Assembly: GCF_012926505.1 (NCBI RefSeq)
Contig: NZ_JABBNT010000001.1
Span: 310,001-374,000, forward strand
DNA from: Pacificispira spongiicola
GTDB lineage: Bacteria > Pseudomonadota > Alphaproteobacteria > UBA8366 > Aestuariispiraceae
Direction of reading: 5' to 3'
DNA: 64,000 bases
Numbering within the stretch: the stretch's first letter is position 1; every line of letters begins with the position of its first letter. Under the pieces are notes generated by a model. It made no database searches. It saw only the letters and a program-made list of their open reading frames with translations, and was not told where the DNA came from. A program made the position numbers and the translations under genes. Shown here one piece after another: positions 1-64,000 of the stretch.

Positions 1-1544
1 ACGCGGTAGAACGCCGCCTGAAAGAAGCGCTGCGGCGCGACCGGGCGCGCATTCAGGTCGGCCGCATTTCCGCCTTCGGGCTGATGGAAATGTCGCGTCA
101 GCGTCTGCGCCCCAGCCTGATCGAGGCGATGAGCCAGCCCTGCCCGACCTGTGGCGGCGTCGGTTATATCGTGTCGACGGAATCGGCGGCGCTGATGGTT
201 ACCCGCGCGATTGAGGAAGAGGGCCTGCGCAAGCGCGCCTCTGCCCTGACCGTGAAGGTGCCGGGTTCCGTCGCCCTGTATGTGCTGAACCACAAACGGT
301 CGATCCTGATGGACATGGAGGCCCGCTACGGCTTCACCGTCACGATCGAGGCCGTCGACGGCCTGCTGCCGCCGCATTACGAAATCCAGCGCGCCGGACA
401 GGTCGAGGGCGAAGAGGTTACCGCGAAGGAAGAGCGTTCCGGTGGTGACCGACCGGCCCGCAACGACCAGGAAGAAGACCGCAACAATCGCCGACGCAGC
501 CGCCGGGGCGGACGCCGTCGGGGACGCCGGGACGACGAGGCCCCGCGCGACGAGTTCGACGATGCCGAAGCCGCCGAGGATGTCGAAGACACCGCAGACG
601 ATCAGACGGACGGCACGCCGGAAACCGGCGACAGCGAAGACGATCAAAACCGGAAGCGCCGCAAACGGGGCCGCCGGGGTGGTCGTCGTCGCAACCGGAA
701 CCGGAACGACGAGAACCCGCAGGACCAGTCCGCCGAGGGCGATGCCGAAGGCGATAGCGCCGACGACGGTTCCGACGAGACGGATGGGACACAATCCGAC
801 GAGACGGGCGAAACCGCCGCGCAGGAAGGCGGGGAGCGCAGCAAGCGCCGCCGTCGCGGGCGCGGTCGCGGCCGTGGCCGGTCGGCGGAAGCTCAGGACG
901 GTACGTCGGAAACGGACGACCAGACCGACGGTAACGCGGCCCCGGCTGAAGCCTCCGTTGCTGCCCCGAATGAGGTCCCGAATGACGCCCCTGCTGAAGT
1001 GACGTCTGCCGAACCGGAACCGGCTGAAGCCCAATCGGGCGCCCAATTGGGGGCCCCTGCCGAATCCCAGGCAGAATCCCAGACCGAAGCGCCTGAGGAA
1101 GAAGCCCCGGCCAAGAAGCCGCGTCGCAGCCGTAAGAAAGCCGCTGCCGCGAAACCGGAACCGGCGGAAGCCGCGACGGGCGCTTCGGCGGACGCCGTAA
1201 CGGAACCGGCCTCGGAAGCCGAACAGGCTGAACCGAAAGCGGCCAAGCGGAAACCTGCCAAAAAGGCAGCGGCCAAGAAGGCCCGTGCTTCTCGCAAGAA
1301 GGCCGCTGCCGCGAAGCCGGAAGCCGCCGAACCGGTAGCAGAGGACGCCGCGGTTGAACCGGATGCAAAGCCCGAGACGCAAGCCGCGGCCGCCGCCCAA
1401 CCGGAAATGGTGACCGAAGCCGCGCCGGAACCTGTTTCCGAGCCGGTATCCGAATCCGAACCGGCGCCCGAAGCAGAACCGACCCCGGAACCCGCCAACG
1501 ACCAGCCGAAGAAAAAGGGCTGGTGGAACCGGGTTCTCGGCTGA
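1..1544 (+). CDS. rne: Ribonuclease E/G, C-terminal part (5' end outside window)
   Basis: The reading frame is open from base 3 and enters the window inside the catalytic half. The stretch before position 84 reads as the conserved RNase E segment ending GRISAFGLMEMSRQRLRPSL. A CPTC zinc-link motif follows at about 141-152. After roughly 120 further residues the protein becomes low complexity: three Arg-rich blocks (for example RRGGRRRGRRDDE) alternate with Asp/Glu-rich linkers. Then come Pro/Ala/Glu-rich repeats with Lys/Ala blocks, and a short terminal motif KKKGWWNRVLG. In the family this tail is the RNA-binding and degradosome-scaffold region. The enzyme initiates mRNA decay and rRNA processing. 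An in-frame ATG at 84 is internal and not the start. Confidence 0.95.
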   Translation, partial: AVERRLKEALRRDRARIQVGRISAFGLMEMSRQRLRPSLIEAMSQPCPTCGGVGYIVSTESAALMVTRAIEEEGLRKRASALTVKVPGSVALYVLNHKRSILMDMEARYGFTVTIEAVDGLLPPHYEIQRAGQVEGEEVTAKEERSGGDRPARNDQEEDRNNRRRSRRGGRRRGRRDDEAPRDEFDDAEAAEDVEDTADDQTDGTPETGDSEDDQNRKRRKRGRRGGRRRNRNRNDENPQDQSAEGDAEGDSADDGSDETDGTQSDETGETAAQEGGERSKRRRRGRGRGRGRSAEAQDGTSETDDQTDGNAAPAEASVAAPNEVPNDAPAEVTSAEPEPAEAQSGAQLGAPAESQAESQTEAPEEEAPAKKPRRSRKKAAAAKPEPAEAATGASADAVTEPASEAEQAEPKAAKRKPAKKAAAKKARASRKKAAAAKPEAAEPVAEDAAVEPDAKPETQAAAAAQPEMVTEAAPEPVSEPVSESEPAPEAEPTPEPANDQPKKKGWWNRVLG

Positions 1545-1553
1545 CCCGACATA

Positions 1554-1587
1554 ATCCCGCGCCCTGCCTGAAAACGGGGCGCGGGAT
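1554..1587 (+). terminator. Strong hairpin between rne and bcp
   Basis: ATCCCGCGCCC (1554-1564) and GGGCGCGGGAT (1577-1587) form a perfect 11-bp stem with a 12-nt loop just after the rne stop. No T-run follows, so it may be a weak or Rho-assisted terminator or a 3'-end stabiliser of the rne message. Confidence 0.5.
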
Positions 1588-1619
1588 GTCGATCCTTTGA
1601 AGAACAGGAGGCTTGTCCG

Positions 1620-2084
1620 ATGGCTCTCGAAATCGGCGATTCCGCACCCGACTTCACCCTGCCGACCGATGGCGGCGGATCGATCACCCTGTCCGATTTG
1701 AAGGGCAAGCCGGTCATCGTCTATTTCTACCCGAAAGACGATACGCCGGGTTGCACCAAGGAAGCCTGCGGCTTCCGCGACGCCATGCCGGATTTTTCAG
1801 GTGTCGGCGCGACGGTGATCGGTATCTCCAAGGATACCGCCGCGAAGCATGACAAGTTCAAAACCAAATACGAATTGAACTTTCCCTTGGCCGCCGACGT
1901 GGACGGCACCGTTTGCGAAGCCTTCGGCACCTGGATCGAAAAATCGATGTATGGCCGGAAATATATGGGCATCGACCGCGCCACCTTCCTGATCGACGCG
2001 GACGGTAAAGTCGCGCAGATTTGGCGCAAGGTGAAGGTCGCGGGCCATGTCGACGCGGTGCTTGCCGCGCTGAAGGATCTTTGA
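1620..2084 (+). CDS. bcp: Thioredoxin-dependent thiol peroxidase (Bcp/PrxQ)
   Basis: This 154-residue cytoplasmic peroxiredoxin reduces hydrogen peroxide and organic hydroperoxides using thioredoxin. The PrxQ signature is clear: YFYPKDDTPGCTKEAC carries the peroxidatic Cys45 and the resolving Cys50 five residues later. Length matches the family (about 155). AGGAGG lies at a good distance upstream of the ATG. The next gene starts with a TTG overlapping this stop codon, so translation of the two is probably coupled. Three short-overlap genes follow, which suggests one transcript from bcp to the pirin gene. Confidence 0.95.
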   Translation: MALEIGDSAPDFTLPTDGGGSITLSDLKGKPVIVYFYPKDDTPGCTKEACGFRDAMPDFSGVGATVIGISKDTAAKHDKFKTKYELNFPLAADVDGTVCEAFGTWIEKSMYGRKYMGIDRATFLIDADGKVAQIWRKVKVAGHVDAVLAALKDL

Positions 2085-2902
2085 CGGATACCCTGATCGG
2101 CGCCGCCGTTTCCGTCCTGGAAACCGGCAATGCGCGGGACAAGGCCGCCCGGGCGCGCGCCGTCGCCGCCAATTGGCGCGCCGGGTCTTTGCCGCGCGGC
2201 AGGAGCCAGCTCGTTCCCGATCGACCCGCCCGTCCCGCCCGACCGGAACTGAAGCGCCCCAGGGACGTCCCCCGTCGCCGGATCACGGAAGCCCCCGGAG
2301 GGCGGACCGCCCTCCTCCATGCGCTCTGCCATATCGAACTGAACGCCATCGACCTGGCCTTCGACATTGTTGCCCGCTTCGGAGGGATCGATGCGCCGGA
2401 CGTCTTTCCCACAGGATTCCTGGACGACTGGATCATGGTCGGCGATGACGAGGCGCGGCATTTCCTGATGCTGGACGACCGGATGGCGGAACTGGATGCC
2501 GGTTACGGCGACCTGCCCGCCCATGACGGCTTGTGGATGGCCTCCATGGATACGGCGTTCGATCCCTTGGCGCGGCTGGCCATTGTCCCGATGGTTCTGG
2601 AGGCACGCGGTCTGGACGTGACCCCCGCCATGATCGACAAGCTGCGCAGCGTCGGCGACGACCGCAGCGCCGATACCCTACAGATCATCCATGATGACGA
2701 AATCACCCACGTCGCCGCCGGGAAACGCTGGTTCGATCACCTGTGTTCCAAACGCAATCTCGATCCCTTGCCGACTTGGCAGGATTTGGTGACACGGCAT
2801 TTCAAGGGCGGATTGAAGCCGCCCTTCAACGTGGTCAGCCGGGACAAGGCGGATTTCCCGGAATGCTATTACGCGCCGTTGGCGGAAAGCCTGAATGCAT
2901 GA
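2081..2902 (+). CDS. DUF455 ferritin-like protein
   Basis: A protein of 273 residues of the DUF455 family, which has a ferritin-like helical fold. Glu/His pairs spread over the helices could bind a di-metal centre: ALCHIELNAIDLAFD, DDEARHFLMLDDRM, DDEITHVAAGKRWF. The start is taken as TTG 2081, which overlaps the bcp stop (TTGA) and follows AAGGAT; an upstream start at 2021 would overlap bcp by over 60 bases. The stop overlaps the rlmJ start as ATGA. Biochemical function is not established. Position right after a peroxiredoxin fits a role in oxidative or metal homeostasis, but that is inference. Confidence 0.85.
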   Translation: MTDTLIGAAVSVLETGNARDKAARARAVAANWRAGSLPRGRSQLVPDRPARPARPELKRPRDVPRRRITEAPGGRTALLHALCHIELNAIDLAFDIVARFGGIDAPDVFPTGFLDDWIMVGDDEARHFLMLDDRMAELDAGYGDLPAHDGLWMASMDTAFDPLARLAIVPMVLEARGLDVTPAMIDKLRSVGDDRSADTLQIIHDDEITHVAAGKRWFDHLCSKRNLDPLPTWQDLVTRHFKGGLKPPFNVVSRDKADFPECYYAPLAESLNA

Positions 2903-3744
2903 ACTACCGTCACGCCTTTCATGCCGGGAATTTCGCGGATGTGCACAAGCATTGGATCCTGATGCTGTTGCTGGAGCGGCTGTCGGCGAAGGACAAACCG
3001 TTCTTCGTCCTGGACAGCCATGCCGGGGCCGGGTTCTACGACCTGACCCGCGACGAAAGCAGCCGCACCGGGGAAGCGGCGGATGGTATCGCCCATCTGT
3101 TCGCCGCCGAAACCCGCCTGCCGGACAGTTTCGCGCCTTATCTGGAGGCCGTGCGCCGCCTGAACCCCGGCATGGACGATCCGAACGACCTTCGCTGGTA
3201 TCCGGGGTCGCCGTGGTTGATTGCCGACGCGCTACGCCAAGACGATCGCTTGTCCGCAGTGGAAGCCCATCCGGAACAGGCCCGTCTGCTCAAGGAAAGT
3301 CTGGCGGAATTTCGGAATGCCCGTGTCTATGAGCGCGACGGGTATGAGGCCATACCGTCCATGCTGCCGCCCAAGGAAAAGCGGGGCTTGACGTTGATCG
3401 ACCCGCCCTACGAAAACTCGGACGAGGTTTCGCGCACCGCGAAAGCCGTCAGCGACGGGATGAAGCGCTTCGCCACCGGCACCATGGCAATCTGGTACCC
3501 GATCAAAACGCATGACGTCGGGGATGCCCTGGTGGAGTCCCTGCCGGTTCCGGATCGAGGCGGATTGCGTTGTGAAATATTCGTCACGGCCCCGGACAGC
3601 GACGCGGTCGGGTTGACTGGCAGCGGTATGATCCTTTTGAATCCCATCTGGCCGATCGAAGACCGGCTGCGGGAGGGACTGCCGCTTCTGTGCGAAACGC
3701 TTGCGCGGGACGGCGGTGCCGGTTGGCGACTGGAGGCGCTATGA
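2899..3744 (+). CDS. rlmJ: 23S rRNA (adenine2030-N6)-methyltransferase RlmJ
   Basis: 281 residues, against 280 in E. coli RlmJ. The N-terminus MNYRHAFHAGNFADVHKH is diagnostic. It is followed by LDSHAGAGFYDL (SAM-binding loop) and the catalytic N6-adenine methyltransferase motif LIDPPYE. It methylates A2030 of 23S rRNA using S-adenosylmethionine. The ATG at 2899 overlaps the DUF455 stop by four bases, and the rlmJ stop overlaps the next ATG by four bases, so it sits inside a translationally coupled chain. Confidence 0.95.
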   Translation: MNYRHAFHAGNFADVHKHWILMLLLERLSAKDKPFFVLDSHAGAGFYDLTRDESSRTGEAADGIAHLFAAETRLPDSFAPYLEAVRRLNPGMDDPNDLRWYPGSPWLIADALRQDDRLSAVEAHPEQARLLKESLAEFRNARVYERDGYEAIPSMLPPKEKRGLTLIDPPYENSDEVSRTAKAVSDGMKRFATGTMAIWYPIKTHDVGDALVESLPVPDRGGLRCEIFVTAPDSDAVGLTGSGMILLNPIWPIEDRLREGLPLLCETLARDGGAGWRLEAL

Positions 3745-4613
3745 CCGTCGAACTGATCCTGCCCCCGAAGGGCAACACCATCGACGGCTTCCCGGTCTGG
3801 CGCGCGCTGCCGCGGATCAAGCGACGGTCCATCGGCCCCTTCGTGTTTCTGGATCAGATGGGCCCGACCGCCTTCGACGCCGGAAAATATCTGGATGTCG
3901 CCCCGCATCCGCATATCGGCCTATCGACCATCACTTGGTTGATCGAAGGCGAGATTCTGCACCGGGACAGTTTGGGATCGGAACTGGTCATCAGGCCGGG
4001 AGAAGTGAACTGGATGACCGCGGGGGCGGGGATCGTCCATTCCGAACGCAGCCCGGATGCGCAACGCCATGCCGGGGCGCGGATATTTGGCATGCAGGCC
4101 TGGACCGCCCTGCCTAAAGACCGAGAGGACACGGCCCCATCCTTCCAGCACTATCCGTCCCGCACCATCCCAGAAGTGACCGGTGACGGCGCAACGGCCT
4201 CCCTGATCGTCGGATCTGGATGGGGCGAACAATCCCCCGTCGTGGCGCAGTCCGAAACGCTTTACGCCCAAATCGTGCTGGCCGCAGACGGGAACATGGA
4301 TCTGCCGGACGCCCAGGAACGCGCAATCTATGTCGCGACCGGGGCGGTTTCAATCGACGGCGGTTCTCCGATCGTGGCACCGTGCCTCGCCGTTCTGGGC
4401 AAAGATGCCCGTACCATCTCGGCGGATCGGTCCAGTCTCGTCATGCTGTTGGGCGGGGAACCTCTCGATGGGCCGCGTGCCATGGATTGGAACTTCGTAT
4501 CATCGGACCCGGCCAAGATCGCCACCGCAAGAGAGCGGTGGCTTGCCAGGGACTTTCCGACAGTGCCCGGAGATAACGGCTACACTCCCTATCCGTCCCG
4601 GAACACAAACTAG
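3741..4613 (+). CDS. Pirin family protein
   Basis: 290-residue bicupin protein. The N-terminal cupin carries the pirin metal motif APHPHIGLSTITWLIEGE, then HRDSLG, and MTAGAGIVHSE. In the family these His and Glu residues bind iron, and some members act as quercetin dioxygenases or redox-sensing partners. The start ATG 3741 overlaps the rlmJ stop. It is the last gene of the bcp-DUF455-rlmJ-pirin chain and converges with the HD-GYP gene 21 bases downstream. The substrate cannot be read from the sequence. Confidence 0.9.
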   Translation: MTVELILPPKGNTIDGFPVWRALPRIKRRSIGPFVFLDQMGPTAFDAGKYLDVAPHPHIGLSTITWLIEGEILHRDSLGSELVIRPGEVNWMTAGAGIVHSERSPDAQRHAGARIFGMQAWTALPKDREDTAPSFQHYPSRTIPEVTGDGATASLIVGSGWGEQSPVVAQSETLYAQIVLAADGNMDLPDAQERAIYVATGAVSIDGGSPIVAPCLAVLGKDARTISADRSSLVMLLGGEPLDGPRAMDWNFVSSDPAKIATARERWLARDFPTVPGDNGYTPYPSRNTN

Positions 4614-4634
4614 AATCATGCCGGCGCCTAACGG

Positions 4635-7589
4635 TCAGCCGCCGACTTTTACCCTATAGTCGTCCGGATTGACCGCATCGACCTGTTCCGGCGGCATGTA
4701 TTTCTCGGCATAGGATTCGTAGATTCGTGCATCCAGGAACAGGTTGAACAGGTCCGGGTCGATATGCCGATCCTTCACCATGAAGGTCATGATCTTCAGC
4801 GCCTCGGACAGTTTCTTGCCCTTCTTGTACGGGCGGTCCATGGCCGTCAGCGCCTCGAAGATATCGGCAATCGCCATCATGCGGGCGACGGGGGACATGT
4901 CGTCCTTGGTCAGGCCCTTCGGATAGCCGGTGCCGTCCATCTTTTCATGATGACCGCCCGCCAGTTCCGGAACGCTGCGCAAATGCTTCGGGAAAGGCAG
5001 TTTTTCCAGCATCTTAATGGTTTGGACGATGTGCTCGTTGATCTTGTAACGGTCCTCGTCCGTCAGTGTCCCCCGGCGGATCAGAAGATTGTGCAATTCC
5101 CCGCGATTGTAGAGAAGTTCCGGCACATCCATCTTGAAGCCCCAGGGATTGTCGCAGTCCAGCTTTTCCGTCTCGGGCCTTTCGAAACGGTGTTCCAACC
5201 GATCCGCCAGCAGGGGTTCCACAGCCGGCAGGCTTTTTTTCGGTTCCCGCTCCTTGCGGCTCAATTCCTCATGCGATACGCCCAGCCGGTCGTCGATCGT
5301 CCGGGTCCATCCCTTCTTAGCCAGATCGTTCAGACGCGACACCTGCTCGTCGGTCATGAATTCCCCACCGACGTTACAGGATGCGATGAAGGCAAAATCC
5401 GCATCCAGTTGCGCCAGTTCCTGTTCCAGCGCGGACCGCTTCTCATCACTGCCGCCGGATTCGGTAACGGATTTCAGATAGGCGATTTCCGCATCGCGCT
5501 TCATGACCTCGAACCGCATGCGGACTTCGTGGATACGGTCGTAGATCGTTTCCAGCTTCGTCGCCTTGTCGACAACGAATTCCGGCGTCGTGACCTTGCC
5601 GCAGTCGTGCAGCCAGGCGGCGACGTGGATCGCCTCCCAGTCGTCCTCGGTCAGGGAGAAATCGGCGAAGGGCCCGTCCGTCGACTTGTCCGCGGCGGCG
5701 GCCAGAAGTTTGGTCAAATCGGGGACGCGGGCACAGTGGCCGCCGGTATAGGGACTTTTGGCGTCGATCGCGCTCGCCGTCATCTGAATGAAGCTTTCGA
5801 ATAGCTCCTTCTGCATCTCGATCAGCTGCCGCGCCTCAACCGTGACGGCGGCAGAGCCGGACAGAGCTTCGGTAAACCGTACCAAGGCCGGTTCCATTTC
5901 CGTCGTTTCGAACAACAGAAGGACACCGACCAACTCGCCCTGCCGGTTATACAGTGGCGCCGCCAGAAGGAAGCTGGGCGCATCGTCCATGACGGCCGCG
6001 ATGTCCGGCAGACCGATCCTGTTCAATTCCAGTTCCGATGCCTGAGCGCTTTCCGCATGTTCGTCCGCTATCGACCGGATCAGCAGGCTATCCGTATTCG
6101 ACAGCGCCACCGACGGTACCGATACGGGCAAGTCCCGCCGCGCGTCGAGACGCTGCGCCTGGGCTTCCAGATATTTCCCGTCCGGCGTCGTCAGATAGAG
6201 AATTCCCGCTTCGGTTTGCGTCGTCGCGATGATCTCATCCAACAGCCGGTCCAACAGCTTGTCGAAATCCTCCTCCGCCGCGACGGTACTGGTGATTTCC
6301 AGGAAGCGTCGGATCGTGTCCTGCATCATGGACGTCGCACGGGCAAGGTCCTCGATCTCCGCAATCGGCGTTCGGACCTCATCGGTTTTGCTGAAGTCGA
6401 AGCGGCGGATCGCCTCCGCCAACGCCTGTAGCTGGCGCAAGGGCTGTGTCACCCGCCCAGCGATATATATGACGAGGATAACGCCGACGATCAGCAGGAC
6501 AATGAACAGAACCACGCCTTGCAGGACGAGGCGCGTACTTTCCGCGCGCAATTCCGACCGCGGGATGGTCATGGCCAGGACGAGATCGCGCCCGCCGCGG
6601 ATCGGCACGGATTCGAACGCGACTTCCCAAACGTCTTCGCTACCCTGTTCCGTGAAGCGATTTTGCGCCGCCGCCTTTTGGCTTTGCCCGACAAAGCGAT
6701 CGAACGCCCCATCGATACGCGGATCGTCCAAGGTATCGATACGGCGCGGCGCCGGACTGCCATCCGCCTTGATCGTCACGACCTTTTCCGGATCGGCATG
6801 GGCGACGATCTCTCCATTTCGAGTCAGAAGCATGATCTGGCTATGCGGAGTCGGACGGATGCCCGCCATCGCCTGCCCCAGGGTATTGAGGGTGATATCC
6901 GCGCCGACCACGGTGACAAGGTCTTCCGGATAGCTGCCCCGTCGTGCGACCGTCGTGCCGATTTCCCGCGTCGTGAAGAATAGATAGGGGTCGGTGGCGA
7001 TAAGAGCGTCGACGCCCAGGGCCGCATTGTACCAGCCCCGCTTTCGGGGATCGTATTTCGTGTAATCGTCGCGTTCGTCGAATCGAATGACACGACCTTT
7101 TCTGTCGACAAAAAGGAAGTGGCCGGCAGCGTCCCCGCCCTCGCTTCGCTCCAGACTTTGGACGATATAGGCGGTCCCGTCGGGCGGATCGAATGTCTTC
7201 GCCAGATCCGGATCTTTTGGTAGCCGGCGAACAAGAAGGAAGTCCCCTTCCTCGTTCCCCACATAAACCGAGGTAATGTTTTCCGAAAGCTCCAGCCCAC
7301 TGATCAACAGCGGCATCGCTTGAAGACGCCCCCGCAATGTCCGGGACCGCATCGCCGACGCGTTGGCGAGTTGCTCGACGATCGTATTGGCCGGGGCGAA
7401 GACGGCTTCCGTATGGGCAATGGCGAATTTCGAACCGCTTTTCAGGACACTTTCATTCGAACTGTCGACGATCTGGGTAATGCTGCGGTAGGCGACGAGG
7501 CCAAGGGCCAGACCGGTTCCTAAAAGCAGCACAACGAAAATACTGCTCAAATGCACCTGCAGCGTGTGCCTAAGCCTAAGCGCGCCCAT
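4635..7589 (-). CDS. Membrane sensor: dCache-HAMP-GAF-HD-GYP phosphohydrolase
   Basis: A 984-residue inner-membrane signalling protein. An N-terminal membrane segment (about residues 16-37) is followed by a large periplasmic double-Cache region and a second membrane helix (LVLQGVVLFIVLLIVGVILV). HAMP, a GAF-like domain and a C-terminal HD-GYP domain come next. Catalytic motifs are present: WLHDCGKVTTPEF (HD, near 5600) and GGHHEKMDGTGYPKGL (HHE..GYP, near 4935). HD-GYP proteins hydrolyse cyclic di-GMP. About 220 residues separate the HD and GYP motifs, far more than the usual 50-60, so an insertion is present. GGGGGA-type SD precedes the ATG. Confidence 0.9.
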   Translation of the reverse strand: MGALRLRHTLQVHLSSIFVVLLLGTGLALGLVAYRSITQIVDSSNESVLKSGSKFAIAHTEAVFAPANTIVEQLANASAMRSRTLRGRLQAMPLLISGLELSENITSVYVGNEEGDFLLVRRLPKDPDLAKTFDPPDGTAYIVQSLERSEGGDAAGHFLFVDRKGRVIRFDERDDYTKYDPRKRGWYNAALGVDALIATDPYLFFTTREIGTTVARRGSYPEDLVTVVGADITLNTLGQAMAGIRPTPHSQIMLLTRNGEIVAHADPEKVVTIKADGSPAPRRIDTLDDPRIDGAFDRFVGQSQKAAAQNRFTEQGSEDVWEVAFESVPIRGGRDLVLAMTIPRSELRAESTRLVLQGVVLFIVLLIVGVILVIYIAGRVTQPLRQLQALAEAIRRFDFSKTDEVRTPIAEIEDLARATSMMQDTIRRFLEITSTVAAEEDFDKLLDRLLDEIIATTQTEAGILYLTTPDGKYLEAQAQRLDARRDLPVSVPSVALSNTDSLLIRSIADEHAESAQASELELNRIGLPDIAAVMDDAPSFLLAAPLYNRQGELVGVLLLFETTEMEPALVRFTEALSGSAAVTVEARQLIEMQKELFESFIQMTASAIDAKSPYTGGHCARVPDLTKLLAAAADKSTDGPFADFSLTEDDWEAIHVAAWLHDCGKVTTPEFVVDKATKLETIYDRIHEVRMRFEVMKRDAEIAYLKSVTESGGSDEKRSALEQELAQLDADFAFIASCNVGGEFMTDEQVSRLNDLAKKGWTRTIDDRLGVSHEELSRKEREPKKSLPAVEPLLADRLEHRFERPETEKLDCDNPWGFKMDVPELLYNRGELHNLLIRRGTLTDEDRYKINEHIVQTIKMLEKLPFPKHLRSVPELAGGHHEKMDGTGYPKGLTKDDMSPVARMMAIADIFEALTAMDRPYKKGKKLSEALKIMTFMVKDRHIDPDLFNLFLDARIYESYAEKYMPPEQVDAVNPDDYRVKVGG

Positions 7590-7697
7590 AATTCCCCCAA
7601 TGATAGAAAAACCGTAGCCCGGACAGGGCGCAGTTCTTACATTAGGGAATTAAATACAATATTAGTAAAAAATTAGTTATCGATGTTCAGCGACGAC
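7590..7697 (-). promoter_or_regulatory. AT-rich leader upstream of the HD-GYP sensor gene
   Basis: Bases around 7638-7682 are unusually AT-rich for this window and lie directly upstream of the HD-GYP start. This is the likely promoter region of that gene. No confident -35/-10 pair could be chosen. Confidence 0.35.
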
Positions 7698-8063
7698 TTA
7701 CTTTACGACAGCCGGATAGGGGTCGACTTCAAATAACAGCCCACCTCCGCTGTCATAGGCGCGAATGCGTTCCTGCCCATCGTCATCCAGAACATGCAAA
7801 TAGAGGATACCATCCGCCGCCGTCATGCCGACAACGCGTCGGCCGGGCAGGTCCGCCAGGGCCGGGGTATTGGCCGCTTTGGCCGGTTCAATGGTTTGTG
7901 TGACGGTTTGCGGCACTTCCGACTTGCCTGTCCGTGTCATTAGGCCGTAAACGAGGCCGCCCAAGCCCAGGACGATCAAGACGCCCAAAAAGACGACGAC
8001 AGCGACCAGCGCCTTATGATTGCTTGCCGGATGCTGTTCCGGTTCGGTGGGTTGGGCTGACAT
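7698..8063 (-). CDS. Small single-pass membrane protein (DUF6476-like)
   Basis: 121 residues: a short cytoplasmic N-terminus, one membrane helix (ALVAVVVFLGVLIVLGLGGL, about residues 19-38), and a C-terminal domain of about 75 residues rich in short beta-like segments (GILYLHVLDDDGQERIRAYD). The architecture resembles the alphaproteobacterial family DUF6476, but I recognise it only loosely. It is divergent from rluD with a very short intergenic space, a common position for this family. Function unknown. Confidence 0.65.
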   Translation of the reverse strand: MSAQPTEPEQHPASNHKALVAVVVFLGVLIVLGLGGLVYGLMTRTGKSEVPQTVTQTIEPAKAANTPALADLPGRRVVGMTAADGILYLHVLDDDGQERIRAYDSGGGLLFEVDPYPAVVK

Positions 8064-8106
8064 GGAAGCGATGACTCCGGCTCTTCAAGGCACTAAGGTG
8101 CAAACG

Positions 8107-9180
8107 ATGAAATTCACCCCCACCGACCGCAATCCCGGCGCCGACAGCCCGCTTCCCGATCCCGATGACGATTTCGACGGGGCGGAGGACGGCAACGACG
8201 GCGATTTCGAAACGATCGAAGCCGACGCCACCCCGGAAGACGACGGTAAGCGTCTGGACCGTTTCCTGGCGGACCGTATCGACACCCTGTCCCGCAGCAG
8301 AATTCAAGCCTTGCTGAAGGACGGGCATGTCCGAACGGCAGAGGGCCGGACAGTATCCGAGGCCTCTGGCCGGGTCAAACAGGGAACCGTCTATCTGGTC
8401 GATCTGCCGCCCCCGGAACCGGCCTTGCCGGAAGCGCAGGATATCCCGCTATCGGTCGTCTACGAAGACGCGCATCTGATCGTGGTGGATAAACCTGCCG
8501 GGATGGTCGTGCATCCGGCGCCGGGAAACCGGGACGGCACCCTGGTAAACGCCCTGCTGCATCATTGCGGCGGCAGTCTTCAGGGGATCGGCGGCGTGTT
8601 GCGGCCCGGTATCGTGCACCGGATCGACAAGGATACGTCAGGCCTTCTGGTGGCGGCGAAGACGGACAAGGCCCATGCGGGGCTGTCGGAATTGTTCCAT
8701 GAACACGATATCGACCGGCGTTACCTCGCCGTCGTCATCGGCGTGCCAGACCCCGTGCGCGGCACGATAGACGAAAATATCGGCCGTCATCCGACCGATC
8801 GCATCCGGTTTACGGTGGTCGGCCCGCATTCGGGAAAGCATGCCGTTACCCATTATACGACCCTGTCGCAGACCGATATGTCCGTCGCGCTGATCGAATG
8901 CCGGTTGGAAACGGGCCGGACGCATCAGATCCGCGTCCACATGTCCCATATCGGTCACCCTCTGGTCGGCGACCCGCTCTACGGCAAGGCATCCCGAACG
9001 CGGCGGGCGGCACTGACCAAACCGTTTCGTGAAGCCGTGGATGCTTTCCCCCGACAAGCCCTGCATGCCGGCGTTTTGGGATTCCGGCATCCGGTCACCG
9101 GCCAGGACTTGCATTTCGTTTCCCCGCCACCCCCGGATTTCGACGGCCTGATGTCCCAATTAGGGCTTAAGAAACCGTAA
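8107..9180 (+). CDS. rluD: 23S rRNA pseudouridine synthase RluD
   Basis: 357 residues from ATG 8107, chosen because AAGGTG ends six bases upstream and because earlier in-frame starts run into the divergent gene. An acidic N-terminal extension (about 40 residues) precedes an S4 RNA-binding domain (KRLDRFLADRIDTLSRSRIQ). The RsuA/RluA catalytic domain follows, with the motif HRIDKDTSGLLVAAKT containing the catalytic Asp. It isomerises uridines 1911/1915/1917 of helix 69 in 23S rRNA. rluD next to rpoH is a familiar alphaproteobacterial arrangement. Confidence 0.92.
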   Translation: MKFTPTDRNPGADSPLPDPDDDFDGAEDGNDGDFETIEADATPEDDGKRLDRFLADRIDTLSRSRIQALLKDGHVRTAEGRTVSEASGRVKQGTVYLVDLPPPEPALPEAQDIPLSVVYEDAHLIVVDKPAGMVVHPAPGNRDGTLVNALLHHCGGSLQGIGGVLRPGIVHRIDKDTSGLLVAAKTDKAHAGLSELFHEHDIDRRYLAVVIGVPDPVRGTIDENIGRHPTDRIRFTVVGPHSGKHAVTHYTTLSQTDMSVALIECRLETGRTHQIRVHMSHIGHPLVGDPLYGKASRTRRAALTKPFREAVDAFPRQALHAGVLGFRHPVTGQDLHFVSPPPPDFDGLMSQLGLKKP

Positions 9181-9829
9181 CCTGGCTGATGATTCCATCG
9201 GCGATCCCGTCCCCGCGGAAAGATATCGGCAGGCGCACCGTCGACATCAGCGCATAATCGGGAATGTCCCAATCCACTGGGCCTGCCGCCAGACCGATAC
9301 AGGGCCGCGTCACGATTTCACGGATAAATTCCAGGTCAGCGGCATTGTAATGGGTGGCATCGCTGCCTTCACCAAAACGTTCCTGCATGGTCTTTCCCGT
9401 CATTTCCAGACGGGTCAGTTCCGCAAGGTGCGATCCCCACAGCCGGAACCGGGCACGGGGCGCGACAGGGTCCAGAATTTCCAGGATCGTCAGCCAGCCC
9501 AACCAGGGTTTCAACTCTTCCATCTGAAAATCCGCGCGTGCCGGGACCGCGCCGTTCACGACCTTGCTTTGCCACAGGGCAACGAAACGATCGTTCCTAG
9601 GAAAGCAATCGCCAGGCGCGTCGAAAGGAAACAGGTCGTACCGCCAATCGTATCGTTCAAGCCAAGCCAAAGGATATCGCCCTATCCATCGTTCCCGTGT
9701 CGCAAAGCCGCATTTCGAAACATCCTCGACGCAGTTATAAAGGAATATCAAGACCACGCCATTGTCTTGGACCGGCCACAGTTCCGCCTCAATCCGGCAA
9801 TAGCGTGAGACTTGGCCGATGCCATTCAC
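9167..9829 (-). CDS. PAS_5-like domain protein
   Basis: 220 residues from GTG 9829; the start is uncertain because no good SD is visible and the first 70 residues look atypical. The C-terminal 140 residues match the alphaproteobacterial PAS_5 type. A conserved opening is ALWQSKVVNGAVPARADF. A beta-sheet core RARFRLWGSHLAELTRLEMTGKTM follows, with a late segment around RLPISFRGDG. The 3' end overlaps the rluD 3' end by 14 bases (convergent). Two further PAS_5-like genes occur in this window (29455-29958 and 43971-44456). No output domain is present, so it may be a ligand-binding or protein-interaction module. Confidence 0.7.
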   Translation of the reverse strand: MNGIGQVSRYCRIEAELWPVQDNGVVLIFLYNCVEDVSKCGFATRERWIGRYPLAWLERYDWRYDLFPFDAPGDCFPRNDRFVALWQSKVVNGAVPARADFQMEELKPWLGWLTILEILDPVAPRARFRLWGSHLAELTRLEMTGKTMQERFGEGSDATHYNAADLEFIREIVTRPCIGLAAGPVDWDIPDYALMSTVRLPISFRGDGIADGIISQVTVS

Positions 9830-9965
9830 GATTAGGTGATGAGGAAATCAGTCATATCCGTGCCTTTCGGTCTTGAATTGAAAGGTATAGAGTACCAAAT
9901 CGGTCCTGTTAGCACCGGCAGGGAAAATCCGGTCTGACGCGGACCTAGTTGGGGAGAGACAGACA

Positions 9966-10856
9966 ATGAGCAACACGGCGAATATCCCGGCCCTTACCCC
10001 GGAGGGCAACCTTCAGCGCTATTTGGATCAGATTCGTAAGTTCCCGATGCTCGCGCCTGAGGAAGAATACATGCTGGCGAAAAGCTGGCGGGAACATGGC
10101 GACCGGGAAGCGGCCCATCAGCTCGTGACCAGCCACCTGCGGCTCGTGGCCAAGATCGCGATGGGTTATCGCGGATACGGTCTGCCCGTGGCGGAACTGA
10201 TTTCCGAAGGCAATATCGGGATGATGCAGGCGGTGAAGCGCTTCGATCCGGAACGCGGCTTCCGCCTCGCGACCTATGCCATGTGGTGGATTCGCGCCGC
10301 CATCCAGGAATACATCCTGCATTCCTGGTCCCTGGTTAAGATGGGGACGACCGCCGCGCAGAAGAAGCTGTTCTTCAACCTGCGCAAGATCAAGGGTCGC
10401 CTGCAGGCCTTTGACGAGGGCGACCTGCACCCCGAAACCGTGGCCAAGATCGCCCAGGAACTGGATGTTCCGGAACAGGACGTCGTGTCCATGAACCGGC
10501 GCCTTGCCGGGTCGGACAATTCGCTGAACGCCCCGCTGAGAGCGGATGGCGACGGTGAATGGCAGGATTGGCTGGAAGACGAAAGCGACAGTCAGGAAAC
10601 CGTTCTGGCCGAAAGCGAGGAACTGACCCTGCGCCGCGACATGTTGTCGGAAGCCATGCAGGGGCTGAACGAACGCGAACGTCACATCCTGACGGAACGC
10701 CGTCTGAAGGACGATCCCAAGACTCTGGAGGATCTAAGCCAGGAATACGGGATCAGCCGTGAACGCGTCCGGCAGATCGAGGTGCGCGCCTTCGAAAAGC
10801 TGCAACGTGCGATGCGCAACAAGGCGATCGAACAGAACATGGAAATGGCGAGTTAA
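9966..10856 (+). CDS. rpoH: RNA polymerase heat-shock sigma factor RpoH (sigma-32)
   Basis: 296 residues with sigma-70 regions 1.2, 2, 3 and 4 in order: GNLQRYLDQIRKFPML, then the region 2 motif EGNIGMMQAVKRFDPERGFR. The RpoH box QKKLFFNLRKIKG, which distinguishes heat-shock sigma factors, is present. The C-terminal helix-turn-helix SQEYGISRERVRQIEVRAFEKL follows. It directs transcription of chaperone and protease genes. GGGGAGAG gives a strong SD. It follows rluD on the same strand, separated by a convergent PAS gene. Confidence 0.96.
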   Translation: MSNTANIPALTPEGNLQRYLDQIRKFPMLAPEEEYMLAKSWREHGDREAAHQLVTSHLRLVAKIAMGYRGYGLPVAELISEGNIGMMQAVKRFDPERGFRLATYAMWWIRAAIQEYILHSWSLVKMGTTAAQKKLFFNLRKIKGRLQAFDEGDLHPETVAKIAQELDVPEQDVVSMNRRLAGSDNSLNAPLRADGDGEWQDWLEDESDSQETVLAESEELTLRRDMLSEAMQGLNERERHILTERRLKDDPKTLEDLSQEYGISRERVRQIEVRAFEKLQRAMRNKAIEQNMEMAS

Positions 10857-10894
10857 GGCTTAAAACTTTCTTGCCGAATACCAGGTATTTCGAC

Positions 10895-10922
10895 GACCCC
10901 GGTCCTTTGTTGGATCGGGGTC
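10895..10922. terminator. Bidirectional hairpin between rpoH and the opposing membrane protein gene
   Basis: GACCCCGGTCC (10895-10905) and GGATCGGGGTC (10912-10922) form an 11-bp stem with one G-T pair and a 6-nt loop. It sits between convergent genes and touches the stop codon of the minus-strand gene. No clear T-run is present. Confidence 0.55.
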
Positions 10923-11607
10923 AGTCAATTCTGCTGTTCTTCAACATTTCGGCGTCGGGATCTTCGTCTTCAATCTCGTCGTCTTCTTCCGGCGGCAGGT
11001 CGAACTCGTCCTCTTCATTCCCATCGACCTCCCCGGCTTCGGCGCGGGCAAGATCGTCCATCGGCGAATCCCGGCGGACCTCCTTCCCCCATTCCTTTTC
11101 CAGGGTCTTCTGCCGTTCGTGAAGTCCCTTGCGTTTCAGGTCCAAGGAAATGTCGAGATAGCGCAGCACCATGTCGGGAACCATGAAATGGATGCCCCAA
11201 CCGACCCCCGCGGCGCCCAGAACGATCACCCAGTTGAACGGATCGCTCATCAGATCGAATGCCGTCGCCAATGTGCGGTCGCCCGCCCACAAGTCGAATG
11301 TCACGATCAATGCGCCCGCGAGGTTCGCCCAGGCCACCGTCTTCGTGGCATAGCGCCGGGGATGCGTATCGATGACATAGGCCACCCCGGTCGGCAGCAT
11401 GGATACCGTGATCAGGATCGCCGTTTCGTAGAACAGGACGCAGGTCACCAACGAAAGGGCGATCGTCATGTAGTAAAATCCGGGGGACCGAGTCTTTTTC
11501 GCCGCGTCGGCGGTTGCCTTGGGCGCAGCGGTCGACGCCGCGGACGCCGCCGGACGACGCGCGCCGCCGATCTCGTCGACCAATCCCTGCTGCGGTGCCT
11601 TCGCCAT
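10921..11607 (-). CDS. Membrane protein of unknown function with acidic tail
   Basis: 228 residues from ATG 11607; the frame continues upstream but the extra 23 residues look like read-through. A short Ala-rich N-terminus precedes about three membrane helices (ALSLVTCVLFYETAILITVS, AWANLAGALIVTFDLW, WVIVLGAAGVGWGIHFMV). A basic region (LDLKRKGLHERQKTLEKEWGK) and a strongly acidic tail (EEDEFDLPPEEDDEIEDED) follow. No family was recognised. It lies 23 bases downstream of the pseudokinase gene on the same strand, so the two are probably co-transcribed and may act together at the membrane. Confidence 0.75.
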   Translation of the reverse strand: MAKAPQQGLVDEIGGARRPAASAASTAAPKATADAAKKTRSPGFYYMTIALSLVTCVLFYETAILITVSMLPTGVAYVIDTHPRRYATKTVAWANLAGALIVTFDLWAGDRTLATAFDLMSDPFNWVIVLGAAGVGWGIHFMVPDMVLRYLDISLDLKRKGLHERQKTLEKEWGKEVRRDSPMDDLARAEAGEVDGNEEDEFDLPPEEDDEIEDEDPDAEMLKNSRID

Positions 11608-11630
11608 ACCCTTTCCTTCCGACCACGACC

Positions 11631-13664
11631 TTAAAAGAAACGGAAAAACCCGGACAAGGCCACCGCCGCAACACAACCCAGCAATGCCGCAGCATAAGCC
11701 AACTGACCGCCATATTCTTCCGACAAACGCTTCTTATTGTGAATGTCGGACATTACACCGATCAGTTCATAGGTCATCCCACGATATTCGCGGACGGCGC
11801 GTTCGAACGATTGATTGTCCTGCGACAGTTCCGCCGAATCCTCGACGATATCCAACAGATCCTTGATTTTACCGGATTTCGCCGCCTTGCGGATACGCGT
11901 CCTGATCTTATTCCGTCGTTCACGGCTATAGAACCGTTTGGTCGCCGGGTCCAAAGACACGGCGAGCGCATTGGTCAGTCCGGGGAAAGTGACGTTCCGG
12001 TGCAGCCCTTCTTGCAGCATGTTCAATATCCGCGCCTGAGCGATGCGGCCCTCGATGTCGTCGCCCGCGCGTTCGATATCCCGCAATTCGCTACCGACGG
12101 CGCGTTTGAAATGCGTTCCGATAAAGGCGGCGAGATGCCGGTCGATGAATTTCTGCGGCAGGTTGTCGCCATAGCACAACCGATCCAAGGCCGGCAGGAC
12201 ATGTTCGATCGTCGCCACATAGTCGCGTTCGAACTGTTCCGACTGACAGGGTAGATTGTTGTTCAACTCGTAAATGACGCGTTCGATACCGAAACCGAGA
12301 CCGGTTTGCATAATCACATTCTTGACGCGCTCCATCCGGGTGACTTGGCGCATCGTATTGGGTTCCAGCGCACGCTGCTGTTCGACCCAAAACGCAACCA
12401 GCCCCATGGACAGCACCGACGCGAACAATGTCCGCGCGTCCCTGTCATTCGCAAACATGCCCAACAGGGTCGAACAGCCTTCCAATGTCGCGGAAAACGC
12501 CTTCAGCCGGATCGGCGCATGCGGGTCCATGGCAATCAACACACGCGCGATCAGCTTGTCCTGGTTATCGCTCGCCCCGGCCTTGGCGAGGTTTACCGCC
12601 TCGACCATGTCGTCTTCGCTTAGGGATCGGCGCAACCATGTATCCAGCGTGCCGCTGGTAACCAGAATCGCCGCCTGATCCCAGTTGTTGTGCATGGCAT
12701 AGGCGATTTCCCGCGCGGTCCAGTATTCCGTGCCGCCGACGCCGAGAGACCGCGACCCCTTGCTGGGCATGGCCTGTTGCTTCGGAGACAGTCGCCGCCC
12801 GTTCAGCCACAGCGACAGATCATCCAGGGTCCAGCGTTCGGCAGGGTCATCGTTCAGCAAGCCGCGCAACGGTTCCATCAAGGTGAGGGACACGCGGTGA
12901 TGCTGTACATACGCACCGTAGGTTCCCTGCTGCAGGCGCAGTTGGATTACCTCTTCATCCGTCTTGCCCTGTAACGGACAATGACCGGTCAACAGCGCCA
13001 GGACGGTCACGCCGAAACCGAACAGGTCGGCGGGAGCCCCACCCTCGCCCCGACCGGCGGCGGTTGCCATGGCAGAATCCAGCGGTTCGAAGACGACCGG
13101 GTTCGTCATACCCGCGGGAGACGACACGCAATCTCCCAACTGCAAATCGCGTCGGTCGGCACCGGACCAAAACAAATTGTCCGGACGAATCATCCGATGG
13201 AAGATTCCCAGATTGTGCATTTCGCCCATGACCTGGGCCATGGGCTCGATGAATGCCCTGGCGATGGCGTCTTCGGGAAGCGGCGCGAAACTTTTATCCA
13301 GGTTTTCCGTCACCCTGGGGCCACCTGGCCGTTCCATAATCACGACCGGGCAGCGACGCCCTTCCGGCGGCCAGTCGACGACGTCCCAATCCAATGTCCG
13401 GACAAGCGCGCGATTGTCGATCCGCCGCAGATTGGCGACGATGTCATGACGCGGCGGCAATTTCGGATCGCAGATCAGCGCATAGATGGACCGTTTTCCA
13501 TCGCGCTTATGCACCGCGCTATAGGCCACGGCGGGTTGGGAGTCGTATTCCGGGAGCGGCTTCGCGGAATCGATATCATATCGATCGCGGACTTCGACGA
13601 CACGCGCGGTAGATATGGTGGGTTCGGCGCCACCGCCGCCGCCACCGCTGACCTTCAATGCCAT
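11631..13664 (-). CDS. Tail-anchored protein kinase-like protein, predicted pseudokinase
   Basis: 677 residues. The N-terminal 300 residues follow a Hanks-type kinase fold: the VAIK-like strand SIYALICDP (60-68), catalytic loop IFHRMIRPDNLFW (154-166), activation-start strand LQLGDC (174-179), and the helix F motif ADLFGFGVTVLALLTG. The VAIK Lys is Ile64, the HRD Asp is Met158 and DFG is replaced by GDC, so phosphotransfer is unlikely. The C-terminal 370 residues are helical and unrecognised. The last about 23 residues form a membrane anchor (YAAALLGCVAAVALSGFF). The N-terminus has a run of six Gly. It precedes a multi-pass membrane protein gene on the same strand. Confidence 0.8.
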   Translation of the reverse strand: MALKVSGGGGGGAEPTISTARVVEVRDRYDIDSAKPLPEYDSQPAVAYSAVHKRDGKRSIYALICDPKLPPRHDIVANLRRIDNRALVRTLDWDVVDWPPEGRRCPVVIMERPGGPRVTENLDKSFAPLPEDAIARAFIEPMAQVMGEMHNLGIFHRMIRPDNLFWSGADRRDLQLGDCVSSPAGMTNPVVFEPLDSAMATAAGRGEGGAPADLFGFGVTVLALLTGHCPLQGKTDEEVIQLRLQQGTYGAYVQHHRVSLTLMEPLRGLLNDDPAERWTLDDLSLWLNGRRLSPKQQAMPSKGSRSLGVGGTEYWTAREIAYAMHNNWDQAAILVTSGTLDTWLRRSLSEDDMVEAVNLAKAGASDNQDKLIARVLIAMDPHAPIRLKAFSATLEGCSTLLGMFANDRDARTLFASVLSMGLVAFWVEQQRALEPNTMRQVTRMERVKNVIMQTGLGFGIERVIYELNNNLPCQSEQFERDYVATIEHVLPALDRLCYGDNLPQKFIDRHLAAFIGTHFKRAVGSELRDIERAGDDIEGRIAQARILNMLQEGLHRNVTFPGLTNALAVSLDPATKRFYSRERRNKIRTRIRKAAKSGKIKDLLDIVEDSAELSQDNQSFERAVREYRGMTYELIGVMSDIHNKKRLSEEYGGQLAYAAALLGCVAAVALSGFFRFF

Positions 13665-13758
13665 CCGACTGCCGCCCTTTCCCGCCTAAACCGTTCCCGC
13701 ACCCGTCTCGGCTGCTATCACGATTCGAACCGTTCGAAAGGTCAGATCGGTCTAACCG

Positions 13759-15051
13759 TCAGCCTTCGAAGGGATCGTGCACCCGAATGGTATCGTCTCG
13801 TTCCGGGCTCGTCGACAGCAGCGCCACCGGGGTTTCGATCAGTTCCTCGATCCGACGGATATATTTGATAGCCGTCGCCGGTAGGTCAGCCCAGCTCCGG
13901 GCACCGTAGGTGCTTTCCTGCCAGCCTTCCATCGATTCATAGACCGGTTCGGCCCGCGCCTGCAGCGCGGTGGACGACGGCAGGTGGTCGTAGTCGCGAC
14001 CGTCGATGCGATAACCGGTGCAGACCTTGATTTCGTCCAACCCGTCCAGCACGTCCAGCTTGGTCAGGGCGATACCACTGACGCCGCCGACCTTCATCGC
14101 CTGACGGACAAGAACCGCATCGAACCAGCCGCAGCGGCGTTTGCGCCCGGTAACGACGCCGAATTCACGGCCCCGTTCGCCCAGACGTTCGCCGATCGCG
14201 TCGGTCAGTTCCGTCGGGAAGGGGCCGGACCCGACACGGGTCGTATAGGCCTTGGTGATGCCCAGAACATAGCCGATCGCATTCGGGCCGGTACCCGATC
14301 CGGTCGCCGCCTGTCCCGACCCGGTATTGGACGACGTGACAAAGGGATAGGTTCCCTGGTCGACGTCCAGCATGATCCCCTGCGCGCCTTCGAACAGGAT
14401 GCGCTCGCCCTTGCGGCGCATCTCGTCCAGTTTCTTCCAGACCACTCCAGCATAGGGCAGGATCTTCGGCGCGATTTCGTGCAGTTCCGACAGGACGGTT
14501 TCCGCCGATACGGTTTCAAGGCCCATGCCGCGCAGCAGCGTGTTGTGATAGGCCAGCAAGGCATTGACCCGGTCCATAAGCGTTTCGGGGTCCGCCAGAT
14601 CGCAGACGCGGATCGCGCGGCGAGCGACCTTGTCCTCATAGGCCGGGCCGATGCCGCGACCGGTCGTGCCGATCTTCGCATCCCCGCGCGCCATTTCGCG
14701 CGCCTTGTCCAACTCGCGGTGCACCGGCAGGATCAGCGCGGCGTTTTCCGCGACCATCAGGCTCGACGGGGTCACTTCGACGCCCTGCTGCCGGATACGT
14801 TCGATTTCTTCCATCAGGGCCCAGGGATCGACGACAACGCCGTTGCCGATCACCGACAGCTTGCCCTTCCGCACGACACCGGAGGGAAGAAGGCTCAGCT
14901 TGTACGTCGTGCCGTCGATGACCAGGGTATGACCGGCATTATGGCCGCCCTGAAAGCGCACGACCACATCGGCGCGTTCGGAGAGCCAGTCGACGATCTT
15001 ACCTTTGCCTTCATCACCCCATTGGGAACCGACCACCACAACATTCGTCAT
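13759..15051 (-). CDS. purA: Adenylosuccinate synthetase
   Basis: 430 residues, full length. It condenses IMP and aspartate with GTP to form adenylosuccinate, the first committed step to AMP. Family motifs are intact: [21 protein letters not shown] (GTP-binding loop region), [13 protein letters not shown], the IMP-binding segment [35 protein letters not shown], and [13 protein letters not shown]. It starts 20 bases after the hisZ stop on the same strand, so hisZ-purA form an operon, a linkage common in alphaproteobacteria. Confidence 0.97.
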
Positions 15052-15071
15052 CGCAAAGAGCCTTTCAGTCC

Positions 15072-16229
15072 TTAGGCGTCATCGAGGGGAATTGGGTCCG
15101 CCCCCCGCATCGGATCGAAAATATGCGTGCATGCCAATCGGCGTGCTTCAGCCGCGACATCCGCTTCGGCGGAAAGGCCCGCCATCGTGCACCATCCCGC
15201 ATCCCGAAGCGCGCGGCCCTGGGCAGGCGAGGTGCCGTGGGGCAGATAGACGGTTTGAACCTCTTCGGCCATCGGCACGGCGCGCATCACGGAATCCAGA
15301 TACAGGGTAACCCCCGTCGCCGGTTCCCCAGCGGCACCCGCCGCATACCGTCCGCCGCGCCCCAGTTCCCCGCGCACCCCCTTGGAAAACAGGGTGAAGC
15401 TCAAGCCCGTCTGATACTCAAAACCACGATGTTCCACCGGGTCGACGGTGATGACGAGGCCCGGCGCGCTTTCGTCCAGAAGTTCCAGGACACGGGCGAG
15501 ACGGTCTCGTTCCGCCGCCGCCATCGGGGGCAGATCGATCGCCAGCAGCTTTTCCATCGCGCGTTCCGCCGGACCGCAGGCATCCAACAACGCGCCCAGA
15601 CGCAGGGCTGCGTCCCCGCCCAACGCCGCAACGTCATGGGCGTCTTTTCGGTCCAGGGCCAGCCGAGCCCGACGGCGGGTATCCTTGTCCAATCCCAGCG
15701 ATTCGAACACCGACGGCACGACGGTGGGCAGGCTGATATCGACGGACAGGTCCTTCGCGCCGACACCGGACAGGGCGTCGATCGCGATTTCGATCAGTTC
15801 CGCATCGGCCTCGGGCGTGTCCGCGCCGATCAATTCGCAACCCGCTTGGGTAATTTGCCGTTCGGGGCGCAGCTGCGTGCCGCGAACGCGCAGGACAGGC
15901 CCGGCATAACACAGACGCAGCGGCCGCGGGGTACGGGTCAGGCGCGATGTCGCGATCCGCGCCACCTGCACCGTTATATCCGCGCGCAGGCCCATCATGC
16001 GTTGGGACACGGGATCCATCAGCCGGAAGGTGTGCGGCGCGGTCGGCGCCCCGACCCCATCGAGCAGACTGTCTTCGAATTCGACCAGGGGCGGATCGAC
16101 GCGGCGGAAGGCCGAAGCTCGAAATCGTTCTATCAGGCCGTGCACCACGGACGCCTCGCGCGTGGCTTCCGGCGACAGCACGTCGCGCAAGCCATCCGGC
16201 AGCAGCATTTTCGATGGTCCGTCTGTCAT
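15072..16229 (-). CDS. hisZ: ATP phosphoribosyltransferase regulatory subunit HisZ
   Basis: 385 residues resembling a class II histidyl-tRNA synthetase catalytic core without the anticodon-binding domain. The opening [14 protein letters not shown], the motif 2-like [13 protein letters not shown], and the later [10 protein letters not shown] place it in HisZ. It partners with the short form of HisG to give an active, histidine-regulated ATP phosphoribosyltransferase, the first step of histidine synthesis. hisG is not in the window. Located directly upstream of purA, coupling purine and histidine biosynthesis genes in one transcript. Confidence 0.93.
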
Positions 16230-16328
16230 GTCGGATCGTTCTGTCGGTTCGGGAAAGTGCCGCGGTTAGGTAACGGGTTTGACGGGCGGGGGCAAGCAAT
16301 AGCGCATTTATGTGCGACGTCAAACCCG

Positions 16329-17438
16329 TCAGGAAGCGCCAGAACCCCGCCGACGGCGCGCACGATGCAACACAACGGCAAACACGACAAACGCCCCTGC
16401 GACCAAAACCAACCGAAGCACCCTCGGGTCGATCCCCTGGAACCACGCCGTGATCCCGTGATAGACGGGATCATCCATCGACAGGCCGGTCAGGTCGATC
16501 GGGCCGTCCACGATAAATCCCGCTTCCCGAAACACCTCTGCCATGTGGCGCCATCGCGCGGGATCGCTTGTCCCCAAAGGAATTCTATCTGGCTGAATCA
16601 GGTCCCGTGTTTCACGGGCCTCGAACAGAAGATGCGATCGGCTTTGATCTCGGCTGTAATCGGTCAGGATCAGGTCTACGATTTCTTCCGGATGCGCCAG
16701 GGCATATTCCCACCCGCGCAAGGATGCGTCCCGCATCGCTTCTACGATTTGCGGTTCACGCAGTAGAAACGCCTCCTGGGTGAAAAGGGTATCGCCGTAG
16801 AAATCGATCCCGACTTCTCGCGGCAGATGGACGGTATAGGCGATGCCGCGTTCCAACAGTCCGAACGGTTCGTCGGATATATACGCAGACAGCGCGCTTG
16901 CCTGCCCGTTTAATAACGGATTCAGCGAATGCGTATGCGGCAGGATTTCGACCTTTTCCGGATCCACCCCGGCTCGTGACAGGTAAGCGAACAGTTCCGC
17001 CGCCTGGGCTTCGATCATGATCTTGTGATTTTCGACGTCCCGGATGGATTTAATCCCGGACCCGTCGATGGAAACAATGGCCAGGGCAGAATGCTGAAAA
17101 ATCGGGGCGACGACGACAAGCGGCGCGCCTTCTAATCGCGCTGCCACGATTTCCGCCGACCCCACGCCGAATTCCGAGTTGCTGCGGATCACCCGGTCCA
17201 TGGAAGCATCGCCGACCTTGCCGGGGCGAATGTCAACGTCGAGCCCCACATCGCGGTAATATCCCAGCTTCTGCGCGGCATAGTACCCCGCAAACTGAAA
17301 CTGGTGATGCCAGGGTAGTTGCAGGGTGACGCGATGAAGGGCGTCGGTTTCCGCGGGCAACGACACGCCCCAGACACAAGCCATGACGATGGCCGCGATC
17401 AGACCGTTTTGAACGGTGCAAAAACGTCTTGTGACCAT
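16329..17438 (-). CDS. NMT1/THI5-like binding protein with C-terminal membrane anchor
   Basis: 369 residues. A signal-type helix (residues 12-30) is followed by an NMT1/THI5 periplasmic binding fold: LQLPWHHQFQFAGYYAAQKLGYYRDVGLDVDI, split here as LQLPWHHQFQFAGYYAA and KLGYYRDVGLDVDI. A membrane helix (LRLVLVAGAFVVFAVVLHRA) and a short basic tail end the protein. This front half is normally found in membrane sensors that continue into histidine-kinase or GGDEF domains. Here a stop follows the helix and hisZ begins 100 bases later, so no output domain exists. It may be a membrane-tethered solute-binding protein or a shortened sensor. No transporter genes are adjacent. Confidence 0.8.
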   Translation of the reverse strand: MVTRRFCTVQNGLIAAIVMACVWGVSLPAETDALHRVTLQLPWHHQFQFAGYYAAQKLGYYRDVGLDVDIRPGKVGDASMDRVIRSNSEFGVGSAEIVAARLEGAPLVVVAPIFQHSALAIVSIDGSGIKSIRDVENHKIMIEAQAAELFAYLSRAGVDPEKVEILPHTHSLNPLLNGQASALSAYISDEPFGLLERGIAYTVHLPREVGIDFYGDTLFTQEAFLLREPQIVEAMRDASLRGWEYALAHPEEIVDLILTDYSRDQSRSHLLFEARETRDLIQPDRIPLGTSDPARWRHMAEVFREAGFIVDGPIDLTGLSMDDPVYHGITAWFQGIDPRVLRLVLVAGAFVVFAVVLHRARRRRGSGAS

Positions 17439-17486
17439 CCGACGCCCCCTGAAACCAGCCGGTAAACAGGAGCGACCGCGTGCCGG

Positions 17487-18725
17487 TCAGCCCCCCTTCA
17501 TCAATTTCCGGAGCGGCTGCGCCTCGTCCGCGAGGGCCGCCGGGTCCGGGTTGATTCCGCGTTCCATCATCATTTGCGCGACTTTGACTTCCTTGGCGAT
17601 CGTCGATACCAGGCCGAACCCTGCGACGCCGACAAGCTTCCCGTCCGCAAGGCACAGGAAGACCAGCGAGCCGTCTTCGAACCGGCCGCGCACGATAACG
17701 CTGTCCGCCCGCGACGGCAGGCCCGCCGTCTGCAGTGTCCATTCGAACTGATCCGACCACAGCCAGGGAACCGGCGCATAAGGCTCCGGATGACCGCAGA
17801 CCGACCGCGCCACGGCGCGCGCCTGCATATCGGCGTTCTGCCAGCTTTCCAGTCGAATACGTTCGCCATAGAACGGGTTGAATCCACGGGCGCAATCGCC
17901 TGTCGCATAAACGCCCTCACGGGCCGTGGCGCCGAATTCGTTGACCAGGATACCGTCTTCGCAGACAAGCCCCGCCGCTTCCGCCAGGGCCACCCCCGGG
18001 GCGATCCCGATTCCGATGACGATGCTGTCGGCGGGCAGGACGCTGCCGTCCTCAAACTTGACGCCCGTCACGTGATCCGTCCCTTCGAACCCGGCAATCC
18101 GCGCGTTCAGGATCGTTTTCACGCCTTTTTCTGCATGCAGCCGCGCAACCGCGTCCGCGACCTCAACCGGTACCGACCGACCCAGAATGCGCGGCGCACC
18201 TTCCAGAACGGTTACGTCGCAGCCGATCTGACGCGCGGTCGCGGCGGTTTCAAGACCGATAAATCCACCGCCGACCACGACGCAGCGCGATCCCGGTTTC
18301 AGGTCCTGTCCGAGACCGGCGCTGTCTTCGAAGGTCCGGACGACATGCACGCCGGGCAGATCGGCGCCGGGCAGCGGCAACCGCTTCACGACGCCGCCCG
18401 TGGCGAAGACCAAGGACCCGAAATTCAGGCTGGACCCATCGTCCAGGGTCACCGACTTCCCATCAAGATCGACCGACTGCACGGTAACACCGGTGCGCAA
18501 ATCGATTTTCTTTTCCGCAAAGAAATCAGGGGCATAGAGAGTGCATTCTTCCGCGGGCTTGTCGCCCTTCAGGACGGCTTTGGAAAGCGGCGGGCGTTCA
18601 TAGGGGGCGTGCTTTTCCGCTCCGATCAGAACAATCTCGCCCTCGAACCCTTCCTGACGCAGCAAAGCGGCGGTACGACCGCCGCTTTGACCCGCGCCGA
18701 CAATAACAACCCTGTCGGTACTCAT
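17487..18725 (-). CDS. FAD-dependent NAD(P)H-ferredoxin/rubredoxin reductase
   Basis: 412 residues. Two Rossmann dinucleotide sites are visible: RVVIVGAGQSGGRTAALLR for FAD near the N-terminus, and RCVVVGGGFIGLETAATAR for NAD(P)H in the middle. The late FAD motif GVYATGDCARG follows, then the C-terminal reductase domain (VPWLWSDQFEWTLQTAGL). This is the type that transfers electrons from NAD(P)H to ferredoxins or rubredoxins of oxygenase systems. No ferredoxin or oxygenase partner is adjacent, so the acceptor is unknown. It is 28 bases downstream of the aldolase gene and may be co-transcribed with it. Confidence 0.9.
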   Translation of the reverse strand: MSTDRVVIVGAGQSGGRTAALLRQEGFEGEIVLIGAEKHAPYERPPLSKAVLKGDKPAEECTLYAPDFFAEKKIDLRTGVTVQSVDLDGKSVTLDDGSSLNFGSLVFATGGVVKRLPLPGADLPGVHVVRTFEDSAGLGQDLKPGSRCVVVGGGFIGLETAATARQIGCDVTVLEGAPRILGRSVPVEVADAVARLHAEKGVKTILNARIAGFEGTDHVTGVKFEDGSVLPADSIVIGIGIAPGVALAEAAGLVCEDGILVNEFGATAREGVYATGDCARGFNPFYGERIRLESWQNADMQARAVARSVCGHPEPYAPVPWLWSDQFEWTLQTAGLPSRADSVIVRGRFEDGSLVFLCLADGKLVGVAGFGLVSTIAKEVKVAQMMMERGINPDPAALADEAQPLRKLMKGG

Positions 18726-18753
18726 CCGCTATGTTACCCCCTTCGGTCCTTTA

Positions 18754-19515
18754 TCAGGAGCGGTATCCCGGCTCCTCTTCATCCAAAATATCGCGCAGCG
18801 CGGCGAAGTGCTTTTCGCAGGCGCCCGGATAGTTTTCCCATTGCTGGGCGGTCTTTTCCGCGACTTCCGGGCTCGCGACATTCAATTCGCGCCCCGTCGA
18901 AAGCGCGGTGATCAACGTTTCGCAGGCCTTTTCGAAATAGTAAAGTTCGTCGAAGGCTTTGGCCACCGTTTCTCCCACGGTCACGACACCGTGCTGGCCC
19001 AACAACAATACCGACCCGTTCCCCAGCGTCGTAGACAGGCGTTCGGCCTCGTCGCCCAGACCCATCCCGTCGAACCCGGTATCGACCGCAATCCGGTTAT
19101 AGAACCGCATCGTGTTCTGGTCGATCGGCGGCATGGACGTGTCTTTCAACGTGGCCAGGGCCAGGGAATATTTCGAATGAACGTGCAGGACACAGCGCGC
19201 CTGCGGATTGTTCCGGTGCATCGCCGAATGAATGGCGAACGCCGTCGGGTCGATCGTATCGCCCAGGCCTTCCGGGTTTTCTTCCTTCGCGTTCAGCAGC
19301 AGAAGGTCGCTGGCGCGCATCCGCGAGAAGTGGCGGCCATAGGGATTGACCAGGAATTCCGTCCCGTCGTCGGAAACGGCCAGACTGAAATGGTTCGCCA
19401 CGGATTCATGCATGTTCAGCCGCGCCGTCCAACGGAAGGCACAGGCCAAATCCTCACGCTCCTGACGGTAGTCCAGCGTGCCTTCGCGGACTTCGGACAG
19501 GGATGTTACGGACAT
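18754..19515 (-). CDS. Class II aldolase/adducin family protein
   Basis: 253 residues from ATG 19515, supported by AGAGGAG nine bases upstream; an in-frame start at 19563 is less likely. The zinc-binding histidines of the fold are seen in CVLHVHSKYSLAL and in LLGQHGVVTVGET. Substrate-side motifs MHESVANHFSLAV and NPYGRHFSRMRASDLLLL match the aldolase/adducin family used for sugar-phosphate or hydroxy-acid cleavage or decarboxylation. The actual substrate is unknown. Confidence 0.9.
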   Translation of the reverse strand: MSVTSLSEVREGTLDYRQEREDLACAFRWTARLNMHESVANHFSLAVSDDGTEFLVNPYGRHFSRMRASDLLLLNAKEENPEGLGDTIDPTAFAIHSAMHRNNPQARCVLHVHSKYSLALATLKDTSMPPIDQNTMRFYNRIAVDTGFDGMGLGDEAERLSTTLGNGSVLLLGQHGVVTVGETVAKAFDELYYFEKACETLITALSTGRELNVASPEVAEKTAQQWENYPGACEKHFAALRDILDEEEPGYRS

Positions 19516-19700
19516 GTCGGGAAACTCCTCTATTCGGTGCGTGATACACTCGCTAAAGTCCATGATCGGACCTTCCTGGCGAGACCGATGAGACTATGCG
19601 CCGACGCACATAACGGCAATTGTCATGAACCGACAAAATTGGATCGCTTCAGTCGGAAAAAAGCAACAAACGGCATCCCGTTTCATTTTGGAGGTTTCGG

Positions 19701-20099
19701 ATGTTCAGTCACGTCACCCTCGGCACCAATGACCCGGCCCGGGCCCGACCTCTTTACGACGCCCTCTTTGCAGTGCTGGGACGCCCCCTGTTCTTCGAAA
19801 GCCCGGACGGCGACTTCTTTGGGTACGGCACCGCCGCCGGGCGCCTGTTCATCTGCCGCCCCTTCGACGGCAAGCCGGCGAGCATCGGCAATGGAACCCA
19901 TGTTGCGTTGGATGCCCCGACCCGGCAAACAGTCCGCGACGCCCATGCCGCCGCCATCGCGGCCGGAGCGCGGGACGAAGGGTCGCCCGGCGAACGCCCG
20001 CACTATCACGAACACTATTATGGCGCCTATTTTCGCGATCTGGACGGGAACAAGCTGCAAGTCGTCTGCCACCTACCGGTTTCACAGGCGGGCCCCTGA
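19701..20099 (+). CDS. VOC (glyoxalase/bleomycin-resistance-type) family protein
   Basis: 132 residues forming one vicinal-oxygen-chelate unit of paired beta-alpha-beta-beta-beta modules. The opening MFSHVTLGTNDPARARPLYDALF and the closing YYGAYFRDLDGNKLQVVCH are typical, with potential metal ligands His4 in the first strand and a late Glu/Gln-type position replaced by Gln. GGAGG lies just upstream. Substrate not predictable. It is divergent from the aldolase gene. Confidence 0.87.
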   Translation: MFSHVTLGTNDPARARPLYDALFAVLGRPLFFESPDGDFFGYGTAAGRLFICRPFDGKPASIGNGTHVALDAPTRQTVRDAHAAAIAAGARDEGSPGERPHYHEHYYGAYFRDLDGNKLQVVCHLPVSQAGP

Positions 20100-20103
20100 C
20101 GCT

Positions 20104-20123
20104 GCAGTGCGACACAGCACTGC
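20104..20123 (+). terminator. Hairpin after the VOC gene
   Basis: GCAGTGC (20104-20110) and GCACTGC (20117-20123) form a 7-bp stem with a 6-nt loop five bases after the VOC stop codon. No T-run follows, so termination is only a possibility. Confidence 0.4.
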
Positions 20124-20201
20124 TTGACCGGACTAGATCGACCGCTATTTTGGGGCCGGTACGGGCGCGTTGCCCGACAACAGTTTCGGGGGATTACAGG
20201 C

Positions 20202-21233
20202 GTGGCGACCATCCTGCCGCTGAACGATAAGCGGGCACAGTCAAAATCCGATGCGCCACCGGCGCTCGATACGCTTCTTGCGCTCGTCGAATCCGACCTG
20301 AAAAAGGTCAATCAACATATCGTCGACAATATGAAGAGTCCGGTTGCGCTCATCCCGCAATTGGCCGGCCACCTGATCGCCGCGGGCGGTAAGCGCTTGC
20401 GTCCGGTGATGACGCTGGCGGCGGCGCAGCTCTGTAATTACAACGGCGACCGGCATATCGGTCTGGCCGCCTGCGTCGAATTCATTCATACCGCGACCTT
20501 GCTGCATGACGACGTCGTGGACGAAAGCGATCTGCGCCGTGGGCAGGCCAGCGCCAATGCCATATGGGGTAACGAAGCTTCCGTCCTCGTCGGCGACTTC
20601 CTGTTTTCGCGTGCCTTCCAACTGATGACCGCCGATGGGTCGCTGGATGTTCTGCGCATCCTGTCCGACGCATCCGCCGTGATCGCGGAAGGCGAGGTCC
20701 TGCAGTTGATGACCGCGAACGAACCGACGACCAGCGAGGAAGCCTATCTGGACGTGATCCGATCCAAGACGGCGACCTTGTTCGCGGCCGCAACCCAAAT
20801 CGGCGCCGTTGTCGCCGACCGACCGAAAGCCGAAGAGGAAGCGCTGGAAAGCTACGGCATGAATCTGGGCATCGCGTTCCAATTGATTGACGATGTTCTG
20901 GATTATTCCGCGGATCAGCAGGCGCTGGGGAAAACCGTCGGCGACGATTTTCGCGACGGCAAGGTGACGCTGCCCGTCATCCTGGCCTATCGCCGGGGTG
21001 ACGACGCGGAACGGGATTTCTGGAACCGCACGATCGCCAACCAGGATCAAAAGGACGGCGATTTGGACGAGGCCATGCGCCTGATGACCGCGCATGAGAC
21101 ACTGTCCGACACGGTCGAACGAGCACGCCATTATGGCAGCATCGCCCGCGACGCGCTGGGAATTTTCCCGAACAGCGAGGTCAAAACCGTCCTGATCGAC
21201 CTGATCGACTTCGTGATCCGCCGCGCTTACTAA
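20202..21233 (+). CDS. ispB: Polyprenyl (octaprenyl/decaprenyl-type) diphosphate synthase
   Basis: 343 residues from GTG 20202, preceded by GGGGGA; an in-frame TTG at 20124 would add an unlikely leader. Both Asp-rich motifs of trans-prenyltransferases are present: LLHDDVVDESDLRRG and QLIDDVLDYSADQQ, as is GGKRLRPVMTLAAA. It extends allylic diphosphates with isopentenyl diphosphate to make the long ubiquinone side chain. Product length cannot be fixed by eye. It is followed on the same strand by the membrane/glycosyltransferase cluster, whose lipid carrier would also be a polyprenyl compound. Confidence 0.9.
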   Translation: MATILPLNDKRAQSKSDAPPALDTLLALVESDLKKVNQHIVDNMKSPVALIPQLAGHLIAAGGKRLRPVMTLAAAQLCNYNGDRHIGLAACVEFIHTATLLHDDVVDESDLRRGQASANAIWGNEASVLVGDFLFSRAFQLMTADGSLDVLRILSDASAVIAEGEVLQLMTANEPTTSEEAYLDVIRSKTATLFAAATQIGAVVADRPKAEEEALESYGMNLGIAFQLIDDVLDYSADQQALGKTVGDDFRDGKVTLPVILAYRRGDDAERDFWNRTIANQDQKDGDLDEAMRLMTAHETLSDTVERARHYGSIARDALGIFPNSEVKTVLIDLIDFVIRRAY

Positions 21234-21309
21234 GATTGCCATTGCTCGGGGAAGCGGCTATTCACGCGCGGGTCGATTACCCGGCATTCGGAATCTGGGG
21301 CTAGATTCG

Positions 21310-22305
21310 GTGGCAACATCCCATCAGTACCAGAAAATATTGCTCGTCCTGGCGAAAGTCGCCGTGACGGTGGGGCTGTTTGTCCTAATTGCCCGTAAGA
21401 TCGACTTTGCAGATATCGGCGAACGTCTGATCGCGGCCGATATCCTGCTGCTGACGCTTGCCGTCGGAATCATCTTTCTTCAGGTCGTTTTGAATGCCGA
21501 ACGCTGGCGGCGGCTGCTGTTTCTGGACGGCGTGCGTGCGCCCTATGCCATATCATTCCGTTACTATCTGGAAGCAATGTTCTTTAATCAGGCCCTTCCG
21601 GGCGCTGTCGGCGGTGACGTGCTGCGGGTCTATCGCATTCGGCGCTGGTGCGACGGGCTGGGACAGGCGGTGAACAGCGTGATCCTCGATCGGCTTACCG
21701 GTTTGTTCTCGCTGTGCGTGTTGATTGCCTTGGGCCTGCCATTGCTGGTTAGCCGCATTGGCGATACCGGTTTGATCCCCGCGCTCGCGATGATCGCGGG
21801 ACTGGGTGGGATCGGGTTAGTCGGCTTGGTTCTCATCGCCCGCATGTCGGAAAATGGTCGTGGCGGGAAGCTGCGCGGGGCGATCATTCGGTTCGCCCGC
21901 ATGGCAGACCGAATGATCCGGCGGCCGAGTCAGTCAATTCCAATTCTGGCTCTCGCCGTACTGACTCAGGTCCTGAGCGTTACCGTCGCGTATATCTCCG
22001 CCAGAGGTTTAAGCCTCGAGGTGTCTTTCACCGATTGCTTGATCGTGATACCGACGACCATTCTGGTAGCGACACTCCCTGTGTCCTTGGGTGGATGGGG
22101 GGTTCGCGAGGGGGCGATGGCCTCCGGCTTTGCCTTGATCGGCCTCGATCCGACGGGCGGGGTGGCCCTTTCGGTCGTATTGGGTTTGCAACTTGTTGTC
22201 GTCGGTCTTATCGGCGGCGCCGTTTGGCTCCTGGGGGGCGCGGTGCGAGTATCGGAAGAGGCTGAAGCGGAAGCGGAAGCAGCGGTCTTTCGCGAAGGAG
22301 AGTGA
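21310..22305 (+). CDS. Lysylphosphatidylglycerol synthase-like transmembrane protein (flippase-like)
   Basis: 331 residues from GTG 21310, nearly all membrane helices (about eight). The family-typical segments LLTLAVGIIFLQVVLNAERWRRLLFL and NQALPGAVGGDVLRVYRIRRW are present, as is the late LPVSLGGWGVREGAMASGFAL. This family is the membrane part related to MprF, often proposed to move lipid-linked substrates across the membrane. There is no catalytic aminoacyl domain. Its stop overlaps the start region of the next gene, pointing to coupling with the methyltransferase-glycosyltransferase fusion. Confidence 0.87.
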   Translation: MATSHQYQKILLVLAKVAVTVGLFVLIARKIDFADIGERLIAADILLLTLAVGIIFLQVVLNAERWRRLLFLDGVRAPYAISFRYYLEAMFFNQALPGAVGGDVLRVYRIRRWCDGLGQAVNSVILDRLTGLFSLCVLIALGLPLLVSRIGDTGLIPALAMIAGLGGIGLVGLVLIARMSENGRGGKLRGAIIRFARMADRMIRRPSQSIPILALAVLTQVLSVTVAYISARGLSLEVSFTDCLIVIPTTILVATLPVSLGGWGVREGAMASGFALIGLDPTGGVALSVVLGLQLVVVGLIGGAVWLLGGAVRVSEEAEAEAEAAVFREGE

Positions 22306-22307
22306 CG

Positions 22308-23921
22308 TTGGCTACGAAAGCGACTGGAAAGAAAGCGGTGTCGAAGAAGGCTCCCGTAAAGAAGGCCCCCGTAAAGAAAGCGGCTGTTAAGAGTGCGGCG
22401 GCAAAAGCGGCGGCGCGATCGGCCCCTCGTAAGGTCCCGGCGCGAGACGGTTGGAAGGAAGGCCTGTCGGCGCGCAAGGCCGCCATCCTGTCCCATATCG
22501 ACGGTATCGCGACCCAGCGCGACCGCTGGCGGGATCGGAATTCCGGTTTCTATGCCGACGATATGAATTTCCTGAAATTCCTGATTCCGGAAGGGGCGCG
22601 TATTCTGGACCTGGGCTGCGGCACCGGATCGCTATTGGCCGGACTGAAGCCGTCCTATGGCATGGGCGTAGATTTTTCCGCGAATATGATCGACGTGGCG
22701 CGCGCCAACTATCCCGAAACGGAGTATCCGGAACTGCAATTCCGCGTCGGCGACGTGGAAGCGCTGAAGCCCTTGAAGGACGATCTGAAAGGGCCGTTCG
22801 ATTTCATCATCCTGTCGGACACTCTGGGCTTCGTCGACGATTGCCAGGCCCTGTTGGAGCAGTTGCATGATCTGTGCGACGAAGAAACTCGGATCGTCAT
22901 CGCCTATTACAGCCATCTGTGGGAACCGCTGCTGCGCACGGGCGAGGCCCTGGGCCTGAAAATGCCGCAGCCGGAAGTGAACTTCCTGAGCCCGGCCGAC
23001 ATCGCCAACATCCTGTCGCTTGCCGATTTCGACGTCATCAAGACCGAGTGGCGCCAGATCGTTCCGACCCGCTTGTTCGGGATCGGCACCGCCATCAACC
23101 GTTTCATCGGCACGCTACCGCTGATCCGGAAATTGAGTCTGCGCCACTTCATCGTCGCCCGATCGTTCCGTAAGGCGAAACGCAAGAGTCTGTCGACCAC
23201 GGTTCTGGTTCCCTGCCGCAACGAAAAAGGCAATATCGAAAGCGCGATCACCCGATTGCCGCGCTTCTGCGACGATTTGGAAGTCCTGTATGTCGAGGGT
23301 AACTCCTCCGACGGGACGTTCGAGGAATGCGAACGCGTCCGCGATCATTACGCCAAGCCGGAAAACGGCGGCTGGGACATCAAGGTGTTCAAGCAGCCCG
23401 GCAAGGGGAAGGGCGACGCGGTCCGCAAGGGTTTTGACGAGGCGCGCGGCGATGTGCTGATGATCCTCGACGCGGACCTGACCATGCCGCCGGAAGAATT
23501 GCCGAAATTCTATGACGCCATCGCCGGCGGCAAGGGGGAATTCATCAACGGATCCCGCCTTGTCTATCCGATGGAAAAAGGCGCCATGCGCTTCCTGAAT
23601 TATTGGGCGAACCGGACGTTCGCCATGATCTTCTCCTTCCTGCTAAACCAGCGGTTCACCGATACGCTGTGCGGCACGAAGGTCCTGACGAAGGCCGATT
23701 ATCAGAAAATTCAGGCGGGCCGATCCTATTTCGGGGAGTTCGACCCCTTCGGCGACTTCGACCTGATTTTCGGGGCGGCGAAGCAGAACCTGAAGATCAT
23801 CGAAATCCCCATGCGCTATGCCGACCGCACCTATGGCGAACCGCAGATCAGCCGGTTCCGCGACGGCTGGCTGCTGCTGCAAATGGTTGTCTTTGCTTGG
23901 CGTAAGCTGAAGGCATTCTGA
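22308..23921 (+). CDS. Fusion: Lys/Ala-rich tail + SAM methyltransferase + GT2 glycosyltransferase
   Basis: 537 residues from TTG 22308, chosen because AAGGAG sits seven bases upstream; GTG 22302 overlaps the previous stop but is only one base from the SD. The first about 45 residues are a histone H1-like Lys/Ala/Pro tail. A class I methyltransferase follows, with motif ILDLGCGTGSLLAGL near residues 99-113. From about residue 297 a GT2 domain of the dolichol-phosphate-mannose-synthase type begins: TVLVPCRNEKGNIES, YVEGNSSDGT, and the catalytic MILDADLTMPPEEL. It has no C-terminal membrane helices. A role in making or modifying a polyprenyl-phosphate sugar is inferred from the GT type and the flippase-like neighbour. 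Confidence 0.85.
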   Translation: MATKATGKKAVSKKAPVKKAPVKKAAVKSAAAKAAARSAPRKVPARDGWKEGLSARKAAILSHIDGIATQRDRWRDRNSGFYADDMNFLKFLIPEGARILDLGCGTGSLLAGLKPSYGMGVDFSANMIDVARANYPETEYPELQFRVGDVEALKPLKDDLKGPFDFIILSDTLGFVDDCQALLEQLHDLCDEETRIVIAYYSHLWEPLLRTGEALGLKMPQPEVNFLSPADIANILSLADFDVIKTEWRQIVPTRLFGIGTAINRFIGTLPLIRKLSLRHFIVARSFRKAKRKSLSTTVLVPCRNEKGNIESAITRLPRFCDDLEVLYVEGNSSDGTFEECERVRDHYAKPENGGWDIKVFKQPGKGKGDAVRKGFDEARGDVLMILDADLTMPPEELPKFYDAIAGGKGEFINGSRLVYPMEKGAMRFLNYWANRTFAMIFSFLLNQRFTDTLCGTKVLTKADYQKIQAGRSYFGEFDPFGDFDLIFGAAKQNLKIIEIPMRYADRTYGEPQISRFRDGWLLLQMVVFAWRKLKAF

Positions 23922-23925
23922 TCCG

Positions 23926-24678
23926 ATGGATGATACAGTCGACCCACGCCTGCTGGCCCATGCCGACGTTTGGGGCCGCAAGGCGAGCCTGCGCGCCGTT
24001 TATGGCGATTATTACTTCCGGATGCTTGGCGCCCTGCCGCCGAAGGGCAAGTATCTGGAGATAGGGGCAGGATCGGGGCACAGCCGGGATTTCACGAAAG
24101 GCCGGGACATAACCCGATTGGACATCCTGCCCGCGCCCTGGGTCGATACGGTAGCGGATGCCCAGTCCCTGCCCTTCCCCGACGAGAGCTTCGACGGGAT
24201 TTTCCTGCTGGACGTGCTGCATCATCTGGCGGAACCGCGGAAATTCTTCGAGGAAGCCGCTCGCGTCCTGCGACCCGGCGGACGGATTGCCATGATCGAA
24301 CCGGGGATCACGCCGATCAGTTGGTTGTTTTACAACTATCTGCATGAGGAGCCGGTGGACATGATCGCCGACCCTTTGGCCGATCAGCACTACGGCGCCG
24401 ACAAAGACCCGTTCGACTCCAACCAAGGTATCCCGACGCTGCTGTTCCGCCGTCAGGAACACCGCATCGCCTTGTCGGAAGCGGTTCCGGCCCTGCGAAC
24501 CGTCGACCGGCAATGGTTGAGCCTATTCGCCTATCCCCTGACCGGCGGCTTCAAATCATGGTCTCTGATTCCGGCGGGACTGGCCGATTTCCTGGTCCGT
24601 TTGGAAGATCGGCTGCTTCCGGCACTCGGCCTGCTGATGGCGTTCCGCCTGTTCGTCGTGATGGAAAAACGCCCGTAA
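23926..24678 (+). CDS. Class I SAM-dependent methyltransferase
   Basis: 250 residues. Motif I is YLEIGAGSGHSRDF and the post-core is FDGIFLLDVLHHLAEPRKFFEEAARVL, typical of the methyltransferase 11 family. The C-terminus contains aromatic and hydrophobic stretches (WSLIPAGLADFLVRLEDRLLPALGLLMAFRL) that may associate with membrane. It starts four bases after the fusion gene, so it belongs to the same operon. The acceptor is unknown; with the neighbours, a lipid-linked or polyisoprenoid substrate is plausible. Confidence 0.87.
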   Translation: MDDTVDPRLLAHADVWGRKASLRAVYGDYYFRMLGALPPKGKYLEIGAGSGHSRDFTKGRDITRLDILPAPWVDTVADAQSLPFPDESFDGIFLLDVLHHLAEPRKFFEEAARVLRPGGRIAMIEPGITPISWLFYNYLHEEPVDMIADPLADQHYGADKDPFDSNQGIPTLLFRRQEHRIALSEAVPALRTVDRQWLSLFAYPLTGGFKSWSLIPAGLADFLVRLEDRLLPALGLLMAFRLFVVMEKRP

Positions 24679-24747
24679 CCGGGAAAGCGTCGGCGTAACC
24701 GGTCCATCGAATCTTCCTTGCCAATTGAATCGTCTGGCCGCAAAGTC

Positions 24748-24765
24748 ATTCGTATACATATGAAT
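24748..24765. promoter_or_regulatory. Imperfect palindrome upstream of the 2OG-Fe(II) oxygenase gene
   Basis: ATTCGTATACATATGAAT is an 18-bp inverted repeat with mismatches at one symmetric position pair, ending 18 bases before the start codon. It may be an operator overlapping the promoter. No regulator gene is next to it. Confidence 0.35.
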
Positions 24766-24783
24766 GTCTGAGGGTGTCAGTCC

Positions 24784-25767
24784 ATGAGCGCCGAAATTGT
24801 GCACCTCGATGATCGCCTGAAAGCGGAACGACAAGACTTCGACCGTATCCCCATCGTCGACCTCTCCGCCCTTCGAAGCGGGGAGGATCATGCTGAGGCC
24901 GTTTCCGGACTGCGTTGGGCGCTGGCCAATGTCGGTTTCCTCTATGTGAAGGGACATGGTGTCTCCGACGCGCTGGTCGAACGGACCTTCGAGGCGGCGC
25001 GTCAGCTCTTCGCTCTTCCGGACGAGGAGAAGATGGCAATCCATATCTCCAAATCGGGGGAGGCGTTACGGGGCTACACCGAGTTTGGCGGAGAGAACAC
25101 CAATCCCGGCATCACCCGCGACTTGAAAGAAAACTTCGATGTGGGCCTGACCTATCCGGGGCTGACCGGCCCGTTTCAGGGCGAGAACCAATGGCCGGCC
25201 TTGCCGGGGTTCCGGGAAACGACGGAAGCCTATTTGCAGGCCATGCTCGACACCGCCGTGCTGTTCCTGGAAGGCGTCGCGCTCAGTCTCGATCTGGATC
25301 GCGATTTCTTCAAGCCCAAGATGACCCAGCCGATGATGATCCAGCGAATGATCCATTATCCCAGTCAGGCGGGTCAGATCGACGAAAGTTCCATCGGCAT
25401 CGGGGCGCATACGGATTACGGACTGTTGACGGTCCTGGCACAGGACAATGTCGGCGGTCTACAGGTCCTGAACCGCAAGATGCAATGGGTGGAAGCCCCA
25501 CCGATTCCCGGCACCTTCGTGATCAATATCAGCGACCTGATGCAGCGGCTGACGAACGATACCTATCTGGCGAACCTGCACCGCGTGGTGAATGTATCCG
25601 GGCGCCAGCGCTATTCGCTACCCTGTTTCGTGGATTGCAACGCGGACGCGGTGATCGAACCGCTGCCGCAATGTATCGATGGCGACCACCCGTCGGCCTA
25701 CGGCCCCATCTCCGCCGGGCAGAACAAGCTGAACCGCTACGCCGCCAGTTTCGCGCATTTGAACTAG
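24784..25767 (+). CDS. Isopenicillin N synthase-like 2-oxoglutarate/Fe(II) oxygenase
   Basis: 327 residues. The N-terminal DIOX_N region is seen in IPIVDLSALRSG and VGFLYVKGHGVSD. The double-stranded helix carries the iron triad: H and D in IGIGAHTDYGLLTVL, and the distal H in ANLHRVVNVSG. The oxoglutarate-binding Arg lies in RQRYSLPCF. It probably oxidises a small molecule at the expense of 2-oxoglutarate. The substrate is not evident and no pathway partner is adjacent. Confidence 0.92.
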   Translation: MSAEIVHLDDRLKAERQDFDRIPIVDLSALRSGEDHAEAVSGLRWALANVGFLYVKGHGVSDALVERTFEAARQLFALPDEEKMAIHISKSGEALRGYTEFGGENTNPGITRDLKENFDVGLTYPGLTGPFQGENQWPALPGFRETTEAYLQAMLDTAVLFLEGVALSLDLDRDFFKPKMTQPMMIQRMIHYPSQAGQIDESSIGIGAHTDYGLLTVLAQDNVGGLQVLNRKMQWVEAPPIPGTFVINISDLMQRLTNDTYLANLHRVVNVSGRQRYSLPCFVDCNADAVIEPLPQCIDGDHPSAYGPISAGQNKLNRYAASFAHLN

Positions 25768-25768
25768 A

Positions 25769-25799
25769 AAACCCGGCCCCATCGAAAGGGACCGGGTTT
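25769..25799. terminator. Bidirectional terminator between the oxygenase and ohr genes
   Basis: AAACCCGG (25769-25776) and CCGGGTTT (25792-25799) form an 8-bp stem directly after the oxygenase stop and before the end of the convergent ohr gene. A-rich and T-rich flanks fit termination in both directions. Confidence 0.7.
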
Positions 25800-25816
25800 C
25801 TAGCACCTTACCGTCT

Positions 25817-26242
25817 TTAGAGAACGGTCAGCTTCACATCGATATTGTTCCGGGTCGCGTTCGAATAGGGGCACACTTGGTGGGCTTCCGCCACCAGGGC
25901 TTCCGCCGCGTCCCGATCCAGGCCCGGTAGGTCGATGTCCAGGGCAATCTCCAATCCGAAGCCGCCCGCGTCACGCGGTCCGATCCCGACATGGGCGGTC
26001 ACCGTCGTTTCCGGGTCGATTTTCGTCTTCGTCTGGGACGCGACGAACTTCATCGCACCAAGGAAGCACGCGGCATAACCTGACGCGAACAACTGTTCCG
26101 GATTGACGCCGTCTCCCCCGGCACCGCCGAGCTCCTTCGGCGTGGTCAGCTTGACGTCAAAACTTCCATCCAGCGTGCCGGAACGGCCGTCGCGGCCACC
26201 ATTCGCTTTTGCGGACGTACGATACAGAACGTTAACAGACAT
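25817..26242 (-). CDS. ohr: Organic hydroperoxide resistance protein (Ohr/OsmC family)
   Basis: 141 residues from ATG 26242, with AGGAG at a good distance. Ohr reduces organic and fatty-acid hydroperoxides with lipoylated proteins as electron donor. The two catalytic cysteines are present at Cys59 (SGYAACFLGAMK) and Cys124 (AHQVCPYSNATRNN). It lies 78 bases downstream of the esterase on the same strand, and the divergent regulator OhrR lies beyond that, so the peroxide response probably includes both genes. Confidence 0.94.
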   Translation of the reverse strand: MSVNVLYRTSAKANGGRDGRSGTLDGSFDVKLTTPKELGGAGGDGVNPEQLFASGYAACFLGAMKFVASQTKTKIDPETTVTAHVGIGPRDAGGFGLEIALDIDLPGLDRDAAEALVAEAHQVCPYSNATRNNIDVKLTVL

Positions 26243-26320
26243 GATCTTTCTCCTCATTTGCCTAGGTAAAAGGGGAATGCGCGGTATGAGCCTTCCCCTA
26301 TTGTCGGTACGGCGGTTCGA

Positions 26321-27358
26321 TCAGTTGCCGACCGGGGTTTCGAAAACAGTGTTCAGAAAGGCCGCGGCTTGGTCGATCGCCGCGCGTGTCGCCGGTGTTC
26401 CGGACAAGGCGTTCAGCATCACGAAGTCATGGATCGTTTCATTATACCGGGTCGCGGTGACGGTTACGCCTGCCTGAGAGAGTTTTTCGGCATAGGCTTC
26501 CCCTTCGTCGCGCAGCACATCGTTTTCCGCCGTGATAACCATGGCTGGGGGCAGGCCCGACAGTTGATCCAGGCTTGCGTTCAGCGGCGAGACATAGCGG
26601 TGTTCGCGTTTCTTCTCATCTGTCAGATAGGCATCCCAGAACCAGGCCATTGCGGGTTTGGTCAGCCACGGGCCATTGGCGAATTCCGAATAGGACCCCG
26701 TATCCATTCCGGCGTCAGTTACCGGATAGAAGAGCAACTGTCCTGCAAGGTCCGGCCCCTGACGTTCCTTCGCCAGCAGTGTGATCACAGCGGCCATATT
26801 GCCGCCGACACTGTCACCGCCGACCGCAATCCGCGCCGGATCGATGCCGAATTCAGCCGCGTTTCGCGCGACATATGCGGTCACGGCGTAATCCTGCTCA
26901 ATCGCCGTCGGGAAACGATGTTCCGGCGATCGTTCATAATCTACGAAGACCACAGCGGCTTGTGCCCCGTCGGCAATATCACGAACCAGCCGGTCATGGG
27001 TCACGGTATCGCCCATCACCCAGCCGGCGCCGTGGAAATAAACGACGCCCGGTAACACACCGTCCACGCCTTTCGGACGGTAGATGCGGATTTTCGTCGA
27101 ACCGGTCGGACCGACCGCCAAGATCCGGTCTTCGATATCGACAGCGGGCGCGGCAACCGGACCGGACTGGACGGAAACCAGGACGTCGCGTGCCGCCTCC
27201 GGGGTCAACGTATAGATCGGGGGCGCCCCCGCGAGGTCGGCCAGGAATTCCTCGGTTTCAGCTTCAAGGATCGGATCGGCGTGGGCGATAACGGACACAC
27301 CTGCGGAGGTGCCCAATACCAATGCCAAGGCGGTAAGCGAATTTCGAACTTTCAACAT
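26321..27358 (-). CDS. Exported alpha/beta hydrolase (HSL-type esterase)
   Basis: 345 residues. A signal peptide is visible (about residues 1-27, ending VIAHADP). The hormone-sensitive-lipase pattern is present: oxyanion motif YFHGAGWVMGD (GGG reduced to GAG), nucleophile elbow GGDSVGGNMAAV, acid VITAENDVLRDEG and histidine TIHDFVML. AAGGAGAG precedes the ATG. It sits between the ohr regulator and ohr itself, sharing the operator-rich divergent region with ohrR. It may remove oxidised acyl groups in the periplasm, which is inference from position. Confidence 0.9.
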   Translation of the reverse strand: MLKVRNSLTALALVLGTSAGVSVIAHADPILEAETEEFLADLAGAPPIYTLTPEAARDVLVSVQSGPVAAPAVDIEDRILAVGPTGSTKIRIYRPKGVDGVLPGVVYFHGAGWVMGDTVTHDRLVRDIADGAQAAVVFVDYERSPEHRFPTAIEQDYAVTAYVARNAAEFGIDPARIAVGGDSVGGNMAAVITLLAKERQGPDLAGQLLFYPVTDAGMDTGSYSEFANGPWLTKPAMAWFWDAYLTDEKKREHRYVSPLNASLDQLSGLPPAMVITAENDVLRDEGEAYAEKLSQAGVTVTATRYNETIHDFVMLNALSGTPATRAAIDQAAAFLNTVFETPVGN

Positions 27359-27389
27359 GTCACTCTCCTTTCGATCTTCAATTGATTTT

Positions 27390-27473
27390 AATCGTTTACG
27401 ATTTCATCGTACACGATCTAATTAATGCACCACCCAACCGTTGTCAAGCGCTTGCGATTAGATCGCACGCGAT
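27390..27473. promoter_or_regulatory. Three OhrR-type operator palindromes
   Basis: Three inverted repeats with the shared form TCGYNNRCGA lie between the esterase and ohrR starts. They are AATCGTTTACGATT (27390-27403), ATCGTACACGAT (27406-27417) and ATCGCACGCGAT (27462-27473). The first two centres are 15 bp apart, and the third is 56 bp further, close to the ohrR start. An extra everted pair GCGAT/ATCGC spans 27454-27466. This suggests repression of both divergent transcripts by OhrR. Confidence 0.7.
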
Positions 27474-27503
27474 TTATATATCGTGCCGAGAAAGGAGATC
27501 GAA

Positions 27504-27980
27504 ATGCCGCAAGATTATTCGGGGCCAGATAGCGTTCGGAATTTGGAAGAGCTGCTCTGTTTCGCCGTCTATTCCGCCAATCACGCCTTTAATCGGGTCT
27601 ACAAACCGCTGCTCGATCGATTGGGCCTGACCTATCCCCAGTACCTCGTACTCATCCTTCTTTGGGAAGAAGACGATCGGACGGTCGGTAGCCTGGGCCG
27701 GAAATTGTTCCTGGAATCCAATACCCTGACCCCCCTGCTGAAGCGAATGGAGGGCATGGGACTGGTGGAACGCCGACGGGATCCCGAGGACGAACGACAA
27801 GTGCGTATCCGGTTGACCGGCAAAGGCCGTGCACTGCGGGATCAGGCGGCCGACATTCCGCGCTGCATTCTGGAAGCCAGCGGGATGTCTATCGACGCGC
27901 TTCAAGGAATGAAAACGGAAATCGATTTTCTGCGCGACAATCTCGACGCCGCAATCCGTCAGTCCGGGACGGGATCGTAA
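27504..27980 (+). CDS. ohrR: MarR-family organic peroxide sensor OhrR
   Basis: 158 residues from ATG 27504, with AAGGAG six bases upstream; a GTG at 27483 is in frame but lacks an SD. The N-terminal helix contains the peroxide-sensing cysteine, Cys19 in [18 protein letters not shown], as in known OhrR proteins. The winged helix follows ([42 protein letters not shown]). Oxidation of the cysteine releases it from DNA. Its 3' end overlaps yidD (convergent) by 22 bases. Confidence 0.92.
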
Positions 27981-28198
27981 CCGGACCCGCCCCAGGGGTG
28001 GCAGCGCAGGATACGGCGAAGGGCCAGTCGGCCGCCCTTCCACGCACCGTGACGCTGAATGGCCTCTATCCCGTATTCCGAACAGGTCGGCAAATACCGG
28101 CAGGATCTGCCCAGGAAGTACGACAGGGTATAGCGGTAAAGATAGATCAGCCCGATCAGCAACCACGCCGCCGGTCCGGGTTTCCGCGCCTCAGGCAT
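27959..28198 (-). CDS. yidD: Membrane protein insertion efficiency factor YidD
   Basis: 79 residues. The family pattern is complete: [31 protein letters not shown] followed by [19 protein letters not shown] (quoted in pieces, conserved cysteines at SCRYLPTCS and LRCHPWG). YidD is a small amphipathic protein assisting YidC-dependent membrane insertion. In many bacteria it lies between rnpA and yidC; here it is instead translationally coupled (8-base overlap) to the upstream IscU/SufU-like gene. Confidence 0.94.
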
Positions 28199-28655
28199 TA
28201 TCGGCGCCTTGACGCTCCGCCAGGACGGTATCGATTGCCTGCACCACCGCGCGAAAGGGGAGCAGGATGGAGGCGTGGCGGGACTTATGGGTTTTCGCGG
28301 GCTGCAGTACCGCCAGATCGGCCCATTTTCCCGTCGGCGGATCGCCGTCGCGTTTCAACATGGCTGCCACCGCGTCCAGCACATCGGCCAGTTCCGACCG
28401 GTCGCAGCCCAGGACATGCGCTTTCAGGATCGCCGCCGACGACTGCCCCAGGGCACAGGCCCGCACCTGCTGACCGAATTCCGCGACGCGCCCCTCCTCG
28501 TCCAGCACGACATCGACCCGAATGCGGCTGCCGCATAGAGGGGAATCGACCTGCGCGGTCGCCTGCGGTTCGGGCAGGCGGTCATCCTTGTTCAGGCCAC
28601 CGGCCAAACCGAGAATGCGTTCGTTGTAGAGGGCTTCATACCCCGTATTGCTCAT
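28191..28655 (-). CDS. IscU/SufU-like iron-sulfur cluster scaffold protein
   Basis: 154 residues from ATG 28655, preceded by AAGGGG. Two scaffold cysteine motifs are recognisable: [16 protein letters not shown] (Cys-Gly) and [17 protein letters not shown]. The third cysteine expected near the C-terminus is not present; the matching segment reads [14 protein letters not shown]. It may bind a cluster with other ligands or act in zinc or sulfur transfer. The gene overlaps yidD and is divergent from folE across a repeat-bearing region. Confidence 0.83.
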
Positions 28656-28761
28656 CAACGACCCCTTGTTGCGGATACCCGACGTATCCGCGCATGATGG
28701 AGGCTTAGGCCCAGTGATATTGTTGACTTGACCGTCCATTGCAACGATATAGCGCCCCATT

Positions 28762-28836
28762 GGGTGTTTTCGCCCCAGCCGCCATAGGGCGTTTTCGCCC
28801 TGGCCCTTTAAGGGCGTTTACGCCCCGGCCCAGATA
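28762..28836. repeat. Three tandem 25-bp repeats, each beginning with a palindrome
   Basis: Units start at 28762, 28787 and 28812, exactly 25 bp apart. Each opens with a hairpin-forming core: GGGTGTTTTCGCCC, GGGCGTTTTCGCCC and GGGCGTTTACGCCC. A partly conserved spacer of about 11 bp ending in an AT-rich tail follows each core. The array fills the folE side of the divergent promoter between the scaffold gene and folE. Regulator operators or RNA hairpins in the folE leader are both possible. Confidence 0.8.
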
Positions 28837-28852
28837 TCGAAAGGCTAAAGGC

Positions 28853-29458
28853 ATGTCCGACAACGCAGCCCGCAAGCAGGCGGACCAAATCGCCGCCAAC
28901 CGCCCGTCCCGCGAAGAAGCGGAAGAGGCCGTGCGCGTGCTGTTGCGTTGGACCGGCGACGATCCCGACCGCGAAGGCCTGCTGGATACACCCAGCCGTG
29001 TCGTACGATCCTATGACGAATTTTATGCCGGTTACGCCATCGACCCGGAAGAAGAACTGCGCCGCACCTTCGAAGAGACCGAAGGCTACGACGAAATGGT
29101 CATGCTTCGGGGTATCAGTTTTGAAAGCCATTGCGAACACCACATGGTGCCGATCATCGGCACGGCGCATGTCGCCTATCTGCCGCGAAGCCGCGTTGTC
29201 GGCATTTCGAAACTGGCCCGCGTCGTCGACATCTATGCGAAGCGACTGCAAACGCAGGAAACCATGACCGTCCAGATCGCCGACGCCATCGAAAAAACCC
29301 TGCAACCGCGCGGCGTCGCCGTCGTGATCGATGCGGAACATCAGTGTATGACCACCCGCGGCATCCATAAGCCGGGCGTCTCGACCGTTACCAGCCGTAT
29401 GACCGGCGCCTTCCGGGACAATCCGGAAACCCGCCGCGAATTCCTGGCGATGATCTAA
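28853..29458 (+). CDS. folE: GTP cyclohydrolase I, copy 1
   Basis: 201 residues from ATG 28853, with GAAAGG upstream. It converts GTP to 7,8-dihydroneopterin triphosphate, the first step of folate (and queuosine-type) synthesis. Zinc ligands and active-site motifs are intact: [24 protein letters not shown], quoted in part, then [19 protein letters not shown] and the second cysteine in [11 protein letters not shown] very similar second copy is encoded at 50002-50637. The 3' end overlaps the convergent PAS_5-like gene by four bases. Confidence 0.96.
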
Positions 29459-29958
29459 TCGACGTCAGCGACGTCCAGGACCGACCAAGTATCGGTTCGA
29501 CCGGGTGCACCGCGCTCCGTCCTGTCCTTTAAACGGTCGAGGCTGCCGACGACGTATCCGATCGCGCCCTCATCGTCCGACAACGGGGCGAGAATCACCT
29601 CCGTCAGAATCTTCCAGCCATGCGCGCCCGTATGTCGTTCCTTACTTCGGATCGGCCGCCCCTGCATGGCGACACGGCGATAGAGGCCCAGGATTTCCTC
29701 CCATCCCGCCCCGAACGTGTCGGGCCCGACATCCTTCCCGCGCAGGGATTGTCCGCCTTCTGTCGTTATAAAGCTGCCTTGAAGCAAAATCCGCACGCGA
29801 AACGGATCGGGCGAAATCTGTGTCAGAAACAAATGATCCAACACGCCGCGCGGCACGGATACCGGGTCGAAATCGGCGCGTGCCGGTATCGATCCGCCCG
29901 CCCCGCGGATCGACCGCCAATAGTCCAGAAACCGCTGATTGATGTCCGATTGAACCAT
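29455..29958 (-). CDS. PAS_5-like domain protein
   Basis: 167 residues, essentially one PAS_5-like domain. The family opening is [24 protein letters not shown]. Core segments are [25 protein letters not shown] and the late strand [21 protein letters not shown]. It shares the layout of the other two PAS_5-like proteins of the window but has low similarity to them outside conserved positions. No DNA-binding or enzymatic domain. Function unknown. Confidence 0.75.
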
Positions 29959-30107
29959 ACCGTTCTTACGCTTTCGGGAGACGATTCACGGCATGCTTGC
30001 ACGTTCGCGCCATAGCTGCCAACTGCGCATGCCTTTCCACACGTTTCTACACTTCAGTTTTCGCCTGCCGATACGGCACCCGAATGCGACAAAGAGTGCC
30101 GCGCCGC

Positions 30108-30136
30108 TTGACTCCCAAGGGGGGTGCCACTAGTGT
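30108..30136 (+). promoter_or_regulatory. Candidate housekeeping promoter of the F0 ATPase operon
   Basis: TTGACT (30108-30113) and TAGTGT (30131-30136) are separated by 17 bp, about 70 bases upstream of atpI. The -35 is close to consensus; the -10 is moderate. Confidence 0.5.
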
Positions 30137-30205
30137 CCGCGCGCGTGAAATGGGCGGTCTTTCGACCGTTCGAAAACGCAGAGACCGAGGGGGTCCACCA
30201 AGACC

Positions 30206-30592
30206 ATGACCGAGGGCGGCGAGAAGCCCTCATCGGACGATTTCGATGCCCGTCTAAGGGCCGCGAAAACCGCCCATGAGGAACGATCTGGTCGACGCCG
30301 GAAATCCGCCGACGGCAGTGAGCCGAAGACGGGTATGGAAGGTCTGGGGTTCGCCCTGCGTGTCGGGACCGAATTGGTCACGGCAACGGCAGTCGGGGTC
30401 GCGATCGGCTTCGGTTTGGATTACTGGCTGGGGACGAAGCCCTGGTTGATGATCCTGTTCGTTTTCCTGGGCGGCGGCGCCGGGGTGACGAATGTCTATC
30501 GCTTGGTCAGCGGTATGGATTCCGGGGTTGGTTGGCGCCGTGCGGGGACGAAGCCCCCGAAAGGCGACGACGATACGGAATACAAAGAGTAA
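30206..30592 (+). CDS. atpI: ATP synthase protein I (AtpI/AtpQ-like)
   Basis: 128 residues. A charged N-terminus of about 45 residues is followed by two membrane helices (LRVGTELVTATAVGVAIGFGLDYWLG and PWLMILFVFLGGGAGVTNVYRL). This matches AtpI, a small protein assisting c-ring assembly and possibly magnesium or calcium transport, encoded first in F0 operons. It precedes atpB with a 72-base gap. Confidence 0.9.
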   Translation: MTEGGEKPSSDDFDARLRAAKTAHEERSGRRRKSADGSEPKTGMEGLGFALRVGTELVTATAVGVAIGFGLDYWLGTKPWLMILFVFLGGGAGVTNVYRLVSGMDSGVGWRRAGTKPPKGDDDTEYKE

Positions 30593-30664
30593 CCGGGGTC
30601 GCGTTAGAAGTTTTTGAAACGGAGCCTTAAGGCTCACGCCAACAGCATCGAAAAGGGGTTCGCC

Positions 30665-31396
30665 GTGGCAGGTCCGCTCGAACAATTTCAGATTACGCCG
30701 ATCGTCGACGGTCCCGTCGACGGCATCGCCTTCACCAACTCCGCGCTGTGGATGACGATTACCGTCATCGTCGTGACGATCTTCACCGTCATGGGCATGT
30801 CGAAACGCGAAATGGTGCCGGGCCGCTGGCAAAGCATGTCAGAGGCGGTCTATGAGTTCATCGGATCGATGATACGGGAAAATGTCGGCGATGAAGGCCG
30901 CAAGTTCTTCCCGCTGATCTTCACGCTGTTCGTGTTTATTCTGTTCGGCAACTTGCTGGGCCTGCTTCCGGGCAGCTTCACGTTCACCAGCCACATCATC
31001 GTCACCCTGGCGCTGGCGGTCTTCGTGTTCCTGTTCGTGACGCTGGTCGGTATCGCCAAGCACGGTCTGCACTTCTTCAGCTTCTTCGTGCCGCACGGTG
31101 CGCCGACTTGGCTGTATCCGCTGATGATCCCGATCGAAATCATCTCCTACCTGTCCCGTCCGCTCAGCCTGGCGATCCGACTGTTCGCCAACATGATGGC
31201 CGGTCACACCATGCTGAAGGTGTTCGCCAGCTTCGTTTTCGGCCTGGGCGCAGTGACGGCGGGCGTCGGCGGCATTCTGCCGATCACCATGATGGTCGCG
31301 CTGACCGGTTTCGAAATCCTGGTCGCCTTCCTTCAGGCCTATGTGTTCACGGTCCTGACCTGCCTGTATCTGAACGACGCTTTGCACCTGCACTGA
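30665..31396 (+). CDS. atpB: ATP synthase F0 subunit a
   Basis: 243 residues from GTG 30665, preceded by AAGGGG six bases upstream; an in-frame TTG at 30614 would add a non-conserved leader. Typical start MAGPLEQFQITPIVDG. The proton-channel region contains the conserved Arg in SRPLSLAIRLFANMMAGH, and the C-terminal helix reads VAFLQAYVFTVLTCLYLNDALH. With the c-ring it forms the proton path of the F1F0 ATP synthase in the inner membrane. Confidence 0.96.
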   Translation: MAGPLEQFQITPIVDGPVDGIAFTNSALWMTITVIVVTIFTVMGMSKREMVPGRWQSMSEAVYEFIGSMIRENVGDEGRKFFPLIFTLFVFILFGNLLGLLPGSFTFTSHIIVTLALAVFVFLFVTLVGIAKHGLHFFSFFVPHGAPTWLYPLMIPIEIISYLSRPLSLAIRLFANMMAGHTMLKVFASFVFGLGAVTAGVGGILPITMMVALTGFEILVAFLQAYVFTVLTCLYLNDALHLH

Positions 31397-31406
31397 TCGT
31401 TCGGCA

Positions 31407-31463
31407 GGTCCGAAATATCGGACCCGATATTCGGACCGGGCGGTCCTAACATTCCCGCCCGGT
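31407..31463 (+). promoter_or_regulatory. Hairpins in the atpB-atpE intergenic leader
   Basis: GGTCCGA (31407-31413) pairs with TCGGACC (31418-31424). A second TCGGACC copy lies at 31431-31437 and could compete for it. ACCGGGCGG (31435-31443) pairs with CCGCCCGGT (31455-31463). Such hairpins could protect or segment the mRNA upstream of the highly translated atpE. Confidence 0.55.
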
Positions 31464-31501
31464 TCATAACCTGCCTGGGGCCTACAACGAATCCCCCCGG
31501 G

Positions 31502-31526
31502 CATAACATTAGGAGTGAATGTTATG
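31502..31526 (+). promoter_or_regulatory. Inverted repeat enclosing the atpE ribosome-binding site
   Basis: CATAACATT (31502-31510) and AATGTTATG (31518-31526) are perfect 9-base inverted copies. The 7-base loop is AGGAGTG, which contains the Shine-Dalgarno sequence, and the last three bases of the right arm are the atpE start codon. Confidence 0.75.
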
Positions 31527-31748
31527 GAACTCGCTGCTGCGAAAATGATCGGTGCCGGCCTCGCCGTCATCTCCCTGTTCGGTGTCGGTATCGGTATCGG
31601 CAACATCTTCTCGTCGCTGATCTCCTCCGTCGCCCGCAATCCGGCTTCTCGCGGCCAGGTCTTCGGCCTGTCCATGCTGGGCTTCGCGCTGGTTGAAGCC
31701 GTCGCGCTCTACGCCCTGCTGATCGCGTTCCTGATCCTGTTCACCTAA
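31524..31748 (+). CDS. atpE: ATP synthase F0 subunit c
   Basis: 74 residues from ATG 31524 (AGGAG eight bases upstream); a GTG at 31515 is in frame but lies inside the loop bearing the SD. Two membrane helices are joined by the polar loop [11 protein letters not shown]. The first helix has the [10 protein letters not shown] packing motif. The ion-binding carboxylate is Glu in [17 protein letters not shown], typical of proton-driven c-rings; no sodium-site pattern is evident. Confidence 0.97.
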
Positions 31749-31817
31749 GATCCGTTCCTGGTCGCGAGGACGGTTCCGCCGTCCTCTCCCAACACCGGAT
31801 TTAAAGGGGATTTTAGG

Positions 31818-32423
31818 ATGAACCCGATTTTCAAAACGGGCATTCGCCTTGCGGCAGCGGTCACCGCGACCTCCGCCGCCATGGCCCCGCTGACCCTGTT
31901 CGCCGCCGAAAGCGGCCACGGGGGCGGTTCGGCCATGCCCCAGCTCGATGTCAGCACCTATGGCACGCAGGTCTTCTGGCTTGCGGTTACCTTCGCGGTG
32001 CTGTTCATCCTGATGTGGAAGGTGGCCATTCCCCGCGTTGGTGACGTGGTCCAAGCGCGTGAGCAGAAAGTCCGTGCCGATTTGGAACGGGCCGAACAGC
32101 TCAGCGCCGAAATCGCGGAAACCGAACTGTCGGTCGAAAAAGCCCTGTCCGAGGCCCGGTCGGAAGCCCAGGAAATCCTGCGTAAGGCGCAGGACAAACT
32201 GGCCGCCGATCATGCCAAGAAACAGGACAAGCTCGACGCCGAACTGGCGGAAAAACTGTCCGAGGCGGAAGCCCGGATTGCCGCCGCCCGGGACGAGGCG
32301 CTCGCCTCCGTCCGGGACGTGGCCCTTGAGGTCGCGGAAGCATCGGTGGAAAAGCTGACCGGCACGAAGGCGAAGCCTGCGGAATTGTCCGCAGCGATCG
32401 ACGCCGCTTCGAAAGGAGCGTAA
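31818..32423 (+). CDS. atpF': ATP synthase F0 subunit b'
   Basis: 201 residues. An Ala-rich N-terminal leader of about 35 residues precedes a membrane helix (TQVFWLAVTFAVLFILMWKVAI). A long coiled-coil stalk rich in Glu, Ala and Lys follows. Photosynthetic and many other alphaproteobacteria carry b' and b as a heterodimeric stator stalk. AAAGGGG is present upstream. It is four bases before atpF. Confidence 0.93.
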   Translation: MNPIFKTGIRLAAAVTATSAAMAPLTLFAAESGHGGGSAMPQLDVSTYGTQVFWLAVTFAVLFILMWKVAIPRVGDVVQAREQKVRADLERAEQLSAEIAETELSVEKALSEARSEAQEILRKAQDKLAADHAKKQDKLDAELAEKLSEAEARIAAARDEALASVRDVALEVAEASVEKLTGTKAKPAELSAAIDAASKGA

Positions 32424-32426
32424 CCC

Positions 32427-32924
32427 ATGGAACATCATTCCCTTCTTGAGAATACGACGCTATGGGTTGCCGTTTCCTTTGTCATCTTTGTGTTGTTGGT
32501 GGTCTGGAAAGGCCGCTCCGCCATCGCGAATGCGATCGACGGCCGGATTGCGCGTATCCGTGAGGAAATCGCCCAAGCCGAACAACTGAAGGAAGAAGCG
32601 TCGGCGAAACTGGCTGAACTGAAGCGCGCCCAGCGCGACGCGACGGAACAGGCAGCCGCCATCGTGGAGAATGCCAAGAACGAAACCAAGATCATGAAGA
32701 AGGAGCAGGACGCCCGCTTCAAGGAATCCATGACCCGCCGGGAACAGCAGGCCATGGACAAGATCGCCCAGGCGGAAGCCAACGCGATTTCCGAAGTGCG
32801 CAGTCTGGCCGTCGACATGGCCATCGCCGCCACCGCCCAGGTTCTGAAGGACCGCATGGGTGGCAAGGACGGCGATACCGCCATCGATCAGGCCATCGCG
32901 GCCCTGCCCGGGAAGCTCCACTAA
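32427..32924 (+). CDS. atpF: ATP synthase F0 subunit b
   Basis: 165 residues. The N-terminal membrane helix is LWVAVSFVIFVLLVVWKGRSAI, followed by a charged coiled coil (RIREEIAQAEQLKEEASAKLAELKRAQRDA, quoted in part) with the family motif ATEQAAAIVENAK. It forms the peripheral stalk with b'. GGAGCG lies upstream. The F1 genes (atpHAGDC) are not in this window, as is usual for the split operons of this group. Confidence 0.95.
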   Translation: MEHHSLLENTTLWVAVSFVIFVLLVVWKGRSAIANAIDGRIARIREEIAQAEQLKEEASAKLAELKRAQRDATEQAAAIVENAKNETKIMKKEQDARFKESMTRREQQAMDKIAQAEANAISEVRSLAVDMAIAATAQVLKDRMGGKDGDTAIDQAIAALPGKLH

Positions 32925-32978
32925 GGACGCTTCGCCGATCGAGGTTACGCCATAACGGCACCGACCGGTGCCGTCACG

Positions 32979-33011
32979 AACGGGCTGCTTCCCACAGGAA
33001 GCGGCCCGTTT
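32979..33011 (+). terminator. Terminator of the F0 ATPase operon
   Basis: AACGGGC-T-GCTTCC (32979-32992) pairs with GGAAGC-G-GCCCGTT (32997-33010), leaving a CACA tetraloop and one internal mismatch. The stem is GC-rich and ends in TTT. Confidence 0.75.
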
Positions 33012-33101
33012 CCGTTCCGGATAGTGGCCCTTGCGCCTGGATGCCTCCTGCCGCTAGACCCAAGCCCGCTGCCCCTGCCGGTCGAAATGGAGAACACACC
33101 C

Positions 33102-33725
33102 GTGCATCCCAACAAGGCCTATCGCGGCCCCAGTCAGGACGAAAACCTGTCTTTTGCCCGGAACCGAGGCTTCGGCACGCTCTGTCTGAACCACGACGAC
33201 GGGCCGCTGTTGAGCCATGTCCCCTTCGTCCTATCCACCGACGGCAGCTATGCCGAAGCCCATCTGGTACGATCCAACCCGATCCTCAAGCAGCTGGGCG
33301 ACCCGAAGCGGGCGGTGATCGCGGTATCCGGCGGGGACAGTTACGTTTCACCCGATTGGTACGGGCTCGAAAATCAAGTGCCGACCTGGAACTACGTGGC
33401 CGTGCATCTGCGCGGCACGCTGCACCAGCTCCCCGCGGAAGAACTGCGAGGCGTTCTGGAAGGTCTGTCGGATCAATTCGAGCAACGGCTACTGCCCAAG
33501 AAAGTCTGGACCTTGGATAAGGTCGCCGACGACGCTTACCGAAAACTGTCGATGCAAATCGTCCCGATCCGGTTGGATATCGACGATGTTCAGGGAACGT
33601 GGAAGCTGGCCCAGCCGAAACCGCCCCAAGCGATTGCCGATGCCGCAGACGGCATCGCCGGTGTCACCGCTGACGGTTTGGGGCTCGGTGCCGATCGGAT
33701 CGTCCGGCTGATGCGCGACCTTTAA
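33102..33725 (+). CDS. FMN-binding negative transcriptional regulator, PaiB type
   Basis: 207 residues from GTG 33102, with GGAG nine bases upstream; ATG 33087 is an alternative and the frame extends further. The start MHPNKAYRG and the flavin-binding split-barrel segments LLSHVPFVLSTDGSYAEAHLVRSN and TWNYVAVHLRG (quoted in parts) match PaiB. In Bacillus this family affects sporulation and protease genes; in proteobacteria the function is poorly known. It overlaps the convergent DUF427 gene by four bases. Confidence 0.87.
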   Translation: MHPNKAYRGPSQDENLSFARNRGFGTLCLNHDDGPLLSHVPFVLSTDGSYAEAHLVRSNPILKQLGDPKRAVIAVSGGDSYVSPDWYGLENQVPTWNYVAVHLRGTLHQLPAEELRGVLEGLSDQFEQRLLPKKVWTLDKVADDAYRKLSMQIVPIRLDIDDVQGTWKLAQPKPPQAIADAADGIAGVTADGLGLGADRIVRLMRDL

Positions 33726-34102
33726 TCGTCGCTCTCAACAATCGCATCGACCCGGTCCGGATAAAAAGCGAGGTGGTCCTTTATGTCCGCCACAGCCTCA
33801 TAGGGCGCCTCGTAAGACCAGACGGCGTTCTCGGACCGCGCCCCGCCTGCCGGGATGCTGTAATAGGAAGCATCTCCCTTATACGGGCAGTAGGTGGCAT
33901 GCCCGCTACGCTCCAGCGCCGTCATATCCACGTCCTCGCGGGGGAAATATACAGCAGCGGGATAGGCCGCTTCCCGCAACGTCAATGCCCGCCTGCTCTC
34001 CGCGATCACCTTACCGCCGACCGAGACGGTAACACGGTTCGGGTTCGGTTCTATGGCGAGCGGATGGTCCGGTCCGGGGCTCTTGACGGTTCTATCGGGC
34101 AT
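33722..34102 (-). CDS. DUF427 family protein
   Basis: 126 residues with the family pattern: RVTVSVGGKVIAESRRALTLRE, PREDVDM, and TYCPYKGDASYYSI followed by WSYEAPYEAV. AAGGAG precedes the ATG. DUF427 proteins have a compact beta fold, and some members are linked to nucleotidyl chemistry, but no function can be assigned here. It is downstream of the amino-acid ABC ATPase gene on the same strand, with a 44-base gap, so it may belong to the tail of that operon. Confidence 0.87.
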   Translation of the reverse strand: MPDRTVKSPGPDHPLAIEPNPNRVTVSVGGKVIAESRRALTLREAAYPAAVYFPREDVDMTALERSGHATYCPYKGDASYYSIPAGGARSENAVWSYEAPYEAVADIKDHLAFYPDRVDAIVESDD

Positions 34103-34146
34103 ATCGTTTCTCCTTCAGCCCGATAAGAACTAGAGCGGCCCGCCGC

Positions 34147-34953
34147 TTAGACCACATTCCGCTCCCGATAGGTTTGAAGGAAGGACCGGATACGAGGATC
34201 CGCCGGATCTTGTCGGAAGATTTCGTCGGGCGGGACACAAGCCACCAATTTGCCGTGATCCAGGAAGGCCACACGGTTCGCGACATGGGCGGCGAAGCCC
34301 ATCTCATGGGTCACCACCACCATGGTCATCCCGTCCGCGGCCAGATCCCGCATGACGTTCAGCACCTCTCCCACCAATTCGGGGTCGAGGGCGGAGGTCG
34401 GTTCGTCGAACAGCACGACGCGCGGTTCCATGGCGATGGCCCGTGCAATGGCGACGCGCTGCTGCTGCCCGCCGGACAGGGCCGATGGATGGTTGTCCGC
34501 CTTATCCCGCAGGTTGACGCGGGCGAGCGCCAGAATGGCCTTATCGCGGGCTTCGGCCTTCGATAGTCCTTTCACCTGGACCAGTGCTTCCGCCACATTT
34601 TGCGCCGCCGTCATATGCGGCCACAGATTGAATTGCTGAAACACCATGCCGACCTGCCGACGTTGTTCGCGCAGCTTCGTCGCCGACACCGGTTTCCGCG
34701 GGCTTGCCTTACCGTCTTGCCATCCCACCAGTTGCCCGTCGATGCGCACCTCGCCTTCGTCATAGGCTTCCAGAAAGTTTAGGCAGCGCAGCAACGTGCT
34801 CTTTCCCGACCCGGACGGTCCGATCAGGCAGGTTACCTCCGATTTCAAGATGTCGAGGTCGATCCCGGACAATGCCTGGAAGGTTCCGTAATGCTTACCC
34901 AAGCCGCGCGCGGTGATCAGTGCATTGGCGGGAGAGGAGGAGTTTTCGGTCAT
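34147..34953 (-). CDS. Amino-acid ABC transporter ATP-binding protein
   Basis: 268 residues. Walker A GPSGSGKSTLLRCLN, signature LSGGQQQRVAIARAIAMEP, Walker B VVLFDEPTSALDPELV and the switch His in VVVTHEMGFA place it in the polar amino-acid transport (GlnQ/HisP) class. It energises import by the two permeases and binding protein encoded just upstream on the same strand. The position downstream of hutIHU points to histidine or urocanate as substrate. Confidence 0.95.
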   Translation of the reverse strand: MTENSSSPANALITARGLGKHYGTFQALSGIDLDILKSEVTCLIGPSGSGKSTLLRCLNFLEAYDEGEVRIDGQLVGWQDGKASPRKPVSATKLREQRRQVGMVFQQFNLWPHMTAAQNVAEALVQVKGLSKAEARDKAILALARVNLRDKADNHPSALSGGQQQRVAIARAIAMEPRVVLFDEPTSALDPELVGEVLNVMRDLAADGMTMVVVTHEMGFAAHVANRVAFLDHGKLVACVPPDEIFRQDPADPRIRSFLQTYRERNVV

Positions 34954-34968
34954 GGCGTTTCTCGGCCC

Positions 34969-35634
34969 TTACGGGGTCTGTCGGTTCTGGTGACGGGTAA
35001 CATGGCGTTCGACGCGCCGCCCAAGCCAGGATGTGAATTCCACCATCGCCCAATAGAACAGGGACAATGCCAGGAAGGGTTCGATATAGGTAAAGGTTTC
35101 CGCCGCCATGGTCTGCGTTTCGAACAGAAGTTCCGGCACGGTGACGACGGACAGAATCGCCGTCTCCTTGGTCAGAATGATCATGAAATTGGTCAGCGGT
35201 GCGGTGATCGACACCAGCATTTGCGGCAATACGATGCGCCGGACGATCGTCCATTCCGTCATACCGCAGCATCGTGCGGCCTCGAACTGCCCGGTCGGCA
35301 CGGCTTGGAAGCCAGCGCGAAAGATTTCCGCGAAATAGGGGCTGCCGTAAATGATGAAGCCGAAGATTCCGGCTTGAACGGGTGACAGCAAAAGGCCGAA
35401 AGAGGGCCCGCCGTAATACAGGATGAACAGCTGGATCATGAACGGCGTGCCGCGCACGGCTTCGATATAGGCCTGCAGACAAGCGCGGCCCCAACTGCCC
35501 GACCATTGGTACAGGCAGGCGATCAGGAAGCCCAAACCCATGCCGCCTAGCGACCCGACGATCCAGCACAGCACCGTGATCCCAAAACCGCTTAACAGCG
35601 CCGGTCCGTATCGGATGAAAAGGTCGAGTTCCAT
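34969..35634 (-). CDS. Amino-acid ABC transporter permease (HisM/HisQ type)
   Basis: 221 residues from ATG 35634; the frame extends upstream but the first 19 residues look non-conserved. About five membrane helices. The EAA-loop motif is GQFEAARCCGMTEWTIVRRIVLPQ (quoted in part as AARCCGMTEWTIVRRIVLPQ). The start AVRGTPFMIQLFILYYG is typical of the HisMQ family. It pairs with the adjacent permease gene, 13 bases upstream, as the heteromeric channel. Confidence 0.94.
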   Translation of the reverse strand: MELDLFIRYGPALLSGFGITVLCWIVGSLGGMGLGFLIACLYQWSGSWGRACLQAYIEAVRGTPFMIQLFILYYGGPSFGLLLSPVQAGIFGFIIYGSPYFAEIFRAGFQAVPTGQFEAARCCGMTEWTIVRRIVLPQMLVSITAPLTNFMIILTKETAILSVVTVPELLFETQTMAAETFTYIEPFLALSLFYWAMVEFTSWLGRRVERHVTRHQNRQTP

Positions 35635-35647
35635 ATCCGCCCTCCCC

Positions 35648-36307
35648 CTACCGCTGTCCGACGCCGAGGCGCCGTTCGAGTCGACGACCACCCCAGGCGA
35701 TCAATGCGTTGATCACAAAATAGATCACGGCGGTGGCCATGTAGATTTCCAACGGTCGGTAGGTCTGACCGGTGATGTTCTGGGCAACGCGGGTCAATTC
35801 CCCGATCCCGACGACAGAGGCGAGAGAGGAGACCTTCACCAACAGGATCAGTTCGTTGATGTGAGACGGCAGACCGATGCGCAACGCCTGCGGTACCAAA
35901 ATGCGCCGCCACAAGGCCAGGGGCGGAATGCCCAACGCATCCGCAGCCTCCCGCTGTCCGGGGGAGATCGCCTGTAACGACCCCCGCAAGATTTCGGCGT
36001 TATAGGCCGCCGAACACATTCCGATGGACAGGAAGGCGGCGACGGTCGCGGGCAGGTTCACGCCCGCATAGGGCAGGATATAGAAGAAAGCCAGCAGTTG
36101 AACCAGCAGCGGCACCCCGCGAAAGAAGCTGATATACAGCGCGGCGGCGCGGCGCAGCCAGCCATGATGCGACAGGCGCGCGGCACAGATGCCGATCCCC
36201 AACAACAGTCCGACCAGCATACCCAAAAAGGATATCAAAATCGTCCAGCGGGCGGCGCTGACCAGATAGGGAAAATTGTGGCTGATGACCTGGAAGGAAA
36301 AGTCCAC
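35648..36307 (-). CDS. Amino-acid ABC transporter permease (HisM/HisQ type)
   Basis: 219 residues from GTG 36307, supported by GGAGAG upstream; a start at 36325 is possible. Family motifs FFRGVPLLVQLLAFFYILP and the EAA loop GQREAADALGIPPLALWRR are present. It forms the second channel half. In order, the operon places it after the binding-protein gene and before the other permease and ATPase. Confidence 0.93.
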   Translation of the reverse strand: MDFSFQVISHNFPYLVSAARWTILISFLGMLVGLLLGIGICAARLSHHGWLRRAAALYISFFRGVPLLVQLLAFFYILPYAGVNLPATVAAFLSIGMCSAAYNAEILRGSLQAISPGQREAADALGIPPLALWRRILVPQALRIGLPSHINELILLVKVSSLASVVGIGELTRVAQNITGQTYRPLEIYMATAVIYFVINALIAWGGRRLERRLGVGQR

Positions 36308-36387
36308 GGCGTCTCTCCGGCACAATCCGGCCCCGGCCCGACGGCAATCGCCGGACCGGGGTCGGTCAATTCCGACAGAAGGCGGAC

Positions 36388-37209
36388 TTAGTTAACCGCG
36401 GGCATTTCCGTCGGCAGTTCCGGCGCAGTACCCAGCCATTTTTCGTTGATCGCCTGCAGACGACCGTCTTCGTGCATCTTCAGTAGCGCAGCGTTGATCG
36501 CCTCGACCAGGCTGGCCGTTTCGTCACCCGGACGCGCAACCCAGGCAAAGTATTTCGGGTCGCCGAAGGGTGGGGTCACCAGGGCGAAGGTTTCCGGACG
36601 CTGAACGGCGGCATAGCCCATCAGCGGCATGGAGTTCGCGACGGCCTGAACGCGACCGGCGGCCAGATCGGCCATTGCTTCGTCGATGTTCACATATTCA
36701 CGCACGTCGACCGCTTCCGGCAGCGATTCACCGAAATGCTTCAGCTGTTCCAACTGCGCGGAACCTTTCTGCGATCCGGCAGCCTTACCGGCGATATCTT
36801 CCGGTTTCATGATCGAATCGTCGCCGGCCTTTTTCAGCAGCGCGACCGTGGCGTTGCCGATCGGCAGGGTGAAGCTGTAGCGCTGCATCCGCTCGGCGGT
36901 GATCGTCACCGGCGCGTTGACGATATCGAACTTACCCGCTTCCAGGCCCGGCAAGACGCTGGACCACGGCAGATCGAGGAATTCGACTTCGACCCCCAGT
37001 TCCTTGGCCACTTCGACGAAAAGGTCGTGGCAAATCCCCTGATATTCGCCATCGACCAGCATGTCGAACGGCGCATAGTGCATTTCAGTAGCAGCGACGA
37101 TCTTACCCTTCGCCTTGATATCGGCGAGGAGATCGGCATTCGCGGCACCCGACAAACCAACCGCCAGGGCACCGGCGACAATCGTTCCCAGAACAGAAGA
37201 CATCTTCAT
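36388..37209 (-). CDS. Amino-acid ABC transporter periplasmic binding protein
   Basis: 273 residues with a Sec signal peptide (about residues 1-25, ending SGAANA). It is a family 3 solute-binding protein: KGKIVAATEMHYAPFDML, GICHDLFVEVAKELGVEVEF, ITAERMQRYSFTLPIGN. It likely captures histidine or a related amino acid in the periplasm, inferred from its place between hutU and the permeases. The hutU gene ends 90 bases upstream on the same strand. Confidence 0.94.
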   Translation of the reverse strand: MKMSSVLGTIVAGALAVGLSGAANADLLADIKAKGKIVAATEMHYAPFDMLVDGEYQGICHDLFVEVAKELGVEVEFLDLPWSSVLPGLEAGKFDIVNAPVTITAERMQRYSFTLPIGNATVALLKKAGDDSIMKPEDIAGKAAGSQKGSAQLEQLKHFGESLPEAVDVREYVNIDEAMADLAAGRVQAVANSMPLMGYAAVQRPETFALVTPPFGDPKYFAWVARPGDETASLVEAINAALLKMHEDGRLQAINEKWLGTAPELPTEMPAVN

Positions 37210-37298
37210 GATTTTGCTCTTTCGTTAGTTAGAGTTGGCACGGGTTTGCCCCGCTGTGTTTTTGGTCGAATAAGAGCCTGAGCATTCCTCCCAGTGAA

Positions 37299-38975
37299 TC
37301 AGTTGCCGAGAATACCCGGCAAGCGCAAGCCGTTTTCCTTCGCGCAGTCGATCGCGATGTCGTAGCCCGCATCCGCATGGCGCATGACGCCGGTGGCAGG
37401 ATCGTTCCACAGCACCCGCCCGATGCGGGCCGCGGCCTCGTCCGTGCCGTCGCAGCAGATGACGATGCCGGAATGCTGGCTGAATCCCATGCCGACGCCG
37501 CCGCCATGGTGCAGCGATACCCAGGTCGCCCCCGACGCGCAGTTCAGCAGCGCATTCAGCAACGGCCAGTCGGACACGGCGTCCGACCCGTCCTTCATGC
37601 CTTCGGTTTCGCGATTCGGACTGGCGACGGACCCGCTGTCCAAATGGTCGCGGCCAATGACGACCGGCCCTTTCAATTCGCCGTTCTTCACCATTTCGTT
37701 GAAGGCGAGACCCAGGCGATGCCGCTGTCCCAACCCGACCCAGCAGATACGCGCCGGCAGGCCCTGAAACGAAATCCGCTCCCGCGCCATGTCCAGCCAG
37801 TTGTGCAGGTGTTCGTCGTCGGGGATCAGCTCCTTCACTTTCTGATCGGTCTTGTAGATATCTTCCGGATCGCCGGACAGGGCGGCCCAGCGGAACGGGC
37901 CGATCCCCTTGCAGAATAGCGGGCGGATATAGGCCGGAACGAAGCCGGGGAAGGAAAAGGCGTTGTCCAATCCTTCTTCCAGCGCCATCTGACGGATGTT
38001 ATTGCCGTAGTCGACGGTCGGGATGCCTTTTTCGTGGAACCGCACCATGGCCTCCACATGCACGCGCATGGAGGCACGGGCGGCCTTTTCCACCGCCGCC
38101 GGGTCGCTTTCCCGCTTGTCGCGCCATTCGGCCAGGGTCCAGCCCTGGGGCAGGTAGCCGTTGATCGGATCATGCGCGGAGGTCTGATCCGTCACAATAT
38201 CCGGGCGAATGCCGCGGGCTTCGATTTCCGTGAAGATATCCGCCGCGTTGCCGACGAGGCCGACCGATTTTGCCTCGCCCGCCTTGGTCCAGCGGTCGAT
38301 CATCTCCAGCGCCTCGTCCAGCGTATCGGCGCGTTCATCGACATAGCGGGTACGGATGCGGAAATCGATGTGGTCCGGGTCGCATTCCACGGCCAGGCAG
38401 CAGGCACCCGCCATGACGGCGGCCAGCGGTTGTGCGCCGCCCATGCCGCCCAAACCGCCCGTCAGGATCCATTTGCCCTTCAGGTCGCCGTTATAGTGCT
38501 GACGCCCGGCTTCCGCGAAAGTCTCGTAAGTTCCCTGCACGATGCCCTGGGACCCGATATAGATCCAGGACCCGGCGGTCATCTGGCCGTACATCATCAG
38601 TCCGGCCTTATCGAGCTTGTTGAAATGTTCCCAGGTCGCCCAATGGGGGACCAGGTTCGAATTGGCGATCAGGACGCGCGGCGCGTCTTTATGCGTGCGG
38701 AAGATGCCGACCGGCTTGCCGCTCTGCACCAGCAGGGTTTCGTCGTCTTCCAGCGTCTTCAGGCTGTCAGCGATTTTATCGAAATCCGCCCAGGTCCGTG
38801 CGGCACGCCCGATCCCGCCATAGACGACCAGCTCATTCGGGTTTTCGGCCACTTCCGGGTCCAGATTGTTCATCATCATCCGGTAGGGCGCTTCGGTCAG
38901 CCAGCTTTTGCAAGTCAGTTCCGGCCCACGCGGCGCGCGGACGACCCTGGTGTTGTGGCGGGGATTGCTGCTCAT
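37299..38975 (-). CDS. hutU: Urocanate hydratase
   Basis: 558 residues, the family length. It hydrates urocanate to imidazolonepropionate using tightly bound NAD. The signature [19 protein letters not shown] (NAD-binding) and the catalytic region [19 protein letters not shown] are intact, as is [18 protein letters not shown]. It lies 20 bases downstream of hutH and is the third gene of the hutI-hutH-hutU-importer transcript. Confidence 0.97.
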
Positions 38976-38995
38976 CGTCGTTTCCTCTTCAAGCC

Positions 38996-40567
38996 TTAGG
39001 CATTCTGAACCAGCCCGAGCCCCATCGATCCGGGCAGGAGCGGGAAGATATCCCGGCCCGCCGCGCGGACCGGATCGCCGGACCGCACCAATTCCGCCGC
39101 CCGGATCAGGTCGGGCGACAGATAGCGGTCCTCTTTCAATGCGGGCACGGCGTCGCGGATCACCGTCATTACCGCTTTCAAGCGGGGGCTGGTCGTCAAC
39201 GGTGCTCGGAATTCAATGCCCTGGGCCGCCATCAGCAATTCGATCCCGACGATCTGTTCCAGATTGCGGTTCATATCCATCAAGCGCCGCGCCCCGTGGC
39301 AGGCCATGGAAACATGGTCTTCCTGATTGGCGCTGGTCGGCGTCGAATCGACGGAGGCCGGATTGGCCCGCTGTTTGTTTTCGGAATATAGCGCGGCGGC
39401 CGTGACCTCCGCGATCATGAAACCGGAATTGACGCCCGGATCGGGGGTCAGGAAGGGCGGCAGGCCGAAATTCAACGCCGGGTCGACCAGCATGGCAATG
39501 CGCCGTTCGGTGATAGACCCGATTTCGGCGATCGCAATCGCCAGATGGTCGGCGGCGAAAGCCACCGGCTCCGCATGGAAATTACCGCCGGACACAATAC
39601 CGGCCCCATCCGTCAGGATCAGCGGATTATCGGTCACCGCGTTGGCCTCGATCTCCAGAGTCGATGCGGCCTGACGCAGCACATCTAGGCACGCGCCCAT
39701 AACCTGAGGCTGGCAGCGGATGCAATACGGGTCCTGCACCCGTTCGTCGTCGACGGCGTGGCTTTCGCGGATATCGCTGCCGTCCATCAACAGACGCAAC
39801 GCATGGGCGGAGTCGATCTGCCCCTTATGGCCGCGCAGGGTATGGATTTCCGGATGGAACGGGGCACTGGACCCCATCGCCGCGTCGGTCGACAGCGCGC
39901 CCGACACCAGCGCAGCCCTAAAGGCCCGATGCGCGTCGAACAGACCGGCCAGGGCCAGGGCAGTGGACACCTGCGTCCCGTTGATCAGGGCCAACCCTTC
40001 CTTCGGTCCCAACTGCACCGGCGACAGGCCAGCCCGTTGTAAGGCTTCGGCCCCCGGCAGGCGTTCGCCGTTCAGGATCGCCTCGCCCTCGCCGATCATC
40101 ACCGCGCTCATATGCGCAAGCGGTGCCAAATCGCCACTCGCCCCGACCGAGCCCTGGCCCGGAATGACCGGATGCACGCATTTCGCCAGCATGCCTTCCA
40201 GCAACTCAATCAATTCCCAACGCACGCCGGACGCGCCGCGCCCCAGGGAAATCAGTTTCAACGCCATAACCAGACGCACCACCGCTTCCGGCAGGGGATC
40301 GCCCACCCCGCTGGAATGCGACAGGATCAGGTTGCGCTGCAATTGTGCGGTATCGGCGGGGGCAATTCGCTTCTGCGCCAATTTGCCGAAGCCAGTATTC
40401 ACGCCATAGACTGGGGCCGAGCCGTTCGCCGCCGCCTGCACCCGGTCGGATGCCGCGCGAACCGCCGCTTCCCAACTGCGGTCGATCGTGACCGCCGCGC
40501 CGTCGCGGTAAATCCAGCGCAGCGCATCGATACCGACCTTGCCGGGAACGAGTTCCAGGGTCTTCAT
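38996..40567 (-). CDS. hutH: Histidine ammonia-lyase
   Basis: 523 residues. It removes ammonia from histidine to give urocanate. The Ala143-Ser144-Gly145 triad in [13 protein letters not shown] forms the MIO electrophile. [11 protein letters not shown] and the later [13 protein letters not shown] and [11 protein letters not shown] segments are conserved. Its ATG overlaps the hutI stop as ATGA. The reading frame and motifs look fully functional. Confidence 0.97.
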
Positions 40568-41796
40568 ACATTGCCTCCAAAAATACGGCGAGCCAGGGGG
40601 TTGATGCCGAAGCGATAGGCGAGCTCCGCCGGGGTTTCGACATCCCAGATGGCGATATCGGCCCGCTTACCGACTTCCAGCGTCCCGACCTCATCCAGAC
40701 AGCCCAGCGCCCGCGCGCCTTCGCGCGTGATCCCGGCCAATGCCTCCTCCGGCGTCATGCGGAACAGAGTGCAGGCCATATTGACGGCCAAGAGGGGGGA
40801 GAACATGGGAGACGAGCCGGGGTTGCAGTCGGTCGCGACCGCAATCGGCACGCCCGCCTGCCGCAGCAGGTCCAGCGGCGGAAACTTGGTTTCGCGCAGG
40901 GTATAGAACGCGCCGGGCAAAAGGACGGCGACGGTACCGTTCGCCGCCATCGCCTCCACGCCCTGCTCGTCCAGATATTCCAGATGATCGGCGGACAACG
41001 CCTTGTACCCGGCGGCCAAGGCCGTCCCGCCCATATTGGACAATTGTTCGGCATGCAGCTTCACCTTCAGGCCAAGCTTCACCGCCGCGTCGAACAACGT
41101 CGCGACTTGAATCGGGTTGAAGGCGATGGTCTCGCAAAAGGCATCGACCGCGTCTACCAGCCCTTCCGACGCCGCGGCGGGCAGGATTTCCCGGACGATC
41201 CAATCGATATAGCCGTCGGCATTGCCCTTGTATTCCGGCGGGATGGCATGGGCCGCGAGAAAGCTGGTTTCGATCCGAACCGGGCGCTCCCGTCCGATCC
41301 GCCGCGCGACGCGCAGCATCTTCAATTCGGTTTCCAAATCCAGGCCGTAGCCGGACTTGATTTCGACCGTCCCCGCCCCTTCGTCGATGAAGGAATCGAT
41401 ACGGGGCAATGCCGCATCCAGCAGGTCGTCTTCCGACGCGGCGCGGGTCGCGGAAACCGTGGACAGAATGCCGCCCCCCGCCTTCGCAATTTCTTCATAG
41501 CTGGCGCCCAGCAGGCGCAGTTCGAATTCTCGCGCCCGGTTGCCGCCGTAGACCATATGCGTATGGCAATCGACCAGCGCCGGGGTCGCCAGCATCCCGT
41601 GCTGACTTTCCGACGGCCATGACTGCATACGCGACGGCAGGTCGGCGGCGGTACCGGCATAGGCGATCCTGTCGCCGCTGATGGCCAGGACGCCGTCTTC
41701 GATCAGGCCGTAGGGCTGCCCACCCGCGACCATGGTCGCCAGCGTCACATCGGTCAGCACGACCGTGCTATTATCGTCGGATACCGCGTCAGACAT
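40564..41796 (-). CDS. hutI: Imidazolonepropionase
   Basis: 410 residues from ATG 41796; the frame extends another 1.1 kb upstream, antisense to hutF, but nothing there is family-like. It hydrolyses imidazolonepropionate to N-formimidoyl-glutamate. Metal and active-site motifs: [37 protein letters not shown], the later [10 protein letters not shown] and [11 protein letters not shown] (quoted separately). First gene of the minus-strand hut transcript; the promoter shared with hutF holds paired HutC-type half-sites. Confidence 0.96.
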
Positions 41797-41833
41797 GCCG
41801 CCCCACTCCGCTTCGTGCTTGCCTATCGAGACG

Positions 41834-41875
41834 TTTTTTGTATAGATAAAATGATTGTTTTGTCCATACAAAAAA
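41834..41875. promoter_or_regulatory. HutC-type operator region between hutI and hutF
   Basis: TTTTTTGTAT (41834-41843) and ATACAAAAAA (41866-41875) form a perfect 10-base inverted repeat with a 22-base centre. Inside it are two 12-mers, TTGTATAGATAA (41838-41849) and TTGTCCATACAA (41860-41871). Each matches the perfect palindrome TTGTATATACAA at ten positions, and their centres are 22 bp apart. Confidence 0.7.
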
Positions 41876-41886
41876 TGGAGGAACGG

Positions 41887-43245
41887 ATGACGGGCCTGTT
41901 TTGCGATTGGGCATATCTGCCGGAAGGCTGGACGCCCCATGTCCGGATCGGCGTCGACGATACCGGTCGCATCGCCTCCATAGACCGAAACGCGCAGGCG
42001 CAGCCCGGCGACAAACTCTTGTCCCATCGTCTGGTCCTGCCCGCGGTCGGCAACCTGCACTCCCACGCCTTCCAGCGCGCCATGGCCGGACATGCCGAAT
42101 GCCGGGGCGATGGCGAGGACAGTTTCTGGACGTGGCGGGAAGCGATGTACGGCTTCGTCGGGCAACTGACCCCGGACGATGTCGAAGCGATCGCGGCCTA
42201 TGCCTATATGGAAATGGCGGAGGCCGGGTATGCCGCGGTCGGAGAATTCCATTATCTGCATCACGCGCCCGGTGGAGACGCCTACGACGATCCGGCGGAA
42301 ATGGCGCATCGGATCGCGGCGGCGGCCGACATCGCGGATATGGGCCTCACCTTGGCCCCGGTCCTCTATGCGCAAGGCGGCGTCGACCGGCGACCCTTGA
42401 GCGACCGGCAATTGCGCTTCGGTTGCGACCTGGATCGGTTCGCGAACCTGCATGGCGCGATAAAGCTGACCGCCCCGGATTCCATCCTGGGCGTATCGGC
42501 GCACAGCCTGCGCGCCGTGCCGCCGGAATGGCTGTTCCCGCTGACACAGATGGGCCAGGGACCGATCCATATTCACATCGCCGAGCAGACAGCCGAAGTA
42601 GACGACGTAAAGGCCGCCTACGGCGCGCGTCCGGTCGCATGGCTGATGGACAATGCCGCCGTGGACGAAAGCTGGTGCCTCGTCCACGCAACCCATATGG
42701 TCCAGACGGAAACGGAAGCTGTCGCCCGATCCGGGGCCGTGGCGGGCCTGTGCCCAATCACGGAAGGCAATTTGGGCGACGGTATTTTTGACGGAAAGCG
42801 CTTCATCGACGAAGGCGGGTGCTATGGCGTCGGCAGCGATTCCCATATCCGGATCGGGTTGACGGAAGAATTGCGCCTGCTGGAATACAGTCAACGCCTA
42901 CGCGACCGGCGGCGGACCGTGCTTCGAACAAATCCGGGATCGATCGGCGACACGCTCTTCCAGGCTGTGACGGCGGGCGGCGCGCGGGCGCTGGGTCGCC
43001 CCACAGGGTCGTTGGAGGTCGGCAATTGGGCCGATATCGTCGCGCTGGACGCCGACCAGATCCTGCCCTTCGTACCCGGTCAGGCGCAGTGGCTGGATCA
43101 CTGGATTTTCGTGTCGGGCGATCGGGCCGTGCGGGACGTCTGGTCGGCCGGGCGACATTGCGTAACGGATGGGCGTCATCGGGAACGCACGGGAATCACC
43201 GCACGATTTCACGACACTTTGGCGCGACTCATGGAAAACATGTAG
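41887..43245 (+). CDS. hutF: Formimidoylglutamate deiminase
   Basis: 452 residues from ATG 41887, supported by GGAGG five bases upstream. An amidohydrolase: [20 protein letters not shown] holds the metal-binding His-x-His, GEFHYLHH and [13 protein letters not shown] follow, and [20 protein letters not shown] carries the catalytic Asp. It converts N-formimidoyl-L-glutamate to N-formyl-L-glutamate and ammonia, committing this organism to the five-step hut route. The next enzyme, N-formylglutamate deformylase (HutG), is not encoded in the window. Confidence 0.95.
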
Positions 43246-43247
43246 GT

Positions 43248-43955
43248 ATGAGAGAGCTGGCCCCCTATCTGCGCATCAAGGAAGACCTGCTGGACCGCGT
43301 CCGCAGCGGCACCTGGAAGCCCGGCGACCTGATCCCCGGCGAGCAGCGTCTGGCGGAACAATTCGGCTGCGCCCGCGCCACGGTGCACCGCGCCTTGCGC
43401 GAATTGGCGGAAGAAGGCGTGCTGGAACGCCGCCGCAAGGCCGGAACGCGCGTCGCCCGTCCGACAAGCCGCAGCGTCGCCTTCGACATTCCGCTGGTGG
43501 AGGATGAAATCCGCGCCACGGGCGCACGCTATCATTACGAATTGCTGGAACGGGAAATAGCCCCCCTGCCCCCGGCGGAGGCCGCATCCCTGGAACGCGC
43601 GACAGGAACGCCCGCGCTGCATCTGCGCTGCCTACATTTCGCGGACCGCCGCCCCTACCAACTGGAAGATCGCTGGATCGACATCGACACCGTGCCGGAA
43701 GCTGTGGACGTCGATTTCGCGGCGGAAGGAGCGAACGGCTGGCTGGTGCACAACGTTCCCTGGACCGATGCGGAACATTCGATCCATGCCGATTTGGCGG
43801 CCGGAGAAATTGCAAGGTCCTTGAACCTGACGGATGGCGACCCCGTGCTTGTCGTGGAACGCCGGACCTGGAACGACAAGGGCCCGGTCACGACCGTGCG
43901 CTTCCATCACCCGGGTCGCAGCCATCGCCTGCGCACCGCTTTCGTGGCCCGTTAA
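43248..43955 (+). CDS. hutC: GntR/HutC-family histidine utilisation repressor (UTRA domain)
   Basis: 235 residues from ATG 43248, two bases after the hutF stop. The winged helix-turn-helix is GEQRLAEQFGCARATVHRALRELAEEGVLERRRKAGTRVAR (quoted in part as FGCARATVHRALRELAEEGV). The UTRA effector domain follows (LHLRCLHFADRRPYQLEDRWIDID). HutC proteins are usually released by urocanate. Its place in the hutF transcript predicts autoregulation through the operator region upstream of hutF. It diverges clearly in sequence from the second HutC-type protein at 57164-57877. Confidence 0.9.
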   Translation: MRELAPYLRIKEDLLDRVRSGTWKPGDLIPGEQRLAEQFGCARATVHRALRELAEEGVLERRRKAGTRVARPTSRSVAFDIPLVEDEIRATGARYHYELLEREIAPLPPAEAASLERATGTPALHLRCLHFADRRPYQLEDRWIDIDTVPEAVDVDFAAEGANGWLVHNVPWTDAEHSIHADLAAGEIARSLNLTDGDPVLVVERRTWNDKGPVTTVRFHHPGRSHRLRTAFVAR

Positions 43956-43970
43956 TCCTAAATATCGACT

Positions 43971-44456
43971 TTAACAGGACCAGGGGATACGGCGCAGTGT
44001 CGACCGGTCCATTGCCTTCAAGATGCGCTTCTTGCCGTTCTTGTCGGGCTGCGGCACCAAGATTCGGACATAGCTCCAGTGCTCTTTTTCCATCGAGATG
44101 TATTCCCGAAGGCTTAGGTCCACCGATCCGGTTTCAATGCAATGCCGCATCGAATCGAGGACATCCTGTGCATCCGCATTGGAGAAAAAGGAACTGACCT
44201 TTTTACCGCGCATCTCGCCGCCATGAACCTGACAGACATAGGTTCCCGCTAGGCGAACGGCGCCGTCGGAAAAATCGGGTTCCAATTCAATCAACATGAC
44301 GGTCGGGGCAAGTGGCAAGGGAACGTCGAACAGGTCCAACGCGCCGTCTTCACCCGCGTCTATTGCCGACGACCACTTTTCATAGAGCTTCTGAAACTCG
44401 GGATAGTTGGCAATTTCCGATAGGTCGATCGGGGTGGTCTTCTTTGGTGTAAGCAT
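43971..44456 (-). CDS. PAS_5-like domain protein
   Basis: 161 residues with one PAS_5-like domain. An N-terminal helix (YPEFQKLYEKWSSAID) leads into strands MLIELEPDFSDGAVRLAGTYVC and a helix after GGEMRGKKVSSFF; the last strand is HWSYVRILVPQPDKNGKKR. Third PAS_5-like gene of the window. It converges with hutC, separated by 15 bases. No further domain; function unknown. Confidence 0.7.
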   Translation of the reverse strand: MLTPKKTTPIDLSEIANYPEFQKLYEKWSSAIDAGEDGALDLFDVPLPLAPTVMLIELEPDFSDGAVRLAGTYVCQVHGGEMRGKKVSSFFSNADAQDVLDSMRHCIETGSVDLSLREYISMEKEHWSYVRILVPQPDKNGKKRILKAMDRSTLRRIPWSC

Positions 44457-44550
44457 GATGAACTGGTAATCCCGCTACGCGCTACGCCGGTTTTCCGGCG
44501 CAATTTTAGTGTCAGAGACCGTTGGGTAACATTATTTCGTTAACAAAAGA

Positions 44551-44577
44551 AAAAGGCGCCGGTAATCGGCGCCTTTT
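44551..44577 (-). terminator. Intrinsic terminator of the Prx5 gene
   Basis: AAAAGGCGCCG (44551-44561) and CGGCGCCTTTT (44567-44577) form an 11-bp stem with a 5-nt loop. Read on the minus strand it is followed by TCTTTTGTTA, a good T-tract, 20 bases after the peroxiredoxin stop. Confidence 0.85.
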
Positions 44578-44596
44578 CCGTTGTGATCGGTGTCGA

Positions 44597-45124
44597 TCAG
44601 GCAGCCACTTTGGCTTCCTTCAGGTAGCCGAGCATCGTGTCGACGTCGGAAACCTTGAACGGGTCGCCAGGTTCGCCCGGCTCGACGAAGGTCTTTTCGA
44701 TGACGCCGTCATTGACGACCATCGAATAGCGCCAGGAGCGCTTGCCGAAGCCGAGGTCTTCCTTACCGACCAGGAAGCCCATGCCTTCGGAGAATTCACC
44801 ATTGCCGTCCGGAATGACCTTCAATTCGTCGGTCACGCCCTGGTCTTTCGCCCAGGCGTTCATGACGAAGCTGTCGTTGACCGACAGGCAGTAAATGTCG
44901 TCGACGCCAAGGCCCTTAACTTCCTGGGACTTGATCATGTAGCCCGGCAGGTGGGTCGAGGAGCAGGTCGGCGTGAACGCGCCCGGCAGGGCGAAGACGA
45001 CGACGCGCTTGCCGGCGAAGATGTCGTTGGTGCTGACATCTTTCCATTCACCGTTTTCGCGGGTGCGGAAAGTAACCTGCGGGACGGCGTCGCCGACGGT
45101 CTTGGCATTCGGGAAATTGGACAT
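44597..45124 (-). CDS. Prx5-type peroxiredoxin (glutaredoxin- or thioredoxin-dependent)
   Basis: 175 residues from ATG 45124 with GGAG upstream. The peroxidatic motif [16 protein letters not shown] places Cys54 in the Prx5 class, which also has [14 protein letters not shown]. Only one other cysteine is seen, in YCLSVN, so recycling is probably by glutathione/glutaredoxin or thioredoxin. A nested inverted repeat lies upstream at 45242-45270. It is monocistronic with its own terminator. Confidence 0.93.
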
Positions 45125-45241
45125 GTGCTTCTCCATTTCTATCGGTTCAGTCGATACGAAACCCGCCCCAAGCCCCGGAACCCGGGCGATCAGGCGAATT
45201 TCGTGGAAGCGGCCCAACAGCAATATGTTGATTTGACGTTT

Positions 45242-45270
45242 AGACCGCTTCTAATAAGCGTGTACGGTCT
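45242..45270. promoter_or_regulatory. Nested inverted repeat between argE and the Prx5 gene
   Basis: CGCTT (45246-45250) and AAGCG (45256-45260) form an inner hairpin with a CTAAT loop. AGACCG (45242-45247) and CGGTCT (45265-45270) form an outer inverted repeat. It could be an operator for the downstream peroxiredoxin gene or part of the argE 3' end. Confidence 0.35.
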
Positions 45271-45322
45271 ATATAGAGATTTCTTAGAACCATTCCAAGG
45301 AATTTTTTGGCACCTGCGAAGA

Positions 45323-46474
45323 TTATTTTCTGCACCGCAATATCAGCTTGCGCAGCATGGCTTCGCACTGGTCGATCTGATCCGATTCGATGAACTCATT
45401 CGGTTGATGCGCCTGATCGATCGACCCCGGCCCGCATACGACGACGGCCATCCCCGCGCGCTGGAACTGTCCCGCTTCTGTGCCATAGGGAACATAATTC
45501 ATATCATTGTCGCCGGTCAGTTGCCGGACCAGTTGTTCCGCTTCGCTATCGCGGTCTTCGCGCAGGCCCGCGACGACGTTTTCCGTCGTTACCTTGATCG
45601 ATGTCGACGGATCGATCGCATGCATTTCCGGCAAAATTTCCTGCGCGATCCAAGCTTCGAACTCTTCCTGGATTTCCTCCGGAAAATCGTCCGGCAGGTT
45701 GCGGATGTCGCACACGAACTCACAATGCCGGGATATGATGTTGGACGCGGTTCCCCCCTGCACCGTCCCGACATGGATCGTCGTATAGGGTGGCACGAAC
45801 TTGCAGGCCGGATCCGCGGCGGCGGCGCGGGCCTTCGCCATTTCATCCAGTTTCGCGATCAGTCGCGCCCCGGTCATGACCGCGGATACGCCGCGATGCG
45901 TCTGGCTGGAATGGGCTTCCTTGCCGGTCACGACGACACTGAAGAACCACATCCCCTTATGCGCGGAAACGACCTTCATATCCGTCGGTTCGCCGACGAT
46001 GACGACCGACGGCTTCGGCAGGCTCCTCCCGATTTCCGCGATCATGCTGGGCGCGCCCTTGCAGCCGATTTCCTCGTCATAGGAAAAGGCAAAATGGATG
46101 GGCCGCGCCAATGGCTGTGCCAACATTTCCGGCAAAAGCGCCAGGGCAGTCGCGGGGAAGGCCTTCATATCGCAGGTTCCGCGACCGTACAGCCGACTGC
46201 CCTTTCGGGTCATGGTGAAGGGATCGGTATCCCAAGGCTGCCCCGTAACCGGAACGACGTCGGTATGACCGGACAAGCAAACGCCGCCTTCCTTCTTCGG
46301 GCCGATCGTCGCCCACAGGTTGGCCTTGTCGCCTTCCGGACTGCGGACCAGTGTCGATTCGATGCCATGACCCCGCAGATGGTCCGCGACGAAGTCGATC
46401 AATTCCATATTCGACTTTGCCGTCGTCGTATCGAAGGAAACGAGCTTTTCCAAAAAATCGGTGGGCGTTCGCAT
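45323..46474 (-). CDS. argE: Acetylornithine deacetylase (ArgE, M20 peptidase fold)
   Basis: 383 residues from ATG 46474 (GAGG seven bases upstream), overlapped by an alternative TTG at 46477. It releases ornithine from N-acetylornithine in arginine synthesis. Binuclear zinc motifs: CLSGHTDVVPVTGQPW, GRGTCDMKAFPATAL, and FAFSYDEEIGCKGAPSM with the catalytic Glu pair. The last His is seen in SIDQAHQPNEFIE. It lies three bases after trkH on the same strand. Confidence 0.92.
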   Translation of the reverse strand: MRTPTDFLEKLVSFDTTTAKSNMELIDFVADHLRGHGIESTLVRSPEGDKANLWATIGPKKEGGVCLSGHTDVVPVTGQPWDTDPFTMTRKGSRLYGRGTCDMKAFPATALALLPEMLAQPLARPIHFAFSYDEEIGCKGAPSMIAEIGRSLPKPSVVIVGEPTDMKVVSAHKGMWFFSVVVTGKEAHSSQTHRGVSAVMTGARLIAKLDEMAKARAAAADPACKFVPPYTTIHVGTVQGGTASNIISRHCEFVCDIRNLPDDFPEEIQEEFEAWIAQEILPEMHAIDPSTSIKVTTENVVAGLREDRDSEAEQLVRQLTGDNDMNYVPYGTEAGQFQRAGMAVVVCGPGSIDQAHQPNEFIESDQIDQCEAMLRKLILRCRK

Positions 46475-46477
46475 CAA

Positions 46478-47926
46478 TCAACCTCGCCAAAAGCCGGGCG
46501 CCAAAAGGATCAGCACCGTGAAAAGTTCCAGTCGCCCCAGCAGCATACCGAAGGACAACAACCATTTGGCGCCGTCCGGCAGAGAGGAGAAATTCCCCGC
46601 GGGGCCGATCACCTCCCCCAGTCCGGGGCCGACATTCGCGATCGCCGTCGCCGCGCCGCTGGTCGCGGTGATGAAGTCCAGGCCCATAAGGCCGAGTCCG
46701 CAGGCCAGCAACGCGTATATCGCCACAAACAGGAAGAAGAAGTTCATGACGGATGTTTCGACCGAATCCGGGATCGGCTTGCGATTGTAATACGCGATGA
46801 AGACCCCGTTCGGGCTCAACAGCCGCTTCATCTGAACCCGGGCGGACGCATAGAGGACCTGAAATCGGAACACCTTGATCCCGCAGGTCGTGGACCCCGC
46901 GCAACCTCCGATGAACATCAGGACGAAGAACATCGGCGCGGCAAACGCACCCCAAGCACTGAAATCCTGCGTCGCATAGCCCGTACCGGTCATCACGGAG
47001 GTTACATTGAATGAGGTGAACCGGATCGCATCGGTGATCGTCCAATCCCGTTCCATCACCAGATAGACGATCATGATGATCGTCGCCGAGCCTAGAAAAC
47101 CGAAAAACCAACGCACCTGACTATCGTTGAAAAGCGCATTCGGGGAACCGCGCAATACCTGTAAATAGAGCAGAAACGGCAGCGATCCCAGGATCATGAA
47201 GACGGTCGAAATCCATTCGATCGACGCGCTTCCGAACAGGCCGACGGAACTGTCATAGGTCGAAAAACCGCCGGTTGCGACGGTGGTCATCGCATGATTG
47301 ATCGCATCGAACCCCGTCATGCCCGCCGTCCAATAAAGAACCGCGCAAATCAGGGTCAGCAATAGATAGATAATCGTGATCCAGGCCCCGATCTGGGCGG
47401 CGCGGGGTAACGCCTTTTCGACCCGTTCCGCGAATTCCATGCGGAACAGCTGCATCCCGCCAACCTGCAGCATCGGCAGCACCGAAACAGCCATGACGAT
47501 GATCCCGATCCCACCCAGCCATTGCAGCAAGGATCGCCAGATCAAAATGCCCGGCGGCGCGAAATCCAATCCGACGATGACCGTGGACCCAGTGGTTGAA
47601 ATGCCGCTCATCGCCTCGAAAAAGGCGTCGGTGTAGGAAAGGTTCAGATCCGAGAACGCCATCGGCAGCGCGGCAAAGGCCGGCAACAGGCACCAGGTGG
47701 ACGTCGTCATGACGAAGGCCTGGCGTATCGAGAAATTGCGCGATTTCACCCAATTGGTGAGCGCCAGCATCGCACCCGTAAAAAAGGTCAGGCCGGAGGC
47801 GGCGGCAAATACCCGCCAATCCGGATTTCCGACGGCAAGGTCGACGGCGGCCGGCAACGCCATCGCCGCCGCCAAGGTCATCAGCAATATTCCATTGACC
47901 ATGAAAATCGGCCGAAAATCGAACAC
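46478..47926 (-). CDS. trkH: Potassium uptake channel subunit TrkH
   Basis: 482 residues from GTG 47926, with GGAGGG five bases upstream; the frame can begin at 47947. Four selectivity-loop regions of the SKT superfamily are visible: FEAMSGISTTGSTVI, MTTVATGGFSTYDSS, FNVTSVMTGTGYATQDFS and TATSGAATAIANVGPG. The start MFDFRPIFMVNG is typical. It works with the cytoplasmic TrkA gate, which is not in the window. Next to argE on one transcript. Confidence 0.94.
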   Translation of the reverse strand: MFDFRPIFMVNGILLMTLAAAMALPAAVDLAVGNPDWRVFAAASGLTFFTGAMLALTNWVKSRNFSIRQAFVMTTSTWCLLPAFAALPMAFSDLNLSYTDAFFEAMSGISTTGSTVIVGLDFAPPGILIWRSLLQWLGGIGIIVMAVSVLPMLQVGGMQLFRMEFAERVEKALPRAAQIGAWITIIYLLLTLICAVLYWTAGMTGFDAINHAMTTVATGGFSTYDSSVGLFGSASIEWISTVFMILGSLPFLLYLQVLRGSPNALFNDSQVRWFFGFLGSATIIMIVYLVMERDWTITDAIRFTSFNVTSVMTGTGYATQDFSAWGAFAAPMFFVLMFIGGCAGSTTCGIKVFRFQVLYASARVQMKRLLSPNGVFIAYYNRKPIPDSVETSVMNFFFLFVAIYALLACGLGLMGLDFITATSGAATAIANVGPGLGEVIGPAGNFSSLPDGAKWLLSFGMLLGRLELFTVLILLAPGFWRG

Positions 47927-48157
47927 CCAAACCCTCCGCGCCGCCAATTCGGAAATTCGGCGAAAAAGACCCTCGACCGCATATCGCCCCGATCGCGCGG
48001 AGAATAGCCATTATCGGCCATGAACGCTAGGCCGCCAACGCGACACGCCATCAGGCGATCGATCCGGGCTCAAAAGCTACCCTTTACTTTTCCTTAATTC
48101 GTTGCTGGTACTAAGTCTGTCAAAGCAACAGAACAACTGCGAGGCGAACCGCAGAAA

Positions 48158-49951
48158 ATGCCAGCGGAGTCGACAACACCAATTTTTGGTCCCGCCAAAA
48201 CGCTCGAAGAACAGATCGAGCGCTTGGAATTGGTGTTCCACAACACGAACGACTCCATCGTTTCGATCAACAAGGACTCGAAGATCGTTGCGGTGAACAA
48301 ACGAACGCTGGAAACCTTCGGTTACGAAAGCATGTCGGAATTGGTCGGCGAACGTGTCGAAATTCTGATGAACGAAACGCATTCGCCGCATCATGCCCGC
48401 TATATCATGGATTATATTCAGGGAAAGCGCGGCAACGTCGTCAACAACCTGCGCCGACTCTGGGCGCGGCGTAAGAACGGTAGCGTGTTTCCGGTCGATA
48501 TCCATGTCGCCGACTACCGGTTCGGCGACGAACTGTATTTCGTCGCGTTTCTGCGCGAAATGTCGAACGTTTCCGAATTCGAAGACCGGGTGCATCTCTC
48601 CCTCTACTATGACCAACTGACGAGCCTGCCCAACAAGGAAGCGTTGTCGATCAGCCTCGAAACGGCACTACGGGCCGCGGAATCGAACCGGATGCGGTTC
48701 CTGTTGATGGAAATGGGCATCGATCAGATGCGCGCAATCAACACGACATTCGGCATGGAAGACGGCAACAACGTCATCCGGCTGGTCGGAAAGCGCCTGG
48801 AACATGCACTGACGCCCTGCGATTTCTTCGGACGCGGCAATGGCGACCGGTTTTCCGCCCTGTTCGAAATCCGGCCGGGGCATTCCGCCGCCGAACTGGC
48901 GGAATCGATCCAGGACCGAATCCAGGATGCGCTATCCGATCCGTTTGAATTCGGTGCGGCACGCGCCTCCATCACGCTGACGACCGGCGGTGTGGAAGTG
49001 CCGATGCTGACCACAACCGCCAGCACCGCGCTGCGCTTCGCCGATATGGCGTATTTCGAAGCGAAGGCCTCTCATCGCGGGGAGGTTTACCTTCTGACAG
49101 AAGCGGATGTCGCACGGGTGCTTCAGACGGCGTCCCTGGTGCACAAGATCCGAGACGCCTTGCAGATGCAGGAATTCTTCCCGGTCTTCCAGCCGAAGAT
49201 CGATCTGGCGACCGGGCGTTTCGCGGCTGCGGAAACCCTGATCCGTTGGCGGACGGAAGCCGGTGAAATGATCCCGCCCAGCCTGTTCATCCCGGTGGCG
49301 GAAAACGCGGACCTTATCGAAGGGATCGGCCGGTTCATTTTCCTGGAATCCTGCGCCGCCATCCAGGAGTGGAAATCGGATCCGATCCTCAGCCAGGTCA
49401 AACTCGCGGTCAACATCTCCCCGAAACAGCTGGACCGCGAGAATTTCGTCGACTTTGTCGAACGGACGTTGGGCAGTTTCGATATTCCCGCTTCCGCCCT
49501 GGAATTCGAAATCACGGAAACCACCATCGCGAACAACCCGGTCAAGACACTGGCCGCCATCGAAAAGCTGTCCGAATTGGGCATTTCGACATCGATCGAC
49601 GATTTCGGAACCGGGCATTCCTCGCTGAGCATGCTGCGGGAGGTGAAGGCGTCCCGCGCCAAGGTCGATCGCAGCTTCCTGACCGGCGTACCGGAAGATG
49701 AGAAGTCGAACCTGCTTCTGCGCAACATCATTAACCTGATGCGCGACATGGACCTCGCCGTGACGGTCGAAGGCGTTGAGACTGAGGAAGTGGCGAACTA
49801 CCTGCGCAACCTACGTTGTTCCGAAGCGCAGGGCTTCTTCTTCGCCAAGCCGATGGAAAAGGCGGATTTCGAGACATTCGTGCAGGAACACGCCACCACG
49901 CACAAATGTGCGGAGCAGGACGAGAAAGCCGACGCGACTGCCGCACGTTGA
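48158..49951 (+). CDS. PAS-GGDEF-EAL signalling protein with degenerate GGDEF
   Basis: 597 residues, no membrane helix. PAS (about 20-140: LELVFHNTNDSIVSINKDSK) is followed by a GGDEF domain (about 150-310) and an EAL domain (about 325-580). The GGDEF signature is replaced by RGNGDRFSAL, so diguanylate cyclase activity is unlikely. The EAL site looks functional: ETL for EAL, LAVNISPKQL (Asn), FEITETTI (Glu), SIDDFGTGHSSLSML (Asp-Asp), RAKVDRSF (Lys) and TVEGVET. It probably hydrolyses cyclic di-GMP under PAS control. Confidence 0.92.
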   Translation: MPAESTTPIFGPAKTLEEQIERLELVFHNTNDSIVSINKDSKIVAVNKRTLETFGYESMSELVGERVEILMNETHSPHHARYIMDYIQGKRGNVVNNLRRLWARRKNGSVFPVDIHVADYRFGDELYFVAFLREMSNVSEFEDRVHLSLYYDQLTSLPNKEALSISLETALRAAESNRMRFLLMEMGIDQMRAINTTFGMEDGNNVIRLVGKRLEHALTPCDFFGRGNGDRFSALFEIRPGHSAAELAESIQDRIQDALSDPFEFGAARASITLTTGGVEVPMLTTTASTALRFADMAYFEAKASHRGEVYLLTEADVARVLQTASLVHKIRDALQMQEFFPVFQPKIDLATGRFAAAETLIRWRTEAGEMIPPSLFIPVAENADLIEGIGRFIFLESCAAIQEWKSDPILSQVKLAVNISPKQLDRENFVDFVERTLGSFDIPASALEFEITETTIANNPVKTLAAIEKLSELGISTSIDDFGTGHSSLSMLREVKASRAKVDRSFLTGVPEDEKSNLLLRNIINLMRDMDLAVTVEGVETEEVANYLRNLRCSEAQGFFFAKPMEKADFETFVQEHATTHKCAEQDEKADATAAR

Positions 49952-50001
49952 CACCGTCGCCGCCCCGGAACGCGGAAACGGCCCGTTCCCTTGATCCCGC
50001 C

Positions 50002-50637
50002 TTAGAGGCCCTTACCGTTCATCCCCGCCAGGGACAGGAATTCCGCCTTCAGCGCGCGATCGGACTTGAAAGCGCCGATCATGCGGCTGGTAATCATGGA
50101 CACGCCGTCCTTCTTCACACCGCGCGTGGTCATGCACTGGTGCTGTGCGCTGAGAACAACGGCGACCCCCAACGGGTCGAGCGCATCCTGGATAGCGTCG
50201 GCAACCTGCGCCGTCATCTTTTCCTGGATTTGCAGGCGCTTGGCATAGATATCGACGACGCGGGCCAGTTTCGAAATACCGACGACGCGATTGCGCGGCA
50301 GATAAGCGACATGCGCCGTGCCGATGATCGGCACCATGTGATGTTCGCAATGGCTTTCGAACGAGATGTCCCGAAGCAGGACCATCTCGTCGTAACCTTC
50401 GGTTTCCTCGAAAGTTCGGGACAACAGTTCCGTCGGGTCTTCCTGGTAGCCCCAGAAGAATTCCTCATACGCCTTCGCAACACGCTTCGGCGTGTCCAGC
50501 AGCCCTTCGCGGTCGGGATTGTCCCCGGTCCAGCGCAGCAGCACACGTACCGCCGCTTCCGCTTCCTCACGGGAGGGGCGCGACGTTTCGGTCGCTTCGG
50601 CGTCGCGGTCTTCGCTCAAGGGCTGAATGGCGTTCAT
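50002..50637 (-). CDS. folE: GTP cyclohydrolase I, copy 2
   Basis: 211 residues. The active site matches copy 1 at 28853: [39 protein letters not shown] and [18 protein letters not shown]. The two proteins are very similar from residue 22 onward, but differ around the loop after EFF and in the C-terminal 25 residues. Upstream context is apaG, not a folate gene. Two intact copies suggest distinct regulation or metal use, or use of dihydroneopterin triphosphate by different pathways. This region carries no repeat array like that of copy 1. Confidence 0.96.
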
Positions 50638-50682
50638 ATCGGATCCTACTCAATTCTGTCGTAACATTCGTTATACGGCGGT

Positions 50683-51078
50683 TCAGTTCAATTGGATCGC
50701 CTGATGCGGACTATCCAAGGAAAAGGCCGGGATATCGACCTGGAAACTGTCGCCCGCCGCATCGTGCATTTCATAGGCGCCGAACATGATTCCAGAGGGA
50801 GTCTTCAACGGAGCACCGCTGGTATATTCGAAATGGCTGCCCGGGGAAATCGTCGGCTGTTCCCCGACCACGCCGGGACCGCGCACTTCCTCCACAAGGC
50901 CTTGCGCATCGGTGATCCGCCAATAGCGGTTCACCAGACGCACCGGCGCCGTGCCGAGATTTTCGATGCGGACACTATACGCCCAGACGAAATGCCCTTC
51001 GTCGGGGGCGGATTGGTTTTCCAGGAAGACCGGTTCCACCTGAACCCGGACGTCGTGCGTGGTTGCTTCGTAAATCAT
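50683..51078 (-). CDS. apaG: ApaG protein (Co2+/Mg2+ efflux-associated)
   Basis: 131 residues from ATG 51078; GTG 51093 is an alternative. The ApaG pattern is complete: HFVWAYSVRIENLGTAPVRLVNRYWRITDA (quoted in part), VRGPGVVGEQPTISPGSHFEYTSG and GIMFGAYEM. It has a fibronectin-III-like fold; ApaG mutants of Salmonella show altered cobalt efflux, but the molecular role is open. It sits directly upstream of folE copy 2 on the same strand. Confidence 0.93.
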   Translation of the reverse strand: MIYEATTHDVRVQVEPVFLENQSAPDEGHFVWAYSVRIENLGTAPVRLVNRYWRITDAQGLVEEVRGPGVVGEQPTISPGSHFEYTSGAPLKTPSGIMFGAYEMHDAAGDSFQVDIPAFSLDSPHQAIQLN

Positions 51079-51188
51079 ATCTGCCTGAGTCACCCCGTGT
51101 TTCCGGGACTCCTTCGATCAACCGGCCTGATATTAGTCGCCAACCTTCCGAAGTCCAGCCCGGACCAAGCGATACTGACAAAGAAAAA

Positions 51189-51213
51189 GGGCCGGAGCAC
51201 ATGGCCCCGGCCC
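51189..51213 (-). terminator. Intrinsic terminator of the OmpA-like lipoprotein gene
   Basis: GGGCCGG (51189-51195) and CCGGCCC (51207-51213) form a 7-bp GC-rich stem with an 11-nt loop. Read on the minus strand it is followed by TTTTTC, about 50 bases after the lipoprotein gene stop. Confidence 0.75.
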
Positions 51214-51263
51214 GATTTCTGTCGTCGTCGCGACGTTGCCGTCGCGACCGCCGTTCAGCGATC

Positions 51264-52118
51264 TTACTTGATCGTGATTTCGACGCGACGGTTCTGCGGG
51301 TTCTTCACCCCGTCACCGGTCGCTTCGAGCGGCTCGCTCTCACCCTTCGCGTCGACGCTGATGGCGGATGCCGGGACACCCATTTCGATCAGCGAGAAGC
51401 GAACGTTATTCGCACGGTCCAAAGAAAGCTTATCGTTGTAAGCATTCGAACCGGACGTATCGGTGTGGCCGACCAGCGCGATGGAACCGTCCTTATAGTC
51501 GCCGAACTTCGAGTTCACGAGGCTCAGTACCTGGGCGGCGCCCTGGTTGACCGCGGAGTCATCGAAATCGAAGAACACGATGAAGCTCGCCGGCTCCATC
51601 ATCGGTTCCGGCGCGGGCGCCGGGGCCGGTTCCATCTTCTTCTCAAGCACCGCGATGGCATCGAAGAATTCCTGCTTGCACGCGGCAATGTCGTCCGGCT
51701 GGAAGTTTTCTTCCTGCTGTTCGACCCAGCAGTCGTATTTCGCCTGAGCGACTGCGGCTTCGATCGGGTGCGCCTCACGGCCACCGGAATCCAGCGCCGA
51801 AATCAGACGGGCGCGCGACGCATTGAGTTCGTCGATGGAATCGGCGGGTTCGTTCCAGTTGGCGGGATCTTCCGGCGCAACGACTTCGCCCATCGCGACG
51901 CGAACACCCTTGCGGGCGAAGTAATCGGCGTCGACATGGTCGTACATCTGGAACATCTCGAATTCAGAGAATTTCTGATATTCCATCGCCAGCGCTTTGG
52001 TGAAGGCGGTGCCTTCCGGCTGGGCATTGCGCATTTTGAGCTCGTCCAGGTTTCCGTAAACAGAGCAACCCGTGAGCAGGACAGCCCCGCCGACAAGGCC
52101 GATCAAACGCTTCAGCAT
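51264..52118 (-). CDS. OmpA-family outer-membrane lipoprotein
   Basis: 284 residues. The signal peptide ends in a lipobox LLTGC with Cys18 as the lipidation site. A mixed helical region of about 150 residues (two extra cysteines, KYDCWVEQQ and DDIAACKQEF, that could form a disulphide) precedes a Pro/Ala spacer (PAPAPAPEPMMEP). The C-terminal OmpA peptidoglycan-binding domain follows: IALVGHTDTSGSNAYNDKLSLDRA and the ending NPQNRRVEITIK. It likely links outer membrane and cell wall. The N-terminal domain was not recognised. Confidence 0.88.
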   Translation of the reverse strand: MLKRLIGLVGGAVLLTGCSVYGNLDELKMRNAQPEGTAFTKALAMEYQKFSEFEMFQMYDHVDADYFARKGVRVAMGEVVAPEDPANWNEPADSIDELNASRARLISALDSGGREAHPIEAAVAQAKYDCWVEQQEENFQPDDIAACKQEFFDAIAVLEKKMEPAPAPAPEPMMEPASFIVFFDFDDSAVNQGAAQVLSLVNSKFGDYKDGSIALVGHTDTSGSNAYNDKLSLDRANNVRFSLIEMGVPASAISVDAKGESEPLEATGDGVKNPQNRRVEITIK

Positions 52119-52336
52119 TTCGATACCCCTTTTCTATAGTCGCGCCGACATAACGTCGTCGCCGTTCAAATTTCGAGAAGCCAACCGGAACCGTCAGGCT
52201 CGACCCACCGATACGGCGTTTCAGTTCACTTCCCACGCAGCCCCGAACTCTCGAAGCCGCAGGTGATCGTCCCTTCCCATTCGGCACTATACTGGGGTTC
52301 GGAACAATTTCAAAGGGGTTAGGCCGTTTATCGGTA

Positions 52337-53008
52337 TTAACCGGATACGCCGTTTTCGAGCACATCCAAGGATAGTACGCGCGATCGGTCGCCGAGGTTT
52401 TCGACATCTCCCACATCATGGGTGACCAGCAGAACCGGCAACCCGCGGCGTTCCGTCGTCTGAAAGACGAATTGCCGGAACCGCGACCGCGACTCCGGGT
52501 CCAGGGCGGAAAACGGCTCGTCCAGCAGCAGAACCGACGGCCGTGCCAGAAGGGCTCTCAAGCAGCCGATCCGCGCCCTTTGGCCGCCGGACAGTGTCGC
52601 CGGGTCGCGGGACTCGAATCCCTCAAGACCGGCTTCCGCCAAGGCATCGCCGATCCGCGTCCGCCGTTCGACGCGGCTGAGCTTCGGCGGCAAACCGAAG
52701 CCCAGATTGTCCCCGACCGTCATATGCGGGAACAGAAGATCGTCCTGGAACAGAATCCCGACATGTCGGCTTTCCGCCGCGACGCCCCTGACGACCCTGC
52801 CATCAACCAGAATATCGCCGCTGACATCGAAGCATGGGTCCAGCGTTCCGCAAATCGCGGAAAGCAGCGTCGACTTGCCCACGCCGCTTCTGCCGGTCAC
52901 GGCGACGACCTCCCCCGGGCGCACATGCAGGGACAGGGGCGGAAACAGGCGCGCGCCTGAAACCGACACCGACAAATCCCGGATGATCAAGCCGCTTTCG
53001 TCAATCAT
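52337..53008 (-). CDS. ynjD: ABC transporter ATP-binding protein, YnjD/ThiQ-like
   Basis: 223 residues. Walker A VAVTGRSGVGKSTLL, signature LSGGQRARIGCLRALLARP and Walker B VLLLDEPFSALDPES are intact. It starts eight bases inside the end of the fused permease gene, so translation is coupled. Together with the binding protein and long permease it matches the YnjBCD arrangement of enterobacteria, whose substrate is unproven (thiamine-type compounds have been proposed by similarity). Confidence 0.88.
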   Translation of the reverse strand: MIDESGLIIRDLSVSVSGARLFPPLSLHVRPGEVVAVTGRSGVGKSTLLSAICGTLDPCFDVSGDILVDGRVVRGVAAESRHVGILFQDDLLFPHMTVGDNLGFGLPPKLSRVERRTRIGDALAEAGLEGFESRDPATLSGGQRARIGCLRALLARPSVLLLDEPFSALDPESRSRFRQFVFQTTERRGLPVLLVTHDVGDVENLGDRSRVLSLDVLENGVSG

Positions 53009-54689
53009 GGCCCAGTCCTACCCCGAAACGCCGCCATCTGACGAGACGCGGAATCGCCCAGGCTAGTGCGAAGGCCAGAAAGGGCAGACCCGCCTGCAAG
53101 ACGCCGACAACCCCGATTAACCGCCTATCCCCGCCTGATGACAGGGTCACCGCTTCCGTCGTCAGGGTCGTGACGCGGCCGGCCCCGGCGAAGACCGTCG
53201 GCAAGTAGGATCCGACACTGACGGCAAAACCGACCGCCATGGCGATCAGCAATGGACGCAACAGAAGCGGCAGCCGTACCGACCAGAAAACGCGCGCGGG
53301 CGATGCGCCAAGACAGGCCGCCGCCCGCGCGTATCGCGGATCGAGACCGCGATACGGTCCGGCGAGCGTCAGATATGTATAGGGGAGGACGAACAACAGA
53401 TGCGCCCAAATCACCCCGCCCCAACTGCCATCCGCATGCAGACCGACCAAAAAGACCTGAAACCCGAACAGGAACGCCACCTCCGGCAGGATCAATGGCA
53501 GCAGGATCAGGGCCATGGTCCTCTGCCCGCGTCCGAAACGGGTTTCCGCTTCCAGACCGACGATCGCCAGGATTGCAGCGGCGACCGTGCTGGCCGTGGC
53601 GAGCGATAGCGTCGCCGCCAAAGGGTCGGCGATCATGTCGAAACGGTCGACCCAGTTTTCCAGGGACCAGCGCCCCGGAACCGCGTCCGGAAACCGCCAA
53701 CGCCCCGCAAAGGACCAGATCAGCAATCCGACCAACCCAAGCCCGCCCAATAAAGACACAATGCCTGTCGGAACCGCCGCGAGGATGATCGCCCCGGGGA
53801 ATAGATTCCGTCCCCCCCGTTGCAGCCAAGCCTTGAGAAGAAACCGCGATACGACCTCCCCTATCCGCCAGATCAGCACGGCCGCCAGGACGACACCGAC
53901 TTGCAGCACGGCCCCCGCCGCCGCCACAAATTGGAAGGACAGGTCCGCTTCCCGCATCCACCGCAGGATCAGCACGCCCAAGGTCGGCGTCGGGGTCGCG
54001 GTCAGGATGATCGCCATATCCACCGTCGATACGGAAAACGCGATCACCGCATAAACCGGCAGGCGTATCCGCCCCGCCAGTTGCGGCATGACGAGTTTCA
54101 ACCAGGAAACCGGGCCGGAATAGCCAAGACTGCGACCGATATCGACACTGCGCGCCGTTGGAAGACGTTCCAAGGCGGCAAGGCTGACCAGCAGCAGATA
54201 GGGAATTTCCTTAATGACCAGGGCCAGAACCAAACTGACGCCATGGGGATCGGGGGCCAGCGCGACATCCGGCGGTCGGTCCCATCCGGTGAAACCGGGC
54301 GAGGCCATGCGGACAAGCCAGCCGCTGGGAGATAGAACGAAGACGAGGCCGACGGCCAAGGCCGCATGCGGCACGGCAAGGATCGGCGCCAGCACGGCGC
54401 GCAGCCGCCCCATCCATCGGCTGTCGTGGAAAAAGGTCAATCCGCCCATCACTAGGGCAAATGACAGAAAAGCGGCGGCCAACCCGGTCGCGAGACTGCG
54501 AAACACGGCATCCCAGACGCCGGGATACGCCGCGAGCGCCCGCCACGGGTCCAATGAAAAATTCACCCCGCCCAGAGCCGGCAAATATCCGAAGGCGGGC
54601 AACAGGGTCCCAATCCCGCCCGCCACCAGCGGCACCAGGAACAAGGTCAGGACCAGCCATGGTCCATAGCGCAGAAAATTAAGCGCCAT
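53001..54689 (-). CDS. ynjC: Fused ABC transporter permease, YnjC/ThiP-like
   Basis: 562 residues with two homologous permease halves, about 12 membrane helices in total. EAA-type loops occur in each half (ERLPTARSVDIGRSLGYS and LDPRYARAAACLGASPARVF). One polypeptide therefore supplies both channel halves, as in ThiP, FbpB and YnjC. It overlaps ynjB upstream by 11 bases and ynjD downstream by eight. Confidence 0.9.
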   Translation of the reverse strand: MALNFLRYGPWLVLTLFLVPLVAGGIGTLLPAFGYLPALGGVNFSLDPWRALAAYPGVWDAVFRSLATGLAAAFLSFALVMGGLTFFHDSRWMGRLRAVLAPILAVPHAALAVGLVFVLSPSGWLVRMASPGFTGWDRPPDVALAPDPHGVSLVLALVIKEIPYLLLVSLAALERLPTARSVDIGRSLGYSGPVSWLKLVMPQLAGRIRLPVYAVIAFSVSTVDMAIILTATPTPTLGVLILRWMREADLSFQFVAAAGAVLQVGVVLAAVLIWRIGEVVSRFLLKAWLQRGGRNLFPGAIILAAVPTGIVSLLGGLGLVGLLIWSFAGRWRFPDAVPGRWSLENWVDRFDMIADPLAATLSLATASTVAAAILAIVGLEAETRFGRGQRTMALILLPLILPEVAFLFGFQVFLVGLHADGSWGGVIWAHLLFVLPYTYLTLAGPYRGLDPRYARAAACLGASPARVFWSVRLPLLLRPLLIAMAVGFAVSVGSYLPTVFAGAGRVTTLTTEAVTLSSGGDRRLIGVVGVLQAGLPFLAFALAWAIPRLVRWRRFGVGLGHD

Positions 54690-55908
54690 AGCGCCGCAGC
54701 CATACCTCCTCTATCCGAGTCATCCAGGTCGGATGCGGTTCCGGCAGGGTACGTCCCAGTTCCTCGGGCGACAGAGTCGCAACACCGCGCGGAAGATCGT
54801 CGAACAGGGCCCGTGCCGTATCGTCCAGGCGCGACATGCTCAACACCGTCGGATCGCCCCAGATACGCGGGTCCTGTTTGCGGGCCTGCGCTTCCGGCGA
54901 CAGCAGGAAATTCGCGACAATGGCGGCCCCTTCCTTGGCCGAAGCATTGAACGGGATCGCGACATAATGCGTGTTCCCGATCGATCCGGCGTCGGGAACA
55001 TAGGTGCGCGCCGTATCGACCAAGCGGTCTTGCTCTATGGCGTTCGACGCCTTAGCCGGATTGAAAGCCAGCGCGATATCCACCGATCCGTCGTCCAGCA
55101 ACCCGATCAGGTCGTCTTCGGTTGCCGGATAGTCGCGGCCTTCGCGCCACAGAGTCGGATGCAGGGCCGAGAGATAATCCCAAAGCGGCGCCGTCACGGC
55201 ATCGAAATTCTGCCCGGCCGGAGACAGCAATTCCGACGGATCTTCTACCAATTCGTAGAGCACCTGTTTCAGGAAGGTGGTTCCCAGAAAATTCGGTGGG
55301 GCGGGGTACGTAACCCGCCCCGGATTCGCCGTCGCATAGGCCAGAAGAGCACCGGCATCGCGCGGCGGGTTTGCCAAACGCGCCGTATCGTATACGAAAA
55401 TCAGCTTCGCCCCACCCCAGGGCGATTCATATCCGTCGGTCGGAACCGTGAAGTCCCGAAGGATCGCGGGGTTTTCCTGCGTATCGATCAATTCGCGGTT
55501 GGGCAGAGCGTCCGCGAAGGGTCCGAACAGCAGCCCGTTATCCTTCATCGCCTTGAAGTTTTCGCCATTGATCCACATAAGGTCGACCGACCCGCCGGAG
55601 TCGCGGCCCGCCGCCTTCTCGGCGAGGATTCGGCGGACGGTTTCGGAAATGTCGCCCACCTTCACATGGACGAGGGTGACACCGTAATCTTCCTTCACCC
55701 GCTGCCCGACCCAATCGACATAGGCATTGATGGAATCGTCGCCGCCCCAGGCATTCCAATACACGGTCTGACCGCGCGCCTTTTCCAACGCCCGGTCCCA
55801 ATCCAGAGCCTGATCTTCGGCGCTTGCCACCTGACCGAATGGGATTGCGGTCCCAATCAACCACAGGCAAAGCACGATCCAGTGCCGAACAGTGCGGGAA
55901 TGTCTCAT
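54679..55908 (-). CDS. ynjB: ABC transporter substrate-binding protein, YnjB-like
   Basis: 409 residues with a signal peptide (residues 1-30, ending QVASAED). The mature start is ALEKARGQTVYWNAWGGDDSINAYVDWV, quoted in part as RGQTVYWNAWGGDDSINAYV. SVDLMWINGENFKAMK and GYESPWGGAKLIFVYD are characteristic of YnjB proteins. It should deliver the unknown substrate to YnjC. GGAGG lies upstream of the ATG. No TPP riboswitch was found in the leader. Confidence 0.88.
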   Translation of the reverse strand: MRHSRTVRHWIVLCLWLIGTAIPFGQVASAEDQALDWDRALEKARGQTVYWNAWGGDDSINAYVDWVGQRVKEDYGVTLVHVKVGDISETVRRILAEKAAGRDSGGSVDLMWINGENFKAMKDNGLLFGPFADALPNRELIDTQENPAILRDFTVPTDGYESPWGGAKLIFVYDTARLANPPRDAGALLAYATANPGRVTYPAPPNFLGTTFLKQVLYELVEDPSELLSPAGQNFDAVTAPLWDYLSALHPTLWREGRDYPATEDDLIGLLDDGSVDIALAFNPAKASNAIEQDRLVDTARTYVPDAGSIGNTHYVAIPFNASAKEGAAIVANFLLSPEAQARKQDPRIWGDPTVLSMSRLDDTARALFDDLPRGVATLSPEELGRTLPEPHPTWMTRIEEVWLRRYGA

Positions 55909-56257
55909 ATTCGGGATTTCCTCCGACCAAGTTTCAGGAAAAGCTAGACAATCCCGTTACGGGTGACCAGAGTTGCGTCGCCTGCGCGCCACACGATTGC
56001 GTGATTGTCGTGGATGCGTCGGCGCATGGAATTAGACGAAAGACAGCCAAGGCCCGTTAGACATGACCTTTTTGCGCCCACCCTTTCAGTCGCGACGAAG
56101 CCGCGCCGCGTCCGCCCCGGTATCGGGCAGGACCGGCATGGTTATTCGCCGTGACCGCGATGGGTCGGCGTCGGACTGTCTAGGCTGAGAGCCGCTCCGA
56201 TACGCCTCCTTCCCTCCGGTCGCCACGACAGCAAGACGACCTAGGAAAGAGAGCCAA
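55909..56257. other. Intergenic region without a recognisable gene
   Basis: This 349-base stretch lies between the divergent ynjB and GNAT genes. It presumably holds both promoters. No RNA gene, riboswitch or convincing palindrome was seen; the short open frames in it have no family features. Confidence 0.6.
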
Positions 56258-56761
56258 ATGAATTATGCCATTACCCTGGAATCCCCCAAAGACATCGATG
56301 CCATTGAGACGCTGATCGAAGACGCCTTCGGTCCCGGGCGGCGGACACGCACTGTATTCCAGTTCCGAGACGGACGCGCGCCGCTGGCCGAATTCGGCTT
56401 CGTGGCCCATCTGGACGGCGACATGGTCGCGTCGATCCGGTTTTGGCCCGTGGTTCTACCGAACGGGCAGACCGTGCCGCTATTGGGGCCGCTCGCCGTG
56501 CGGCCCGAAATTCGCGGCTTGGGCATCGGTCGGGCCTTGATCCGCAAGGGTATCGATGCGGTGATGGAAAGCGGCGCGCCGGCGATCCTGATCATCGGCG
56601 ATCCAGGCTATTACGCGCCGTTCGGCTTCCGCGTCGATACTGTTCATGACCTGGACATGGGCGGTCCGGTAATGCCGCTGGCATTGATGGGCCTGGAATT
56701 CGTCGAAGGCAGCCTGTCGGGTCAATCCGGCACTGTGACCCCGGTCCCCGCCGATGTCTGA
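56258..56761 (+). CDS. GNAT-family N-acetyltransferase (YhbS-like)
   Basis: 167 residues. The acetyl-CoA pyrophosphate-binding motif is LLGPLAVRPEIRGLGIGRALIRKGI (core RGLGIGRAL). ILIIGDPGYYAPFGFRVDT is the conserved late strand of the YhbS-type subgroup. It presumably acetylates a small molecule or protein amine. Its last eight bases overlap the following ACT-like gene. Confidence 0.9.
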   Translation: MNYAITLESPKDIDAIETLIEDAFGPGRRTRTVFQFRDGRAPLAEFGFVAHLDGDMVASIRFWPVVLPNGQTVPLLGPLAVRPEIRGLGIGRALIRKGIDAVMESGAPAILIIGDPGYYAPFGFRVDTVHDLDMGGPVMPLALMGLEFVEGSLSGQSGTVTPVPADV

Positions 56762-57176
56762 GGTTACATTGCCCAGCCTTACATTGCCCAGCCTTCTGCT
56801 GGAACCGCTGCCGCATGGATATTCGATTTCGAAATTGACGCCCGGATCGCCAGCGCCCGATTGGGCACTCGGTGACGGCTGCGTCAGCGTCACGGCGGTG
56901 GAGGATGAAACCTCCATCGTATGCCGCAGCGACCGTGTGCCGGATGGGGTGGCACGGTCGGACGGCTGGACGGCGGTCAAGGTGACGACCCTGTTCGAAT
57001 TGGACGAGCCGGGGGTCGTTCTCGCCGCCGTTAAGCCGATCTCGCAGGCCGGTCTCGGTATCTTCGTCCTCTCGACCTATTATCGGGATTATATACTCGT
57101 CCGAACGGCGGAAATGGATCGAGCGGTCCGTCTATGGACCGATGCGGGTCACCAAATCGGCGATCAGGCGCGATAG
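56754..57176 (+). CDS. ACT-like domain protein (CASTOR/aspartokinase-type)
   Basis: 140 residues, two ACT-like halves. The second half shows the hallmark LDEPGVVLAAVKPISQAGLGIFVLSTYYRDYILVR (core GLGIFVLSTYYRDYILV), typical of ACT_7-type amino-acid-binding proteins. An exact tandem 15-bp duplication at 56764-56793 repeats TLPSL near the N-terminus. The gene is coupled to the GNAT gene and its 3' end overlaps the HutC-like gene on the other strand. Ligand unknown. Confidence 0.83.
   Translation: MSEVTLPSLTLPSLLLEPLPHGYSISKLTPGSPAPDWALGDGCVSVTAVEDETSIVCRSDRVPDGVARSDGWTAVKVTTLFELDEPGVVLAAVKPISQAGLGIFVLSTYYRDYILVRTAEMDRAVRLWTDAGHQIGDQAR
56764..56793 (+). repeat. Exact 15-bp tandem duplication within the ACT-like gene
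   Basis: The 15-mer TTACATTGCCCAGCC occurs at 56764-56778 and again at 56779-56793, in frame, duplicating five codons. It looks like a recent slippage event. Confidence 0.95.
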
Positions 57177-57877
57177 GCGAAACGGGTACCGAAGCATTGG
57201 CTGCTGCCCGGATGGCTCAGGCGCGATACCGTGGCTACATCGTCATGGGTCCAGGTCCGCCGCCGGAGAATCAGACAGGGCTCGCCGTCATCAAGGTCCA
57301 GCAATTCCCGTATCGTCGCGTCGGGCAAGGCGGCCTCGACGATATGTTCGACCTCCGACAGGACGGCGGCCCCCATCAGCGCGGCATACGGGGTAACGCG
57401 GGTGAAATCCGTATCCAGATAGTTGGGGAAGATGGCCGGATTGACATATCGGTCTTCCACCTGAACCGGAATGCCGTCGCCCAGATGCAGCACGACCGAA
57501 TGAAACACCCGGCTGCCCGGCGGCAGGTGCATTTCTTCCGCCAGCCCCCCAGCGGCGGCCACGGTTTCCAATGTGACCAACCGCTGCGAATGCGTCTGCC
57601 CCGCCGCCTGCAACTGGTCCGCGATGCTGCGCAGTTCCAGAATTTCAACCGGCGCCTTGCGTTCCGCGACATAGGTGCCGGTGCCCTGAACCCGCACCAG
57701 AACGCCCGCTTGCGACAATTCTCGCAAGGCCCGGTTCACCGTCATGCGGCTGACGCCCATATCGCGCAGCAGCTCGTTTTCCGACGGAATACGGTCGCCG
57801 GGTTTCAAACGTCCGGTTTCGATGCGTTCCAGGATCGTCCGCTTGATCCGTTCGTATTGTGGTACGGCGTGCGTCAC
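57164..57877 (-). CDS. GntR/HutC-type transcriptional regulator (UTRA domain), second copy
   Basis: 237 residues from GTG 57877, preceded by AAGGCGGA; TTG 57892 would overlap the PhyH stop. The DNA-binding part GDRIPSENELLRDMGVSRMTVNRALRELSQAGVLVRVQGTGTYVAE (core GVSRMTVNRALRELSQAGVL) and the UTRA part (HSVVLHLGDGIPVQVEDRYVNPAIFPNYLDTDFTRVTP, core GIPVQVEDRYVNPAIFPNYL) match canonical HutC more closely than the regulator inside the hut cluster does. It follows the PhyH-like gene on the same strand, and a perfect HutC-type palindrome lies in the promoter of that gene. It probably controls the PhyH/cupin/creatinase group, alone or together with hut. Confidence 0.85.
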   Translation of the reverse strand: MTHAVPQYERIKRTILERIETGRLKPGDRIPSENELLRDMGVSRMTVNRALRELSQAGVLVRVQGTGTYVAERKAPVEILELRSIADQLQAAGQTHSQRLVTLETVAAAGGLAEEMHLPPGSRVFHSVVLHLGDGIPVQVEDRYVNPAIFPNYLDTDFTRVTPYAALMGAAVLSEVEHIVEAALPDATIRELLDLDDGEPCLILRRRTWTHDDVATVSRLSHPGSSQCFGTRFAYRA

Positions 57878-57888
57878 CGATCCGCCTT

Positions 57889-58719
57889 TCAATCCGAATA
57901 GACGATAGGGAACTGTTCCCCGCCGAACGGCGCACCGTCCTCGTATTCCAGGTCCGGAAAGGCTGGGGATGTCATGCCGGGCCGCTTCACGAATGTCGCA
58001 TCGTCGCCGACCAGCCGCCAGGACACGACCCGCCGCCGGATCGGCGAATTGTTCGCGGGCGCCCCGTGCAGCATGCCGAAATTGAAGACAACGGCGTCGC
58101 CCGGCTCCACCGCCCAGCCCAGAATATCGAACTGGTCGCGGTTCGCGGCGACGTCCGGCACGCCGCTGCTGTCGTCATTGGCATAGAGGTCCGTCCCGTC
58201 GAAGCGCGTCGGCTTGAAGCTTGTGCCCCACAGATGCGACCCGGCGACATATTCGATCGTGCGTTCGCGCGGCACGGGGTCCAACGGCACCCAGAAACTG
58301 ACGCTCTGCCGCGCCTCGACCAGATAGTAGGGCCCGTCCTGGTGCCAGGGGGTGACGGTGCTGTTCCCCGGTTCCTTCACCAGAATATGTTCGTGGAACA
58401 TGCGCGCGGTATGCGATCGCATCAGCCCCGCCGCCAAGGCGCCCAGAGGAGAATTGGTGACGAAATCGCGGAAGAACGGGTTGGTGTTCCAAGTCACATA
58501 GTCCTGAAAGAACGGCGATTTCCCATCGTCGGGACGGTAGGTGCGTTCCCGCCAGGATGGGTTTTCCATCGCCCAGTCGATGCCGTCGGCCAGAACCGTC
58601 TGCCAATCGTTGAAGACGCCGCGCAGGACGACCGCCCCATCCGTTTCGAACCGCTCTACCGTTTCCGGCGTCAGTCCGAGAAGTCCGATATCCGCTGCCT
58701 TGGCTTGCTGTTCCGTCAT
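57889..58719 (-). CDS. Phytanoyl-CoA dioxygenase (PhyH) family oxygenase
   Basis: 276 residues, GGAGGA before the ATG. The Fe(II)/2-oxoglutarate site is seen in TPWHQDGPYYLVEARQSVSFWVPL (His-x-Asp core WHQDG) and the distal His plus Arg in FNFGMLHGAPANNSPIRRRVVSWR. Opening ERFETDGAVVLRGVF is typical. It probably hydroxylates or demethylates a small substrate. Context (creatinase, HutC-type regulator) suggests a methylated amine or guanidino compound, but this is inference. Confidence 0.88.
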   Translation of the reverse strand: MTEQQAKAADIGLLGLTPETVERFETDGAVVLRGVFNDWQTVLADGIDWAMENPSWRERTYRPDDGKSPFFQDYVTWNTNPFFRDFVTNSPLGALAAGLMRSHTARMFHEHILVKEPGNSTVTPWHQDGPYYLVEARQSVSFWVPLDPVPRERTIEYVAGSHLWGTSFKPTRFDGTDLYANDDSSGVPDVAANRDQFDILGWAVEPGDAVVFNFGMLHGAPANNSPIRRRVVSWRLVGDDATFVKRPGMTSPAFPDLEYEDGAPFGGEQFPIVYSD

Positions 58720-58773
58720 GACGTCCTCCCGCTGACAAAAATTTGCGCCGCCTCAATTCCACGGCAACGCTAC

Positions 58774-58785
58774 TTGTATATACAA
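58774..58785. promoter_or_regulatory. Perfect HutC-type palindrome upstream of the PhyH gene
   Basis: TTGTATATACAA is a perfect 12-bp palindrome 55 bases upstream of the PhyH start and about 100 bases upstream of the divergent cupin gene. It agrees with the GTATATAC-type operators of HutC-family proteins and with the two degenerate 12-mers in the hut promoter. Confidence 0.7.
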
Positions 58786-58885
58786 CTTCTGTCAAACGAT
58801 ACCGTCGCTTGCGGAAGCGTCGGCCTTATGCGCTGATGCGGTCTTGGATTTCCGCCCCTCTCACCCCCAAATCCGCGATATCGCC

Positions 58886-59218
58886 ATGAAGATACCCACC
58901 TCCCCGTTTACCGTTACCGACTGGGCTAACCTGCCCCGAACCGAACATCCCGGAGAAACCGGTGTCGCCTATTGGCGCACGGTAACCGTCGGGGACCTTC
59001 GCATCCGTCAGGTCGAATATTCGCCGGGATATCTGGCCGACCATTGGTGTGACCGGGGCCATGTCTTCTATGTCCTGGAAGGGGAATTGGTGTCGGAACT
59101 GAAAGACGGGCGAAAGACCGTCATGACCGCCGGACAGAGCTATCACGTCTCGGATTTCGGGGATGCCGCACACCGGTCCTATTCGGAAAACGGGGCAAAG
59201 CTCTTCATCGTCGATTGA
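58886..59218 (+). CDS. DHCW-motif cupin fold protein
   Basis: 110 residues from ATG 58886; a start at 58844 is also open. The characteristic block EYSPGYLADHWCDRGHVFYVLEGEL holds the DH-W-C signature and the first metal His, and the second His is in HVSDFGDAAHRSYS. A small single-domain cupin of unknown activity. It faces the PhyH gene across the operator palindrome and converges with creatinase. Confidence 0.88.
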   Translation: MKIPTSPFTVTDWANLPRTEHPGETGVAYWRTVTVGDLRIRQVEYSPGYLADHWCDRGHVFYVLEGELVSELKDGRKTVMTAGQSYHVSDFGDAAHRSYSENGAKLFIVD

Positions 59219-59290
59219 GGCCCCCCGGCCGCCTGCTGGCGGATGCGGCCCGTATCGCGTCGGCAATACGGGCCACCTCCAACCTATTTC

Positions 59291-60511
59291 TTAGGCGACG
59301 ATGTTCTTCTCCGGCCCGTAAGGGAAGCCGGTGATGTTCTCCGCCCCGGTCTCGCCGACAACCAGGATATCGTGTTCCCGATACCCGCCTGCGCCCGGCC
59401 GGCCTTCCGGAATCCACAGCATCGGTTCCATCGACACGACCATGCCCGGTTCCAGCACCGTGTCGATATCCTCCCGCAGTTCCAGCCCCGCCTCGCGGCC
59501 GTAATAGTGGCTGAGGATACCGAAGGAATGGCCGTATCCGAAGGACCGGTATTGCAGCAAGCCTTCATCGGCGAAGAAGCGGTTGATCTCCGCACAAATG
59601 CCGGAGCATGTCGCGCCCGGCTTGATCAGGCTTATGCCCAATTCATGGGCGGCGATATTGGCCTTCCAGATGCGCAGGGACTCCGCGTCCGGTTCGCCCA
59701 GAAACAGGGTGCGTTCCAACGCCGTGTAGTAACCGGAAATCATCGGGAAGGTGTTGAGGGACAGAATATCCCCCATTTCCAGCTTTCGCGTCGTCACCGG
59801 GTTGTGTGCGCCGTCGGTATTGATGCCGGACTGGAACCAGACCCATGTGTCGCGCAATTCCGACTCCGGCCGCGACTTCGCGATTTCCAGTTCCATCGCA
59901 TCGCGGCCCGCCATGGCGACGTCGATTTCCCGCGTGCCCTCCTTGATCGCGGCGCGGATCGCCGCGCCCCCGACATCGGCGACGCGCGCGCCTTCCCGGA
60001 TCAGCACGATTTCTTCTGCCGACTTCACCATCCGCGCGGCCATCGTGTCCGGCGCGATATCGACCAGTTCCGGCCCGCCCAGCATGGAAACCGCCGTATC
60101 CCGCGCCGCCAAGGTCAGGTGGTCGCCCTCAATCCCCAGCCGTTTCACCGACGTCGGCAGGACGGAGGCAACAGCCCGCCAATAGTTGTTCCGCTGCCAA
60201 TCGGTATAGGTGACATTGTCGCCAAAGGACCGCCGCCAAGGCTGGCCCGCATCGATATTGGCGGAAATGGTGGTGCAGCGATCCTGCGTCACGACACAGC
60301 CATAGGGCCGCCCGAAGCTGCAATACAGGAAGCCGGAATAATAGGCGATGTTGTGCATGCTGGTCAGCAGCACCGCCGGGACATCCCGTTCCGCCATGAT
60401 CGCACGCAGGGTCGCCAGACGGCGTTCGTATTCCGCCGCGCTGAACGGCAGCGGGGCCTTTTCGCCATTGGGGCGTTGGAAGAATTCGGGGCGTTTCGAT
60501 AAATCGGTCAT
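59291..60511 (-). CDS. Creatinase (creatine amidinohydrolase)
   Basis: 406 residues from ATG 60511; the frame extends to 60652 but the extra sequence is not conserved. The sequence follows Pseudomonas creatinase closely along its length: SMHNIAYYSGFLYCSFGRPYG, DTWVWFQSGINTDGAHNPVTTRK (core SGINTDGAHNPVTTRK), DILSLNTFPMISGYYTALERTLFL, RSFGYGHSFGILSHYYGREAGLELREDIDTVLEPGMVVSMEP and the ending FPYGPEKNIV. This pita-bread-fold enzyme without metal hydrolyses creatine to sarcosine and urea. No sarcosine oxidase or urease is in the window. Confidence 0.93.
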   Translation of the reverse strand: MTDLSKRPEFFQRPNGEKAPLPFSAAEYERRLATLRAIMAERDVPAVLLTSMHNIAYYSGFLYCSFGRPYGCVVTQDRCTTISANIDAGQPWRRSFGDNVTYTDWQRNNYWRAVASVLPTSVKRLGIEGDHLTLAARDTAVSMLGGPELVDIAPDTMAARMVKSAEEIVLIREGARVADVGGAAIRAAIKEGTREIDVAMAGRDAMELEIAKSRPESELRDTWVWFQSGINTDGAHNPVTTRKLEMGDILSLNTFPMISGYYTALERTLFLGEPDAESLRIWKANIAAHELGISLIKPGATCSGICAEINRFFADEGLLQYRSFGYGHSFGILSHYYGREAGLELREDIDTVLEPGMVVSMEPMLWIPEGRPGAGGYREHDILVVGETGAENITGFPYGPEKNIVA

Positions 60512-60770
60512 CACACGACTCCATTGTCCAAACCGGGCAGTGGAGGGTTCGACATGCCCGGCTATACGTCCCGGCGTACAGGACAGCAGGTCACATCGTT
60601 CCGACGACCGTGACGAACTAAAGGCCCGCGACGCCATCGCGGCATCCGTCACGGCGGCGACTTTATGGAAGATCGGGATTTCCGGTCAATAGATTTGTCG
60701 GGACAACGATCCCGCTTGATCCGAAGCGCCGCACTGGCTATATCCGGGCGGTACCGCCGCTTCGGCGCAT

Positions 60771-60844
60771 GCGGGTGTAGTTCAATGGTAGAACGGCAGC
60801 TTCCCAAGCTGCATACGGGAGTTCGATTCTCCTCACCCGCTCCA
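60771..60844 (+). tRNA. tRNA-Gly (anticodon CCC)
   Basis: The 74-base cloverleaf starts GCGGGTG and ends CACCCGC-T-CCA, so CCA is encoded. The anticodon stem GCAGC/GCTGC holds loop TTCCCAA with anticodon CCC at 60803-60805. The T-arm loop is TTCGATT. Reads GGG codons. Confidence 0.96.
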
Positions 60845-60854
60845 AACTCTCCCC

Positions 60855-61634
60855 TTACTGTCCGCGATACCGTGCCTCAATCCGCGCCATGGTGCCGTCC
60901 GCCTTCATTTCGGCCAAGACCGCCGCGAATTGAGGGGCACGGTCGTCGGCGGTCGAAAAATGAGAGATCGCGAAATAGGAGGGGCGACCGCCCGCGGTGA
61001 AAGTGCTGCGCACGATCGGCAAGCCCAGCCGGGAAATTAGGTAATCGCCCAGCAAGGTCGGCGCGATCACCGTATCCAGCCGTCCGTTCACCATCATCTT
61101 GAAGGCACCTTCGTAATCGCCGACGGGAAACTTCGTCAGCGCTTCGTCCGTATCGAAGGGATCGAAATAGGCCGCCTTGCGCTGCACGCCGATGATCCGA
61201 CCCGCTAAATCCTCGTACCGCGCAATGTCGGGCTTCCCGGCCATTCGATAGAAGGATTTCGGTTCCGACGGCAGCGGTTCCTCGACATAGACCATGAAGG
61301 TTTCCCGTTCCGCCGTGCGGTTCGGGCCCAGCATCATGTCCGCCTCCCCCGTCAGCATCATGGCCAGGGCGCGGCGGAAGGGCGTATCGACAAAGCGCAG
61401 GGATATATCCAGACGCCGCGCCATTTCGCGGGCGACGTCGATATAGAAACCGGAAAACCGCGTCTGCCCGTTGCCGTCCGTTTCGATAATGCGATAGGGC
61501 GGGGCATCGTTGACGGCGACCAGGAATGTTTCCGGCTGCGCCTTTGCCGCCGGAACCGGGGAGACGGTGACGGCAGCGGCTGTCCAAAGCAACACCAAAC
61601 CAACCGCTCTGTTTTTCGGAATCCGCACCTTCAT
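60855..61634 (-). CDS. Periplasmic solute-binding protein (family 3)
   Basis: 259 residues from ATG 61634. The signal peptide spans about residues 1-31 (ending VPAAKAQ). The fold is seen in FSGFYIDVAREMARRLDISLRFVDTPFRRALAMMLTGEADMM (core FYIDVAREMARRLDISLRF) and RIIGVQRKAAYF. It resembles amino-acid or sensor-type binding proteins. No permease or kinase partner lies nearby, so whether it serves transport or signalling is unclear. Confidence 0.85.
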   Translation of the reverse strand: MKVRIPKNRAVGLVLLWTAAAVTVSPVPAAKAQPETFLVAVNDAPPYRIIETDGNGQTRFSGFYIDVAREMARRLDISLRFVDTPFRRALAMMLTGEADMMLGPNRTAERETFMVYVEEPLPSEPKSFYRMAGKPDIARYEDLAGRIIGVQRKAAYFDPFDTDEALTKFPVGDYEGAFKMMVNGRLDTVIAPTLLGDYLISRLGLPIVRSTFTAGGRPSYFAISHFSTADDRAPQFAAVLAEMKADGTMARIEARYRGQ

Positions 61635-61817
61635 GTCCTTCCGGTCCGATTCGATCGGCCGATATGGCACGCCGCCTTTTCCACTATTAGGCGTACTATA
61701 ATAATCTTCTCACCGCGAGGAAAGCGGCTCCCTTGCCGATCCGGCACCGAATTCCACTTGATCGAATGGGCGACCCGGCATCAAATCCGCCCGTTCGTCA
61801 CGTCCGGAGGTTCGGCC

Positions 61818-62612
61818 ATGTGCCGCTGGCTCGCCTATTGGGGCCCGCCCCTGTTCATGGAAGATTTGGTCACCAAGCCGGATCGGTCGCTGATCCATCA
61901 AAGCCTGCATGCGGCCGAGGCGAAGTCGGAAACCAATGGCGACGGTTTCGGCATCGGCTGGTACGGGGAACGGAACAATCCCGGCCTGTACCGCGAAATC
62001 CTGCCCGCCTGGAACGACGAGAACCTGAAACACCTGTCGGCGCAAATTCGATCCCGCCTGTTCTTCGCCCATGTCCGGGCCTCGACGGGGACGGCAACGA
62101 CGCGCGCCAACTGCCATCCCTTCACACAAGGCCGCTGGCTGTTCATGCATAACGGCCAGATCGGCGGCTATTCGAAAATCCGCCGGGCGCTCGAACAGGC
62201 CCTGCCGGACAGGCTCTATGCCTCCCGCCAGGGGACGACGGATTCCGAACTGATCTTCCTGTTGGCGCTATCGATGGGACTGGACGACGATCCGGTCGGC
62301 GCGATGGGCAAAAGCCTGGGCTTCGTCGAAGGCGAGATGCAAAAGGCGGGCATCGACGAACCGCTGCGTTTTACCGCCGCCCTGTCCGACGGCGACCGGC
62401 TGTTCGCCTTCCGCTATTCGACCGACGCCATGGCCCCGACGCTGTACCATTCCTGCACTGAAACGCCTTGCACTGGCGGCGGGTCGCTGACCGTCGTGTC
62501 CGAACCCCTGGACACCGACCGCAAACGCTGGACCGCAATCCCGCCCAGCCACGCGATCTCCGTCACGGCCGATGGCGCGTTGACGACGGTCCCGTTCGCG
62601 GTTCGGACCTAA
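61818..62612 (+). CDS. Class II glutamine amidotransferase (YafJ-like)
   Basis: 264 residues from ATG 61818 with GGAGG upstream. Cys2, exposed after Met removal, is the N-terminal nucleophile (MCRWLAYWG). Further class II motifs: SETNGDGFGIGWYG, FAHVRASTGTATTRANCHPF, MHNGQIGGYSKI and GTTDSELIFLL. The substrate of such stand-alone glutaminase domains is mostly unknown; EgtC-type ergothioneine enzymes are related, but no ergothioneine genes are nearby. Confidence 0.92.
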   Translation: MCRWLAYWGPPLFMEDLVTKPDRSLIHQSLHAAEAKSETNGDGFGIGWYGERNNPGLYREILPAWNDENLKHLSAQIRSRLFFAHVRASTGTATTRANCHPFTQGRWLFMHNGQIGGYSKIRRALEQALPDRLYASRQGTTDSELIFLLALSMGLDDDPVGAMGKSLGFVEGEMQKAGIDEPLRFTAALSDGDRLFAFRYSTDAMAPTLYHSCTETPCTGGGSLTVVSEPLDTDRKRWTAIPPSHAISVTADGALTTVPFAVRT

Positions 62613-62615
62613 GCG

Positions 62616-62897
62616 TCAGTGAATCTGCATCCAGGCGTCGGCGTAGCGGGCGTCGCCCGGCGTGACGAGATCGTAGCGCGCGACATGGACCGAATGCAGC
62701 GGACCGTCGATATTATCTACCCAGAAGTCCAGAAATTTGTGCAGTTCGGGATAGTCCGGCGCGATGTCCAGATGCTGCCAAACGAAGCTTTGCAGCAGGT
62801 CGGGATGGTCCGGCATGTGATAGAGGATTTCCGCCGTCGACAGGCGGTAGCCCTTCATCTGAAGGGAAAAGGAACCGTCGGAAACAAGATGGGTCAT
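62616..62897 (-). CDS. usg: Usg family protein
   Basis: 93 residues. The family pattern is clear: LQMKGYRLSTAEILYHMPDHPDLLQSFVWQ (core GYRLSTAEILYHMPDHP) and DFWVDNIDGPLHSVHVAR. Alphaproteobacterial Usg proteins are short and uncharacterised; the name comes from an old link to trp genes. It converges with the amidotransferase gene, four bases away. Confidence 0.9.
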   Translation of the reverse strand: MTHLVSDGSFSLQMKGYRLSTAEILYHMPDHPDLLQSFVWQHLDIAPDYPELHKFLDFWVDNIDGPLHSVHVARYDLVTPGDARYADAWMQIH

Positions 62898-63089
62898 GCA
62901 AAAAGCCTCCGTGTTCGTAACGGCGCGGTTCGCGCTCCATCCTGGAATTTTGACCCAAAACGCATTTTCGGCGCAATAAAAATGTTATATTTCAATGCTT
63001 TGTCAGCCAAACGCCCCGACTGCTGATAAATTTACATATGGCCTCTTGAAACGCGCCTCGGATTTCAATAAATGCAGTGCTACGCGAGC

Positions 63090-63116
63090 TTGGCACTCTC
63101 CTGCCATGAGTGCCAA
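63090..63116. promoter_or_regulatory. CIRCE element of groESL
   Basis: TTGGCACTC and GAGTGCCAA flank a 9-base spacer, matching the CIRCE inverted repeat bound by the HrcA repressor, about 50 bases upstream of groES. Two bases differ symmetrically from the TTAGCACTC consensus. Confidence 0.93.
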
Positions 63117-63167
63117 GTCATCATCAGCATGACAAACCTTTGTCTAAGGAATGGAGGAGGTTACATC

Positions 63168-63482
63168 ATGGCATTTCGTCCCTTGCACGACCGTGTTTTG
63201 GTTCGTCGAGTTGAAGAGGATCAGAAGACGGCCGGTGGGATCATCATCCCCGACACCGCCAAAGAAAAGCCGATGCAGGGCGAGATCATCGCTGTCGGCA
63301 CCGGGCATATTCAGGATGACGGCTCCGTCCGCGCCCTGGACGTCAAAGCGGGCGACATCGTGCTGTTCGGCAAATGGTCGGGCACCGAAGTCAAGATCGA
63401 CGGCGAAGACCTGTTGATCATGAAGGAAAGCGACATTCTGGGCGTTATCGAAGCGTCCGCCGCGAAGAAGAAGGCCGCCTGA
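63168..63482 (+). CDS. groES: Co-chaperonin GroES
   Basis: 104 residues from ATG 63168 with GGAGGAGG upstream. The mobile loop and core are typical: [36 protein letters not shown] (core [15 protein letters not shown] and [15 protein letters not shown]), then [23 protein letters not shown]. It caps the GroEL cage. It is regulated by CIRCE/HrcA and probably also by RpoH, encoded in this window. Confidence 0.98.
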
Positions 63483-63486
63483 GTAA

Positions 63487-64000
<514 letters not shown>

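Follow-up and report, generated by a model that had tools for sequence, protein, structure and literature searches.

A 64,000-nucleotide stretch of the Pacificispira spongiicola genome, here called the window and analyzed over its whole length, carries a hut cluster for histidine catabolism with its own repressor, HutC1. It also carries a second gene for a HutC-type repressor, adjacent to genes for a PhyH-type oxygenase, a DHCW cupin and a creatinase, and this raises the question of which neighbors the second repressor, HutC2, controls. A sequence-only reading had assigned all four genes to one regulon for scavenging nitrogen from methylated or guanidino compounds. The reading of the regulon that we find best is HutC2-PhyH, not creatine scavenging. 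On the evidence of sequence and gene neighborhoods, we consider it probable (roughly 60%) that positions 57164-58795 hold a two-gene operon, PhyH-hutC2, which would be repressed by HutC2, released by a hut intermediate and serve as an oxygenase side-branch of histidine catabolism.

The four genes belong to the families first assigned to them. The regulator gene, hutC2 (57164-57892, minus strand), encodes a full-length protein with a GntR winged-helix domain plus a UTRA domain (PF00392 and PF07702), and it matches the HutC equivalog model TIGR02018 at 271.2 bits (cut-off 220). It had been described as closer to canonical HutC than HutC1, but on this model HutC1 scores higher (292.5 bits). On the narrower model PRK14999 the order is reversed, with 220 bits for HutC2 and 138 bits for HutC1, both under the cut-off of 424. 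PhyH (57889-58719, minus strand) overlaps hutC2 by four bases; the hutC2 start is a TTG overlapping the PhyH stop, with an in-frame GTG 15 bases further in. We read PhyH and hutC2 as genes 1 and 2 of a single operon, with GGGAGG (58725-58730, minus strand) as the likely PhyH ribosome-binding site. The hut cluster, located by tblastn at 37299-43952, about 13 kb from this gene pair, comprises hutU (37299-38975), hutH (38996-40567) and hutI (about 40573-41760) on the minus strand, and hutF (about 41896-43242) and hutC1 (43263-43952) on the plus strand. No hutG was found within the window by tblastn; a homolog lies elsewhere in the genome (G000:C12:491274-492053).

The PhyH domain is recognized by PF05721 at 89.6 bits (cut-off 22). 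Residues H126, D128, H218 and R229 are invariant across an alignment of 15 sequences (A1), which consists mostly of best matches to the window PhyH and also holds two sequences chosen for a nearby HutC (G266, G163) and two chosen for a nearby creatinase (G002, G004). By family precedent these residues are the HxD...H metal triad and the downstream arginine, the ligands of iron and 2-oxoglutarate, an assignment consistent with the alignment to MysH. This protein (PDB 9c9n) is the closest solved structure both by sequence (92 bits) and by fold, where it matches the PhyH structure model (pLDDT 88) with a TMq of 0.76 and 27% identity. We know of no hut linkage for MysH. It differs from the window PhyH in belonging to cyanobacterial secondary metabolism, as the PhyH-family oxygenase of palythine biosynthesis, and is predicted to hydroxylate a glycine substituent, which is then lost (PMC10510106). 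No relatives of PhyH were found in viral contigs.

The palindrome reported between PhyH and the cupin, TTGTATATACAA, is present at 58774-58785, 55 bp upstream of PhyH in promoter-like sequence, and is a candidate HutC-type operator. It sits between a -35 element, TTGACA (58790-58795, minus strand), 4 bp away, and a weak -10-like element, TAGCGT (58767-58772, minus strand), which is 17 bp from the -35, was read from the sequence with three of six matches and is absent from the promoter-scan list. The palindrome fits the consensus TGTA-N2-TACA published for Pseudomonas HutC (PMC12977541). Its core, TGTATATACA, occurs as a single exact copy in the whole 4.2-Mb genome; with up to two mismatches allowed, the window holds three matches to TTGTATATACAA versus 0.26 expected. 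An identical 12-mer lies within about 100 bp upstream of three sister HutC genes (L150, L151 and L153) that encode the nearest hut-linked relatives of HutC2, and the 4-bp spacing between operator and TTGAC(A/C) recurs at L179, L220, L226 and L228.

We compared 104 loci, 101 of which have a PhyH over threshold while three (L192-L194) were fetched for their HutC. The family of the window PhyH is recurrently found in hut clusters. In a scan of named genomes that kept the best 80 of 589 PhyH relatives, the 10-kb flanks contain HutC or hut enzymes at 16 loci and a hut enzyme at 13, and at 6 PhyH directly adjoins a same-strand hutU, hutG or hutH; the other 64 show no hut gene, 18 of the 80 stretches being under 12 kb. 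Twenty-six loci are labeled hut-linked, four of them (L177, L179, L200 and L227) from HutC alone, which is just 32% identical at L227, and two (L220 and L226) with the nearest hut gene 8 kb away. At 10 of these 26, PhyH shares its strand with hutU, hutG or hutH and is no more than 66 bp from it, measured between the edges of protein matches. The PhyH match overlaps that of hutG or hutU in L195 and in L178, L180-L182 and L204, the latter five being same-family loci that are not independent. On a tree of 97 loci plus the window, after identical proteins were dropped, L195 and L196 are nearest to the window PhyH by path, and both lie in hut clusters; hutF, hutI, hutH, hutG and hutU are all present beside PhyH in L195 and L204. 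Across 385 genomes of the class, 48 have a HutC, and in 10 of these a PhyH lies no more than 10 kb from it, versus about 0.2 expected by a simple chance estimate that ignores kinship. Species carrying a HutC- or hut-linked PhyH include Stella vacuolata (L272), Zavarzinia marina and Variovorax sp. N23.

The hut label changes 12 times on the PhyH tree, and thus the linkage has often been gained or lost. No hut genes are present in the stretches of three close relatives, L197, L198 and L199 (58%, 55% and 59% identical), two of which belong to the window PhyH's own five-row clade. Other subclades adjoin LysR regulators and other transporters by annotation; in loci without a family search such genes were named by eye (L222, L251 and L078). 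Among plasmid relatives, 5 of 23 matches were examined, and these stretches have no annotated hut genes; LysR adjoins PhyH in three (Rhizobium, Caballeronia and Defluviimonas).

HutC-type operators upstream of PhyH follow hut linkage. Among the 96 of 97 loci with enough upstream sequence, a site matching at least 10 of 12 positions precedes PhyH in 10 of 26 hut-linked loci versus 2 of 70 others (Fisher p 2e-5), and is missing in 16 of the 26. L201, L241, L180 and L181 lack such a site even though PhyH is their first hut-side gene. A 9/12 site, CTGTATAGACAG, occurs in L207 and in L175, L176 and L200, the last three again not independent. Regulator, palindrome and PhyH thus hold together as a unit, because the palindrome matches TGTA-N2-TACA, the 12-mer recurs at three sister HutC genes and like sites occur at HutC-linked PhyH genes; of the single regulon first proposed, this part stands, and membership of the creatinase and cupin is not supported.

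Membership of PhyH in a HutC regulon would not by itself place the enzyme in histidine catabolism. PhyH might instead make a hydroxylated amino acid or clear a toxic by-product when histidine is abundant, an explanation we regard as unlikely but worth weighing. Its further fold neighbors, GriE, H11 and EctD, are amino-acid and ectoine hydroxylases, and hut pathways that include PhyH are otherwise complete, for example in L195 and L204. Against this, the six loci in which PhyH overlaps hutG or hutU favor, without proving it, a metabolic step within the same pathway flux. Transporter type was considered as a clue to the substrate and rejected: solute-binding proteins differ among hut-linked PhyH loci (Peripla_BP_6 type in L182, NMT1 type in L177, amino-acid type together with an NCS1-like permease in L217, the last two under NCBIfam cut-offs). 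Thus, no single substrate class is indicated. As a possible formaldehyde-handling gene, an aldehyde dehydrogenase adjoins PhyH in L180 and L181, but it is not specific.

The hut cluster has its own HutC1, and either repressor may act at the 58774 site. It is improbable, in our view, that the site mainly serves HutC1 and that HutC2 is a redundant copy. Both proteins exceed the HutC cut-off, and HutC-family sites are alike. However, HutC2 is full-length, and HutC1 falls in a different clade, common to all five congeners examined. Moreover, HutC1's own hut promoter has just two degenerate operator-like sites of 10/12 each, TTGTATAGATAA and TTGTCCATACAA (41838-41871, between hutI and hutF), while the genes of HutC2's sisters are preceded by the perfect 12-mer. 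HutC2 belongs to a starred clade of five with the hut-linked HutCs of G335, G244 and G412 and the HutC of G057. Its gene is not adjacent to hut genes; the sister regulators in L192 and L193 adjoin hutU.

The remaining two genes bear on the scavenging proposal. Judged by sequence, 59291-60511 (minus strand) encodes a true creatinase: its best PDB match, 1chm, aligns at 555 bits over query residues 8-405 of 406, with identity around the His and Glu residues that are presumably catalytic. Nothing notable separates the two proteins, and we judge this ordinary creatinase to be unrelated to the HutC2 operon. The DHCW cupin (58886-59218, plus strand; NF038084, 165.5 bits, cut-off 70) is divergent from PhyH across the putative operator and is possibly a second target of it, although it is not conserved with PhyH.

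Joint control of PhyH, cupin and creatinase by HutC2 would suit a creatinase that is genuine and only 571 bp from PhyH on the same strand, but the oppositely oriented cupin between them makes an ordinary operon unlikely. A joint transcript is conceivable only as read-through antisense to the cupin. The proposed four-gene co-occurrence is not conserved across relatives, in which the conserved PhyH partners are hut genes; in the stretches examined, no creatinase adjoins any of the 26 HutC- or hut-linked PhyH relatives, and no DHCW cupin adjoins any of 101 PhyH loci. At the level of neighborhoods, relatives thus keep the regulator and PhyH where creatinase is missing, a pattern that the sequence-only reading had itself named as counting against it. 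Both were rejected as PhyH partners for this lack of conservation (104 loci; for creatinase also the 385 genomes). Of 12 genomes with both creatinase and HutC (E at most 1e-50), this is the only one in which the two are 10 kb apart or less. The 350 bp upstream of creatinase contain no TGTA-N2-TACA. A TTGT-N4-ACAA site there, TTGTCGGGACAA (60695-60706), matches the candidate operator at 8/12; it was rejected as a creatinase operator since it lacks TGTA-N2-TACA, is one of 22 copies in the genome (versus 9 for the reversed control pattern) and has no counterpart at the 48 further creatinase loci inspected, a set in which L015 lacks upstream sequence and two pairs of entries, L012/L078 and L007/L079, each denote one gene. 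On this evidence, the creatinase appears to lie neither in the same operon as PhyH nor under the same operator.

In two congeners, G002 and G004, PhyH does sit immediately upstream of a same-strand creatinase gene, at a distance of 29 bp in L078 and of 41 bp or less in L079. PhyH and creatinase are no more than 10 kb apart in 2 of the 25 genomes that have the two genes, which exceeds what a simple estimate of chance gives (Poisson p 0.006). Nonetheless, these PhyHs form a starred clade separate from that of the window, their creatinases are 63-64% identical to the window's, and PhyH has no strong match within 10 kb of the creatinases that are 77-81% identical to it (G195, G009, G064, G006 and G148). 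The congeners' apparent operon of a different PhyH and a different creatinase is unexplained by the HutC2-PhyH reading. Overall, nitrogen scavenging under HutC2 is very unlikely, and the creatinase looks like a bystander neighbor outside the HutC2 regulon.

Under the HutC2-PhyH reading, the operon would probably regulate itself. HutC2 would bind TTGTATATACAA in the promoter and block RNA polymerase. Urocanate is the releasing effector in known HutCs, and this or another hut intermediate would free HutC2 from the operator, with PhyH presumably co-expressed with the hut genes. The induced enzyme, a predicted Fe(II)/2-oxoglutarate oxygenase, would oxidize a histidine-related amino acid; its product might feed the hut pathway, whose genes lie about 13 kb away, or PhyH might clear a hut side product. 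We favor an imidazole amino acid as the substrate class. N-methylhistidine, which oxidative demethylation would convert to histidine and formaldehyde, is a chemical guess; literature listings yielded nothing useful on bacterial methylhistidine demethylation.

This arrangement resembles the HutC regulon of Proteobacteria in its HutC-family regulator, its TGTA-N2-TACA site and the hut genes near its relatives (PMC5343134, PMC12977541). Histidine utilization is textbook biochemistry, and comparative genomics has already charted the regulon of HutC; section 12 of the reconstruction in PMC5343134 names hut enzymes, HutD, transporters and a his operon. The PhyH oxygenase family is missing from it as described in the main text, where the words “oxygenase”, “phytanoyl” and “hydroxylase” are absent. 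In contrast to the regulon described there, HutC here seems to govern an operon devoted to an oxygenase and located outside the hut cluster. Among the openly accessible papers listed as matches, none connects PhyH to hut genes.

What is new here is that the window PhyH belongs to a family found repeatedly in hut clusters: it is directly next to hutG or hutU in several alpha- and betaproteobacteria and lies in a hut cluster of a gammaproteobacterial bin. We suggest, quite tentatively, that a HutC-controlled PhyH is an oxygenase entry to histidine catabolism in many Proteobacteria, delivering histidine or urocanate to HutH or HutU through N-methylhistidine demethylation or imidazole amino-acid oxidation, and that the two occurrences of this enzyme family beside creatinase in the genus reflect a combined use of methylhistidine and creatine, N-methyl compounds of animal origin. 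If confirmed, this would show that a copy of HutC can be located away from the hut cluster and be paired with one effector gene, and some of the proteins named “phytanoyl-CoA dioxygenase family” would gain a testable function. An oxygen-dependent reaction would then be tied to histidine breakdown, a pathway that may have an overlooked oxygenase step.

The PhyH gene (57889-58719, minus strand; PF05721), encoding a phytanoyl-CoA dioxygenase family Fe(II)/2-oxoglutarate oxygenase, overlaps by 4 bases the regulator gene hutC2 (57164-57892, minus strand), and on this arrangement we read the pair as one probable operon. HutC2 has GntR and UTRA domains and scores 271.2 bits on the HutC model TIGR02018 (cut-off 220). 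A cupin gene (58886-59218, plus strand; NF038084) diverges from PhyH, and a creatinase gene (59291-60511, minus strand), whose best matches are solved creatinases, lies on the far side of the cupin. Beyond these are tRNA-Gly (60771-60844) and, at 61758-62612, a class-II glutamine amidotransferase similar to the ergothioneine biosynthesis protein EgtC (178 bits, below the cut-off of 219).

Judged by gene neighborhood, the window PhyH is a hut-associated oxygenase, that is, one linked to histidine utilization. In a survey of 385 genomes of the class (PhyH at E <= 1e-62, HutC at E <= 1e-50), PhyH was found in 54, HutC in 48 and both in 21. The two lie at most 10 kb apart on one contig in 10 of these 21, with ~0.2 such cases expected by chance among 48 on a simple estimate that ignores kinship. 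When the best 80 of 589 PhyH relatives were kept from a scan of named bacterial genomes, HutC or hut enzymes were in view at 16 loci and a hut enzyme at 13; no hut gene was seen at 64, with 18 of the 80 stretches shorter than 12 kb. Over all loci, 26 distinct PhyHs are labelled hut-linked, 22 of them with a hut enzyme. The PhyH match lies within 66 bp of a same-strand hutU, hutG or hutH match in 10 of the 26, and PhyH and hut matches overlap at L178, L180, L181, L182, L195 and L204. Hosts include Hyphomicrobiales, Rhodospirillaceae, Stella, Komagataeibacter, Acetobacter, Limnohabitans, Variovorax and one gammaproteobacterial bin. The shortest tree paths from the window PhyH lead to two relatives within hut clusters, those of L195 (64% over tree columns) and L196. 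Long stretches around other close relatives, L197 and L199 among them, hold no hut gene, and other PhyH subclades adjoin LysR regulators by annotation.

Some neighborhoods hold further genes. In Komagataeibacter (L217:9953-14576), downstream of PhyH come a solute-binding protein gene of amino-acid type, probable permease and ATPase genes and a gene for an NCS1-like permease (below cut-offs), and an Acetobacter locus (L228:6225-11014) is similar by eye. COG1457-family transporters of unsettled specificity were previously noted in HutC regulons (excerpt of PMC5343134). In Acinetobacter baylyi (L249:9983-12583), a PhyH relative precedes a flavin-dependent, MSMEG_0569-like oxidoreductase (347 bits, below the cut-off of 498), with a further PhyH-like gene upstream by eye.

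The perfect palindrome that the sequence-only reading placed in the PhyH promoter region is confirmed: TTGTATATACAA, at 58774-58785, contains TGTA-N2-TACA, the HutC consensus (excerpt of PMC12977541), and its 10-base core has one exact copy in the 4.2-Mb genome. It lies between a -35-like TTGACA (58790-58795) and a weak -10-like TAGCGT (58767-58772), both directed toward PhyH and 17 bp apart. PhyH, preceded by GGGAGG, starts 55 bp downstream of the palindrome. This promoter is absent from the output of an automatic promoter scan, and its -10 fits just 3/6. The spacing TTGAC[A/C]-4 bp-operator is common to the window, L179, L220, L226 and L228. Three hut-linked sister loci (L150, L151, L153) carry the identical 12-mer ~100 bp or less upstream of their own HutC genes, and the hut promoter of the HutC1 cluster has two 10/12 sites. 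At the sequence level, HutC2 and its predicted site fit each other. By analogy with known HutC proteins, HutC2 would exclude RNA polymerase and so repress PhyH-hutC2, would be autoregulated and would be released by urocanate.

We scanned 300 bp upstream of each PhyH and 45 bp into the gene for sites of at least 10/12. Such sites occur at 10 of the 26 hut-linked loci and at 2 of the 70 others (Fisher p 2e-5, with related loci counted although not independent). One of these two exceptions, L228 (Acetobacter pomorum), shares its site with hut-labelled relatives in Acetobacter. Upstream operators appear to track hut linkage in part. The scanned region holds no such site at 16 of the 26, among them L195, L202 and L272, where PhyH is behind a same-strand hut gene, and L175, L176, L200 and L207, which share the variant CTGTATAGACAG. 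L201, L241, L180 and L181 also lack a site though PhyH is ahead of hutU or hutG, which argues against a universal operator rule.

The window's hut cluster (37299-43952) has its own regulator, HutC1. The suggestion that HutC2 is the more canonical of the two fails on TIGR02018, because HutC1 outscores it there at 292.5 bits. A tree of 55 HutC-type proteins places HutC2 together with the HutCs of genomes G335, G244, G412 and G057 in a starred five-member clade; the first three of these HutCs are labelled hut-linked, and the last has no hut gene within the short stretch used. HutC1 falls in another clade, together with all five congeners examined. G335 has two HutCs (C1:1220621 and C4:66182), one adjoining hutU and close to HutC2, the other adjoining PhyH, and is thus a second genome in which an additional HutC adjoins a PhyH. 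The hut cluster of the window yielded no hutG; a homologue 49% identical to the hutG of L182 lies on another contig (G000:C12:491274-492053).

Creatinase and cupin had been proposed as members of the same regulon. The window creatinase looks ordinary, and its closest relatives (77-81% identical) are in G195, G009, G064, G006 and G148. PhyH is absent from the 20-kb stretches around those read (L083, L084), and for the remainder the coordinates place no strong PhyH match within 10 kb. Conservation of creatinase with regulator and PhyH did not hold up: creatinase and PhyH lie no more than 10 kb apart in 2 of the 25 genomes that have both (the window's and G002), and creatinase and HutC do so in 1 of 12 (the window's). 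In congeners G002 and G004, a creatinase 63-64% identical to that of the window is directly downstream of a same-strand PhyH of another clade, in an apparent operon (L078:8815-10868, gap 29 bp, and L079:9014-11052, gap at most 41 bp, respectively) with a gene, LysR-like by eye, divergent from that PhyH. Nearby, both genomes encode two conserved proteins, 281 and 365 aa long in L078, that have no Pfam match at E 1e-5. Since PhyH meets creatinase twice, in the window and in congeners, a creatine link keeps a small probability. The cupin was found at none of 101 PhyH loci, and its proposed conservation with PhyH is not borne out.

HutC and its operator are already known. The HutC section of a regulon reconstruction names enzymes, transporters, HutD and a his operon, and no oxygenase; "oxygenase" and "phytanoyl" are absent from its main text (PMC5343134). 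Among the matches listed from non-subscription literature, none links PhyH to hut genes. We rate the apparent assignment of a dedicated oxygenase to a HutC regulon as a new variation on this known system.

The PhyH model (pLDDT 88) is closest in structure to MysH, then SnoK/SnoN, and the 50 best structure matches shown include GriE (a leucine hydroxylase), H11 (a proline hydroxylase) and EctD. The reaction predicted for MysH is hydroxylation of a glycine substituent, followed by loss of that substituent (excerpt of PMC10510106). Because of the matches to MysH, GriE, H11 and EctD and the predicted MysH chemistry, an amino acid substrate and N-dealkylation are a reasonable prediction for PhyH. 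Combined with the hut linkage, this suggests a histidine that is N-methylated or modified in another way as the candidate substrate.
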